From Rhodothermales bacterium (GTDB taxonomy: Bacteria > Bacteroidota > Rhodothermia > Rhodothermales > Bin80): a stretch of 57,701 bases of DNA. This document shows positions 1 through 57,701 of this stretch, piece by piece. Under the pieces are notes generated by a model. That model saw only the letters and a list, made by a program, of their open reading frames with translations, did no database searches and was not told the DNA's origin. Both the position numbers and the translations under genes were made by a program. The first letter of the stretch is position 1, and each line of letters begins with the position of its first letter. Location of the stretch: assembly GCA_022821875.1 (NCBI GenBank), contig JAJECV010000099.1:1-57701 (forward strand), written 5' to 3'.

Positions 1-2
1 GG

Positions 3-965
3 GGGCTGCCCAGATTCAAGAAAAGGGGCAAGGCGAAAAAAAGTTTCACCGTAGATGTATCAGGGGGGAAGATGTTTTCAAAGAACGGGTATTTTCGGTT
101 AAAGCGGGGCATGTATATGAAGATGCTACGATTTTATCGAGTGAACCGCTATACAAACCCGGTGCCCAAGACGGCCCGCATCTTTGAAGAAAATGGGAAC
201 TGGTATATGACGGTCGTCTATGAAGTGGACGCTATCGTACAAGATGCGGACGGCATTGGCATTGGGGTCGACCGCAATTGCGGGCAGGTTGCGGACAGTG
301 CGGGAAGGATCTTCTATCTGACCGACACCTCGGGTATTGAAAAGCGCATCAAGAAGCTTCAACGTCGGCTAGCGAAAAAACAGAAAGGAAGTTATTCCTG
401 GAGGAGACGAAAGAAAACCATCGCACGCCATGAACGCAAGATCAAGAACATCCGAAGGAATGACTTGCGTCATATTGCCTTATCACTCACCGAAATCTCT
501 ACGCTTGTCATTCTGGAAGACCTGAAAATCAAGGGTATGACCGCAAGCGCGAAAGGAACGGTGGAGAATCCGGGCAGGAAGGTGAAGCAGAAAGCAGGAC
601 TGAACCGCTCAATACTGGGAACAGGATGGGCGATACTGGAGCAGTTCCTGCGGGAGCGAGGCGTGGTGATCAAGGTACCCCCACATTATACATCGCAGAC
701 ATGCAGCAAGTGTTCCTATGTGAACGCAAAGAATCGGCAAAGGCAGTCCGAGTTTCTATGTCTGGCGTGCGGGTATCAGGCGAATGCGGACACGAATGCG
801 TCCGTAAATATCCGGGCGTCGGGGATGGCGTCCTGGCATGAACTGTGCCGAACGGGTTGTGGAGCCTATATAAGACCTGTCCTTGCGGAGCGCAAGCCTG
901 CAACCGGGCAACGGATGATGAAGCACCAAAAAGAGCATGGTGCACATGGGCACTCATGTATATAA
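3..965 (+). CDS. tnpB: TnpB-type RNA-guided endonuclease of an IS200/IS605-like element (5' end outside window)
   Basis: The reading frame is open from the first bases of the window. Upstream of the first ATG (72) it encodes a basic stretch reading GLPRFKKKGKAKKSFTV, which resembles the internal PRFKxKG region of TnpB, so the gene continues past the left edge. Visible family marks are a RuvC-I aspartate (GIGVDRN), a RuvC-II glutamate (LVILEDLKIKGM), a four-cysteine zinc finger (CSKCSY...CLACGY) and a RuvC-III aspartate (NADTNASVNI). The nuclease core therefore looks intact. TnpB proteins are guided by an RNA read from the element's right end and cut DNA to keep the element at its site. Here the stop codon overlaps the convergent modB gene by 12 bases, leaving no obvious noncoding right end, so the element may be truncated. 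No TnpA is visible. Confidence 0.88.
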   Translation, partial: GLPRFKKRGKAKKSFTVDVSGGKMFSKNGYFRLKRGMYMKMLRFYRVNRYTNPVPKTARIFEENGNWYMTVVYEVDAIVQDADGIGIGVDRNCGQVADSAGRIFYLTDTSGIEKRIKKLQRRLAKKQKGSYSWRRRKKTIARHERKIKNIRRNDLRHIALSLTEISTLVILEDLKIKGMTASAKGTVENPGRKVKQKAGLNRSILGTGWAILEQFLRERGVVIKVPPHYTSQTCSKCSYVNAKNRQRQSEFLCLACGYQANADTNASVNIRASGMASWHELCRTGCGAYIRPVLAERKPATGQRMMKHQKEHGAHGHSCI

Positions 966-1628
966 TTTCCTTAAAAAAGCATAGATAGACAGGCTGAGGA
1001 CACTCAGGGCAGCCGCGACCAGAATCAGTCGGATCAGAGATGCCTCCGTGCCAACCTGTCCAAGTTTTGTGAATACGGCAAGCGGGACCGTTTGGGTCCG
1101 TCCCGGGATATTCCCCGCAAAGACAATCGTGGCCCCAAACTCCCCAATCGCCCGTGCAAACCCGAGTATAATACCCGCAAGGATCCCTCTTGTCGCAAGC
1201 GGGAAAGTTACCCACCGAAAGACTGCCCAGCGGCCTCCACCGTAAACCGATACGACTTCCGCCCATTCAGGATCAATCTGCTCAATCGCCAGGCGAAAGG
1301 TTTGAACGATTAGGGGGAATGCCATCACTCCGGCTGCAATTGCCGCTCCCATGCTGGTAAACGCCAGTTCCAGCCCGAAAAAATTGTTCAACAGACTTCC
1401 AATTCTGCCACGGGGGCCAAGCAATGTTAAAAGTATCAGCCCTGTAACAACCGGTGGAAGAACGAGCGGGAGTTGAACAAGATTCTCAATCACAAATGTG
1501 AATGGTGATCGCCTTCGAGCCAGATACCAGGCTGTCATGATTGCAGGAATGATCGTAATTACAATGGCGACCGTCGCAACACGGGCCGATAACAGGATAA
1601 TGGACCACTCCTGTCCGAAAGCATCCAT
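954..1628 (-). CDS. modB: Molybdate ABC transporter permease ModB
   Basis: This is a 224-residue, very hydrophobic protein with about five or six membrane segments, the usual length for ModB. The cytoplasmic loop that docks on the ATPase is visible as ARAIGEFGATIVFAGN followed by IPGRTQTVPLAVF, a pattern typical of molybdate/tungstate permeases. It should form the channel through which molybdate released by ModA crosses the inner membrane. It starts four bases after the modA stop, so the two are co-transcribed. The last codons lie inside the 3' end of the convergent tnpB gene, so the extreme C-terminus (LRKLYT) may be partly supplied by the mobile element. No modC ATPase gene follows within the window. 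Confidence 0.9.
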   Translation of the reverse strand: MDAFGQEWSIILLSARVATVAIVITIIPAIMTAWYLARRRSPFTFVIENLVQLPLVLPPVVTGLILLTLLGPRGRIGSLLNNFFGLELAFTSMGAAIAAGVMAFPLIVQTFRLAIEQIDPEWAEVVSVYGGGRWAVFRWVTFPLATRGILAGIILGFARAIGEFGATIVFAGNIPGRTQTVPLAVFTKLGQVGTEASLIRLILVAAALSVLSLSIYAFLRKLYT

Positions 1629-1632
1629 CGGT

Positions 1633-2370
1633 TTAGGAATTGAATCCGAATCGGTCCCATATGTCCGACTGAAGCGAATCGGTCACAAACGTCATGAAGG
1701 CCTCCACCGCTTCGGGAGAACTGGTTCCGCGAATTCCAGAGATTACATAATTGATCTCTGGTGCACACAATTCCGGTACCTGGAACAATACCCGCAGTTC
1801 AGGTGCAAGCATCGCATCCGACCTGTAAACGATGGCCACATCCGTCGCCCCGCTAAGTACTGCGGTGAGCGCTGCCCGCACATCTAAGGTCGGAATCACC
1901 GAGGGTTCTAATGTATCCCATATCCCCGCACACTGGAGTGCCTCTTTACCATAGATCCCTGCGGGAACATGTGCAGGATCTGCCATTGCGAGCCGTTCCA
2001 CAGTTAAGAGTTCTGAAAGACTGGTCATTGTGTCCGTTGCCGATGTACCAATCACCACCAATGTATTCTCTGCGAACGTAACTCCCGGCCCGGATGTCAG
2101 GTTCTGCTCCTGCAGATAATTGATCCAGTCAGGGCTGGCAGCCATCAGTAGATCGGCAGGGGCACCCTGCTGAATTTGTCTTGCCAGCAGCGAGGTTGGA
2201 CCGATGTGGGTATGGACGGTTATCTCCGGTTGCCGGAGTTCAAATCGTCCGATTAATTCATGGAGTGCATCGGTCAGAGAGGCGGCGGCAAAGACGGTGA
2301 TGTTCGGAGTATCCGTACCTGGACTACATCCGGAAGCCAGAAAGACTGCGACCAGAAAAAGCCGCATCAC
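1633..2370 (-). CDS. modA: Molybdate-binding lipoprotein ModA
   Basis: This 245-residue substrate-binding protein has a lipoprotein signal (LVAVFLASGC), so it is probably anchored to a membrane facing the periplasm. The mature start ITVFAAASLTDAL is the hallmark first strand and oxyanion-binding loop of ModA-type proteins. Further on, PADLLMAASPDW and the DVAIVYRSDA segment fit the two-lobed periplasmic binding fold. It should capture molybdate (or tungstate) and deliver it to ModB just downstream. Its start overlaps the stop of the upstream zinc-ribbon gene by four bases, showing translational coupling. Molybdenum supply fits with moaA further right in the window. Confidence 0.9.
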   Translation of the reverse strand: MMRLFLVAVFLASGCSPGTDTPNITVFAAASLTDALHELIGRFELRQPEITVHTHIGPTSLLARQIQQGAPADLLMAASPDWINYLQEQNLTSGPGVTFAENTLVVIGTSATDTMTSLSELLTVERLAMADPAHVPAGIYGKEALQCAGIWDTLEPSVIPTLDVRAALTAVLSGATDVAIVYRSDAMLAPELRVLFQVPELCAPEINYVISGIRGTSSPEAVEAFMTFVTDSLQSDIWDRFGFNS

Positions 2371-3368
2371 AAATTGGTTTGTTCCTGGATCGTTGCAATC
2401 AGCATCGCTGCACGCTGATAGTGCATTGAGGTTGAATCGGGCGCTAAATTGAGTACTCGCTCCAGTTGACGAATTGCCTCTTCACTGCGGTTAATCCGTG
2501 CAAGCATGAGTCCATAATTGAAGTTGGCATTTAAGTGATCGGGGTCATCTTCAAGCACCTTTTTAATCTCTGTAACCCCGAGCATCGGGCTCCCCGTATT
2601 CAAGTACGCAGTTGCCATATCCGTACGAACATCAAGGTTGCCGGGGGTCAATCCCAAAACTCTCTGATACGCATTCACGGCCTGTTCTGCAGCAATACTG
2701 CGTGTTTGCGGTTGCGTTTCGTCTGCCATCCATTCGTAGTACAGGTCGCCGGCCGTCTTCCAGTCGTCAACCAGTCCCGTTTCCTCGGCAATCCGGGACT
2801 GCATTGCCGCCGCCATATCCAGTCGCCCTCCTTCGACCAGAACATAGATCTTCTCACGTTTTAGCACCACCGAGAGTGCGCTGGTATCACGTTCAATCGC
2901 CGCATCCAGTTCATTGATTTGGTCCGCCAGCGGACCTGAAAGTGGTGTCTGTGAGGCAGTCTCCGTCATTGGCGGCGCAGCAGAGAGGATCGGCTGCTGC
3001 GATGGCGATACTCGCTTACTGACCGTGGTGACGGTAAATAATGCAACCACCAGAAATACCCCAACACCGATAATGGCAAAGACATGTACGCCTACCCCCG
3101 ATTCTACGTTCGCGGCCCGCTTGCGCGGCTTAGGAGATGAAGGATGCAGGGAGGGGCGCTTTGCATGGATCTTCTGCAGCTTCTCACCACATTGCGAACA
3201 GAAGTTGGATGCGCCCGGCATCTCCTGCCTGCATGAATTACAGTAAACGCTTCCCCCTGGATTTTCTTTGGACTGACCCGTAACATCTCTGTCCACGATC
3301 CATCCGCACAGATCACACCGATCACAATCTATGAAAATTCGTGCCCCGCATTCTGCACAAATCTCCAT
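2367..3368 (-). CDS. Zinc-ribbon, single-pass membrane protein with TPR repeats
   Basis: The 333-residue protein has three recognisable parts. The N-terminus carries cysteine pairs of two small zinc ribbons (CAECG...CDLCG and CNSC...CSQCG, residues 4-61). A single hydrophobic span lies around residues 95-116. The C-terminal half is helical and ends in tetratricopeptide-like repeats, for example AYQRVLGLTPGNLDVRTDMA and the region after it. The layout suggests a cytoplasmic zinc-ribbon head and an extracytoplasmic TPR scaffold, but no specific function can be assigned. It sits one base after the HU-like gene and overlaps modA by four bases, so it is part of that operon. A role with molybdate uptake is only implied by position. 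Confidence 0.72.
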   Translation of the reverse strand: MEICAECGARIFIDCDRCDLCGWIVDRDVTGQSKENPGGSVYCNSCRQEMPGASNFCSQCGEKLQKIHAKRPSLHPSSPKPRKRAANVESGVGVHVFAIIGVGVFLVVALFTVTTVSKRVSPSQQPILSAAPPMTETASQTPLSGPLADQINELDAAIERDTSALSVVLKREKIYVLVEGGRLDMAAAMQSRIAEETGLVDDWKTAGDLYYEWMADETQPQTRSIAAEQAVNAYQRVLGLTPGNLDVRTDMATAYLNTGSPMLGVTEIKKVLEDDPDHLNANFNYGLMLARINRSEEAIRQLERVLNLAPDSTSMHYQRAAMLIATIQEQTNL

Positions 3369-3369
3369 A

Positions 3370-3657
3370 TTACCCGGAACTCCCTCTGTTAATACGGTCT
3401 TTCAAATCTTTTGAGGGTTTGAAGACGGGTACTTTTCTGGCTTCAATGCGCATGGTCTCGCCTGTTGATGGGTTCCGTACATTGCGGGCTGGGCGATCCT
3501 GGATTCGAAATGAACCGAACCCGCGAAGTTCTATGGAATCCCCCTGCGCCAACGCCTCCTCAATGGTTTCCCAGAATCCAATAAAAACGGCTTTTACTTC
3601 CAACTTGGTTAAGCCGGTTTTCTCTGAAATTCTCTCAATTAGCTTCGCTTTAGTCAC
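3370..3657 (-). CDS. HU/IHF-family DNA-binding protein
   Basis: This 95-residue protein matches the full length of the HU/IHF family. It starts TKAKLIERISEKTGLTK, the usual helical dimerisation part. It then has GFGSFRIQDRPARNVRNP and a beta-arm ending ARKVPVFKPSKDLKD, which carries the conserved proline and basic residues that bend DNA. HU-like proteins bind as dimers and compact the chromosome. The start codon is GTG, with no better ATG nearby. It is the first gene of the leftward operon with the zinc-ribbon, modA and modB genes. HU and IHF subtypes cannot be separated by eye. Confidence 0.93.
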   Translation of the reverse strand: MTKAKLIERISEKTGLTKLEVKAVFIGFWETIEEALAQGDSIELRGFGSFRIQDRPARNVRNPSTGETMRIEARKVPVFKPSKDLKDRINRGSSG

Positions 3658-4363
3658 TTTAAAAGTGTATTTTGGTGATCAGGCAACATGGATTTGGCAG
3701 TTTTTTGCACCGCCCGAACAAGTTACACTAAAATTTTCTAAAATTGTGCCATTTGCTGAAAACGAAGGGGCTATTTTGAGCGGATATGGCCATATTTCTC
3801 TCAAAACCGTGTCCAATCGGCATAATTTGCCTGTAATCAGCCAGTTACACTGCATAACAACAAGATGCCGTTCCTGAATGCTGCCCGCCCATTACGGCCC
3901 CTGCCAGAGCAGTTGCATATCCTGGATAAGAGACGGATACATTTCGTCATTGAATGCCTCTGCGAGGAGACAGATCAATGCAGATCCACCGTATCCGACA
4001 GGCATGGATCGCATCTAAACAGTCGTATGGATTGGCCCCGTCGAACTATGGAATCAGGATCAATGGGTGCAACATTTGGCATTTTGAATCCGGGCGGTAG
4101 AGGAACCGCAGTTCGGGCAGCACAGGACACAGTCACTCCCCTCCAGAGGGATCCATATCAGGCACAGACATTAGCAGATTCGTTCCAAAAACCATAGAAT
4201 CCATACTGGAATAGACTACCGTAAAGGTCTGGAAAGCACTGGCCTACGGTGAGCAAGACTCAATGACAGGCGTACAACCGCATGGCTGGAAAGGGAATCG
4301 AGCCGATATACTGGACAAAGAGTTTTGCACTCTATACGCCCCCATTATCACAAAACACTCAAC
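3658..4363. other. Divergent intergenic region without a recognisable gene
   Basis: About 700 bases separate the HU-like gene (leftward) and ppc (rightward), so both promoters should lie here. The part next to the HU gene is AT-rich. Short open frames exist, such as 3865-4197 and 3978-4100 on the plus strand, but neither resembles a known protein. No tRNA, terminator or clear repeat was found. The irregular mixture of short frames could be decayed mobile DNA, but this is not shown by any motif. Confidence 0.5.
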
Positions 4364-7114
4364 ATGAATTCTTGGCAGGAATTGCGCTTTGAATCACAGG
4401 GAACGGGAATTTCCGTACCCCTGAGCGAACAGATTAACCTACTGGGCGGCCTGCTAGGCCGTGTTATTAAACGTCAGGCCAGCCCTGAAGTACTGGGTCT
4501 GGTGGAAGAATTACGGCGGTTAACCAAACAGGCAATTACGCAGCATGAACCACATCTGAGAACTCAGGTAATTGAGCGAATCAAAGGGCTGGAGCTTGAG
4601 GAGATTGAATGGCTGCTGCGTGCATTTACCACCTTCTTTTATCTGGTTAATCAAAGTGAGCAGCAGGAGATTATTCGGATTAATCGGGAGCGTGCACGCC
4701 TTCTTCCTGAGGTTGATCGTGTGGAGTCTATTGATGAAGCGGTTGGGATTCTTCGACGTGCAGGTTACAAACTGGAAGATGTCCTGAAGATTGTATCCTG
4801 CCTTGATATACAGCCCACACTGACCGCCCATCCCACCGAGGCACGCCGTAGAACCATTTTGTATAAACAACAGTATCTGGCCTCCCTCATTGACCAGTTA
4901 CGCTATAACAAACCCACCCCGGGCGAACGTGATGAGATTCTTCATCAAATCCATAATCAGGTTGGATTGCTGGTTGCGTCCGATAAAGTCCGTGCAAGGA
5001 AGCCGACTGTGATTGACGAGGTTGAGAATGGACTCCATTACCTTCGAAATGCAATCTGGGAGACGATCCCGCGCATCCATAAGGATGTGGTCAATGCCAT
5101 TGAGCGCCACTACAACCAGACAGTGGATGTACCTGTATTTTTAAAATTCAGGTCATGGATTGGCGGAGACAGGGACGGGAATCCCAATGTGACCGCAGAG
5201 GTCACCCGGGAAACCCTTTCCATGCATCGCAGAACAGCACTTGCCCGCTATCTGGAGGATCTACGTCTGTTGCGCAGAGACCTGAGCATTTCTGAACTGA
5301 AGTTGAAAATCCCTGCGGCGCTCTACGAGTCTGTTGATCGGGATGAAACTGTGCTCCATCTGACTGCTCACGAAGCACGTCAATTTGTGCAGGAACCCTT
5401 CCGGCAGAAAATCACCTTTATGATGCGACGGATCAAGTTGGCCCGTGATGGAGATTATGCGATCTACAACAGCAAGAGTTTTGTCGAAGATCTACGGTTA
5501 CTTGCCCGCGCCCTTACGGAAATGGGATACGAGAACTTGGTATCTCATGGCCGCCTGGGCAAACTCATTGCGCAGGCACAGGCCTTTGGATTCCATATGG
5601 TTTCTCTGGATATACGGCAGCACAGCCGGCATCACGGCAATGCCGTGCGTGCCCTGTTCAAGGTTTCGGGAGTCTGTGATGACTATCTGGGGTTAACCGA
5701 GAATCAAAAACTGGATCTCCTGACAAAAGAACTCCAGAATCCCCGCCCGCTTCTGCCACACGGGGTTGAACTGGCAGAGGATGTTCAGGAAGTCCTTAAC
5801 ACCTTTGCGGTGATCCGGGAGACGGTTGAATGGTCGCCCAATGCCTTGGGGAGTTATGTGATCAGCATGACGCATGCGGTGAGTCATGTGCTGGAGGTTC
5901 TATTACTTGCAAAGGAAACTGGCCTTTGGCAGATTGAGGGGGATACTGTGCGCTCCCCTATTGATGTGGTTCCATTGTTTGAAACCATTGAGGATCTGGA
6001 TCTTTCGGGGGTCTTGCTGACGAATATGTTCGAGCATCCGGTATACAGGAAACATCTTGCAGAGCGCAACATGATGCAAGAGGTGATGCTTGGCTATTCT
6101 GACAGCAATAAGGATGGAGGGTATTGGATGGCAAACTGGGCGCTGCATAAGGCAAAGAGGCACATCGGGAAGATCTGCAAAGATGCCGGGATTGACCTTC
6201 GGCTCTTTCACGGCCGTGGGGGGACGGTTGGCCGTGGTGGTGGACGTGCCGGGCAGGCAATCATTGCAATGCCCCGTATCATCCATAACGGCCGGATCCG
6301 ATTTACGGAGCAGGGGGAGGTGATTTCGTTCAGGTATGCCCTGCCCGCCATTGCGCACCGGCATCTGGAGCAGATTGTACGGGCGATGATGATTGCACCG
6401 CTTCGCGTGGCCGATGTACAGGAGGATGCCGTCATCATGGAACGGATTGCGGACGTATCCATGAAGGCGTACCGGAAACTGATTGACGATCCTGAGTTCT
6501 GGCCCTGGTACGCGTCCTCTACGCCGATTGAGCAGATCAGCCGCCTTCCGATTGCATCCCGTCCCGTTTCTCGCGGCTCGGTGCATCATGTAGATTTTGA
6601 CGACCTGCGTGCGATTCCGTGGGTTTTTGCCTGGACGCAGACTCGCTATATTGTTCCTGGGTGGTATGGTGCCGGGGAGGGGCTTGAAAAGCTTCTGAAC
6701 GATCACGGTTCTGATCTCAGGCGCATGTATAAAGAATGGCCCTTCTTCCAGGCCGTACTTAACAGTGCCCAGCGCGAAATGGCCCGGACCCGGCTGGACG
6801 TTGCATCCGAATATCTAACGCTTGCGTCGGATCCGGAGGCCGGACAGCGGATGAATCAGCGAATTATTGAAGATTACCAAAAGGCGGAGGCCGCCATACT
6901 TGAGATTACCGGTCTGGAGAATCTGTGCGGTCATGCACCGGTGTTCCAGAAATCGGTCAAACTCCGCAACCCTTACTCGGATGTATTGAATCTGCTCCAG
7001 ATTGAATTAATCCGAAGAAGTCGCAATCATCTGGAATCCGACAAGGATCGATTGGCGCATGCATTACTCTTGAGTGTGAACGGAATCGCAGCCGCAATGC
7101 AGAGTACCGGATAG
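4364..7114 (+). CDS. ppc: Phosphoenolpyruvate carboxylase
   Basis: The product converts phosphoenolpyruvate and bicarbonate to oxaloacetate, refilling the TCA cycle. From the ATG at 4364 it has 916 residues, normal for bacterial enzymes; an in-frame TTG at 4325 would add 13 residues with no family character. Catalytic landmarks are all present: the histidine motif PTLTAHPTEARRRT, the arginine/glycine loop FHGRGGTVGRGGGRA, GYSDSNKDGGYW and RPVSRG. The C-terminus (LLLSVNGIAAAMQSTG) keeps the conserved form ending in Gly that enters the active-site region. The last hundred or so codons are duplicated downstream at 9240-9541 as part of the tandem repeat. The gene itself looks intact. Confidence 0.96.
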   Translation: MNSWQELRFESQGTGISVPLSEQINLLGGLLGRVIKRQASPEVLGLVEELRRLTKQAITQHEPHLRTQVIERIKGLELEEIEWLLRAFTTFFYLVNQSEQQEIIRINRERARLLPEVDRVESIDEAVGILRRAGYKLEDVLKIVSCLDIQPTLTAHPTEARRRTILYKQQYLASLIDQLRYNKPTPGERDEILHQIHNQVGLLVASDKVRARKPTVIDEVENGLHYLRNAIWETIPRIHKDVVNAIERHYNQTVDVPVFLKFRSWIGGDRDGNPNVTAEVTRETLSMHRRTALARYLEDLRLLRRDLSISELKLKIPAALYESVDRDETVLHLTAHEARQFVQEPFRQKITFMMRRIKLARDGDYAIYNSKSFVEDLRLLARALTEMGYENLVSHGRLGKLIAQAQAFGFHMVSLDIRQHSRHHGNAVRALFKVSGVCDDYLGLTENQKLDLLTKELQNPRPLLPHGVELAEDVQEVLNTFAVIRETVEWSPNALGSYVISMTHAVSHVLEVLLLAKETGLWQIEGDTVRSPIDVVPLFETIEDLDLSGVLLTNMFEHPVYRKHLAERNMMQEVMLGYSDSNKDGGYWMANWALHKAKRHIGKICKDAGIDLRLFHGRGGTVGRGGGRAGQAIIAMPRIIHNGRIRFTEQGEVISFRYALPAIAHRHLEQIVRAMMIAPLRVADVQEDAVIMERIADVSMKAYRKLIDDPEFWPWYASSTPIEQISRLPIASRPVSRGSVHHVDFDDLRAIPWVFAWTQTRYIVPGWYGAGEGLEKLLNDHGSDLRRMYKEWPFFQAVLNSAQREMARTRLDVASEYLTLASDPEAGQRMNQRIIEDYQKAEAAILEITGLENLCGHAPVFQKSVKLRNPYSDVLNLLQIELIRRSRNHLESDKDRLAHALLLSVNGIAAAMQSTG

Positions 7115-7288
7115 CAGTTCGCGGCCCGTGGCCGTGATGCTTGACCCATTACATGATACCGCACTGCATTTCACGTAGAAGTCAGTGGTGATCGCATCAC
7201 GCGCTTTTGGGGGCCGGACAGTTTTCCCCGCAGAGGGAGCATTCCGCCCTTGCCTCAAAGGAACATTTCACACCGGAATGAATAAAGA

Positions 7289-7309
7289 CACGGGTATCTT
7301 CTATCCGTG
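7289..7309 (+). promoter_or_regulatory. Hairpin just before the first ATPase start codon
   Basis: The arms cacgggta (7289-7296) and tatccgtg (7302-7309) can pair over eight positions, one of them G-U, around a five-base loop. The ATG follows one base later. The same hairpin occurs unchanged in the second unit. It could limit ribosome access or be an operator; which is not known. Confidence 0.45.
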
Positions 7310-7310
7310 A

Positions 7311-8462
7311 ATGATGTACGATCAGGAAATTCAGGCACCTCCCCAAAAAGCATCTGTCCGCAATCGGCTGAAGCGAATCTCTGTAACGGGATACAAAACG
7401 CTCAATCCGCTCACGGACATTGAACTATTGTCAGGGACCGTGCTGATTGGGCCCAATGGTGCAGGGAAGTCCAATTTTATCTCGTTCTTCCGCATGATGC
7501 ACCATGCAATGTCAGGACAGTATCAATTGGCTCGTTACGTCGGCCTACATGGCGGGGCTGGCCGGCTTCTGCATGACGGATATGGTCATACACAAGAAAT
7601 CAAAGCGAAATTAACAATTGAGACCCCCGACGGGGTAAGTGATTACGCGTTCAGTTTATTGCGTGCCGCCAATGACACGCTGATCTTCGATGATGAGCGG
7701 TATCGTTCGAGCACATTTGAATGGGAGGGCAGCGGCGGATGGACTACACTTGGTTCAGGGCATAAAGCTCCGGAAATTTCCAATGCTGCTCTTGAAAATA
7801 AGACGGCAAGGGGCATCCATACTTTCCTGAAGAGAATAGGGATCTACCAGTTTAACAACACATCCAACACTTCCAGGATACGTGGAAAATGGAATGTTAA
7901 CGACAGTCATTGTCTAAAGCATGATGGAGCAAACATTGCCTCAGTACTCTTCCGTTTAAAGATGCACGAACCTTTTTACTATCGGCGCATCATTAAGCAT
8001 ATTCAACTTGTTCTGCCGATGTTTGAGGACTTTGAATTGGAGCCCGAATACGGTTACCTAGTCTTAAAATGGCGGGAAAAAAATACGGATGAGATATTTG
8101 ATGCCTCGCAGGCATCCGACGGTTTCCTTCATATCGTAGCTTTGACCAGTTTACTTCTGCAACCCCCGAAAGACCTGCCTGACATTCTAATCATTGATAC
8201 CCCTGAATTCGGATTGCATCCGCTTGCAGTTAACATCGTAGGTAGTCTGATCGCCACCGCTGCATTGAAAATTCAGATCATTGTGGCAACACAGTCGGTC
8301 GTGATGGTTGACTCCTTTGAAGTTGATAACATCGTGGTTGTTGAGCGACGTGACCGCATATCTACCTTTCGTCGACTTGATCCCCTCGAACTTGATGAAT
8401 GGCTTGAAGACCACGCTCTGTCAACTTTATGGGAGAAGAACGTTTTAGGGGGGAGACCTTGA
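7311..8462 (+). CDS. AAA_21/OLD-like ABC-type ATPase, copy 1 (altered Walker B)
   Basis: This 383-residue ATPase has a P-loop GPNGAGKS (residues 47-54) followed by NFISFF, a signature-like segment DASQASDGFLH (264-274) and a Walker B region IIDTPEFGLHP (294-304). The overall pattern is that of RecF/OLD-type ATPases used in many two-gene defence systems. The usual catalytic glutamate after the Walker B aspartate is Thr297 here (codon 8199-8201), whereas copy 2 has DEPELGLHP. Residue 330 is also Val instead of the Pro found in copy 2 (TQSV against TQSP). The protein may bind ATP but hydrolyse it poorly. Its stop overlaps the start of the DUF4276 gene, so the two are coupled. The first 63 residues differ from copy 2 at only one position. 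Confidence 0.82.
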   Translation: MMYDQEIQAPPQKASVRNRLKRISVTGYKTLNPLTDIELLSGTVLIGPNGAGKSNFISFFRMMHHAMSGQYQLARYVGLHGGAGRLLHDGYGHTQEIKAKLTIETPDGVSDYAFSLLRAANDTLIFDDERYRSSTFEWEGSGGWTTLGSGHKAPEISNAALENKTARGIHTFLKRIGIYQFNNTSNTSRIRGKWNVNDSHCLKHDGANIASVLFRLKMHEPFYYRRIIKHIQLVLPMFEDFELEPEYGYLVLKWREKNTDEIFDASQASDGFLHIVALTSLLLQPPKDLPDILIIDTPEFGLHPLAVNIVGSLIATAALKIQIIVATQSVVMVDSFEVDNIVVVERRDRISTFRRLDPLELDEWLEDHALSTLWEKNVLGGRP

Positions 8463-9151
8463 AGCATTTTCGGATCAATTTTATCGTGGAAGGGCAGACT
8501 GAAGAAGTATTTGTTAATACAGTATTGCAGAGTTACTTTGCTCCCCTGTCTATTGATATTGTAGCCTGCTGTATTACAACCCAGCAGAATCGTCGTGCCC
8601 CCCACATTATACACCGTGGAGGTCTGAGCACATATCGCCATGCATATAACGACATAAAAAAATGGACGAAAAGGGAGAGATCTGGAAATGTCAGATTCAC
8701 GACCATGTTTGATTTGTATGGCCTCCCCGGTGACTTTCCAGGCTACGAGGAGGCCACCAAAGAATTAGATCCCTATCTGCGTGTGAGTATTCTGGAAAGA
8801 GCATTTAAGGAGTCTATCGGTGACTGGCGATTTATTCCGTACATCCAACTTCATGAGTTTGAATCCCTGCTGTTTTCGGATCTGCAAAAACTCGGGGCAG
8901 AGTTTCCGGATTCCTCAGAGAATATCCAGAAATTGACCGAGATAACTTCAAAATTCAGTTCACCTGAACTCATCAACGACGGAGTGACAACAGCCCCGTC
9001 AAAGCGCATCATTGGGGCAATCCCCGATTACAAGATTGGAAAGGCAAGATGGGGACCTATTATCACATCAAAGATCGGAATCCGCACGCTCAAATCACAG
9101 TGTCGGCATTTTCGGGAATGGATTGAGCAGCTGACATCTTCCTGCACCTAA
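8459..9151 (+). CDS. DUF4276-family protein, possible TOPRIM-like nuclease, copy 1
   Basis: The start chosen is TTG at 8459. It overlaps the ATPase stop as TTGA and is preceded by a purine-rich ribosome site (ggggggag); an in-frame ATG at 8429 would lack such a site. The product has 230 residues. The N-terminus INFIVEGQTEE has the hydrophobic-Glu-Gly pattern of TOPRIM nucleases, followed by RFTTMFDLYGLPGDFPGYE and IQLHEFESLLFSD with further acidic residues. I recognise the family as DUF4276, usually encoded beside an AAA ATPase. Nuclease activity is inference from the motif and from paired ATPase-TOPRIM systems. It should act with the ATPase encoded just upstream. Confidence 0.75.
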   Translation: MKHFRINFIVEGQTEEVFVNTVLQSYFAPLSIDIVACCITTQQNRRAPHIIHRGGLSTYRHAYNDIKKWTKRERSGNVRFTTMFDLYGLPGDFPGYEEATKELDPYLRVSILERAFKESIGDWRFIPYIQLHEFESLLFSDLQKLGAEFPDSSENIQKLTEITSKFSSPELINDGVTTAPSKRIIGAIPDYKIGKARWGPIITSKIGIRTLKSQCRHFREWIEQLTSSCT

Positions 9152-9239
9152 AATAGCCTATCGCCATCGTACACAATAATGCGCATTCCAAAGTGTTGTT
9201 ATTTCTCGGCCTCCTTTGAGCAAGAGTTTTTGAGACACG

Positions 9240-9541
9240 ATCTAGCGCTTGCGTAGAATCCAGAGGCCGGACAGTGGTTGAATCATCGAAGTATTGAGGA
9301 TTACCAGAAGGCGGAGGCCGCCATACTTGAGATTACCGGTCTGGAGAATCTGTGCGGTCATGTACCTGTGCTCCGTAAATCGGTCAAACTCCACGACCCT
9401 CACCCGGATGTATTGAATCTGCTCCAGATTGAATACATCCGAAGACAACACAATCATCTGGAATCCGGCAGGGATCAATTGGCGCAAGCATTACTCTTGG
9501 GTGTGAACGGAATCGCAGCCGCAATGCAGAGTACCGGATAG
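9240..9541 (+). pseudogene. Duplicated 3' fragment of ppc
   Basis: This fragment repeats about the last 100 codons of phosphoenolpyruvate carboxylase, arising from the tandem duplication. It has an in-frame TAG near the start, where ppc has TCG within LTLASDPEA, and no upstream coding part. From 9278 (TTG) the frame is open and ends with the same LLGVNGIAAAMQSTG tail. It lacks all catalytic motifs and should not make an enzyme. It marks the left boundary of the second unit. Confidence 0.9.
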
Positions 9542-9711
9542 CAGTTCGCGGCCCATGGCCGTGATGCCTGATCGATTACATGGTACCGCAATGCATTTCA
9601 CGTAGAAGTCCGTGATTGCATCACGCGCTTTTGGGGCCGGACAGTTTTCCCCGCAGAGGGAGCATTCCGCCCTTGCCTCAAAGGAACATTTCACCCCGCA
9701 ATGAATAGAGG

Positions 9712-9732
9712 CACGGGTATCTTCTATCCGTG
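9712..9732 (+). promoter_or_regulatory. Hairpin just before the second ATPase start codon
   Basis: The arms cacgggta (9712-9719) and tatccgtg (9725-9732) are identical to those of the first unit and again end one base before the ATG. The nearby small inverted repeat gtgat-N3-atcac (9612-9624; 7188-7200 in unit 1) also survives with a changed loop base. Retention in both copies hints at a regulatory role. Confidence 0.45.
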
Positions 9733-9733
9733 A

Positions 9734-10885
9734 ATGATGTACGATCAGGAAATTCAGGCGCCTCCCCAAAAAGCATCTGTCCGCAATCGGCTGAAGCGAA
9801 TCTCTGTAACGGGATACAAAACGCTCAATCCACTCACGGACCTTGAACTATTGTCAGGGACCGTGCTGATTGGGCCCAATGGTGCAGGGAAGTCCAATTT
9901 TATCTCGTTCTTCCGCATGATGTACCATGCAATATCTGGACAGGATCAATTGGCTCGTTACGTCGGCCAACATGGCGGGGCTGGCCGGCTTCTGCATGAC
10001 GGACCTGATCACACACAGGAAATCAAAGCAAAATTGACGATTGAGACCCCTGATGAGGTATGTGATTGTGAGTTCGGTTTGTTCTATGCCGCTAATGACA
10101 CACTGGTATTCAATGATGAGCGGTATCGTTTGAGCACATCGAAATTGAGGGGCAACGGGAAGTGGTCTGCGCTCGGAACAGGGTATAAAAAAACAAAACT
10201 CTCCAGTGCTGCTACTGAAAATCGGGCTGCAGGCAGTATCTGTACTTTTCTGAAGGAACTTGTGGTTTATCATTTCCACAACTCGTCCAATAGCGCCTGT
10301 ATTCGTGGAAAATGGAATGCTAATGATAACCGTTATCTAAGGAGCGATGGGGCAAACATTGCACCAGTACTGTTTCGATTAAAAACACAGGAAAATCATC
10401 GTTACCCCCTTATCATTAATCATATCCGACTTGTTCTGCCGATGTTTGACGATTTTGTGCTGGAACCGGAACATGGCTATTTAACTTTGAAATGGCGCGA
10501 AAAAGACACGAATAAGGTATTTGATGCTTCGCAGGCATCCGGCGGGTTCCTGCATATCGTCACGCTTGTCACTCTACTTCTACAACCATCGGATGATTTA
10601 CCCGACATTCTAATCCTTGACGAACCTGAACTCGGATTACATCCATACGCAAGTGGGATCATTGGTAATCTGATCGCTTCCGCAGCATTGGATGTTCAAG
10701 TCATTGTGGCAACACAGTCACCTATAATGATTAATTCCTTTGATGTCAAAGACATCGTGGTTGTTGAGCGGCATGACCGTGCATCCACCTTTCGCAGACT
10801 TGACCCCCTCGAACTTGATGAATGGCTTGAAGACCATGCTCTGTCAACTTTATGGGAAAAGAATGTCTTCGGAGGAAACCTTTGA
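9734..10885 (+). CDS. AAA_21/OLD-like ABC-type ATPase, copy 2 (canonical Walker B)
   Basis: This is the 383-residue paralog of the gene at 7311. It has the same P-loop GPNGAGKS and a signature-like segment DASQASGGFLH. Its Walker B region is complete, ILDEPELGLHP, with the catalytic glutamate at residue 297 (codon 10622-10624), followed by ATQSPIM. It is therefore the better candidate for an active ATPase. Residues about 105-235 and parts near 300-345 differ often from copy 1, while the first 63 residues and the block STFRRLDPLELDEWLEDHA are the same. This patchwork suggests gene conversion or selection on particular surfaces. It overlaps the next gene by four bases (TTGA). Confidence 0.85.
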   Translation: MMYDQEIQAPPQKASVRNRLKRISVTGYKTLNPLTDLELLSGTVLIGPNGAGKSNFISFFRMMYHAISGQDQLARYVGQHGGAGRLLHDGPDHTQEIKAKLTIETPDEVCDCEFGLFYAANDTLVFNDERYRLSTSKLRGNGKWSALGTGYKKTKLSSAATENRAAGSICTFLKELVVYHFHNSSNSACIRGKWNANDNRYLRSDGANIAPVLFRLKTQENHRYPLIINHIRLVLPMFDDFVLEPEHGYLTLKWREKDTNKVFDASQASGGFLHIVTLVTLLLQPSDDLPDILILDEPELGLHPYASGIIGNLIASAALDVQVIVATQSPIMINSFDVKDIVVVERHDRASTFRRLDPLELDEWLEDHALSTLWEKNVFGGNL

Positions 10886-11574
10886 AGAATTTTCGGATCA
10901 ATTTTCTTGTAGAAGGGCAAACTGAACAGGGATTCGTCAATAGTGTATTGCGAAATCACTTTGCCCTCTTATCAATTGTCGTCACAGCACGCTGTATTAC
11001 AACCCAGCAGGATCAGCGTGCTCCTCATATTGTACACCGGGGCGGATTGAACACTTACCGCCACGCATATGACGACATGCGGAAATGGACAAAAAGGGAA
11101 AAGGCGGGAAATGTCAGATTCACGACCATGTTTGATTTGTATGGCCTCCCCGGTGACTTTCCAGGCTACGAGGAGGGCACCAAAGAATTAGATCCCTATC
11201 TGCGTGTGAGTATTCTGGAAAAAGCATTTAAGGAATCTATCGGTGACTGGCGATTTATTCCGTACATCCAACTTCATGAGTTTGAAGCTCTGATATTTTC
11301 TGATCTAGATAAGCTTGATACACGGTTCCCAAAGTATTCACAGGAGATTCAGAAATTAGCTGCAACCACCTCAAAACTCAGTTCCCCCGAACTTATTAAT
11401 GACGGATCGGCAACGGCCCCGTCAAAGCGGATCATTGCGGCGATCCCACAATATAAAACTGCAAAGGCATCTCTGGGGCCATCAATCGCATCAGAGATCG
11501 GAATCCCCACGCTCAAATCACAGTGCCGACATTTTCGGGAATGGATTGAGCAGCTGACATCTTCCTGCACCTGA
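10882..11574 (+). CDS. DUF4276-family protein, possible TOPRIM-like nuclease, copy 2
   Basis: This is a 230-residue paralog of the gene at 8459. The TTG start at 10882 overlaps the ATPase stop codon and has a strong ribosome site ggagg at 10871-10875, six bases upstream; this decides against the in-frame ATG at 10852. INFLVEGQTEQ again shows the TOPRIM-like Glu-Gly. The middle block (NVRFTTMFDLYGLPGDFPGY) is identical to copy 1, while the region after IQLHEFEALIFSD is diverged. Both copies are open, so neither is obviously dead. It probably partners the ATPase encoded just before it, but cross-pairing between units is possible. Confidence 0.76.
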   Translation: MKNFRINFLVEGQTEQGFVNSVLRNHFALLSIVVTARCITTQQDQRAPHIVHRGGLNTYRHAYDDMRKWTKREKAGNVRFTTMFDLYGLPGDFPGYEEGTKELDPYLRVSILEKAFKESIGDWRFIPYIQLHEFEALIFSDLDKLDTRFPKYSQEIQKLAATTSKLSSPELINDGSATAPSKRIIAAIPQYKTAKASLGPSIASEIGIPTLKSQCRHFREWIEQLTSSCT

Positions 11575-11873
11575 TTCAAGACGAGATTGTCCCTTGTTGA
11601 GCATAATAATAAGACGGCTTTTTCTCATTATGTCATGTCATAATCTTTGTCTATCGATTCACTGCAACTAAAATTGCACCTCGCCATCGTACACGATGAT
11701 GCGCATTCCAAAGTGTTGTTATTTCTCGGCCTCCTTTGAGCAAGAATTTCTGAGACATATACATTAGATTGCAACATCAACAGATGAACGCACCCATCCC
11801 CCAGTCCATCTTCAGTCAATCTGCGATTACCTTCACATTCATTGGCATCATCAAAATTCATACCCGGTAAATG
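11575..11873. other. Intergenic tail of unit 2
   Basis: The part 11670-11757 matches the stretch downstream of the first DUF4276 gene (9152-9239). The part 11575-11668 is specific to this copy and contains a weak inverted repeat (cataat...attatg). No gene or convincing terminator was seen. The convergent EEP-family gene ends at 11874. Confidence 0.5.
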
Positions 11874-12698
11874 CTATTGAGATAACTGGATTTGTACTTT
11901 TACGGGCAAATGGTCGGAGACATATCTGCTATTTTGAATTGAGACGACTGCCTCATAACTAAGCACATTCCATTCTGGGGATGCGAGTATGTAGTCAATT
12001 CGCGGGGCTTCATGGAGCCGATCATTTTCCGGAAATCCACTGAACGTACCTGCAGGGCCTATCGGTGAGGCCTCGCTCACCGCATATGTATCTCTTAAGA
12101 ACCCTCCACTAATTAAGGTGGCAAAAACATCCGTATCCGGGGTTGTATTCAGATCTCCGAGCAATAATACTGGTCTGTTGAGTTTCTGAATGTACTCTAC
12201 CAGAAGTTTTGCACTCTGTCGCCGGGCTATAATTCCACGGTGATCAAAATGTGTGTTTATAACATAGAAATCGTAATCAACCCCTCGCAATTTCAAATGT
12301 GCTGATGTAGCCACTCTGGGAAGTGCCGCGTCCCAACCTTTACTGCCCGGTTGATCAGGAGTCTCCGATAACCATAAGGTACTGGTTGAAAGGAGTTCAA
12401 AAACTGCTGTCTTGAAAAATATTGGAGCAAACTCTCCAGCCTCTTTGCCATCATTCCTTCCAGCCCCGACCCAATCATAGCCGGTAAGTTGCACAGCCAA
12501 TTGTCCTGCCTGATGACGGAGTGCTTCCTGAACTCCAATCAGGTCAGCCTGCCGCATCTCACCGGCAACCCACTCTACCCTATGAGGCCATGCGCTTTCC
12601 CCATCGCCAGGGTTATCATAGCGGATATTAAAGGACATTACCGTGAAATCTATGGGTACCGGCTGAACCAGAAGAGCCAAGATGAAAAGATTGAACAT
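11874..12698 (-). CDS. Endonuclease/exonuclease/phosphatase-family hydrolase
   Basis: This 274-residue protein starts with a short hydrophobic segment (MFNLFILALLVQPVP), so it may be exported. The EEP active-site motifs are complete: MSFNIRYDN (Asn), GVQEAL (Glu), THFDHRG, LLGDLNTTPD (Asp/Asn) and the terminal SDHLPV (Asp-His). Such enzymes cleave phosphodiester bonds in nucleic acids, lipids or small molecules; the substrate cannot be told. A ribosome site aggagg lies five bases before the ATG, inside a 24-base near-copy of the moaA 3' end. This suggests the gene once followed moaA directly. Confidence 0.85.
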   Translation of the reverse strand: MFNLFILALLVQPVPIDFTVMSFNIRYDNPGDGESAWPHRVEWVAGEMRQADLIGVQEALRHQAGQLAVQLTGYDWVGAGRNDGKEAGEFAPIFFKTAVFELLSTSTLWLSETPDQPGSKGWDAALPRVATSAHLKLRGVDYDFYVINTHFDHRGIIARRQSAKLLVEYIQKLNRPVLLLGDLNTTPDTDVFATLISGGFLRDTYAVSEASPIGPAGTFSGFPENDRLHEAPRIDYILASPEWNVLSYEAVVSIQNSRYVSDHLPVKVQIQLSQ

Positions 12699-12699
12699 G

Positions 12700-12723
12700 T
12701 TATCCTCCTGTGATGATCATGGG
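12700..12723 (-). repeat. Copy of the moaA 3' end (left flank of the Hachiman cargo)
   Basis: These 24 bases match 17006-17029 at 22 positions. On the minus strand they encode Met-Ile-Ile-Thr-Gly-Gly-stop, against Met-Ile-Thr-Ile-Gly-Gly-stop at the end of MoaA. The Gly-Gly-stop bases also supply the ribosome site of the EEP gene. The two repeats enclose 12724-17005. Confidence 0.75.
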
Positions 12724-12743
12724 AATGCCTGACACGATTTCCC

Positions 12744-15700
12744 CTACCCTGCTACCTCGCCGGCGAGAACTTTCCATAACTGCCTGTACCCACTTCCCGA
12801 TAGGGCTGAATTTTCAGGACATGCATGATTCCATTCATGTTCAGTGAGGTTTTTCAAAAAATTGCGTGCATGAACAACAGAATCTAGGCTATCGGGTTCC
12901 CGGACTCTTTCCCGATAGAGCTTTCCAAGATTTTCTGCAACACTTCTAGGCACAGCATTCATCCGCATCAATACCGCATCTTCGGTTCGGACCCCATGAT
13001 AAATCATTGCCGGGAGTACATTCATCCTGCGATGATCAGCCTCAGACAGATTACGGAAGTCACGGCGGCAAATGTGACTTAACGCAGCAATTCCCCAAGT
13101 TCCATTATTAGCAATATTCTGATAAATTACTTTGCAGGCATCTGTAATTGCCTGAATTCCATCCTCATCGCCATGCTCTCTACGAAAGTACTTCTGTGCA
13201 ATTACATTGATTGCCTTACCATTTACCCAGTCACGCGTAATCTCAGATATTCGCTCTTCTCTGGAACCTTGACCCTGGATACTTTCCAGATGCCGCTTCA
13301 ATTGTGGCACATTCAGCATTACCCCATACAAATCGGCCATCCTGCTGTCATTGCCGAAAAGACTTTCAGGTGTCCAATCTGAAGAAATGAACGGAGATTC
13401 AAATTCCCGAAGTTGGCGTGATGCCTTACTTACACCTTCTGGCGAAAAGCCCGTTGAATCTGCAAGTTCAGCGATATAACCGGGTTTTCTGGAAAGTTCG
13501 TAGATATAGGAGCGCGTAGCCTCCAATAATGCTTTAGCCTTGTCCTGTTGTGATGGATTATTGTGGAGTGACACATAACCAAAGGTACACCGAAGCAGTT
13601 GTTCCGATTCTGACAACACCGCATCTAAATTCTTCTTTTCCGCCCACAGATGTGCGATATAGCAGCGGAAATCTTCCCATTGATCCTGCCAGAGTACTTT
13701 AGAGAGATTTGATAATTCTCCAATCTCGGCAAGCCTGTCTAGCTGAGATACAAGTCTGGACACTAAATTATCCGTGCTTTGTCCCAGAAACTTAACTAAA
13801 GATTCCCGATTCCCCCCTTCGGCAAGACCAACAACTCCAACACTGTCATGATTAATCCGACCCGCACGCCCCGCAAGATTCCAGAATTCACGGAACGACA
13901 TTTCCTTCCCATAAGGATATTTATTGGTCTGTAGAAAAACCGATGAGACCGGGAAATTAATGCCTTGTGCAATCGTAGTAGTCGCGCATAGAACCTTGAG
14001 AAATCCTCTCTCCGCCAGCCATTCTATGAGATTGCGTGTATCATCGGACAGCCCCGAATGATGGACTCCCACGCCCTTCTTCAAGGTATCTATAAGTTGG
14101 AAGTCTGGACTGATTTCGGCGCTGAGAAATTCTTGGACAAGTTTGATCTCCGGTGGAAGCGGATTAAGGTCATGAAGAGAATTGGCGGCAGTTTTTGCCA
14201 TACTCCAAACCGTAGGAATCTTGTTTGCAATAGCGATGCTGGTGCCACGCTCTGACATAATTGTGGCCATTGCCGCTGTCTGAAGCCCCTGGCCTTTCTG
14301 TTTATCGTTGGAGATTACATGACTCTTAGGAACATTGACAGGTCTGACACCTCCGACACGATGTTTGCCGTGAAGCGACATTGTTTTTGAGGTCGCAATC
14401 AGTGTCTCAAAATTAAGATGCCAGCCGGCACGCTCATCATTGTTGGGAGAGGTACTGTAGATCCCGATGATCCGCTCATTGGGTTTCCAGGGTGTCGTGC
14501 CTAAACTTATTGATCTTCCTGCATTCACATCTTGTGCCAACCACCGTGCCACGGACTCAGTCCCATCTATATCCGGCATGAGAAGCAGGAAATTTGCCCG
14601 CGGGCAATCCATTTTCACCGTAGCGAGCAATAACTCAATACGCAGTCCCCGCCCTTCGCTTTCAAGATTATGGGCTTCGTCCATCACCAATAAAGCCAAT
14701 GGACGATCTTGTATCTTCTTGTTGCGAATAACAAGCGATAGTTTTTCAGGCGTGGCGACAAGAATATCAAACGGTTGTTTGGTTTCACTCAATAATTCAT
14801 CTTCAAATTGATCCACATCAATTGCAGCCGTCAACTGCTCAACTTGAATATTGATGGGGTTGAAGTCTGTTCTCAACCTGCGGGCAATCTGTGTGCACAG
14901 CGCACGCGTTGGAGCCACATAAGCAATCCATCCTTTCTCAGCATTGAATTGATTAAGTGCTTGAAGAATACGGAATTGTGCAAGGAGTGTTTTTCCGCCT
15001 GAAGTAGGCAAGTCAATCACTACAGCAGTCTTGGCTTGGTCTAAAAGCCCTTGCTCTAAAAGCGCCGCACGCTGGGGAGGGAGAAGTTCAAACATTGCAT
15101 AATGTTGACGCCTCGTTAGCAAACGAACAAAATCTGTTGTCCGTGAATTAACTGCACGTGTAGACCACCACAAAGAATTGGTGATCATAATTCGCGCAGC
15201 TGCGTACATCCATCGAAGGATTACGTCATGTTGCACATCCCCTGAAGCCGCCGCGGCCTGAATGGCACTGTTAAAGTGTTTTTCAATCAATCCAAAGGGA
15301 TTAGCCGGTTGCCCCTGCAGCATATAAGTAGCCAGAATCTCCGTTCCCCTTGCCCAGTGGTATAGTGCCACAAGCCGTAAGGCCATTGCTCGATCATTCT
15401 CGTGAGAACTATTACTTAGCGAAGTTTCCTCAAACTGCTTTTGCTCCCTGCGCAATTCTGCAATGATCCTGCTAATTTGATAAAGGTCATCCCCGCTATC
15501 CTTACGAAATAATTGAATCCAGCAGACAAAAATTCTATACAGCAAGCGGCGGTCCCACGAAACTCCCTCAACACTCGGAGACTGGATATTGTCCTCATTC
15601 TCCTTATACCAGCGGCGAAGATCAGGCCAACGATCTCCACAGTAGGCTATGGCAGAAAGTCGCAATACAAAAAATAGACGCTCGTGGCATTCAACGGAAA

Positions 15701-16019
15701 CCGGAAGCAAACGATGAATGGCAAATGCACTGAATGACGCAGCGACGGCTTGATTACGTAGTTCCATATTCTCTCCCGAGGGCCGACTCAACTCTTCGAG
15801 CCCTTCCATTGCCGCCACCTCAAATGCAAGACAAATACGTTCCAATAATGTGTTATCTCCATCACCCAGGGAAAACGAAAAAGTAATCTGTTTACCCAAT
15901 GCCTGATGAGCCAGACGCTGGTTCACAAATTCCTCGGCAAGTTCTAGTTCTTCCTTACCTATTGCGTTCAAAGCCCAATGATTCTTGAGCGCATCAAGAG
16001 ACTCCCCGGATAGACTCAT
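12744..16019 (-). CDS. hamB: HamB-like superfamily 2 helicase of a Hachiman system
   Basis: This 1091-residue protein has a full set of SF2 helicase motifs: motif I VIDLPTSGGKTLLA, Ia YVAPTRALCTQIA, II VMDEAHNLESEGRG, V CATTTIAQGINFPVS and VI FWNLAGRAGRINHDS. The order and the LAGRAGR form resemble Ski2/Brr2-type helicases, and the size fits HamB. In Hachiman defence, HamB forms a complex with the nuclease HamA, senses damaged or unusual DNA ends and releases HamA to degrade DNA. Its ATG overlaps the stop of the hamA frame (ATGA), so translation is coupled. The gene appears intact. The name rests on its architecture and on the partner gene, not on a search. Confidence 0.82.
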   Translation of the reverse strand: MSLSGESLDALKNHWALNAIGKEELELAEEFVNQRLAHQALGKQITFSFSLGDGDNTLLERICLAFEVAAMEGLEELSRPSGENMELRNQAVAASFSAFAIHRLLPVSVECHERLFFVLRLSAIAYCGDRWPDLRRWYKENEDNIQSPSVEGVSWDRRLLYRIFVCWIQLFRKDSGDDLYQISRIIAELRREQKQFEETSLSNSSHENDRAMALRLVALYHWARGTEILATYMLQGQPANPFGLIEKHFNSAIQAAAASGDVQHDVILRWMYAAARIMITNSLWWSTRAVNSRTTDFVRLLTRRQHYAMFELLPPQRAALLEQGLLDQAKTAVVIDLPTSGGKTLLAQFRILQALNQFNAEKGWIAYVAPTRALCTQIARRLRTDFNPINIQVEQLTAAIDVDQFEDELLSETKQPFDILVATPEKLSLVIRNKKIQDRPLALLVMDEAHNLESEGRGLRIELLLATVKMDCPRANFLLLMPDIDGTESVARWLAQDVNAGRSISLGTTPWKPNERIIGIYSTSPNNDERAGWHLNFETLIATSKTMSLHGKHRVGGVRPVNVPKSHVISNDKQKGQGLQTAAMATIMSERGTSIAIANKIPTVWSMAKTAANSLHDLNPLPPEIKLVQEFLSAEISPDFQLIDTLKKGVGVHHSGLSDDTRNLIEWLAERGFLKVLCATTTIAQGINFPVSSVFLQTNKYPYGKEMSFREFWNLAGRAGRINHDSVGVVGLAEGGNRESLVKFLGQSTDNLVSRLVSQLDRLAEIGELSNLSKVLWQDQWEDFRCYIAHLWAEKKNLDAVLSESEQLLRCTFGYVSLHNNPSQQDKAKALLEATRSYIYELSRKPGYIAELADSTGFSPEGVSKASRQLREFESPFISSDWTPESLFGNDSRMADLYGVMLNVPQLKRHLESIQGQGSREERISEITRDWVNGKAINVIAQKYFRREHGDEDGIQAITDACKVIYQNIANNGTWGIAALSHICRRDFRNLSEADHRRMNVLPAMIYHGVRTEDAVLMRMNAVPRSVAENLGKLYRERVREPDSLDSVVHARNFLKNLTEHEWNHACPENSALSGSGYRQLWKVLAGEVAG

Positions 16020-16831
16020 GACGTAGTATCCCTTCTGTGATTGATAAGAACATTACCTGCATCGCTCAGACGGGCACCTTGTATATACAAGCCGAATACT
16101 TCTATCACCATACTGTCTGGACAATTCCGGCCGATATCGCGGACTGTCCCCTTTAAATCCATCTCATTTGGTGAGACATCCCGTACCAGGAATCCAAACA
16201 TTCGAACATCGGACTGATTGGCTAAATATCGTTTAGCCGCTTCTTGAAAGCGTTCTTTCCAGTCAGCCCGCACAGCTCGGTGAGCTAAATATCGAAACAG
16301 ATCATCCCGTATAGCAGTGTCATCGCGAATATCTTCGAGTTGCTTTCTGAGGCCTTCATCACCGTACATCGCCCTTGGTGGATACTGTTCTTCCGAAGAT
16401 GTCTTAACTTCACCAAAAGCTATTCAATTACCATGAGCGTCAACATGTAAACCAACCAGATCTGCTCCTGGAAGGCTGGCCCCCTGTTTCCGCATGTCAC
16501 GCTCTACTGACCATGGAAAATAACAGTTACGATGAGTAACCAGCCAGGCTTCCGCAATCGCCTCTCCTACTTGCCATGGCTTTGGATACCTTGAACCTGA
16601 AAAAATGCGGTTCAGGCGAGTTTGATCAAAATGAGTGTCGGTGAACCCACTCAACATCTCTTCCACTTCGCCCCTTCCCGCATCATCAAATAAAACTGCA
16701 GCCACCGGACCCCGCAGTGCCGCACTGTACTCCTCGCCTGACCATTTCAGGCCAATTCCAATGCACGGCAGAGCACCGGTTGTATAAACCTCTTCACCTC
16801 TTGCCAATGTCATAATTTCTCCAGCGTCCAT
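16016..16831 (-). pseudogene. hamA: HamA-like (DUF1837) nuclease gene interrupted by one in-frame TGA
   Basis: The frame runs 271 codons from the ATG at 16831 to a stop overlapping hamB, the expected size and position of HamA. It is broken by a single TGA at 16424-16426, codon 136. Both sides are in the same frame, with no shift. The residues before the stop, PGADLVGLHVDAHGN, carry the likely first catalytic aspartate, and those right after, IAFGEVKTSSEEQY, carry the Glu-x-Lys of a PD-(D/E)xK nuclease. The stop therefore separates the active site. Possible products are a 135-residue N-terminal part and a 117-residue part restarting at 16369. Mutation (for example CGA to TGA), read-through or sequencing error are all possible. 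TGA ends many other genes here, so it is not a general sense codon. Confidence 0.75.
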
Positions 16832-16923
16832 ATTACTCAGTGATCACCTACTTGAGTCCGATGATTGCCTTATACATTCAATAACTTGCATGCTTTTATA
16901 TACTGCAACGCAATTCTATCACC

Positions 16924-16941
16924 ATCATGACCTGTCATGAT
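16924..16941. promoter_or_regulatory. Inverted repeat upstream of hamA
   Basis: The arms atcatga (16924-16930) and tcatgat (16935-16941) pair perfectly around a four-base spacer, about 95 bases upstream of the hamA ATG and downstream of moaA. It may be an operator or an RNA hairpin. No T-run follows on the minus strand, which argues against a simple terminator. Confidence 0.3.
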
Positions 16942-17005
16942 TCCCTCTTTTGCATTCAAATATACAGGTTGAGGGGATACAATCATAATCAAAATGTCCA
17001 GAATC

Positions 17006-17029
17006 TTATCCTCCTATGGTGATCATGGG
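17006..17029 (-). repeat. moaA 3' end (right flank of the Hachiman cargo)
   Basis: This is the original copy of the 24-base sequence repeated at 12700-12723. It includes the last MoaA codons and the stop codon. The two copies lie 4.3 kb apart in the same orientation and bracket hamA and hamB. Confidence 0.75.
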
Positions 17030-18085
17030 GCGGTTTTTTGAGGCCGCAATAAGATGCATCCCGGCATGCCGGGCGTGTTTGCCCCCCACCGCTGTACTGA
17101 TAAGCTCCAGTAGATCCTGATCCTCTGCGCCTCCTCGCATTGCACCTCGCAGATTGACCTCGGAGCGCCCAAACAGACATACTTTTAGATGACCGTCTGC
17201 GGTGATGCGGAGACGATTGCATCCCTCGCAAAAATGATCTGTCATTGATGTAATGAAGCCAATCCGGCCGAGAAAGCCCGATACTTTGTACATCTTCGCG
17301 GTTTCTTTGCGGCTGGTGTGCAGAGATTCCATTGGATATACCCGACGAATCATGCGGAGCATTTCGTTGTAGGGAACCAGTTTATCCTCATTCCACCGGT
17401 TGCCGTCAAAAGGCATAAACTCAATGAACCGGACTTCAATCGGCCGCCTGCGGGTGAACTCAGCAAAATCAACTATCTCATCCTCATTCACTCCCCGCAT
17501 CACAACACAGTTGACCTTAAGTGGCGAATATCCCAGTTCAATCGCATGGTCAATGGCCTCTAACACCAGTCCAAGACCGTCCCGACGGGTAATTTCCTTA
17601 AACCGATCAGGCTGCAATGTGTCGAGACTTATATTGATCAAGTTCAGGCCGCCCGCCCGCAGTGCAGGCAGTTTACGCTTCAAGAGCAGTGCATTGGTCG
17701 TCATTGCAAGTGTCTGAAGCCCAGGCAAGGCCCCCAGTTCTTCAACGATCTTCCCAATTCCCGACCTGAGTAGCGGCTCGCCTCCTGTCAAACGGATTTT
17801 CTTTACCCCCTGCCCGACAAAAAGCCGTGCCAGACGGATAATTTCTCCGTCGGTTAATAATTCTTCGTGAGATGTCCACTCCAGTCCCTCCTCCGGCATA
17901 CAATAACTGCATCTCAGATTGCAGTGTTCAACCAGCGAAATCCTCAGGTAATGATGTATCCGGCCAAATCCATCCGAAAGGACACTGGCCTGCGCTCTGG
18001 CAGATGAATAGGATAATGAAAAGTCGTCCGGGACCTGCGCGGTGGAGACAATGTTCGGCTCCGACAAAACCTTAAGTTCAAACAT
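17006..18085 (-). CDS. moaA: GTP 3',8-cyclase MoaA (radical SAM, molybdenum cofactor)
   Basis: The enzyme starts molybdenum cofactor synthesis by rearranging GTP to 3',8-cyclo-GTP. The radical-SAM cluster motif CNLRCSYCMPEEG and the SAM-binding LTGGEPLLR are present. The C-terminal cluster is marked by FCEGCNRLRITADGHLKVC plus a later cysteine. The protein ends in Gly-Gly, which MoaA needs for catalysis. At 359 residues it is slightly long because of about 40 extra residues ahead of the conserved core (DGFGRIHHYLRISLVEHCN). No other moa/moe gene is nearby. It is divergent from argG, with about 200 bases between. It fits with the molybdate transporter genes at the left end. Confidence 0.95.
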   Translation of the reverse strand: MFELKVLSEPNIVSTAQVPDDFSLSYSSARAQASVLSDGFGRIHHYLRISLVEHCNLRCSYCMPEEGLEWTSHEELLTDGEIIRLARLFVGQGVKKIRLTGGEPLLRSGIGKIVEELGALPGLQTLAMTTNALLLKRKLPALRAGGLNLINISLDTLQPDRFKEITRRDGLGLVLEAIDHAIELGYSPLKVNCVVMRGVNEDEIVDFAEFTRRRPIEVRFIEFMPFDGNRWNEDKLVPYNEMLRMIRRVYPMESLHTSRKETAKMYKVSGFLGRIGFITSMTDHFCEGCNRLRITADGHLKVCLFGRSEVNLRGAMRGGAEDQDLLELISTAVGGKHARHAGMHLIAASKNRPMITIGG

Positions 18086-18284
18086 TATCTTTGCATTCTG
18101 GGCATCCAGGTAAATTCAACAACGACCGGGAATGTAAGATCTGTACTCCAATTTAAGAGATTTCGCAGTTCCGGTCACAGGACATGAATCACTCACTACA
18201 CAGCCCTGCTTATGGTTTGGAACCGTAATTGATCCAGGATTGTCTCCGCGCGTAAAAGGTTGGCTATCTTAAAATTGAAATCAA

Positions 18285-19475
18285 ATGGGAATCGTACTGG
18301 CTTTCAGCGGGGGCCTGGACACATCTTTTTGCGTCCCATACCTGCGCGAAACATATGGTGAGCCCGTATTTACAGTAACTGTTGATACGGGAGCATCTCT
18401 GGATGAAACGGCTTTGAGGGCTCGTTCCAGACAACTGGGGGCAGAAAAACATTTTCATGTTGATGCCCGCCAGAACTTGTATGATGATTATCTGAAGTTT
18501 CTCATTATGGGAAATGTTTTGCGTGGCGGGGTTTATCCCCTTTGTGTTGGCGCAGAACGGGTAGTGCAGGCAATTGAGGTTGTGAAAATTGCCCGGCAGA
18601 TCAAGGCCGGAGCAATTGCCCACGGTTCAACAGGAGCAGGCAATGATCAGGTGCGATTTGACTCCGTCGTACATCTCTTTGCTGATGAGATGGAACTGAT
18701 CACACCAATCCGTGACGGAGGGCTCACCAGACAGGATACAACCAGGTTTCTTGGTGAGCGAGGAATCCCAATCCCCGCGAAAACCACTCGATACTCCATT
18801 AATGATGGACTGTGGGGAACAACGATTGGTGGAGAAGAAACCTTGGGGACCAAGGCTCCGTTACCGGATGATGCCTATCCGAATACCGTATCTCCTGCTG
18901 AAGCCCCCGAAGGTGGTTGCGATCTGCACATTGAATTCAAGAATGGACTGCCGGTTACTTTGGACGGACAAGAACTCCCTCCCGTTACACTCATCACCCA
19001 GCTAGCATCTCTTGGCGGCAGACATGGAGTCGGGCGGGATATTCATGTTGGCGACACGATTCTTGGACTCAAAGGGCGGATTGGGTTTGAAGCCCCTGCC
19101 CCGCTGATCCTGATTACTGCCCACAGAGAGCTGGAAAAACTTGTCCTGACCAAATGGCAACGACACCAGAAAGACCACATCAGTGATTTCTATGGAATGC
19201 TGCTCCATGAAGGACAATACTTTGATCCCGTAATGAGAGATATAGAAGCGTTTTTGAGCTCATCCCAGAATGTGGTGACCGGGTCGGTCTTCGTTCGATT
19301 ATACAAAGGGAGTATTTCCGTACAGGGTTGCGAAAGCCCCTATTCCATGTTTGACACCGGTGTAGCAACCTATGGTGAAGAAAGTGCCCTCTGGAATGGG
19401 CCGGATGCTCGCAGTTTTTCCAAACTCAGTGGACTGCAGGCATATCTCGCACACAAGGCACACGCAAAAAAATGA
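18285..19475 (+). CDS. argG: Argininosuccinate synthase
   Basis: This enzyme joins citrulline and aspartate using ATP, the penultimate step of arginine synthesis. At 396 residues it has normal length. The N-terminal nucleotide loop VLAFSGGLDTS is canonical, and GSTGAGNDQVRFD, YSINDGLWG and GCESPYSMFDTG are typical ArgG segments. It is the first gene of a tight six-gene rightward operon and overlaps argC by four bases. Argininosuccinate lyase (argH) is not in the window. A possible promoter lies just upstream, around 18240-18270, but it is weak evidence. Confidence 0.96.
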   Translation: MGIVLAFSGGLDTSFCVPYLRETYGEPVFTVTVDTGASLDETALRARSRQLGAEKHFHVDARQNLYDDYLKFLIMGNVLRGGVYPLCVGAERVVQAIEVVKIARQIKAGAIAHGSTGAGNDQVRFDSVVHLFADEMELITPIRDGGLTRQDTTRFLGERGIPIPAKTTRYSINDGLWGTTIGGEETLGTKAPLPDDAYPNTVSPAEAPEGGCDLHIEFKNGLPVTLDGQELPPVTLITQLASLGGRHGVGRDIHVGDTILGLKGRIGFEAPAPLILITAHRELEKLVLTKWQRHQKDHISDFYGMLLHEGQYFDPVMRDIEAFLSSSQNVVTGSVFVRLYKGSISVQGCESPYSMFDTGVATYGEESALWNGPDARSFSKLSGLQAYLAHKAHAKK

Positions 19476-20473
19476 TTCGTACAGCTATTCTTCATGGCAG
19501 CGGCTATGTGGGTCGGGAACTCATACGCCTGACCCTTCAGCACCCCCAGGCTTCGCTTACAAGCGTTACCAGTCGGACCTATGCCGGGAAATCACTGGAT
19601 ATCGCACATCCCGCACTTCGGGGGCAGCCACAGATCCAGTTCTCAGATGTATCCGAATTTGACCATTCCGATATTGATGTGATTTTCGTGGCCGCCGAAC
19701 ACGGAAAAGGGGCAGCGAGCATCAAAGCATTACTTGATCAGGGGTATCACGGATCCATCATTGATATGAGTTCTGATTTCAGGTTCAAGGATGTCTCCCA
19801 GTTTGAATCTCTCTTTAAGGTGAAGCATCCTGCTCCAGAACTGATCCCTGAATTTAAGTATGGACAACCCGAACTCTTTGCCCCCTATACGACCCATTAT
19901 ATTGCAAATCCAGGCTGCTTTGCAACGGGGATGCTTCTGGGTATTTGGCCGATTTATCAATGCTGTACAGGCGCTTGCATATCCATCACGGCAATCACTG
20001 GAGCATCCGGTTCTGGAATTCGTCCAAAGCCAACGACTCATTTTCCGGAAAGAGATGGAAATGTCCGTGCCTACAAGGTGCTTGAACATCAGCATTTGGC
20101 CGAGATTTCACAGTTTTTAGATTCACAATTTAAATTGGCGATGGTCCCCGTATCCGGCCCCTGGACGCGCGGTATTTGGGGAACCATTCAACTTGAGACT
20201 CCCCTGCCAGAGCCTGAAATCGCAAAATGGTTCATCCATCTCTACGATCCTCATCCGCTCATTCGGCTTTGGCGGGGGACACTCCCTGAATTGCAGTATG
20301 CAGTTGGATCTCCGTATTGTGATATCGGATGGGTCGTCCGAGGTGAGCATCTTGTGGTTGGTTTTGCACTGGACAACCTGCTTCGCGGTGCTGCCTCTCA
20401 GGCAATTCAGAATATGAACCTGTTGATGGACTTACCCATCGAAACCGGGCTGATCATACAAACCCATCCATGA
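19472..20473 (+). CDS. argC: N-acetyl-gamma-glutamyl-phosphate reductase
   Basis: The product reduces the acyl-glutamyl phosphate made by ArgB to the semialdehyde, using NADPH. The dinucleotide-binding start AILHGSGYVGRELIRL and the catalytic cysteine in ANPGCFATG (Cys149) are clear. At 333 residues it is full length. It overlaps argG and argD by four bases on each side. If the pathway is the N-succinyl variant suggested by the carbamoyltransferase, the physiological substrate would carry a succinyl group. Confidence 0.95.
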   Translation: MIRTAILHGSGYVGRELIRLTLQHPQASLTSVTSRTYAGKSLDIAHPALRGQPQIQFSDVSEFDHSDIDVIFVAAEHGKGAASIKALLDQGYHGSIIDMSSDFRFKDVSQFESLFKVKHPAPELIPEFKYGQPELFAPYTTHYIANPGCFATGMLLGIWPIYQCCTGACISITAITGASGSGIRPKPTTHFPERDGNVRAYKVLEHQHLAEISQFLDSQFKLAMVPVSGPWTRGIWGTIQLETPLPEPEIAKWFIHLYDPHPLIRLWRGTLPELQYAVGSPYCDIGWVVRGEHLVVGFALDNLLRGAASQAIQNMNLLMDLPIETGLIIQTHP

Positions 20474-21642
20474 ACACACAGGAAATCATCAAGAATGAGG
20501 ATACATTCCTCATTCCAACCTATAAAAAAATGCCCGTTGCACTCGTGCGCGGGCAGGGATGCTATGTCTGGGATGCGGATGGTAATCGTTATCTGGATTT
20601 TTACGGAGGCCATTGTGTAACGGCACTTGGCCATTGCCCTCCACATGTTGTGCATGCAATTCAAAAACAGAGTGAACAACTCCTCTTCTATTCCAACGTT
20701 GTCTATAATGATACCCGGGCACAGGCAGCACAGCTGCTTGCGGAAATGGCCCCGCTTCATCGGATATTCTTTTGCAACTCCGGCACCGAAGCCATTGAGA
20801 CTGCACTTAAGATCGCCAGAAAATCCACCGGCCGCAACGGTATTATCTCCACTGCCAACGGATTCCATGGGCGTACCCTCGGAAGCCTGGCCGCAACATG
20901 GAATCCATCCTATCGAACCCCTTTCAAGGAGGTCCTCGCATCGGCGCACTATTTTGCCGAATTTGGAAATTTGGAGTCCGTCGCCTCAATCCTCGACAAG
21001 AAGCACGATATCGCCGCCGTGCTCCTTGAACCGATTCAGAGTATTGCCGGCATTGTTGAGGGGGCGAGTGACTACTTTCAGGGACTGCGCAAGTTGTGCG
21101 ACCAACATGATGTGCACCTGATTTTTGACGAAATACAGACGGGTGTCGGTCGTACAGGCACATTTAGTATCAGTGAACAATTTGGGATCATTCCAGACAT
21201 GATCACACTTGCAAAGAGTCTAGGATCCGGGATTCCCGTTGGCGCATTGCTGTTAAGTGATTCACTTTCTGATGAAGTCAGGTATGGAGATCAAGGATCT
21301 ACTTTCGGTGGAGGCATGATTGCCATGAGTGCCGTCATTGCAACTCTGGAATCCATTCAGCACAATGGACTCATGGAGCAAGCACCGAAAATCTTTGATC
21401 AGATTGCAACTGCAATCCAGCCTCTGGTGCGTGATGTGCATGGACGGGGATGCCTCATCGGGATCCGGACGGAAACCCCATCCAGTGAACTTCTACCGGT
21501 TTTGCGTGAACACGGCGTACTGGCCGGTGGGAGTGCGGACCCGCATGTGATGCGTCTGATGCCTCCGCTCATTACAAAGGCGGAGCATATTTCAGAATTC
21601 GCCGAAGCATTTAGGAATGTAGTGACGACTGCTCATGTCTAA
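20470..21642 (+). CDS. argD: Acetylornithine (or succinylornithine) aminotransferase
   Basis: This PLP-dependent class III aminotransferase converts the acyl-glutamate semialdehyde to acyl-ornithine with glutamate as donor. The PLP pocket FCNSGTEAIETALKIARK, the aspartate region LIFDEIQTGVGRTG and the Schiff-base lysine in TLAKSLGSGIPVGAL are all present. Its 390 residues are the usual length. It overlaps argC by four bases and the carbamoyltransferase gene by eight. Confidence 0.94.
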   Translation: MNTQEIIKNEDTFLIPTYKKMPVALVRGQGCYVWDADGNRYLDFYGGHCVTALGHCPPHVVHAIQKQSEQLLFYSNVVYNDTRAQAAQLLAEMAPLHRIFFCNSGTEAIETALKIARKSTGRNGIISTANGFHGRTLGSLAATWNPSYRTPFKEVLASAHYFAEFGNLESVASILDKKHDIAAVLLEPIQSIAGIVEGASDYFQGLRKLCDQHDVHLIFDEIQTGVGRTGTFSISEQFGIIPDMITLAKSLGSGIPVGALLLSDSLSDEVRYGDQGSTFGGGMIAMSAVIATLESIQHNGLMEQAPKIFDQIATAIQPLVRDVHGRGCLIGIRTETPSSELLPVLREHGVLAGGSADPHVMRLMPPLITKAEHISEFAEAFRNVVTTAHV

Positions 21643-22651
21643 TCCAGAACTGCAACATTTATTCGACTGGCATCTTGAGGATGACCAGACATGGGAGTCA
21701 CAATTAATCCGTGCACGCTACCATTATCGTCACCCCCGACCCGTACATGGACCGGCCCCCCTTCGCAGCCTTGGACTGCTTTTCTTTAATTCTTCACTGC
21801 GTACACGTACATCCATGGAAGTGGCGGCTGCGCGGCTTGGTGCCCAGGCCTCGGTCATCATCCCCGGTTCCGGCGTATGGGGAATGGAATGGCGAGATGG
21901 GGTCCGGATGGACGGCCAGTCTGTAGAGCATATACGGGAGGCAATCGGTGTCCTCTCACGATACTATGATGCACTGGGGGTGCGCCTGTTTGCTACAGGC
22001 ACCGACTATGCAATTGATCAAAGCGAAGCACGGTTCAAAAAGATCCTTGAGGCAGCAACGGTGCCGGTCATTAACCTTGAATCTGCATTATACCACCCCT
22101 GTCAAGCCCTGGCAGATGCCGCAACAATCCAGGAACACCTTCAGGATGAAGTCAAAGGACGGCGCTTTGTTCTCTCCTGGACCTGGCATCCTCGTGCATT
22201 GGCACATGCGGTGCCGAATTCGGCACTTTTAATGGCCGCGCGGCTTGGGATGCAGGTTACCGTTGCACGACCAAAAGGGTTTGAACTGGATCCCGAAATG
22301 ATACGCCTTGCAGAATCCTATACCTCAAAGCACGGCTACTCACTGACAGAGACAGAGGATCAGGATGCTGCCTGTGAAGGGGCAGATATTATTTACGCCA
22401 AAGCCTGGGGGAGCCAATTACGCTATGATAACCCCGACGCAGAAAAAATATTACGTGATCAGTATCAGAGCTGGCAGGTTCAAGAACGCCACATGGGAAA
22501 TGCCGCCTTCATGCACTGTCTCCCGATTCGCCGGGGGGTCGTGGCGGAGGACGCAGTTCTTGACAGCGCACAGGCGATCCATCTACTGCAGTCTGAATTT
22601 AGACTGCATGCACAAATAGCAATCCTGGAACGAGCCTGGAATCTTCTATGA
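21635..22651 (+). CDS. argF': N-acyl-L-ornithine carbamoyltransferase (succinyl- or acetyl-ornithine)
   Basis: The 338-residue protein transfers a carbamoyl group to an acylated ornithine. The carbamoyl-phosphate motif NSSLRTRTSMEVA, the ALYHPCQALADA segment and AFMHCLPIRRGV are diagnostic of the AOTCase/SOTCase branch rather than ordinary ornithine carbamoyltransferase. The loop WGMEWRDGVRMDGQSVEHI contains Val97 where, from memory, AOTCase has Glu92 and SOTCase has Pro90, the residue that sets acyl specificity. The position of the carboxylated lysine of AOTCase also seems replaced. This favours N-succinylornithine, but only as inference. The gene is mid-operon, overlapping argB by four bases. 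Confidence 0.88.
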   Translation: MSNPELQHLFDWHLEDDQTWESQLIRARYHYRHPRPVHGPAPLRSLGLLFFNSSLRTRTSMEVAAARLGAQASVIIPGSGVWGMEWRDGVRMDGQSVEHIREAIGVLSRYYDALGVRLFATGTDYAIDQSEARFKKILEAATVPVINLESALYHPCQALADAATIQEHLQDEVKGRRFVLSWTWHPRALAHAVPNSALLMAARLGMQVTVARPKGFELDPEMIRLAESYTSKHGYSLTETEDQDAACEGADIIYAKAWGSQLRYDNPDAEKILRDQYQSWQVQERHMGNAAFMHCLPIRRGVVAEDAVLDSAQAIHLLQSEFRLHAQIAILERAWNLL

Positions 22652-23418
22652 ATGGACCAATTGTGGTTAAGATTGGCGGAGCGATCCTGAATGATCTAAC
22701 GAAGTTCTGGAATCAGATCAACACGCTTGCAACCGATGTAGTGATTGTCCACGGGGGAGGAGTTCAGTCAACCAACTTAGCGAGGCAACTCGGACATACC
22801 CCAACCATCATTCAGGGACGACGGGTAACCGGAGACCTTGACCTGAAAATTGCGGAGTGGACCATGAGGGGGGAACTCAATATCCGGCTGGTGGCCGAAG
22901 CATCTACTTATGGCATCCCTGCCGTTGGATTAAGCGGGGCAGATGGTTCTACGGTAAAAGTGCGTCGGCGCGAACCATGGCAGATTGATGGGGAGAAAGT
23001 TGATTTTGGCTGGGTGGGCGAAATCGTATCCATTGATACAAGCCTGCTTAAAACTCTCCTGAACACGGCGTATATCCCGATCATTGCCCCGCTCGGCGCA
23101 GATGATGCCGGCCAACGCTACAATGTGAATGCAGACACAGTTGCCTGCGAACTGGCGGTCGCTCTGCGTGCAAAAGAACTTTTGCTGGTAACCGAGTCGG
23201 GCGGAGTTCTACTGGATGTAAAAGATTCCGCCTCGCTCCTTCAGAAGTGCTCCCCGGCTGATGAGCATGCCGGAATCTCGGAAGGATGGATCAGCGGAGG
23301 CATGGCCGTAAAGATCCAGACCGCCCGCAGTGCGCTGAAAAAGGGGGTCCCACGTGTCTGGATATTGGGGCCGGACGATTTGATTCGAAAACAGTACGCC
23401 ACAGCCATCATTCCTTAG
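22648..23418 (+). CDS. argB: Acetylglutamate kinase (or succinylglutamate kinase)
   Basis: The enzyme phosphorylates the acylated glutamate, the second step of arginine synthesis. Phosphate-binding VVKIGGAILND, substrate-binding VIVHGGGVQSTNLARQLG, and the Asn-Ala-Asp segment NVNADTVACELAVAL are all typical. At 256 residues it is of the short class, without the long N-terminal helix usually linked to arginine feedback inhibition. It overlaps the carbamoyltransferase gene by four bases and is followed by argE after four bases. Confidence 0.94.
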   Translation: MNGPIVVKIGGAILNDLTKFWNQINTLATDVVIVHGGGVQSTNLARQLGHTPTIIQGRRVTGDLDLKIAEWTMRGELNIRLVAEASTYGIPAVGLSGADGSTVKVRRREPWQIDGEKVDFGWVGEIVSIDTSLLKTLLNTAYIPIIAPLGADDAGQRYNVNADTVACELAVALRAKELLLVTESGGVLLDVKDSASLLQKCSPADEHAGISEGWISGGMAVKIQTARSALKKGVPRVWILGPDDLIRKQYATAIIP

Positions 23419-23422
23419 AACC

Positions 23423-24496
23423 ATGCGTCAACCAGTTGTGCTTGACCTTTTGGACTCAATGATTCAGTTCCCGTCATTGAGTGGACGGGAGGATGGTATT
23501 TGCCGCTTCATGCAGGCCTATGTGGATCGTGATGGTGTGCAGAGTGAACGTATCGAAAACAGCCTGTATTTCTGGATCGGAAACGGTCCGAATAAGTTAC
23601 TCCTGGCGACTCACCTGGACGTTGTTCCCCCGTCTTCCGAGCATCCCTACCCCCCCTTTGATCCCACACATGTTGACGGAAAAATTTACGGCAGGGGTGC
23701 GTCGGATGCAAAAGCTTCAGGGGCATCTATGACCACTGCACTCCTGGAACTGGCCGCTGAAAACTGGATACCGGAAAATGGACAACTCATTGTCGCACTT
23801 ACGGAATGCGAAGAAACCGATTACGAAAATAACGGACTCCAGAAATTACTGGCAACAAAACTGCCCCGCCCCCAGTCCGCGCTGATCGGCGAACCCACCA
23901 ACATACTTCCCGTAGTTGCACAAAAAGGATTACTGGTGGTGCGCCTTGATGCGAAAGGCCGGACGGCGCACGCCGCACGCCATGCACTTGGAGAAAACGC
24001 AATCCTGAACGCTGCGGAGGACATAGGGCGGTTACTGGAGATTACGTTTGACAGGGTTCATCCCATACTGGGAGAGATTACCATGAATGTGACCACCATT
24101 GAAGGAGGATCCGCCCGGAATGTGATCCCCGATCTGTGTACGATGTATCTGGACATCCGGACTACCCCCGCCTATACACACGATGAAATCGTTCAAATGA
24201 TCCGTGACTCTGTTCAGTCCGAGGTAACTGTTCACAGCCAGCGGATCATCTCTGTATCAACAGAGATTGATGCGCCAATCGTGACAGCGTGCTTAACCGC
24301 TGCTCCTGGAACAAAACCACAGGGTTCGCCAACAGCAAGCGACTGGATTTATCTGAAAGGGATTCCCGCGGTGAAGGTTGGGCCCGGCTCCAGTGAATTA
24401 TCACATACCCCCAATGAGCATGTGGAACAGTCTGAGGTCATTCAGGCCGTTCAGTTCTACAAGGCGGCGGTGAAAGAGTACTTTCGGCTTAGCTGA
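23423..24496 (+). CDS. argE: M20-family N-acyl-amino-acid deacylase (ArgE-like)
   Basis: This 357-residue zinc peptidase-like enzyme should remove the acyl group from acyl-citrulline (or acyl-ornithine) at the end of the acylated route. Metal ligands and catalytic residues are visible in LATHLDVVPP, GRGASDAKASG and ALTECEETDYEN; a conserved histidine is in ELSHTPNEHVE near the end. It is the last gene of the arg operon. The fit with an acyl-ornithine carbamoyltransferase, which delays deacylation until after carbamoylation, supports the assignment. Related M20 enzymes such as DapE are excluded mainly by context. Confidence 0.88.
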   Translation: MRQPVVLDLLDSMIQFPSLSGREDGICRFMQAYVDRDGVQSERIENSLYFWIGNGPNKLLLATHLDVVPPSSEHPYPPFDPTHVDGKIYGRGASDAKASGASMTTALLELAAENWIPENGQLIVALTECEETDYENNGLQKLLATKLPRPQSALIGEPTNILPVVAQKGLLVVRLDAKGRTAHAARHALGENAILNAAEDIGRLLEITFDRVHPILGEITMNVTTIEGGSARNVIPDLCTMYLDIRTTPAYTHDEIVQMIRDSVQSEVTVHSQRIISVSTEIDAPIVTACLTAAPGTKPQGSPTASDWIYLKGIPAVKVGPGSSELSHTPNEHVEQSEVIQAVQFYKAAVKEYFRLS

Positions 24497-24639
24497 CACA
24501 TTCTCATTGTCCATAGACAACCATCGCTACCCGATCTTCGTTGCTCGATAGCCAAGCCGTGGTGTTTAGTTTTCAGCGACCTTGTTATCAAGCTCTTCAA
24601 ATGTAAAGCGAACGCTCATAATATAAGGAGACTCGTCTT

Positions 24640-25422
24640 TTGTCCAGTGACAATATGTCCAAGCACTATCTAGTGGTGAGCACCACAAGCAAGTTCAGAT
24701 CCAATCCAGAGGCAGTTCTATCGTATCTGGATCTCTGCATGCTCCGCATCAACAAGTGTCTCATGCAGTTGGAATTGATCCAGAAGCGATTTCCCGACTC
24801 GGAATGGGCGCAGGAACTTCAAATCCTCTCCGAACAGGCCATGAAGCTTCACGATCAGGTTCGGCGACGTTTAGTGGAAGGCGAGGATATCCCGAATGAG
24901 GAGAAGATTTACTCGTTACATGCCCCGCATACGCGCTGGATCCGCAAGGGGAAGTCTCGTCCGAAGGAAGTGGAATTGGGGGTTCCGGTAACGATTTGTC
25001 AGAGTCCGCTCGGTCTGATTTTGTGGTGGAAGATCATGTGGACGGAGGTGGTACGGAAAATCCTGGAACGCTATCCGACGATCCATACACTCAGTTTTGA
25101 TCGTGGCTTCTCTTCGAAAGAGAATCTGGAAGCGATCCAGTCCCTGTTGCCGCATCCGATCCTTCCGAAGAAGGGCCGTCTCAGCAAGGCGGATCGGGAA
25201 CGCCAATCCACGCCGGAATTCAAGAAGGCACGTAAGCAACATGTCCTCATTGAATCCCGGATCAACTGTCTGGAGCATCATGGCGGCGACCGGGTTCGCA
25301 CCAAAGGTGGCAAGGAGGGATTTGCACGAACGGTGGGCGCAAGCATTGTTGCGACCAATCTGTGTCAGATTGGAAGGTTCCTGATGGCGCAGGATCGGGA
25401 ACAGTTGCGGCAGGCAGCGTAA
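24640..25422 (+). pseudogene. Truncated ISNCY-like DDE transposase
   Basis: This 260-residue open frame matches the C-terminal part of ISNCY-family transposases. HAPHTRWIRKGKSRPKEVEL, SFDRGFSSKENLEAI (second catalytic aspartate), PKKGRLSKADRERQSTPEFK and HVLIESRINCLEHHGGDR (catalytic glutamate) are all characteristic. The N-terminal DNA-binding region and the first catalytic aspartate are missing, so it should be inactive. The TTG start has aaggag nine bases before it; an ATG follows at 24655. Clear inverted terminal repeats were not found. It separates the arg operon from the ilv-leu operon's 3' end. Confidence 0.75.
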
Positions 25423-25931
25423 GCAACTCCCCCCCCCGCAATTCTTAAAATGCAGATCGGACTCCATTGACCGGAGGGCCCGAGGTGTGTCCAATTGTCG
25501 TGAAAATGGGCGTACCGTCCCTCTTTCCTGCTCTCAAAGAGGCCAAATCTCCTGATTTTTAGACTCGCCAACCCACGCTGGACTGCAAATTGACAAAAAT
25601 CATCGAGAAATTCAATCCGAAATTTGCCCCAAAAAATTCGTTCGTGAAAAAACACGTAGTTTTCAGCCTGACACTAAGTATAGCAGAAAAATCTGTACTC
25701 TGGAAGACAAGTTCATTATTCGTTCGAACCTGACCGCGGAGCAACAGAGACGACCTGCTGCCTGAACTGCAACCGTTGAGAGCAAATGATACTTCTGCCC
25801 CGCGCAGGATGAACGGATTTGGAGACACCAACCAAAACGAGCATTCTATCTAACGGTCGTCACAGCCCCCTGGATTCACAAACTTCGGGATCAAACCCGA
25901 GGTAGCATCCAGATAACCGAAATGACTGCAA
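25423..25931. other. Intergenic region between the transposase remnant and cimA
   Basis: About 500 bases hold no recognisable gene. A run of nine C lies just after the transposase stop. The rest is probably decayed insertion-sequence DNA, but no terminal repeat, tRNA or terminator is evident. Both flanking genes end towards it. Confidence 0.5.
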
Positions 25932-27545
25932 TTACAATGCACTGACGGCTTCGGTCTCCTTCGTCTGCACAGCAGGTTTGGTGCGCAAAAGATAATAGCG
26001 CACGCCGTCCGTCAATGCCTGCCAGCTGGCATCCAGAATATTCGGCGACACGCCCACGGTGTGCCAAATATCTTCTCCGTTCGTATCGTGATGTTCAATC
26101 AGTACACGCACCGAAGCCGCCGTGGCCTCCTCCGGTGTAAGGACACGCACTTTGTAATCCGCAAGGCGCAGGGCCTCCAGACGGGGATAAAAGCGGCAGA
26201 GTGCCCGGTTCAGTGCCCCCGACAGCGCATCTACAGGGCCTACTCCCTCACTCACCGCAAGCTCACGATGCTCCCCGACAAAGACGGCGACCGTGGCCTC
26301 TGACCACTCTGATCCATCCCGGTCCTGTTCACTGTATACCCGCAATCGATCCAGCCGGAACATCTCCGTATCCTCTCCCTGAATGGTTCGGAGGAGTAAC
26401 TCGAACGAGGCCTCCGCTCCCTGAAACTCATACCCAAGGTGTTCCAGTTCCTTAATGCGCTGGACGGCCTGACGTGCCTGATTACTTTCGTTAAGGGGAA
26501 TTCCCAACTCCTTTGCCTTGTAGCGTACATTGGACTGCCCGGACAAGTCGGAAACCAGTACCCGCCGCTTATTGCCCACAACATCAGGCACCATATGCTC
26601 ATATGCAGCCGGTTCCTTCATGACTGCCGATACATGAATACCTCCCTTATGGGCAAATGCACTCCGGCCTACAAATGGAGCCCGGTCAATGGGCAGCATG
26701 TTACAGATTTCGTAAACGAACTGGCTCAAGTCCGCAAGCGTTGCCAACTGCTTCTCCGATACGCACTGATACCCCATTTTGTGCTGAAGACACGCAACCA
26801 CTGTACATAAGTCTGCATTCCCCGTACGCTCTCCAATCCCGTTGATGGTTCCCTGCACATGACGGGCACCCGCATCTACCGCTGCAATGCTGTTCGCCGT
26901 TGCAACACCGCTGTCATTATGGGCATGAATCCCGATGACATGCTGATCCATCAAAGCACATACACGCTCGGTAATCCGTCCGATCTCTGCCGGCATGCTC
27001 CCGCCGTTCGTGTCACACAGAACCAGTGCATCCGCACCTGCTTCGGCCGCCGCCTGCAGGGTCGCGAATGCGTATCCGTCATCATCCTTGTATCCGTCAA
27101 AGAAATGCTCTGCATCATAGATGACACGGCGTTCATTCGATGCCAGCCATTTGACGGACTCTGCAATCATGTCCAGATTTTCCTCCTTCGTCACCTTGAG
27201 CGCCCGCTCCACATGCAGGAGCCAGCTTTTTCCAAATATGGACACGGTATTGGTTTCGGCCTGAACAAGTGCAAGCAGGTTTGGATCTTCTTCTGGCAGG
27301 TTCTGCGCCCGGCGGGTCGACCCGAATGCACAGATATCCGCCTGCTGCCAGCTTTCCTCAATCGCACGCTCAAAAAATTCCTGATCTTTCGGATTTGATC
27401 CGGGCCATCCACCTTCAATCACATGAATTCCAAACGCATCAAGCCGGTGTGCAATGCGGATCTTGTCATTTACGGACAGGGTCACATGTTCCCCCTGGGT
27501 CCCGTCACGGAGTGTGGTGTCAAATAATTCAATCTGCTCCATCAA
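25932..27545 (-). CDS. cimA: (R)-citramalate synthase
   Basis: This 537-residue enzyme condenses pyruvate with acetyl-CoA to citramalate, giving 2-oxobutanoate for isoleucine without threonine. ELFDTTLRDGTQGEHVTLSV is the start typical of the CimA branch of the isopropylmalate synthase family, and GIHAHNDSGVATANSIAAVD carries the metal-binding histidines. The C-terminal third is the LeuA-type regulatory domain. It overlaps leuD by four bases, and leuC/leuD/leuB can process citramalate in the same way as isopropylmalate. It is the last gene of the branched-chain operon. Confidence 0.92.
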   Translation of the reverse strand: MMEQIELFDTTLRDGTQGEHVTLSVNDKIRIAHRLDAFGIHVIEGGWPGSNPKDQEFFERAIEESWQQADICAFGSTRRAQNLPEEDPNLLALVQAETNTVSIFGKSWLLHVERALKVTKEENLDMIAESVKWLASNERRVIYDAEHFFDGYKDDDGYAFATLQAAAEAGADALVLCDTNGGSMPAEIGRITERVCALMDQHVIGIHAHNDSGVATANSIAAVDAGARHVQGTINGIGERTGNADLCTVVACLQHKMGYQCVSEKQLATLADLSQFVYEICNMLPIDRAPFVGRSAFAHKGGIHVSAVMKEPAAYEHMVPDVVGNKRRVLVSDLSGQSNVRYKAKELGIPLNESNQARQAVQRIKELEHLGYEFQGAEASFELLLRTIQGEDTEMFRLDRLRVYSEQDRDGSEWSEATVAVFVGEHRELAVSEGVGPVDALSGALNRALCRFYPRLEALRLADYKVRVLTPEEATAASVRVLIEHHDTNGEDIWHTVGVSPNILDASWQALTDGVRYYLLRTKPAVQTKETEAVSAL

Positions 27546-28108
27546 ACAGTCGTGATCAGGCCATTCTTCCGTGCATATTCGAAGACATTGCCCGCATTTA
27601 GAATATCAGCGACATCCCCCAGAGGTTTCAGCAGATACTCCTGTCCGGTCGTCTGATTGGTCAACTGCCCAATGCCGGTATCCAGTTCCAGTTGATCTCC
27701 CGTGCGGATTTCATGATTGATTTTCTCATTAGATTCAAACGGAATCACAAACCCCCCGTCAACCGTATTTCGATAGAAGATTCGCGCGTAACTCTGTGCA
27801 ACCACCACCTTTGCCCCCGCTTCCGTCAATGCAAACGGTGCATGCTCACGCGAGGACCCGCACCCAAAATTGACCCCGCCAATCACAAACGTAAACTTGC
27901 TAAGATACTTGTCTGGATCTGTAAAGGGGACATGACCTTGCGGGAGTCCCTGTTCTTCTACCGGAACGCCGCTCATGGCATAACGGCCATACATACGTCG
28001 TTCATCCGGTTTTTTGAGACTGTAAACCAAATGCTCTGCCGGGATAATTTGATCCGTATCAATTGCATCCCCCACGACATAGGCCAGACCTCGAATCATG
28101 GATTCCAT
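27542..28108 (-). CDS. leuD: 3-isopropylmalate dehydratase small subunit
   Basis: This 188-residue swivelling subunit pairs with LeuC to isomerise isopropylmalate (and citramalate). The diagnostic active-site segment NFGCGSSREHAPFALTEAG and the earlier DTDQIIPAEHL are clear. It follows leuC after two bases and overlaps cimA by four. The operon context supports a shared role in leucine and isoleucine synthesis. Confidence 0.94.
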   Translation of the reverse strand: MESMIRGLAYVVGDAIDTDQIIPAEHLVYSLKKPDERRMYGRYAMSGVPVEEQGLPQGHVPFTDPDKYLSKFTFVIGGVNFGCGSSREHAPFALTEAGAKVVVAQSYARIFYRNTVDGGFVIPFESNEKINHEIRTGDQLELDTGIGQLTNQTTGQEYLLKPLGDVADILNAGNVFEYARKNGLITTV

Positions 28109-28110
28109 TG

Positions 28111-29403
28111 CTATACCAAAATTTCTCTGGGATCCGTAATGACACCACTGAGTGCACTTGCGGCCACTGTCAGTGGCGATGCCAGATAAACGGAAGCCTG
28201 CTTTGAACCCATACGGCCGGGAAAATTCCGGTTCGTGGTCGAAATCACCACTTCATCTCCCTGCATCCGCCCAAATGTATCTGGAGGCCCTCCCAGACAG
28301 GCAGCACAACTCGCCTGCCCCATCTTGCATCCTGCATTGACAAACACATCCCACAGCGTGCGTCCATCTAGCGTCTCGGTCTGCAGGGATTCACTGATCT
28401 CGGTCGTTGCAGGGACGATATAGGTGTCAATCACGACCTCCTGCCCTTGAATAATCTCGGCAGCAGCCTGAAAATCCTCCAGTTTTCCACCCGTACAGCT
28501 TCCGACATAAGCTCTGTCCAGACGCGTCCCTGCAACCTCAATCACGCTTGCACGATTATCGGGGCGATGCGGCTTTGCAACCACCGGCTCCAGCGTGGAC
28601 ACATCATACCGGTATTCCGAATGAAAATGCGCCCCCTCATCACTGTAGATGCATTCAAATTCATGATCGGTCCGTGCACGTACATACTCTATTGTTGTTT
28701 CGTCCGGTGCAATGATTCCATTCTTGCCCCCTGCTTCAATGGCCATGTTGGTCAGTGTCATACGCTCCTGCATTGAGAGAGCATAGACGGATTCCCCATC
28801 AAACTCCATTGCACGATACGTCGCCCCATCACAGCCAATATCCCCGATCACCGCTAAAATCAAATCCTTTGCCATCAGATAGGGCGGCAGGGTTCCCTCA
28901 AAAACAAATCGCATCGTTTCCGGGACGCGAAGCCAGATCTTTCCCGTTCCCATAATGAGTGCTGCATCGGTATTGCCAACCCCGGTGGAGAACATACCAA
29001 ATGCACCAGAGGTGCAGGTGTGACTGTCGGTGCCTATCAACAGGGAGCCGGGCCGGTTAAATCCTTCCTCGGCCAGTGCCATATGACAGACCCCCTTGTA
29101 CCGGGGAGAACCTACATCGTAGTAATGAGGCAAATTATGCTCCTCGGCGAAGGCCCGCAACAGGCGCACATTCCGGTTTGCATGATGATTTTGCGTGAAG
29201 ATGTAGTGATCCGGGAGAATGACCAGTTTTTCCGGATCCCACACCTTTGCATCTTCCCCGAATTCGCGTTTGAAGATGTCAATGGTCGGCGGGCCGCACA
29301 CATCGTGCGTCATCAGAATGTCTACATCCACCCAGACACTCTCGCCGGGCGAAACCCTTTGTCGCCCGCAATGGCGGGCAATAACCTTTTCTGTAATTGT
29401 CAT
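28111..29403 (-). CDS. leuC: 3-isopropylmalate dehydratase large subunit
   Basis: The 430-residue protein is the iron-sulphur subunit, of the shorter LeuC/homoaconitase-like class (the E. coli type is longer). Cluster cysteines are in YVGSCTGGKLEDF and QASCAACLGGPPD; the substrate segment GTDSHTCTSGAFGMFSTGVG is typical. A strong ribosome site, aaggagg, lies before the ATG and is formed by the last leuA codons (Gly-Gly-stop). It lies five bases after leuA and two before leuD. Confidence 0.94.
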   Translation of the reverse strand: MTITEKVIARHCGRQRVSPGESVWVDVDILMTHDVCGPPTIDIFKREFGEDAKVWDPEKLVILPDHYIFTQNHHANRNVRLLRAFAEEHNLPHYYDVGSPRYKGVCHMALAEEGFNRPGSLLIGTDSHTCTSGAFGMFSTGVGNTDAALIMGTGKIWLRVPETMRFVFEGTLPPYLMAKDLILAVIGDIGCDGATYRAMEFDGESVYALSMQERMTLTNMAIEAGGKNGIIAPDETTIEYVRARTDHEFECIYSDEGAHFHSEYRYDVSTLEPVVAKPHRPDNRASVIEVAGTRLDRAYVGSCTGGKLEDFQAAAEIIQGQEVVIDTYIVPATTEISESLQTETLDGRTLWDVFVNAGCKMGQASCAACLGGPPDTFGRMQGDEVVISTTNRNFPGRMGSKQASVYLASPLTVAASALSGVITDPREILV

Positions 29404-29408
29404 GAGAT

Positions 29409-31019
29409 TTATCCTCCTTCACTGCCGAATGATTGCATGATTCCGTCAGAAGCAAACTCTTCCCCGCTACTTGCCCGAAATGCCTCCAGTTGATTTAATG
29501 CCTGAACATAGGCATTCGCGGAGGCCTGCAGAACATCTGTATGTCGCGCAATACCCCGGAAGAGCGTCCCGTTTTCGCTAATCAGAACCGTCACCTCCCC
29601 CATGGCATCCTTCCCCTCTCCAACCGACCGGATCCCATAAGATACTAAACCGTGATGGCTTCCGGCAGCCATATCAATCGCCTTATAGATTGCTGCCACC
29701 GGGCCATCTCCTTCGGCCGCCTTACGACAGGAGGTATCCGAGGAACTATGATAGAGAAGGACTTCTGCACGGGGAATTCTGCCCGTCCCGCAATTTAACG
29801 ATAAATGATCCAGACGGTAATGGACTACAGATCCGTCTCCGCTCTGTCCCTGTGCCAGCAGCACTAGGTCCTCATCAAAGATTTCTTTTTTGCGATCCGC
29901 AAGCGTGACGAACTCCTTATAGACACCTTCCTTTCTCTCGGAGCCTACAAAGATGCCCAGTTTTTCCAGACGGCTGAATAATCCGTGCCGCCCGGAATGC
30001 CGTCCCAGACGGATCGCTTCCGTATCCTGGCCGACATCCTCGGCCTTCATGATTTCGTAGGTATCACGACTTTTGAGTATCCCGTGCTGATGAATACCTG
30101 CCTCATGGCTGAACGCATTCGCGCCGACAACCGCCTTGTTCGGGGGAACCGGAAACCCGGTCGCCGCAGAGACCATCTTACTTGTGGAGGTAAGGAGCCG
30201 GGTTTCAATTCCTGTCTTTGTACCAAAAAGATGCTCACGCACATGCAGGGCCATCACCACTTCCTCCAGCGATGCATTTCCAGCTCGTTCACCAATACCA
30301 TTAATCGTACACTCAATCTGGCGTGCCCCCGCCAATACGCCCGCCAAAGAATTTGCAACTGCTAATCCCAGGTCATCATGGCAGTGAACCGAAAGAATTA
30401 CCTGATTTATATCTGTGCACCGCTCTTGTACGGTCTTGAAGAGCGCCGCATATTCTCTGGGAACACAGTAACCGGTTGTATCCGGAATATTGATGGTGGT
30501 TGCTCCCGCCGCAATTGCAACGTTGATGACTTTGATCAGAAAATCCACACTGGTGCGTCCTGCATCCTCTGCACTGAACTCTACATCCTCGGTAATGGCA
30601 CGCGCCTGGCGCACTGCCCGGTCTACCATTTTCAAGACAGAGTCCCGTTTATCTTCCAGGGTTTTTCCATAGCGGTCCGCCCCGAATTTTGCCGACAGAT
30701 GTATGTCGCTGGTTCCAACAAAGGTATGGATCCGGGTCTTATCGCCGGTCAACAATGCTTCGCCCGCAGCATCAATATCTGCCTCAATCGTTCGGGCAAG
30801 GGCAGCCACCACAGGTCCATCCACCTCCTGAGCGATCTGTTGGACGGCCTCAAACTGAGCAGGCGAAGAAATTGGGAACCCGGCTTCAATAATATCCACC
30901 TTCAACTCGGCGAGCTGGTGCGCGATACGGATCTTTTCTGCGATATTCATGGATGCACCGGGTGCCTGCTCCCCATCGCGCAGCGTTGTCTCAAATATTA
31001 ATACCTTGTCGTTAGACAT
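29409..31019 (-). CDS. leuA: 2-isopropylmalate synthase
   Basis: The enzyme makes 2-isopropylmalate from 2-ketoisovalerate and acetyl-CoA, the committed step to leucine. Motifs are FETTLRDGEQAPGASM, ILSVHCHDDLGLAVANSLAG (metal-binding HxH) and NGIGERAGNASLEE. At 536 residues it is full length, with the C-terminal regulatory domain usually responsible for leucine inhibition. Its final Gly-Gly-stop codons double as the ribosome site of leuC. Confidence 0.94.
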   Translation of the reverse strand: MSNDKVLIFETTLRDGEQAPGASMNIAEKIRIAHQLAELKVDIIEAGFPISSPAQFEAVQQIAQEVDGPVVAALARTIEADIDAAGEALLTGDKTRIHTFVGTSDIHLSAKFGADRYGKTLEDKRDSVLKMVDRAVRQARAITEDVEFSAEDAGRTSVDFLIKVINVAIAAGATTINIPDTTGYCVPREYAALFKTVQERCTDINQVILSVHCHDDLGLAVANSLAGVLAGARQIECTINGIGERAGNASLEEVVMALHVREHLFGTKTGIETRLLTSTSKMVSAATGFPVPPNKAVVGANAFSHEAGIHQHGILKSRDTYEIMKAEDVGQDTEAIRLGRHSGRHGLFSRLEKLGIFVGSERKEGVYKEFVTLADRKKEIFDEDLVLLAQGQSGDGSVVHYRLDHLSLNCGTGRIPRAEVLLYHSSSDTSCRKAAEGDGPVAAIYKAIDMAAGSHHGLVSYGIRSVGEGKDAMGEVTVLISENGTLFRGIARHTDVLQASANAYVQALNQLEAFRASSGEEFASDGIMQSFGSEGG

Positions 31020-31044
31020 CTAAGATCACTTCTGTAGCCTTCAA

Positions 31045-32115
31045 TTATACAGTAACTGGAGTACTGGAGAATGCATGATTTAGTACAGCATTCCCAAATT
31101 CTCCCGTTGAAGCCGTCCCGCCCAGATCACGGGTAAGGATTCCGTCTTCCAGCGTTTTTACGACTCCATGCTGTATGTGTGCACCTGCCTCGTTTTCTCC
31201 CAGGGCCTGCAACATCATTACCGTGCTAAGAAGTGCCCCCGCAGGGTTAGCATATCCCTTCCCCGCTATATCAGGTGCACTTCCGTGAACCGGTTCAAAT
31301 AATCCGACCCGGCCTCCGACGCTTGCCGATGGCAGAATCCCAAGCGATCCAGGAAGTGTACCCGCCAAATCACTCAGAATGTCTCCGAACAGATTACCGG
31401 TTACAATTACATCAAATTGGGAAGGTCGCAGGATTAACTGGATGGCGGCATTATCTATATACAGATGCTCCAACTCCACATCTGAAAATTCCGATTTATG
31501 GAGTTCGGTCACCACACCCCGCCATAATTGTGAAACTTCAAGGACATTTGCTTTATCTACGGAAGTAAGATGCCCTTTGCGTTTTCTTGCGAGGTTGAAT
31601 GCGGTCCGTGCAATTCGTTCAATCTCATCTCGATCATAGACCATTGCATTCGATGCACGCTCGGTTGAACTACTTCGGGGCTGACCAAAATAAATCCCGC
31701 CAGTGAGTTCACGTACAATCAAGAGATCCGTTCCGGCCACACGCTCGGCTCGCAGGGGAGAACTTTCAACCAGGCTTTCCGGCACGATCACCGGCCGCAG
31801 GTTCGCATAGCCGCCCAGAGTTTTCCGCAGGGACAGCAGGGCGGCCTCACATCTTCGCGCTCCTGTCTCATGATCCCATTTTGGGCCGCCGATCGCCCCT
31901 AGAAAAACGGCATCGGCCGCCAGACACGCATCCTGTGTCGCATCAGGGAAGGGCGTGTCGAACTCATCCAGAGCCGTGCCACCGATGGGCCAATACTCCA
32001 GACTCACTTCAAAGTTAAACGCCGCCGCCGCCGCCAATACAGCACGTTCAGCTTCCCGGGTCACTTCCGGTCCGATACCGTCTCCAGGCAATACCGCAAT
32101 CTGGTACGCAGACAT
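31045..32115 (-). CDS. leuB: 3-isopropylmalate dehydrogenase
   Basis: This 356-residue NAD-dependent enzyme oxidises and decarboxylates 3-isopropylmalate. IAVLPGDGIGPEVTREAE, FLGAIGGPKWDHE, the substrate loop ELTGGIYFGQPR and the NAD segment EPVHGSAPDIAGKGYANPAG are all characteristic. It directly abuts ilvC with no gap and lies 25 bases ahead of leuA. The enzyme can also act on methylmalate derived from citramalate, linking it to the cimA route. Confidence 0.95.
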   Translation of the reverse strand: MSAYQIAVLPGDGIGPEVTREAERAVLAAAAAFNFEVSLEYWPIGGTALDEFDTPFPDATQDACLAADAVFLGAIGGPKWDHETGARRCEAALLSLRKTLGGYANLRPVIVPESLVESSPLRAERVAGTDLLIVRELTGGIYFGQPRSSSTERASNAMVYDRDEIERIARTAFNLARKRKGHLTSVDKANVLEVSQLWRGVVTELHKSEFSDVELEHLYIDNAAIQLILRPSQFDVIVTGNLFGDILSDLAGTLPGSLGILPSASVGGRVGLFEPVHGSAPDIAGKGYANPAGALLSTVMMLQALGENEAGAHIQHGVVKTLEDGILTRDLGGTASTGEFGNAVLNHAFSSTPVTV

Positions 32116-33132
32116 CTATGCCGCCTCATCCGTTCCAGTATTCTGCTCATTCTTTCTGAGCCAGGCCATCATCTTCCGCAGGCGCTGTCCGACTTCTTCG
32201 ACGGGATGGGTCGCGGTTTTGTCCCGATGGGCCTGAAACGTTGGCTGCCCGTCTTCGCATTCGGCAATCCATTCCTGTGCGAACTGTCCCGACTGGATCT
32301 CTGCAAGGATCCGCTTCATTTCCTCTTTCACCTGCGGGCCGATCACCCGGGGGCCTCGTGAATAATTCCCGTACTCAGCCGTATCACTGATCGAGTAATT
32401 CATATACGCAAGTCCGCCTTCATAGTAGAGATCTACAATGAGTTTGAGTTCATGAAGGACCTCAAAGTAGGCAAGTTCTTCCGGGTATCCGGCCTCCACC
32501 AATGTTTCAAACCCCGCCTGAATGAGGGATTGCGATCCCCCACAGAGTACCGCCTGCTCTCCGAACAGATCGGTTTCGGTTTCATCCTTAAAGTTGGTCT
32601 CAATCACGCCTGCCCGCGTCCCCCCGATTGCATCGGCATAACTGAGGGCCAGATCCATTGCGCTGCCCGAAGCGTCCTGCGCGACTGCGACAAGGCACGG
32701 CGTGCCTTTTCCCTCTTCAAACGTACGACGGACCAGATGTCCCGGCCCTTTCGGTGCGACCATAAACACATCTACCCCTTCCGGGGCCTGAATCTGCCCA
32801 TAGTGAACGTTAAATCCGTGACCAAATGCCAACGCTTTTCCCGGTGTAACGTGCTGGGCAATCTCTGCCTCGTATACATGTTTCTGATCCTGATCCGGGA
32901 TCAGGATCATGACCACATCCCCCCATGCGGAAGCGTCTGTAATACTCATTACAGTAAGTCCTTCTGCATGTGCATTTTCGATAGACTGTGATCCAACCCG
33001 CAAACCAACGGTAACCGTTGCCCCACTATCCTGCAAATTCAGCGCATGGGCATGCCCCTGGCTTCCATATCCAATAATTGCAACCTTGCGCCCTCTGATG
33101 ATGGCAGGGTCCGCATTATAATGTACCTTCAT
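32116..33132 (-). CDS. ilvC: Ketol-acid reductoisomerase (class I)
   Basis: This 338-residue short-form enzyme converts acetolactate or acetohydroxybutyrate to dihydroxy acids. The NADPH loop [37 protein letters not shown], the metal-binding [12 protein letters not shown] and the C-terminal [16 protein letters not shown] are present. The gene sits between ilvN (25 bases upstream) and leuB. The next enzyme, IlvD, is not in the window. Confidence 0.96.
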
Positions 33133-33157
33133 GTGTTGTTTTTATTCTGTATTCAAG

Positions 33158-33724
33158 TTAAGAATCCCGCTGCATTGCAACCCGGCCACTCCGGGCTACT
33201 TCAACGATCTTGTGGGAGGCCATCATATCAATGAAGGCCTCAATCTTCTTGGACGGCCCACGAAGTTCAAAAGTCATGGTTTTAGACGTGATGTCGACTA
33301 CTTTTCCACGAAAGATCTCGTTGACATCAAGGATCTCGGAGCGGGAATCCCGATTATAGCAAACCTTGAGCAGACATAACTCCCGTTCCACATAATCCGT
33401 GTCCGTCAGGTCGATCACCTCAATGGTATCCACCAGACGGCTAAGCTGCCGCAGCACCTGTGAAATGATACGGCTGTTGCCTGTGGTCACAATATTCATC
33501 CGGCTGACCGTGGGATCTTCGGTGACCCCAACCGTGACACTGTCAATATTGAAGCCGCGGGCTGAAAACATATTGATGACACGGATAAACGCGCCGATGG
33601 AATTCTCTACGAGGACCACAATCGTGTGCGATTGAATCATCTCGCTGTCATCCGGCTGAATCGGTTCGCCCGCAGCTTTTTTTCGGATGATCTGCTGCGG
33701 TGTGAGGATCAGGGTATCTGTCAT
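33158..33724 (-). CDS. ilvN: Acetolactate synthase small (regulatory) subunit
   Basis: This 188-residue protein has an N-terminal ACT domain with TIVVLVENSIGAFIRVINMF and RGFNIDSVTVGVTEDP, followed by the second regulatory half. It binds IlvB and gives sensitivity to valine or other branched-chain amino acids. It lies 30 bases after ilvB. IlvH and IlvN names are interchangeable here because the isozyme class cannot be decided. Confidence 0.93.
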   Translation of the reverse strand: MTDTLILTPQQIIRKKAAGEPIQPDDSEMIQSHTIVVLVENSIGAFIRVINMFSARGFNIDSVTVGVTEDPTVSRMNIVTTGNSRIISQVLRQLSRLVDTIEVIDLTDTDYVERELCLLKVCYNRDSRSEILDVNEIFRGKVVDITSKTMTFELRGPSKKIEAFIDMMASHKIVEVARSGRVAMQRDS

Positions 33725-33754
33725 TAATTTATTTCAGGTGTCTTAAGTCACAAA

Positions 33755-35554
33755 TCAGACAAAGGAATTCGGGGTCATCCGATCTGTAATCATCTCTCCG
33801 GTTGCTGCTCCGGCAGGGACCATTGGGAACACCATCTCCTCTTTGGCCACGGAGAATTCCATCAACACCGGTCGATCCGTGACTTCCCATGCTTCATCAA
33901 TAATCTGTTTGGCCTCTTCGGGCGTATTTGCACGAAGGCCGACACAGTGATGTGCTTCCGCAAGTTTTACGAAGTCCGGGTTGGTATCTGACAAGTCGGT
34001 ATGACTGTATCTTTCCATGTGGAAGAGTTCCTGCCACTGCCGAACCATTCCCAGGAAGCGATTATTGATCACGGCAAGCTTAATCGGCAGTTTGTGGGCA
34101 GCAGCCACACTCATTTCCTGTGCATTCATTACGAAGCCGCCATCACCGCTAATGCAGACCACCGGGCGGGAAGATCCGATCTCACGCATTCCAAAAGCGG
34201 CCCCCATTGCTGCCGGCATGCCGAAGCCCATCGTCCCGAGCCCGCCGCTGGTGATATGCGTACGTGAGTAGAGAAATCGAAAATACTGTGCAGACCACAT
34301 TTGATGCTGCCCCACATCCGTAATCACCACCGCATCACCTCCGGTTTTGTCGCGTAATTTTTCAATCACACCCTGGGCGCGCAGTTTATCGTCCTTCTGA
34401 TACTGCAGCGGGCATTCCTGTCGCCAGACATCAATTTGTTCAAGCCATTCTGTGGTATCCTTTGGATCCAGCAGGGGAAGCAGTCGCTCTAATACCGTTT
34501 TTACATTGCCCAGAATTGCACAGTCTGCAAATACATTCTTGGAGATACACGACTGATCGATCTCAATATGAATCACTTTTGCATGGGGAGCCCATGAGTC
34601 TAGCTTCCCGGTTACCCGGTCATCAAAGCGGGCCCCCACGGCAATGATAAGGTCGCAGTGCTGCACTGCCTGGTTTGCCCACCAGGTTCCATGCATCCCC
34701 AGCATTCGAAGAGAAAGAGGATCCTCTTCAGGAAAGGCCCCCAGCCCATGCAGTGTGGTGGTTACAGGAATCCCCGTATACCTTGCCAATTCGGTCAGAC
34801 TGTCGGAGGCATCACTGCTGACCGCGCCACCGCCTACATAGAGAAGCGGACGTTTTGATTCTGCAATCATGCGTGCAGCCCGCTGCAGCTTTTCGGGGCG
34901 AACCGCCTCCGGCACCGCATATCCCCGCATATTCACGGTCTCCGGATATTGGAACGGGGCCTCTGCCAGAAGAACATCTTTGGGTAAGTCAACCAGCACC
35001 GGGCCTGGGCGTCCCGTGCGGGCAATGTGATAGGCTTCCTTCACGGTCCGGGCCAGATCCTTGATATCACGTACCAGATAACTGTGTTTGGTGATCGAGC
35101 GTGTGATTCCGACTGCATCACATTCCTGGAACGCATCATTGCCAATCAAACCTGTGGGAACCTGTCCCGTAAAGACAACAATCGGAACCGAGTCCATATA
35201 CGCATCTGCGATCCCGGTAACGGTATTCGTGGCTCCCGGTCCACTGGTCACCAAAACCGTCCCGACCTTCCCGGTCGCCTTCGCATATCCTTCTGCGGCA
35301 TGCGTTCCCCCCTGCTCATGTCGCACAAGAATATGTTGAAACTCCGGATTGATTCGATGCATCTCATCGTACACCTTGATCACGGCACCCCCGGGATGCC
35401 CAAACATAATCTTTACTCCCTCGGCCTCCAGCGAGCGGAGGAGAATCTCAGCCCCTGACATCATTTGGCTGGTACTGGTGATCTCCGGCCGGACCTCCGG
35501 AAGGGAGTCGCCTGTCGTTACAGGATGTACCTTTGTGTGTTCGTCGTATGTCAT
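33755..35554 (-). CDS. ilvB: Acetolactate synthase large subunit
   Basis: This 599-residue thiamine diphosphate enzyme condenses two pyruvates, or pyruvate with 2-oxobutanoate. The glutamate-bearing GHPGGAVIKVYDEM/HEQGGTHAAEGYAKATG region, FQECDAVGITRSITKHSYLV and the ThDP/magnesium motif ISGDGGFVMNAQE ending in INNRFLGMVRQWQE are present. It is the first gene of the eight-gene operon ilvB-ilvN-ilvC-leuB-leuA-leuC-leuD-cimA. About 35 N-terminal residues precede the conserved start, so an internal ATG (MMSGAEILLRSLEAEG) is a possible alternative start. Confidence 0.95.
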   Translation of the reverse strand: MTYDEHTKVHPVTTGDSLPEVRPEITSTSQMMSGAEILLRSLEAEGVKIMFGHPGGAVIKVYDEMHRINPEFQHILVRHEQGGTHAAEGYAKATGKVGTVLVTSGPGATNTVTGIADAYMDSVPIVVFTGQVPTGLIGNDAFQECDAVGITRSITKHSYLVRDIKDLARTVKEAYHIARTGRPGPVLVDLPKDVLLAEAPFQYPETVNMRGYAVPEAVRPEKLQRAARMIAESKRPLLYVGGGAVSSDASDSLTELARYTGIPVTTTLHGLGAFPEEDPLSLRMLGMHGTWWANQAVQHCDLIIAVGARFDDRVTGKLDSWAPHAKVIHIEIDQSCISKNVFADCAILGNVKTVLERLLPLLDPKDTTEWLEQIDVWRQECPLQYQKDDKLRAQGVIEKLRDKTGGDAVVITDVGQHQMWSAQYFRFLYSRTHITSGGLGTMGFGMPAAMGAAFGMREIGSSRPVVCISGDGGFVMNAQEMSVAAAHKLPIKLAVINNRFLGMVRQWQELFHMERYSHTDLSDTNPDFVKLAEAHHCVGLRANTPEEAKQIIDEAWEVTDRPVLMEFSVAKEEMVFPMVPAGAATGEMITDRMTPNSFV

Positions 35555-35874
35555 ACTTCAAATGAATGGTTACCTACATTAGAAAGTGATACCAACCAGT
35601 GGGCAAGATGTCCCTTTCATCCCTGAACCCTGCACACCAATTGCGCACAGGCATCCTCAGACACCTTGTACCCTGCTTGAAACCAGTTATCAATGGCATG
35701 TTCAATTTAATCCGTCTAGTACGAAGTTCATGCCAAGTGGTTTGAAAAATTTTCTGAACACAAACTTTCTCCCTTCACTCCTGCCTGTACAGCTTGCATC
35801 ATCACCTCCTTCATCTGAGACTTTTCAACGATGAGGAAACCGGCTTCCCCCTGCATCAAAATGGTGAGGCAGAT
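35555..35874. other. Upstream region of the ilv-leu operon
   Basis: These 320 bases should hold the ilvB promoter and the 3' end of the purD operon's transcript. No leader peptide rich in branched-chain codons, riboswitch or clear terminator hairpin was recognised. Short frames on the plus strand look spurious. Confidence 0.45.
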
Positions 35875-36753
35875 TCATATCTCTGCCTGAAGCAACTGGT
35901 TGGGTGTCAAAAAAAAGATCGAATCCTGAAACGGGACGGCTGCAATTAATGGAGCATCGAATTTGATGACGATTTGACGGGATCTGATGCCCTGATGACT
36001 GTAAATCCAGATCGACCGGGGAAAGATCATCCATACCCCATCCTCGGTGACCGTGAGGCTGTTCAGGTCGGATCCGGCATTTAAGCTGCGTAGGTGGCCG
36101 CCGAAATAATCATAGACCTTCACCACACCAAGAGCACGATCCGCAACGTAGATTGATGATGCATCCGCGGCAAGACTCACCGGCTCCACCAGCTGCCCCG
36201 CACCCGTGCCAAACGCCCCGATCACCCGCTCCAGATGCCGGCTTGCATCCCATTTAAGAACGCGTTGCGAGGATGCGTCAATGGCAAACAGTTCCCCCCC
36301 TGCCCCCGTTGCCACGGCAATGGGCTGTCCTGATGCAGTCGTAAATGCGTCCAGCAGATCAAGCCGGGGGGAGTGCTCAAACTCACTCTCTGTATTTATG
36401 GGCACCTGAATGGTCTCCAAATGCAGTAATTCTTTGGAGAACCGAAAAAGGTTGCCCGCCTCTGCATCTGCAATAACCCAGATCAGCCCGTTCCCTGGAT
36501 CAACATCGGACAACTCCCTGAACGTGCCGGCATTCGTACCATCCAGACGTGCAGTGACCGTCCCTTGATGATCCAACTGTAATAATTCCGACGTTGAGAC
36601 CACATAGATCAAACCCTCTGGATCCATGGCGAGGCTCCGTGCCTCCGGGACCTGTGCAATCACCTTAAATCCGGTTTGAAGGGTGTCCTGTGCCTCCGCA
36701 GTCTGGACAGACATCATCAGGAGTACGAACAAACTCGCCAGAATGCCTTTCAT
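35875..36753 (-). CDS. Exported NHL/beta-propeller-like protein
   Basis: This 292-residue protein begins with a clear signal peptide (MKGILASLFVLLMMSVQTAEAQ). The remainder consists of repeated short strands with patterns such as SLAMDPEGLIYVVSTSELL, FAIDASSQRVLKWDA and SSIYVADRALGVVKVYDYFG, typical of NHL-like six-bladed propellers. No catalytic motif is seen, so a binding or scaffold role is likely. It overlaps purD by four bases and is thus co-transcribed with it, though a functional link to purine synthesis is not evident. Confidence 0.78.
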   Translation of the reverse strand: MKGILASLFVLLMMSVQTAEAQDTLQTGFKVIAQVPEARSLAMDPEGLIYVVSTSELLQLDHQGTVTARLDGTNAGTFRELSDVDPGNGLIWVIADAEAGNLFRFSKELLHLETIQVPINTESEFEHSPRLDLLDAFTTASGQPIAVATGAGGELFAIDASSQRVLKWDASRHLERVIGAFGTGAGQLVEPVSLAADASSIYVADRALGVVKVYDYFGGHLRSLNAGSDLNSLTVTEDGVWMIFPRSIWIYSHQGIRSRQIVIKFDAPLIAAVPFQDSIFFLTPNQLLQAEI

Positions 36754-38018
36754 TCGCGATCTAATGCACGGCAGCCAATGTCACGGCGCAGTTGTTTATT
36801 CTTAAAGTCTATAAGGTCCGCCGCCTGATAGGCATGGGTAATTGCATCTGAAAGTGTTTCACGGACTGCGGTGACTCCTAGCACACGCCCGCCAGCAGTC
36901 AGGATGTTTCCATTCTCTGATTTTGTGCCTGCATGAAATACCAATGCCCCCGGAACTTCACCGGCCGCCTTGAGGCCGGTAACTACATGCCCTTTCTCGT
37001 AAGATCCCGGATACCCGCCACTGGCCAAAACCACACACGCAGCAGCTAACGATTGTTTTTCCAGTCGCAAGTTACCGATCCCGCCTTTTGCAGCACACAA
37101 TAGAATTTCAATTGCATCTCCTCCCATCAGTGGCAGGACAACCTGCGCTTCTGGATCCCCAAATCTACAGTTAAACTCCACAACCTTCGGACCTTCATCT
37201 GTGACCATCAGGCCGGCATACAGGCACCCTTTGTAGAGCCTCCCTTCGCGTGCCATCGCTTCCAGTACAGGTTCAATGATACGTGAGCATGTACTCTCAA
37301 TCAGTCTCTCTGTCATAACCGGTGCAGGAGCATATGCCCCCATCCCTCCAGTATTCGGCCCCCTGTCCTGATCAAATACACGCTTGTGATCCTGTGCAGA
37401 ATCCAGAAGGAGATAATCATCCCCATCTGTGAGAACAAACATACTTGCTTCTTCACCTTCCATCCACTCCTCAATCACAATTTCTTTCCCTGCCTCCCCA
37501 AGACTCCCCGCAATCATCAAGTCATGCAGAGCATACTCGGAGTCTTCCGTATTCTCGCACATGATTGCACCTTTCCCTGCTGCGAGACCGGAAGCCTTGA
37601 TGACACACCTGCCCAGCATCTTTGCATAATTCCTGGCCTCATCTAACTGATTGGAATGAAAGTGCTGCCACTGTGCAGTCGGAACACCGTAGCGCTGCAT
37701 CAGTCCTTTGGCAAATGCCTTGCTGCTTTCAATTTCGGCGGCGGCAGCCGATGGGCCAAAGCAGGGGATCCCCCCCTGATCCAGAGCATCGGCGAGCCCA
37801 TCGGCAAGAGGAACTTCGGGCCCAATGATGACCAGATCCATCTGTTCATTCCGAGCAAAGGACACCATCCCTGTCAGTTCCGATACCGGAACAGGGATAT
37901 TCACTCCATACTGCGCTGTACCGGGGTTTCCGGGTGCAATAAAAAGCGTGTCTGCATCACGGACCGCCCAGGCCAGTGCATGCTCACGTCCACCACTGCC
38001 AACAATGAGAATTCGCAT
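36750..38018 (-). CDS. purD: Phosphoribosylamine-glycine ligase
   Basis: This 422-residue ATP-grasp enzyme joins phosphoribosylamine and glycine in purine synthesis. It starts ILIVGSGGREHALAWAV and has VIKASGLAAGKGAI, DRGPNTGGMGAYAPAPV and VEFNCRFGDPEAQVVLPL, all hallmark PurD motifs. It lies 16 bases after mutS and overlaps the propeller gene. The gene appears complete. Confidence 0.96.
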   Translation of the reverse strand: MRILIVGSGGREHALAWAVRDADTLFIAPGNPGTAQYGVNIPVPVSELTGMVSFARNEQMDLVIIGPEVPLADGLADALDQGGIPCFGPSAAAAEIESSKAFAKGLMQRYGVPTAQWQHFHSNQLDEARNYAKMLGRCVIKASGLAAGKGAIMCENTEDSEYALHDLMIAGSLGEAGKEIVIEEWMEGEEASMFVLTDGDDYLLLDSAQDHKRVFDQDRGPNTGGMGAYAPAPVMTERLIESTCSRIIEPVLEAMAREGRLYKGCLYAGLMVTDEGPKVVEFNCRFGDPEAQVVLPLMGGDAIEILLCAAKGGIGNLRLEKQSLAAACVVLASGGYPGSYEKGHVVTGLKAAGEVPGALVFHAGTKSENGNILTAGGRVLGVTAVRETLSDAITHAYQAADLIDFKNKQLRRDIGCRALDRE

Positions 38019-38034
38019 AATAAACGCCTGTGAG

Positions 38035-40605
38035 TTAATCCAAATGCTCCTTCAACTCGGCTAGAAGTAATAATGCCTGCATGGGCGTGATTTTATCTGG
38101 ATCAATTTCCCTGAGCTGATCCCGCAGCGGATCCGGCTCCGTTTCATCAAAAAGGGTCATCTGAATTGATTCAATTCGGGGAGCAATTTCTGTGCTCACC
38201 GTTTCCTGTGACTCCAGCTGCCGCAGGATCACTTTGGCTCGCTTTAGTAGTTCGGCGGGCAATCCCGCCATGCGAGCCACTTCAATTCCGTACGAATGAT
38301 CTGCCGCACCGCGAATCAGTTTGCGCAGGAACACAATCCTTCCATTGTGCTCCTGTACATGAATGCGGTGATTCTCAACTCTCGCAAGCTGTTCTTCCAG
38401 TGCATTCAATTCGTGGTAATGGGTCGCAAAAAGGGTCCTTGCCGCAATGGAATCATTCTGGTGCAGGTGTTCCACCAGGGCCCATGCAATCGAGAGTCCG
38501 TCAAACGTACTGGTCCCCCTGCCGACCTCATCCAAAAGGATCAGGGAATTACGGGTGGCATTGTTCAGAATGTTGGCCGTCTCATTCATTTCGACCAGAA
38601 ATGTACTCTCACCTGCCGCCAGGTTGTCCGAGGCGCCAACCCGGGTAAAGATGCGATCTACCACACCAATCCGGGCTTCTTCTGCCGGCACAAAACTTCC
38701 TGTCTGGGCCATCAAAACAATCAGCCCCACCTGGCGCAAGACAACACTCTTGCCCGCCATATTGGGACCTGTGATAATGAAGATCTGATTTTGATCTGGA
38801 TCAATGTCCACCGAGTTCGGGACAAAGGTTTCGGGGATAGACTGCTCCACAATCGGGTGCCTCCCGTCAATAATTCGAAGGAGCCGGGAATTATTCAACT
38901 CCGGTCGTACATATCTTTCACGAACTGCAACCTCTGCAAATGCCACCAAGCAGTCCAATACTGCAATGGCAGTCCCCAACTCCTGCAGCTCCTGAGATTT
39001 TTTCGCCAACTTCGATCGAAGCGTATGTAATAATTCGTTCTCCAGCACCGCCATCTTTTCTTTTGCTCCGAGAATTCGTTCTTCGTATTCTTTCAACTCA
39101 CTGGTAATATATCGCTCTGCATTGACCAGCGTTTGCTTTCGAACATAATCTGGAGGAACCTTGTCCCGATGGGCATTGGTAATCTCAAGATAGTACCCGA
39201 ACACTTTATTGCACCCTACTTTGAGGGAGGGAATACCGGTTCGGTCAATTTCACGCTTTTGCAGCGTTTCAATATATTTTTTCCCGGAACGGGAGAGTTG
39301 CTGAAGTTCATCCAGGCCTGGATTGTAACCGGATCGAAAGATCTGATCGGAGGAGGTCTCATCCAGCGCCTCACGAATCATCGATTCAACCTCGGTGCAC
39401 GGGTTCAGAGATTGCGCCAATTGTCCCAAAACCGGACATTTTGATGTGTTCAGCATTAAGATCATGTCCGGGACCTGACGCAAAGCAAGCCCCAAACTCA
39501 GAAGTTCCCGTGGAATCCCGCGCTGAGTACAGATTCTGCCAACGATCCGCTCAATATCGGAAACCTGCTTCAGGTGCTCCTGCAGACTGGTTCGGACCTC
39601 GGAATTCCCAACCAGTGTCCCCACGGCATCCAGTCTCCGATTGATCCGCCCCACATCACGCAGTGGCTGAAAAAGCCATCGCCGCAAGGTCCGCGCTCCC
39701 ATAGCCGTACAGGTACGATCCAGAAACTTCACCAGCGTCATTGCTTTGGCATCTCCGTGAAGCGGAGCAAGCAGTTCAAGGTTTCTGCGGGTTTGCGGAT
39801 CAAGAAGCATTGCCCCCTGATCGGTCTGCAGACGAATCTTTTTGATATGCTCCAGCCTCCCTTTTTGCGTTTCAATCAAATAATGGAGAACGGCACCCGC
39901 CGCAACAATCCCCTCCCGCAACCCGGAAACGCCAAATCCCTTCAAAGAATGCGTACCAAAATGCTCAAGAAGGTTGATATTTGCAAAGTCATAATCAAAA
40001 ATCCAATCTTCACGCGGTGTAACGATATAGCCCTGATCGCGGATACCGCCAATGGCATCCCGAAGCGATTTGTCAATCAGAATCTCGGATGGCTCAATGC
40101 TTTGTAACAGATTATTCAATCGGGAATGAGGAACCTCGGTAAGCACAAACTCTCCAGTGGACACATCTGCATAGGATACCCCTGCCCGCATTTTTGCGTA
40201 ATGCACCGCTACCAGATAATTGGCATGTTTCGGGGAAAGCGTTTGATCCCGAAGGGATACGCCAGGGGTGACGACTTCCGTCACCCCTCGCTTGACCAGG
40301 GATTTCGTGGTCTGAGGATTTTCCAGCTGCTCACAAATGGCAACCCGAAATCCGGCCTCCACCAATTTGGGAAGATGATTTTCAAGCGCATGATGCGGGA
40401 ATCCGGCCAGAGGCACGCTCTTCGCCGCCCCGTTTGCCCGCTTGGTGAGCACAATCCCAAGTACTGAACTTGCTTTCAGAGCATCATCTTCAAATGTCTC
40501 ATAGAAATCCCCCATCCGAAACAACAGCAATGTCCCCGGATTCTCTTCTTTAATCCGGTAATACTGCTGCATCAGCGGGGTTCTGCCTTTATTCTTGCCT
40601 AGCAT
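38035..40605 (-). CDS. mutS: DNA mismatch repair ATPase MutS
   Basis: This 856-residue protein recognises base mismatches and recruits MutL. The mismatch-wedge motif FRMGDFYETF is near the N-terminus. The C-terminal ATPase has Walker A TGPNMAGKSVVLRQ, the SDNLAAGESTFLVEM segment, Walker B ILLDEVGRGTSTFDG and the conserved histidine in FATHYHELNALE. The length is typical for MutS1. It is followed closely by purD. The start M-L-G-K-N is supported by the conserved PLMQQYYRIKEE that follows. Confidence 0.96.
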   Translation of the reverse strand: MLGKNKGRTPLMQQYYRIKEENPGTLLLFRMGDFYETFEDDALKASSVLGIVLTKRANGAAKSVPLAGFPHHALENHLPKLVEAGFRVAICEQLENPQTTKSLVKRGVTEVVTPGVSLRDQTLSPKHANYLVAVHYAKMRAGVSYADVSTGEFVLTEVPHSRLNNLLQSIEPSEILIDKSLRDAIGGIRDQGYIVTPREDWIFDYDFANINLLEHFGTHSLKGFGVSGLREGIVAAGAVLHYLIETQKGRLEHIKKIRLQTDQGAMLLDPQTRRNLELLAPLHGDAKAMTLVKFLDRTCTAMGARTLRRWLFQPLRDVGRINRRLDAVGTLVGNSEVRTSLQEHLKQVSDIERIVGRICTQRGIPRELLSLGLALRQVPDMILMLNTSKCPVLGQLAQSLNPCTEVESMIREALDETSSDQIFRSGYNPGLDELQQLSRSGKKYIETLQKREIDRTGIPSLKVGCNKVFGYYLEITNAHRDKVPPDYVRKQTLVNAERYITSELKEYEERILGAKEKMAVLENELLHTLRSKLAKKSQELQELGTAIAVLDCLVAFAEVAVRERYVRPELNNSRLLRIIDGRHPIVEQSIPETFVPNSVDIDPDQNQIFIITGPNMAGKSVVLRQVGLIVLMAQTGSFVPAEEARIGVVDRIFTRVGASDNLAAGESTFLVEMNETANILNNATRNSLILLDEVGRGTSTFDGLSIAWALVEHLHQNDSIAARTLFATHYHELNALEEQLARVENHRIHVQEHNGRIVFLRKLIRGAADHSYGIEVARMAGLPAELLKRAKVILRQLESQETVSTEIAPRIESIQMTLFDETEPDPLRDQLREIDPDKITPMQALLLLAELKEHLD

Positions 40606-40628
40606 TGATTACAACAAGCCAGCCGCGA

Positions 40629-42059
40629 TCATATCGGATGGCCTCTCCAGGAGTTAAGCGCGTCTTGTAAAGCCCCAATATATGCCCCCTGCTCATTACA
40701 CCACTGCAGGACCGTCTCAAAATGTTTCCCCCATCCAGGATAATCCATTTTTTCTCCAAGCACATTGTGCCACAGAGCGACCCCCACCCCGCCAAACTCC
40801 TGACATGTTTTCAGAAGTTCAATGCTCTTCCGGATGGCTTCTTCTGCACCGTAATTCTGCCGGTTAAAGAGCGCCCCGTCCATCAGGATCAAAGGCATCT
40901 CCCAAATGTCCATTGTCTCATTTCTGGCACAATCAAATTTCAAAAACGGCATGCAGGTGCCATTGCGAAATCCTGCACATTCCGAAAATCCCAGCGAAGA
41001 ATCAATCAGGAAGCCGGCATCCGCCTGCAATTGCGGAGTGATTCCGGGGGTGTACCGCAAAAAATGCTGTCGTACACTCACGGGGGACATTCCGATCAGA
41101 TTCGTAAGCTGAATCCGCTCGCTGCGCAAATAGCCGGGATGTGTATGTGCATGGTAACTTGGATGCAGCCCAATTTCAAAGTTGTCTGCCTGCAGATCTC
41201 TGAGGATGTTCTGCAAAAATTTCTGATCCAACCGATAATATACATCATTCGGACCATGCGCAGCTGTTTTCAGGAAGATCGTTGCCTTCCCGCATCTCTG
41301 AATCAGACGGTGCATATTCTGCAATGCAATTTGGAATGCATCTCCCGGCGTAAAATAACTCTGCATAAATTGAAACAGCCTGCGCCACCGCTCTGTGACA
41401 CTGACATCTCGAGCGTTCAGAAGAAAATACTGCACCTTCTCTCTAAAGATCATCCCTGGCCGCCAATGCCGCAGATAATCCACATCAATCGTGGGGCAAA
41501 ACGCCCATTTTTTTCCTGACCAAGTCTTTGATTGTGCCGGAATTCCCGCCGCTGCAAGGTTTCCCTGAAGAACCTTCCGGTAGCAATCCACAACAGGAAT
41601 CTCCGTTACATCAAGGATTGCCTGAAGTGATTTTTTATGGGGGAAGCGGCCGTGTGAATCTCTCACCGTACTTGTACTCTCCTGCCAGCCGGAAAGCCAG
41701 TAGAATGTGGATGCGACCAGGTCATCTCCTGCTTTTGACGAAAAAAGAATGGGAAATTTACAGCCAGCGTGGATTTTCCACGTCACAGAAGCCAGACTCA
41801 AAGGGATGAAGTTCTGAAAAAAATCCTCTGAACGGGAAGCAAATGGTAAAACCGTCACCGCAGGCGGAATTCCAGAGGGATTACGCCCATAATAGATCCC
41901 CTTTCCATGCAATTCACTGCGAGGCTTAAAGATCGGACCCAAACCAAGCGGGCGAAGTAACATACGCAGACTGTACTCCGCCTTGGGCCTGTACTCACGG
42001 CCCACTTCAAGGCATACGGGAATTGCTGGATTCATGGAGATCGTTTTTGCTTCTACCAC
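40629..42059 (-). CDS. Polysaccharide-deacetylase-like protein with an N-terminal DUF7033-type region
   Basis: The 476-residue protein has two parts. The N-terminal part (about residues 1-180) resembles the region that precedes some bacterial NodB-like domains. The C-terminal part has a deacetylase-like first motif FCPTIDVDYLRHW, the metal-site pattern EIGLHPSYHAHTH and a late ALWHNVLG histidine. This suggests a metal-dependent carbohydrate deacetylase acting on an envelope polymer. The GTG start at 42059 is uncertain; an ATG at 42035 is equally good. It lies 23 bases before mutS and is probably in the same transcript. Confidence 0.65.
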   Translation of the reverse strand: MVEAKTISMNPAIPVCLEVGREYRPKAEYSLRMLLRPLGLGPIFKPRSELHGKGIYYGRNPSGIPPAVTVLPFASRSEDFFQNFIPLSLASVTWKIHAGCKFPILFSSKAGDDLVASTFYWLSGWQESTSTVRDSHGRFPHKKSLQAILDVTEIPVVDCYRKVLQGNLAAAGIPAQSKTWSGKKWAFCPTIDVDYLRHWRPGMIFREKVQYFLLNARDVSVTERWRRLFQFMQSYFTPGDAFQIALQNMHRLIQRCGKATIFLKTAAHGPNDVYYRLDQKFLQNILRDLQADNFEIGLHPSYHAHTHPGYLRSERIQLTNLIGMSPVSVRQHFLRYTPGITPQLQADAGFLIDSSLGFSECAGFRNGTCMPFLKFDCARNETMDIWEMPLILMDGALFNRQNYGAEEAIRKSIELLKTCQEFGGVGVALWHNVLGEKMDYPGWGKHFETVLQWCNEQGAYIGALQDALNSWRGHPI

Positions 42060-42112
42060 TTCAGTACCCTACCAAATTAAATAATGTGTACATTCTCTGT
42101 ATGACAGCCTGA

Positions 42113-43429
42113 ATGCTTTGCGTTACAATGCCCCATCATAAGACGATTGTACTTGCCGATCCTGTCCATGGGTTTACCAAAATACCCTCAAAGATAATCC
42201 AATCATTGCTGGAGTCCCTTGAAGTGCAGCGACTTCGCCGGATTAAGCAGCTGGGGATGGGATATCTCGTTTTTCCGGCGGCAGAGCACAGTCGATTTTC
42301 TCATGCGTTCGGGGCAATGGGACTGTTATCAAATGCATTGGATTCTCTGGAGTCTAAGGGAACTGAAATTCTGCCACAGGAACGGCTGGCCGCCATGGCA
42401 GCCGTTCTATTGCATGACATCGGTCATGGTCCCTACTCGCATACGCTTGAACGTAAACTGATTCGCGATACGGGACACGAGGAAATTGGCAAAGCCCTGA
42501 TTGAACGACTCATCCAACAACCCGAACGGCTTAAACGATCTGAACGACAAATGGTTGAATCGCTGAATCTGGCAATCCAGATGTTTGAAGGACATTATGA
42601 ACGATCCTTTTTTCATGATTTGATCTCCGGTCAACTGGATGTGGATCGTTTAGATTATCTGAGCAGAGATTCTCATTTTACCGGGGTTGCCGAAGGTAGA
42701 ATCGGAGTTGACCGAATCCTGCAAACCCTGTGTGTCTATAAAGATCAAGGCGAAGAAATTCTGGCGATTGAGCCCAAAGGGGTCTATGCCGTGGAAAACA
42801 TGCTGATTGCTAGAAGGCTAATGTATCGGCAGGTGTATCTGCACAAAACGGTCATTGCGGCAGATCATGTACTTCAAGGTGCAATCCGTCGGGCGCGTGA
42901 TCTGATTCTTGATGGGAAGGATCGTGCAGTCCCCGGCACCTCATCGACCCTTAAATGGTTTCTTCAGGAGAACCCCGGCAAGGATCAATTGGCGGAGGAT
43001 CAGGTTCTGGACCATTTCCTGCGTCTGGATGACTCCGATATCACTTACAGCGTGAAGAACTGGTGTACCAGCAAGGATGAAATTCTGGCAGACCTGTCTA
43101 ATCGTTTCATCCAGAGAGACTTATTTCGCTGCAAATTCCGCAGGAGAAATTCCATCCAATCTCTATTTGAGAACCGGAAGGGAGACGTAACGGATTTTCT
43201 GCGAGGAAATGGAATCACTGCCCCGAACGCGCACACCTATTACTTAATCAAGGATAAAGCCGGTCCCGGCAAGTTCGGGAAGAAGGAGCAGGATATACGC
43301 GTCCTGAACGGGGGCAGCACACTGGAAAAACTTGAACTGCACACGGACGGATCTGCAATCCAGGCCCTTACCAAGTTTAAAAAAAAGCAATACGTTTGCT
43401 ATCCGAAGGAGATTGACCGCCAAGCCTGA
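42113..43429 (+). CDS. HD-domain phosphohydrolase (dNTPase-like)
   Basis: This 438-residue protein belongs to the HD superfamily related to dGTPase/SAMHD1. The metal ligands are HSRFSHAFGAMG (His64), LLHDIGHGPYSHTLE (His101-Asp102) and a late aspartate in DVDRLDYLSRDSHFTG. Such proteins hydrolyse nucleotides or nucleotide signals; the substrate here is not known. Two ATG codons (42113 and 42128) are possible starts. The gene is divergent from the deacetylase-like gene with 53 bases between, and stands alone. Confidence 0.88.
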   Translation: MLCVTMPHHKTIVLADPVHGFTKIPSKIIQSLLESLEVQRLRRIKQLGMGYLVFPAAEHSRFSHAFGAMGLLSNALDSLESKGTEILPQERLAAMAAVLLHDIGHGPYSHTLERKLIRDTGHEEIGKALIERLIQQPERLKRSERQMVESLNLAIQMFEGHYERSFFHDLISGQLDVDRLDYLSRDSHFTGVAEGRIGVDRILQTLCVYKDQGEEILAIEPKGVYAVENMLIARRLMYRQVYLHKTVIAADHVLQGAIRRARDLILDGKDRAVPGTSSTLKWFLQENPGKDQLAEDQVLDHFLRLDDSDITYSVKNWCTSKDEILADLSNRFIQRDLFRCKFRRRNSIQSLFENRKGDVTDFLRGNGITAPNAHTYYLIKDKAGPGKFGKKEQDIRVLNGGSTLEKLELHTDGSAIQALTKFKKKQYVCYPKEIDRQA

Positions 43430-43522
43430 TGATTCCAGAGCCGCACCACAGTACTGCACACCGTTCGCATTCGTCCGAAAATTGAGAGATGGTTTCGCCC
43501 TTACAAATTACGATTTTAACAG

Positions 43523-43875
43523 TCAACTTTCGAGCCTCAAGGTCTTCCATCCATGCACACTGGGCTCATTGCACCACTGTTCGCGCAGGATTGTGAATTG
43601 ATCCAGCATGATTTTCAGATCCATCTGTGCCAAATCAAAGGTAAATAAAAACAGGCCTGCATACTCGGTATCAAACGTCCGTTCGCGGAGATCTAATTTG
43701 GTACGATCCGCGGGGATGACACGGGGGGCGTTGCTCCGCAGAGCGCCGGGCAAGGCGTGGAATGCGGTGCTGTTTAAAGATCTTCTGGGTATAGCCCACA
43801 CTGGCAGGAATGCCTTCCTGTTTCAGGGCCTATAGATTCAGATTGATGTTGCCCACCTTGCACTGTCTAACGACA
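43523..43875 (-). pseudogene. Frameshifted transposase relic
   Basis: Reading leftward from near 43826, one frame gives ALKQEGIPASVGYTQKIFKQ then HRIPRLARRSAEQRPP, like the helix-turn-helix start of a transposase. After a run of six G at 43723-43728 (C on the coding strand) the protein continues in another frame as VIPADRTKLDLRERTFDTEY then AGLFLFTFDLAQMDLKIM, which resembles the following region of large DDE transposases. An in-frame stop also lies upstream of the first part. The relic begins directly after the LRR-protease stop codon. The rest of the gap (43430-43522) shows nothing. Confidence 0.5.
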
Positions 43876-46800
43876 TTACCTCCGCTGACGGACAGAGTTT
43901 TTGAATCCCTGTGTTGTCGTAACATTGAGATTGCCTGCCTCTTCCAATGCGACGGGCAGTTTGCCGTTCCAGTCGCGGAGAATGGCACGAACCCGCCCGG
44001 TATGCATATCCCGAAAAATAGACAGCGCCCGCTGATCGTTCGCATCAATGGTCACGCTTTCTTCGGGGCCGGTAAGGACGATTTGTTCCAGCGATTCTTC
44101 CCATTCCCGCTCAATCGGGATCGCTAAGAAGAAGTATTTATTACCAAACTTATCCTCTTCTGGTATGAAGGAGAGCGAAAACAAGACCGCATTTTGTCCG
44201 AGTCCCTCAAGGCGATATGGTCCGTCTTCTTGGGGTAATCGTGCTGCGGCAATTACTGGGAATGGAGGCTCTATTCGGAGTTTGCCATTCTGCACCCCCC
44301 CCCATAATACCAGCACATCGGAATTATGGGCGGCACTAGCCATTGGTTGCATGTTCTTGCCCTCAACCTGCTCACGGTAGTCAATCACCTTCTCAAAGTA
44401 GTAATCACTGATCCATCCTCTGTCGAAGCAATAGCCCATGATATCCCTGTGATATGTGGGCGATACCAGCGTGTTGTCGCGAAAGTCGAATCCCCAAGCA
44501 CCTATGTTCCCACCTGCATGGGGAAAGTCTGGGTCGGTATTTGGTGCCCCTCCACACGGCGCATGATCCAGATTGAGATTGTGCCCGACCTCGTGTGCAA
44601 ATTCGGTGTCCAGCGCCTTGCCCATACTAGTCCATCCCCCAAGCCGTGCAATTCCCCTCACATAACCGTTGACGCTGGCGGTTGCACCGTAGTAATACCC
44701 CGTTGCATTGTCCATCAACCGTAAGGCTTCCAATTCCAGTACAAGGCTCCACGCTCCTTGATCAGAAACTACGTCAAGTGATGTGAAGTACGGCTCCCGG
44801 CTCCTGGCGTGAAATTCATGGAATGGAAAAGCGTATTTGAGGAGCCCCACCTCTGGGCTGTCGTCGCTGATATTATCGGTCCATTCAAAGATGGAACGGT
44901 CCGGCTGGTTTGCCTCTAGAACCGGGACAACGGTAACATCCATGGTGGGAACAGAAACGACATTGAGTTGCTCTTCCCCCGTAGCGGGGAATCGGTCATG
45001 ACTTCCTGCCGCACGCGGAATGACACCGTCAGGATCAACCTCCACGACCAGCGTAGCATCTGACGTGATAAAATCACCCGGAATAACTGTATTAAGTGAG
45101 TTGTTAAGGCGGCTTTCGTCGACCATTGCCGAAAGTTGCTCTCCGTTCCGAGCTATCGCCACCCGATGTGTTTTGCCTGCCCCTCGAACCGTAGCAACCG
45201 CTTTGTACTCGAAGAATGACGGTGCCGGTTCCCCGGTAACGAAGACACGAAGTAGAGCATCACGTCCCTCAATGAGGCGCACGGAACCTTCTTGGGTCTG
45301 GATGGACTGCGTCAGGTAGGCAACTGGTACGTCTAGGCGAACCTCGGCCGGGTTGTCGCAGATTGCGCCACTCACATCAACGAGGTTAGTGTACCATGTC
45401 TGGAATGCTTGAGTGGGGGAGGCGCACAACGATGTGTCCTCAAAACGGAGCACTTCAAGTTTGGCGAGATTCATCATATCATTGCCGAGGGTCCCCTCAA
45501 GCCCCATGTTACCGCTGACACGCAGTTCAGTCAGGTTTGACAGGGACAAGATTTCTTCTGGCAGGATGCCGGTCAGAGAATTGTCGGCGAGATTAAGAAC
45601 CTCAAGTTCGGTGAAGTTGGCGACCTCTCTTGGTATTGAACCTAATAGGGCGTTGTTCGGTAACGAGAGCCCCGTGACCCGTCCGCCTCTAATGTGCACG
45701 CCATGCCAGTTATCAAGCGAAGCGTTGACTGCCCATCCCTCCGCATTTACCCAAGAAGTACCACCTGTCCTGTCATACAGTTCAATCAGAGAAAGCCGCT
45801 CAATTTGGCTAGGCGTACAGTCTTCAGCTTTTCTGTCGGAAATGGTGTTCCACCACTTCAGGAACACCGCATCTTGATGAATACAGATTCTCGTACCATC
45901 AATGTGTACGGATGTTGGGCTAAGTTTGAGAAGACTGCGAGGTAGCAGCCCTTCTAGATCATCATTATTGCCAGAAGATAGAACATTCAGTTTTACAAGA
46001 TCACCCAATTCCAATGGAATTGATCCCGTCAATTTGTTTTTGAATAGCCACAAGGTTTCCAGTTCTGTGAGGTTTCCTAGTTCAGACGGGATCCGCCCAG
46101 AGAGTTGATTACCTGAAAGATCAAGTATCTTCAAGGTACCTAGACCACCAAGTTCGGGCGGAATCGGCCCCGTTAGAAAATTGTCGCTCACACTAAAGTC
46201 CTTCAATTGCGTGAGATTGCCAAGTTCCCGTGGAATTGCCCCCATTAACTCGTTTTCAAACAGAAAAAAAGTCTCCAATTGTGTGAGATTGCCAAGTTCA
46301 GGCGGGATCAGCCCCGTCAATTCGTTTATAGCCAAAGCTAAGACTTTTAACTGTGTCAGATTACCGAGTTCGGGCGGAATTGGTCCAGAAAGCTGATTGT
46401 CGGTAAGAGCAAGTTCCTCCAAGGCCGCTAGATTGCCTATTTCGGATGGGATAGAGCCTGTTAATCCGTTACGAAACAAAGTTAACTCTTCCAGCTGTGT
46501 AAGATTACCGAGTTCCGGCGGAATCGGGCCAGTCAGAGAATTGGAACTTAGAAGTAGTTCTTTCAGTTCTGTTAGTTTGCCGAGTTCTGGAGGAATCGGC
46601 CCTATCAATTTGCTACGAAACAACCATAACTCTTCCAACTGTGCGAGCTTACCGAATTCCGGTGGAATCGGACTTACCAGAGGATTCCACGTTAAATTTA
46701 AGTATGTTAGTTGCGTAAGATTACCGAATTCGGGCGGGATTGGCCCCGTCAGGGATGCCCCAGCTAAGTTTAAATATGTTAATTGCGTAAGACTACCCAG

Positions 46801-56095: not shown

Positions 56096-57701
56096 CTAAT
56101 ACCGGAGTCTTCCATTTATATTTACTCCAATGTTTCCCAGTGCGGCTTCATGTCCGTGCGCTAAGCCAAAGATCGAGAAGGAGAACTGTTCCCATGGACG
56201 AAGTTCCCCTCCCATCCGGTACATTATTCCCCGCGATCGCTGCGTCACTCCCATGATCGACCTAGCCGAGCCCCCCTTCCACGGAATCCCATATCCCAGT
56301 TCCAACTCGGTCCGATGCGCATTTACTCCTGTTGGGGCCGCATCCAGAATCGTCTGCTGATTGTACATGGACATCCCATGGCCGCGTCCCCATGATGGAC
56401 GCAGACGCATCATCAATCCCTCGGAACTGCTCCCCATCTGCAACGATCCGGAGATTCCCCATTCGGTAAATCCATCCGCCGTATGCATGACCAGCCCCTG
56501 CGTCCGCACTTCCCCCCGTAAACGCCATGCCGGATTCGAAAAGCGTACGCCGCCCCCCAGTTCCAGTCCCGTGCCCGTCTCTGCACTGCCCCCATCCTGA
56601 CGTACATTCGCTTCCATATAGGGACGGATTTCTCCTGTAATCTGTGCGGTCACTTCAATGCCTGCACGAACCCGGTACACTTCTGCCGTAATGTTATGGT
56701 CGGCAATCTCTGCATCAGTCACCAGAATATCGCCATGATAACTCAGGCCAACCGCCCCGCCGGATGCCAGTGTACCCCGCATGCCCATCGCCCCAAAGCG
56801 GGAGATCAGATCCCCTTTTAACTCGGACACTTCTGCACTGCCGCGTCCAGCACCTGCGCTCATCCATACATCCCATCCTGCACGCGTATACGACACATAC
56901 GGATAGATCCCCGTCAAGGCGGAGTTCATCTCTCCGGACTCCTCTTTTACCTCAAACGATCCATCTCCCTGACTGTGTGCAAGAAGCACACCCGCCAGCC
57001 AGCCTCCGCGCCAGCGGTAATCCGCGCCCAGCATCCCCGTTGTCACCTCTCCACGGAGCGTCAATGCCTCGTCGCCCCGACCATTGAACTGCCGAAAGGC
57101 ACCCTGTCCCCATACGCCAAAGGATCCACCGGATACCGGCATACTTTGAGACAGGCGGCAGTCCGCCAAAAGTTCACCCAGGGATGGATCCCACGAAGAA
57201 GCCGAATACCAAAGCTGTGCCATTTCTGCACGCTCTGCTGCAGTACACATCGCTCCGTCTGCGGCTGCACGGAATCGATCTCCCAGTGCGTCCACCACCT
57301 CCACGGAAGCCGTCCGTACAAATCTGGACGCATACGCCTCCAGAACTCCCTCACTTACGGTCGTCGACTCCTGAATCGTGGCCACACCCACCGCCTTTTC
57401 AATCTCGGCATGCTTTGCGGACTCCAGGTGTACGGTAAAGGTCTCTTCCTGCCAGTCCAGTCCGTCTTTCAAGATCGACACTGCAATCAGGGCTTCCATG
57501 GTTCCCGGTGCGATGGTTACCACTCCCGAAGATGCTTCATAGTCCTCCCCTGCTTTTGCGCTCCCGTCCTGCGTACGGTATTCTGCCGTCACCATCTGAC
57601 GCTGCGGATGGGACAGCAATACCCGGAATACAACCACTCCCTCCTCTTCCTGTACCAATGCATCGTCTACCCGAAGTTTTGCACTCCCGTCATTATCCAG
57701 A
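56096..57701 (-). CDS. Calx-beta and autotransporter beta-barrel protein (5' end outside window)
   Basis: The frame is open to the right edge, so the N-terminus is missing. Upstream codons still encode part of a repeat (GSAKLRVDDALVQEEEG). The visible region starts with a Calx-beta repeat (VTAEYRTQDGSAKAGEDYEA, then ALIAVSILKDGLDWQEETF). A linker and a C-terminal domain of about 300 residues follow, with alternating strands: SFGVWGQGAFRQFNG, GMLGADYRWRGGWLAGVLL, YPYVSYTRAGWDVWMSAGAG and an end in GVNINGRLRY. This is typical of an autotransporter barrel in the outer membrane. The protein is probably large and surface-exposed, perhaps an adhesin. Confidence 0.8.
   Translation of the reverse strand, partial: LDNDGSAKLRVDDALVQEEEGVVVFRVLLSHPQRQMVTAEYRTQDGSAKAGEDYEASSGVVTIAPGTMEALIAVSILKDGLDWQEETFTVHLESAKHAEIEKAVGVATIQESTTVSEGVLEAYASRFVRTASVEVVDALGDRFRAAADGAMCTAAERAEMAQLWYSASSWDPSLGELLADCRLSQSMPVSGGSFGVWGQGAFRQFNGRGDEALTLRGEVTTGMLGADYRWRGGWLAGVLLAHSQGDGSFEVKEESGEMNSALTGIYPYVSYTRAGWDVWMSAGAGRGSAEVSELKGDLISRFGAMGMRGTLASGGAVGLSYHGDILVTDAEIADHNITAEVYRVRAGIEVTAQITGEIRPYMEANVRQDGGSAETGTGLELGGGVRFSNPAWRLRGEVRTQGLVMHTADGFTEWGISGSLQMGSSSEGLMMRLRPSWGRGHGMSMYNQQTILDAAPTGVNAHRTELELGYGIPWKGGSARSIMGVTQRSRGIMYRMGGELRPWEQFSFSIFGLAHGHEAALGNIGVNINGRLRY

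Follow-up and report, generated by a model that had tools for sequence, protein, structure and literature searches.

Hachiman, as described for HamAB of E. coli ECOR31 (structures 8VX9, 8VXA, and 8VXY; PMC12278908), consists of a nuclease gene followed by a helicase gene with overlapping ends. HamA has a PD-(D/E)xK fold with an Asp and a Glu-x-Lys motif, and E. coli HamA mutants in the Glu-x-Lys motif lose defence. HamB carries an N-terminal HamA-interacting domain, which is reported for all HamBs and reported as missing from close Ski2 relatives. The mechanism by which HamB restrains and then releases HamA has been shown only for E. coli HamAB, where expression is mildly toxic and activation leads to degradation of host DNA; the authors of that study asked whether translocation by HamB adds to immunity beyond damage sensing and release of HamA (PMC12278908). 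Two further systems bear on the comparison. In AbpAB (8ZUE), the HamA-like domain of AbpA is catalytically dead (PMC12278908), and AbpA adds an active N-terminal nuclease domain. PDC-M23A/B is listed in PADLOC as a phage defence candidate with no Hachiman label, and our literature search returned no paper under the name PDC-M23.

We analysed a 57,701-nucleotide stretch of DNA from a Rhodothermales bacterium (contig JAJECV010000099.1; hereafter the window), in which a gene pair shares with Hachiman the nuclease-helicase order and the overlapping ends. It differs from Hachiman in that its HamA is about 13% identical and lies under the Pfam HamA cut-off, and in that a stop codon interrupts the nuclease gene. 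The same interruption of the A gene sets it apart from PDC-M23A/B, and, unlike in AbpAB, the lost nuclease has no replacement in the window. We consider it very probable that the operon belongs to a divergent Hachiman-type (PDC-M23) system and that a nonsense mutation inactivated its HamA-like effector. Taken alone, the finding amounts to one decayed defence gene.

The interrupted nuclease gene and its helicase partner

Translation of the minus-strand frame from 16831 to 16016 confirmed the single in-frame TGA that the original prediction had placed there. The TGA is flanked by 135 codons on either side, the second run ending at a native TGA (16018-16016), and the residues around it, GLHVDAHGN, stop, IAFGEVKTSSEE, are identical to those quoted earlier. 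Its predicted position between the Asp of GADLVG and the Glu-x-Lys of GEVK was likewise correct, as were the overlap with an intact hamB: the hamB ATG at 16019 overlaps the hamA stop (ATGA), and all 1091 codons are open (Table 1). By comparison with relatives, the native start of the hamA-like gene may be codon 8 (16810). In a PADLOC profile search, PDLC04529 (PDC-M23A) matched the 5' half at 2.5e-38 (profile positions 1-126) and the 3' half at 1.4e-44 (132-250), with the premature stop at profile position 130 and no insertion or deletion around it. Because both halves match the same profile without an indel, the interrupted frame is more than a chance arrangement.

Table 1. Features of the hamA-like and hamB-like genes in the window and hamA lesions in related loci
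Locus	Feature	Position	Strand
Window	hamB-like (PDC-M23B) Ski2-type helicase, 1091 aa, intact, ATGA overlap with hamA stop	12744..16019	-
Window	hamA-like 3' half, 135 codons and native stop, with Glu141-x-Lys143 (GEVK, about 16411-16403)	16016..16423	-
Window (mapped from G392)	Insertion point of the G392 IS110-family element in hamA; the window itself has no insertion	16076..16082	-
Window	Premature in-frame TGA, codon 136 (the hamA lesion of this genome, G000)	16424..16426	-
Window	hamA-like (PDC-M23A) 5' half, 135 codons, with Glu90 (VGEAIAE) and Asp124 (GADLVG)	16427..16831	-
G397:C3	hamA lesion: TAG stop at codon 80		
G215:C64	hamA lesion: TAG at codon 247		
G392	hamA lesion: IS110-family insertion about 20-25 residues before the end, in-frame fusion		

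The predicted product is a truncated 135-residue HamA-like protein that lacks the part of the active site contributed by Glu-x-Lys. Since the stop splits the motifs and the only ATG re-start in the 3' half (16369, codon 155) lies beyond GEVK, the motif order suggests that the locus should make no complete active site and so no active nuclease. The 117-codon frame opened by this ATG reaches hamB, as would suit a nuclease that assembles from two separately translated halves. However, a chain re-started there begins after GEVK and has no Glu-x-Lys, the only purine-rich stretch is about 3 bases from the ATG, and the stop is followed directly by ATA, which seldom serves as a start. A split nuclease by re-initiation was ruled out on motif order, and we give re-assembly of halves a negligible probability.

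The PF08878 (HamA/DUF1837) profile, with which the HamA call was to be checked, gave no match to either half or anywhere in the genome, and the best PDC-M23A relatives, at 21.8 and 14.4 bits, stayed below its cut-off of 25. A comparison of small alignments by hhalign yielded a probability of 8.9%, and a PDB profile search placed HamA at E = 0.26. Structure prediction was chosen after these sequence-only comparisons, with the intact relative G258 (AlphaFold, alignment A1, pLDDT 81.5) standing in for the interrupted gene. The G258 model aligned with HamA 8VX9 over 240 residues (Z 17.5), followed by 8VXY (Z 14.8), the C-terminal part of AbpA (Z 13.5), and the next unrelated protein, the type IIS enzyme PaqCI (Z 6.3); in a Foldseek search of the PDB, its two best matches were both HamA. 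The Asp of GADLVG and the Glu and Lys of GEVK were invariant across ten intact relatives. The call of a HamA-like nuclease thus stands as to fold and fails as to Pfam family, the closest named family being PADLOC PDC-M23A.

The helicase matched the PDC-M23B profile at 1379 bits, and the PADLOC HamB profiles ranked next with up to 186 bits. HamB was the top structural match of its predicted structure, which aligned with solved HamB from residue 9 to 1090 (927-944 residues aligned), with the N-terminal domain covered, whereas nearly all non-HamB Ski2-like helicases aligned with the model only from about residue 307. Because of this difference in span, the N-terminal HamA-interacting domain is probably present, as judged from the model. 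Among its other matches, the model resembled Hel308 and pol theta helicases in fold. Both genes matched their respective PDC-M23A and PDC-M23B profiles, which lie side by side, over nearly the whole profile length, and in the phylum sample strong PDC-M23B matches occurred only in genomes that also matched PDC-M23A. On these predicted structures, PDC-M23 fits best as a divergent system of the Hachiman type, and the PADLOC candidate is now linked to Hachiman via the structure of both subunits. No relatives of the PDC-M23A-type HamA were found on the plasmids searched. Judging from fold and gene pairing, an intact system would most likely work like Hachiman, with HamB scanning DNA and restraining HamA; at damaged ends, HamB would release HamA, and DNA would be degraded.

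The sister species and selective constraint

The same locus was found in a sister species (G392, metagenome-assembled genome JAJECE01), with flanks 95.8% and 97.3% identical. There the codon at the stop site is TGC (Cys), one base apart from the TGA of the window, and the HamA-like protein is otherwise 91% identical. Across the relatives, the residue there is Cys (three relatives), Arg, His, Gln, or another. Read from these alignments, the site is variable, and the TGA arose there by an ordinary nonsense substitution.

The omega of hamA between the window genome and its sister was 0.516 (bootstrap 0.26-1.22; 24 nonsynonymous and 13 synonymous changes) and was similar in both halves, compared with 0.155 (0.085-0.264) for an intact hamA pair of the same phylum, a comparison of small numbers in which the timing is uncertain because the sister gene is itself interrupted. 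The nonsynonymous changes fell about equally on the two lineages. By contrast, the omega of hamB in the same genome pair was 0.154 (0.091-0.251). The constraint on hamA differed from that on hamB (Fisher p = 0.0044) and from that on neighbouring core genes (1.7e-5), whereas hamB was indistinguishable from the latter (p = 0.25). The TGA together with an omega of 0.516 against 0.155 is what was expected of a pseudogene, small as the numbers are. It is possible that hamA evolves faster in this lineage from some other cause. The recent inactivation suggested in the original prediction is nevertheless supported by the Cys codon of the sister species, the otherwise intact frame, and the raised omega, and the best account is that hamA was inactivated at a recent to moderately old date.

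An assembly or consensus error over an intact hamA has to be weighed here, since the genome was assembled from a metagenome in 147 contigs and a single base distinguishes the TGA from the codon of the sister species. One wrong base, however, cannot explain a raised omega over both halves; moreover, the adjoining genes of the window are open and related genomes have stops elsewhere in hamA. We therefore regard such an error as improbable. Programmed or leaky UGA read-through, or selenocysteine insertion, would supply a small dose of full-length nuclease, and the frame that stays open past the stop, with Cys at the site in three relatives as in selenocysteine/cysteine pairs, would fit it. But the site holds no conserved Cys, the TGA is not conserved, relatives carry other stops, hamA is less constrained than in the intact pair, and adjoining genes terminate normally at TGA. 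In addition, the SelB model had no match over cut-off in this genome (95.75% complete), and no tRNA-Sec over the gathering score was found in ten genomes of the genus. The leaky read-through proposed earlier was thus not borne out, and we hold the whole group of recoding readings to be very improbable. Selenocysteine was ruled out because neither SelB nor tRNA-Sec scored over cut-off, and reassignment of UGA because TGA serves as the ordinary stop of the surrounding genes.

Residues 1-252 of the HamA-like protein of the sister species are joined in frame to an IS110-family transposase, giving an open frame of 633 codons (G392:C5, L044:11133-13034); the remaining hamA tail and an intact hamB lie on contig C103.

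Lesions across the family and the retained helicase

In 16 PDC-M23 loci, hamB was open over its full length; 12 of these had an open hamA and four a damaged one, each with a different lesion (Table 1). The search for the same TGA in relatives, which the original prediction had called for, showed that the stop is not common to them and that their genes (G397, G215, and G392) are broken elsewhere. The G392 and G215 lesions cost the protein only its final 20-25 residues or so and may leave activity. No PDC-M23 locus in the survey had hamB alone broken; where hamB contained stops, hamA was also lost or broken (G392:C128 and G396:C84), or the locus reached a contig end (G395:C81). The probability that all four lesions would fall in hamA, if hits were distributed by gene length, is 0.0016, a figure based on few loci and on a comparison made after the pattern was seen. 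Classical HamA (PF08878) had a stop in none of its 19 matches in the phylum, so frequent breakage was seen only in the PDC-M23 family.

A strict order of loss, nuclease before helicase, was suggested by the four hamA-only against zero hamB-only cases and was not upheld in E. coli Hachiman. There, hamA is missing its first 169 bases in two records that cover hamB in full (one of these records was inspected), and in two others hamA is intact and hamB is truncated at its 3' end.

The genome of the window also contains a second, intact PDC-M23 (Hachiman-type) pair (G000:C19, L049:7698-11674), so the cell probably keeps the function. In the counterpart of this second pair in the sister species (G392:C128), most of hamA is gone and hamB has two stops. 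Loss of the nuclease at the window locus would probably have been tolerated or even favoured, given an autoimmune cost and the second copy; such a cost is plausible in view of the mild toxicity of Hachiman expression and the breakdown of host DNA once the system is activated (PMC12278908).

Compatible with inactivation of hamA is a separate function for which the orphan hamB is kept, as a DNA helicase or repair factor free of HamA. The contrast between a relaxed hamA and a hamB constrained like neighbouring core genes would fit such a role, as would the four loci where hamB is intact beside a broken or shortened hamA and the resemblance in fold to Hel308 and pol theta helicases. On the other hand, the hamA losses may simply be recent, the decayed second copies (G392:C128 and G396:C84) have stops in hamB too, and E. 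coli HamA mutants lose defence (PMC12278908). We consider this role unlikely. The literature search on orphan HamB returned nothing useful. Since the same nuclease is shortened elsewhere in related species, the family may repeatedly disarm the effector and keep the sensor. The fuller form of this reading strikes us as rather doubtful: Hachiman-type systems of this bacterial family would be repeatedly disarmed via nuclease loss, and selection would keep the HamB sensor helicase for a role independent of HamA, such as DNA-end processing or blocking phage replication. In any case, an intact HamB beside a dead or shortened HamA provides natural cases that bear on the part of HamB translocation in immunity.

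Other elements of the window

Adjoining ppc, positions 6813-11757 form a tandem duplication with a period of about 2.42 kb, which contains two HEC-01AB-like pairs (7311-9151 and 9734-11574). In front of the second pair, the 3' end of ppc is repeated at 90% identity. The outer parts of the two copies are 90-97% identical, and the ATPase middle only 65-78%. The match of the sister contig to the window ends at 11717. Inspection by eye further identified a transposase-like frame directly after the arginine genes (24640-25422), probably an IS remnant, and, at the window edge, a TnpB-like protein with zinc-ribbon CxxC motifs (72-965).
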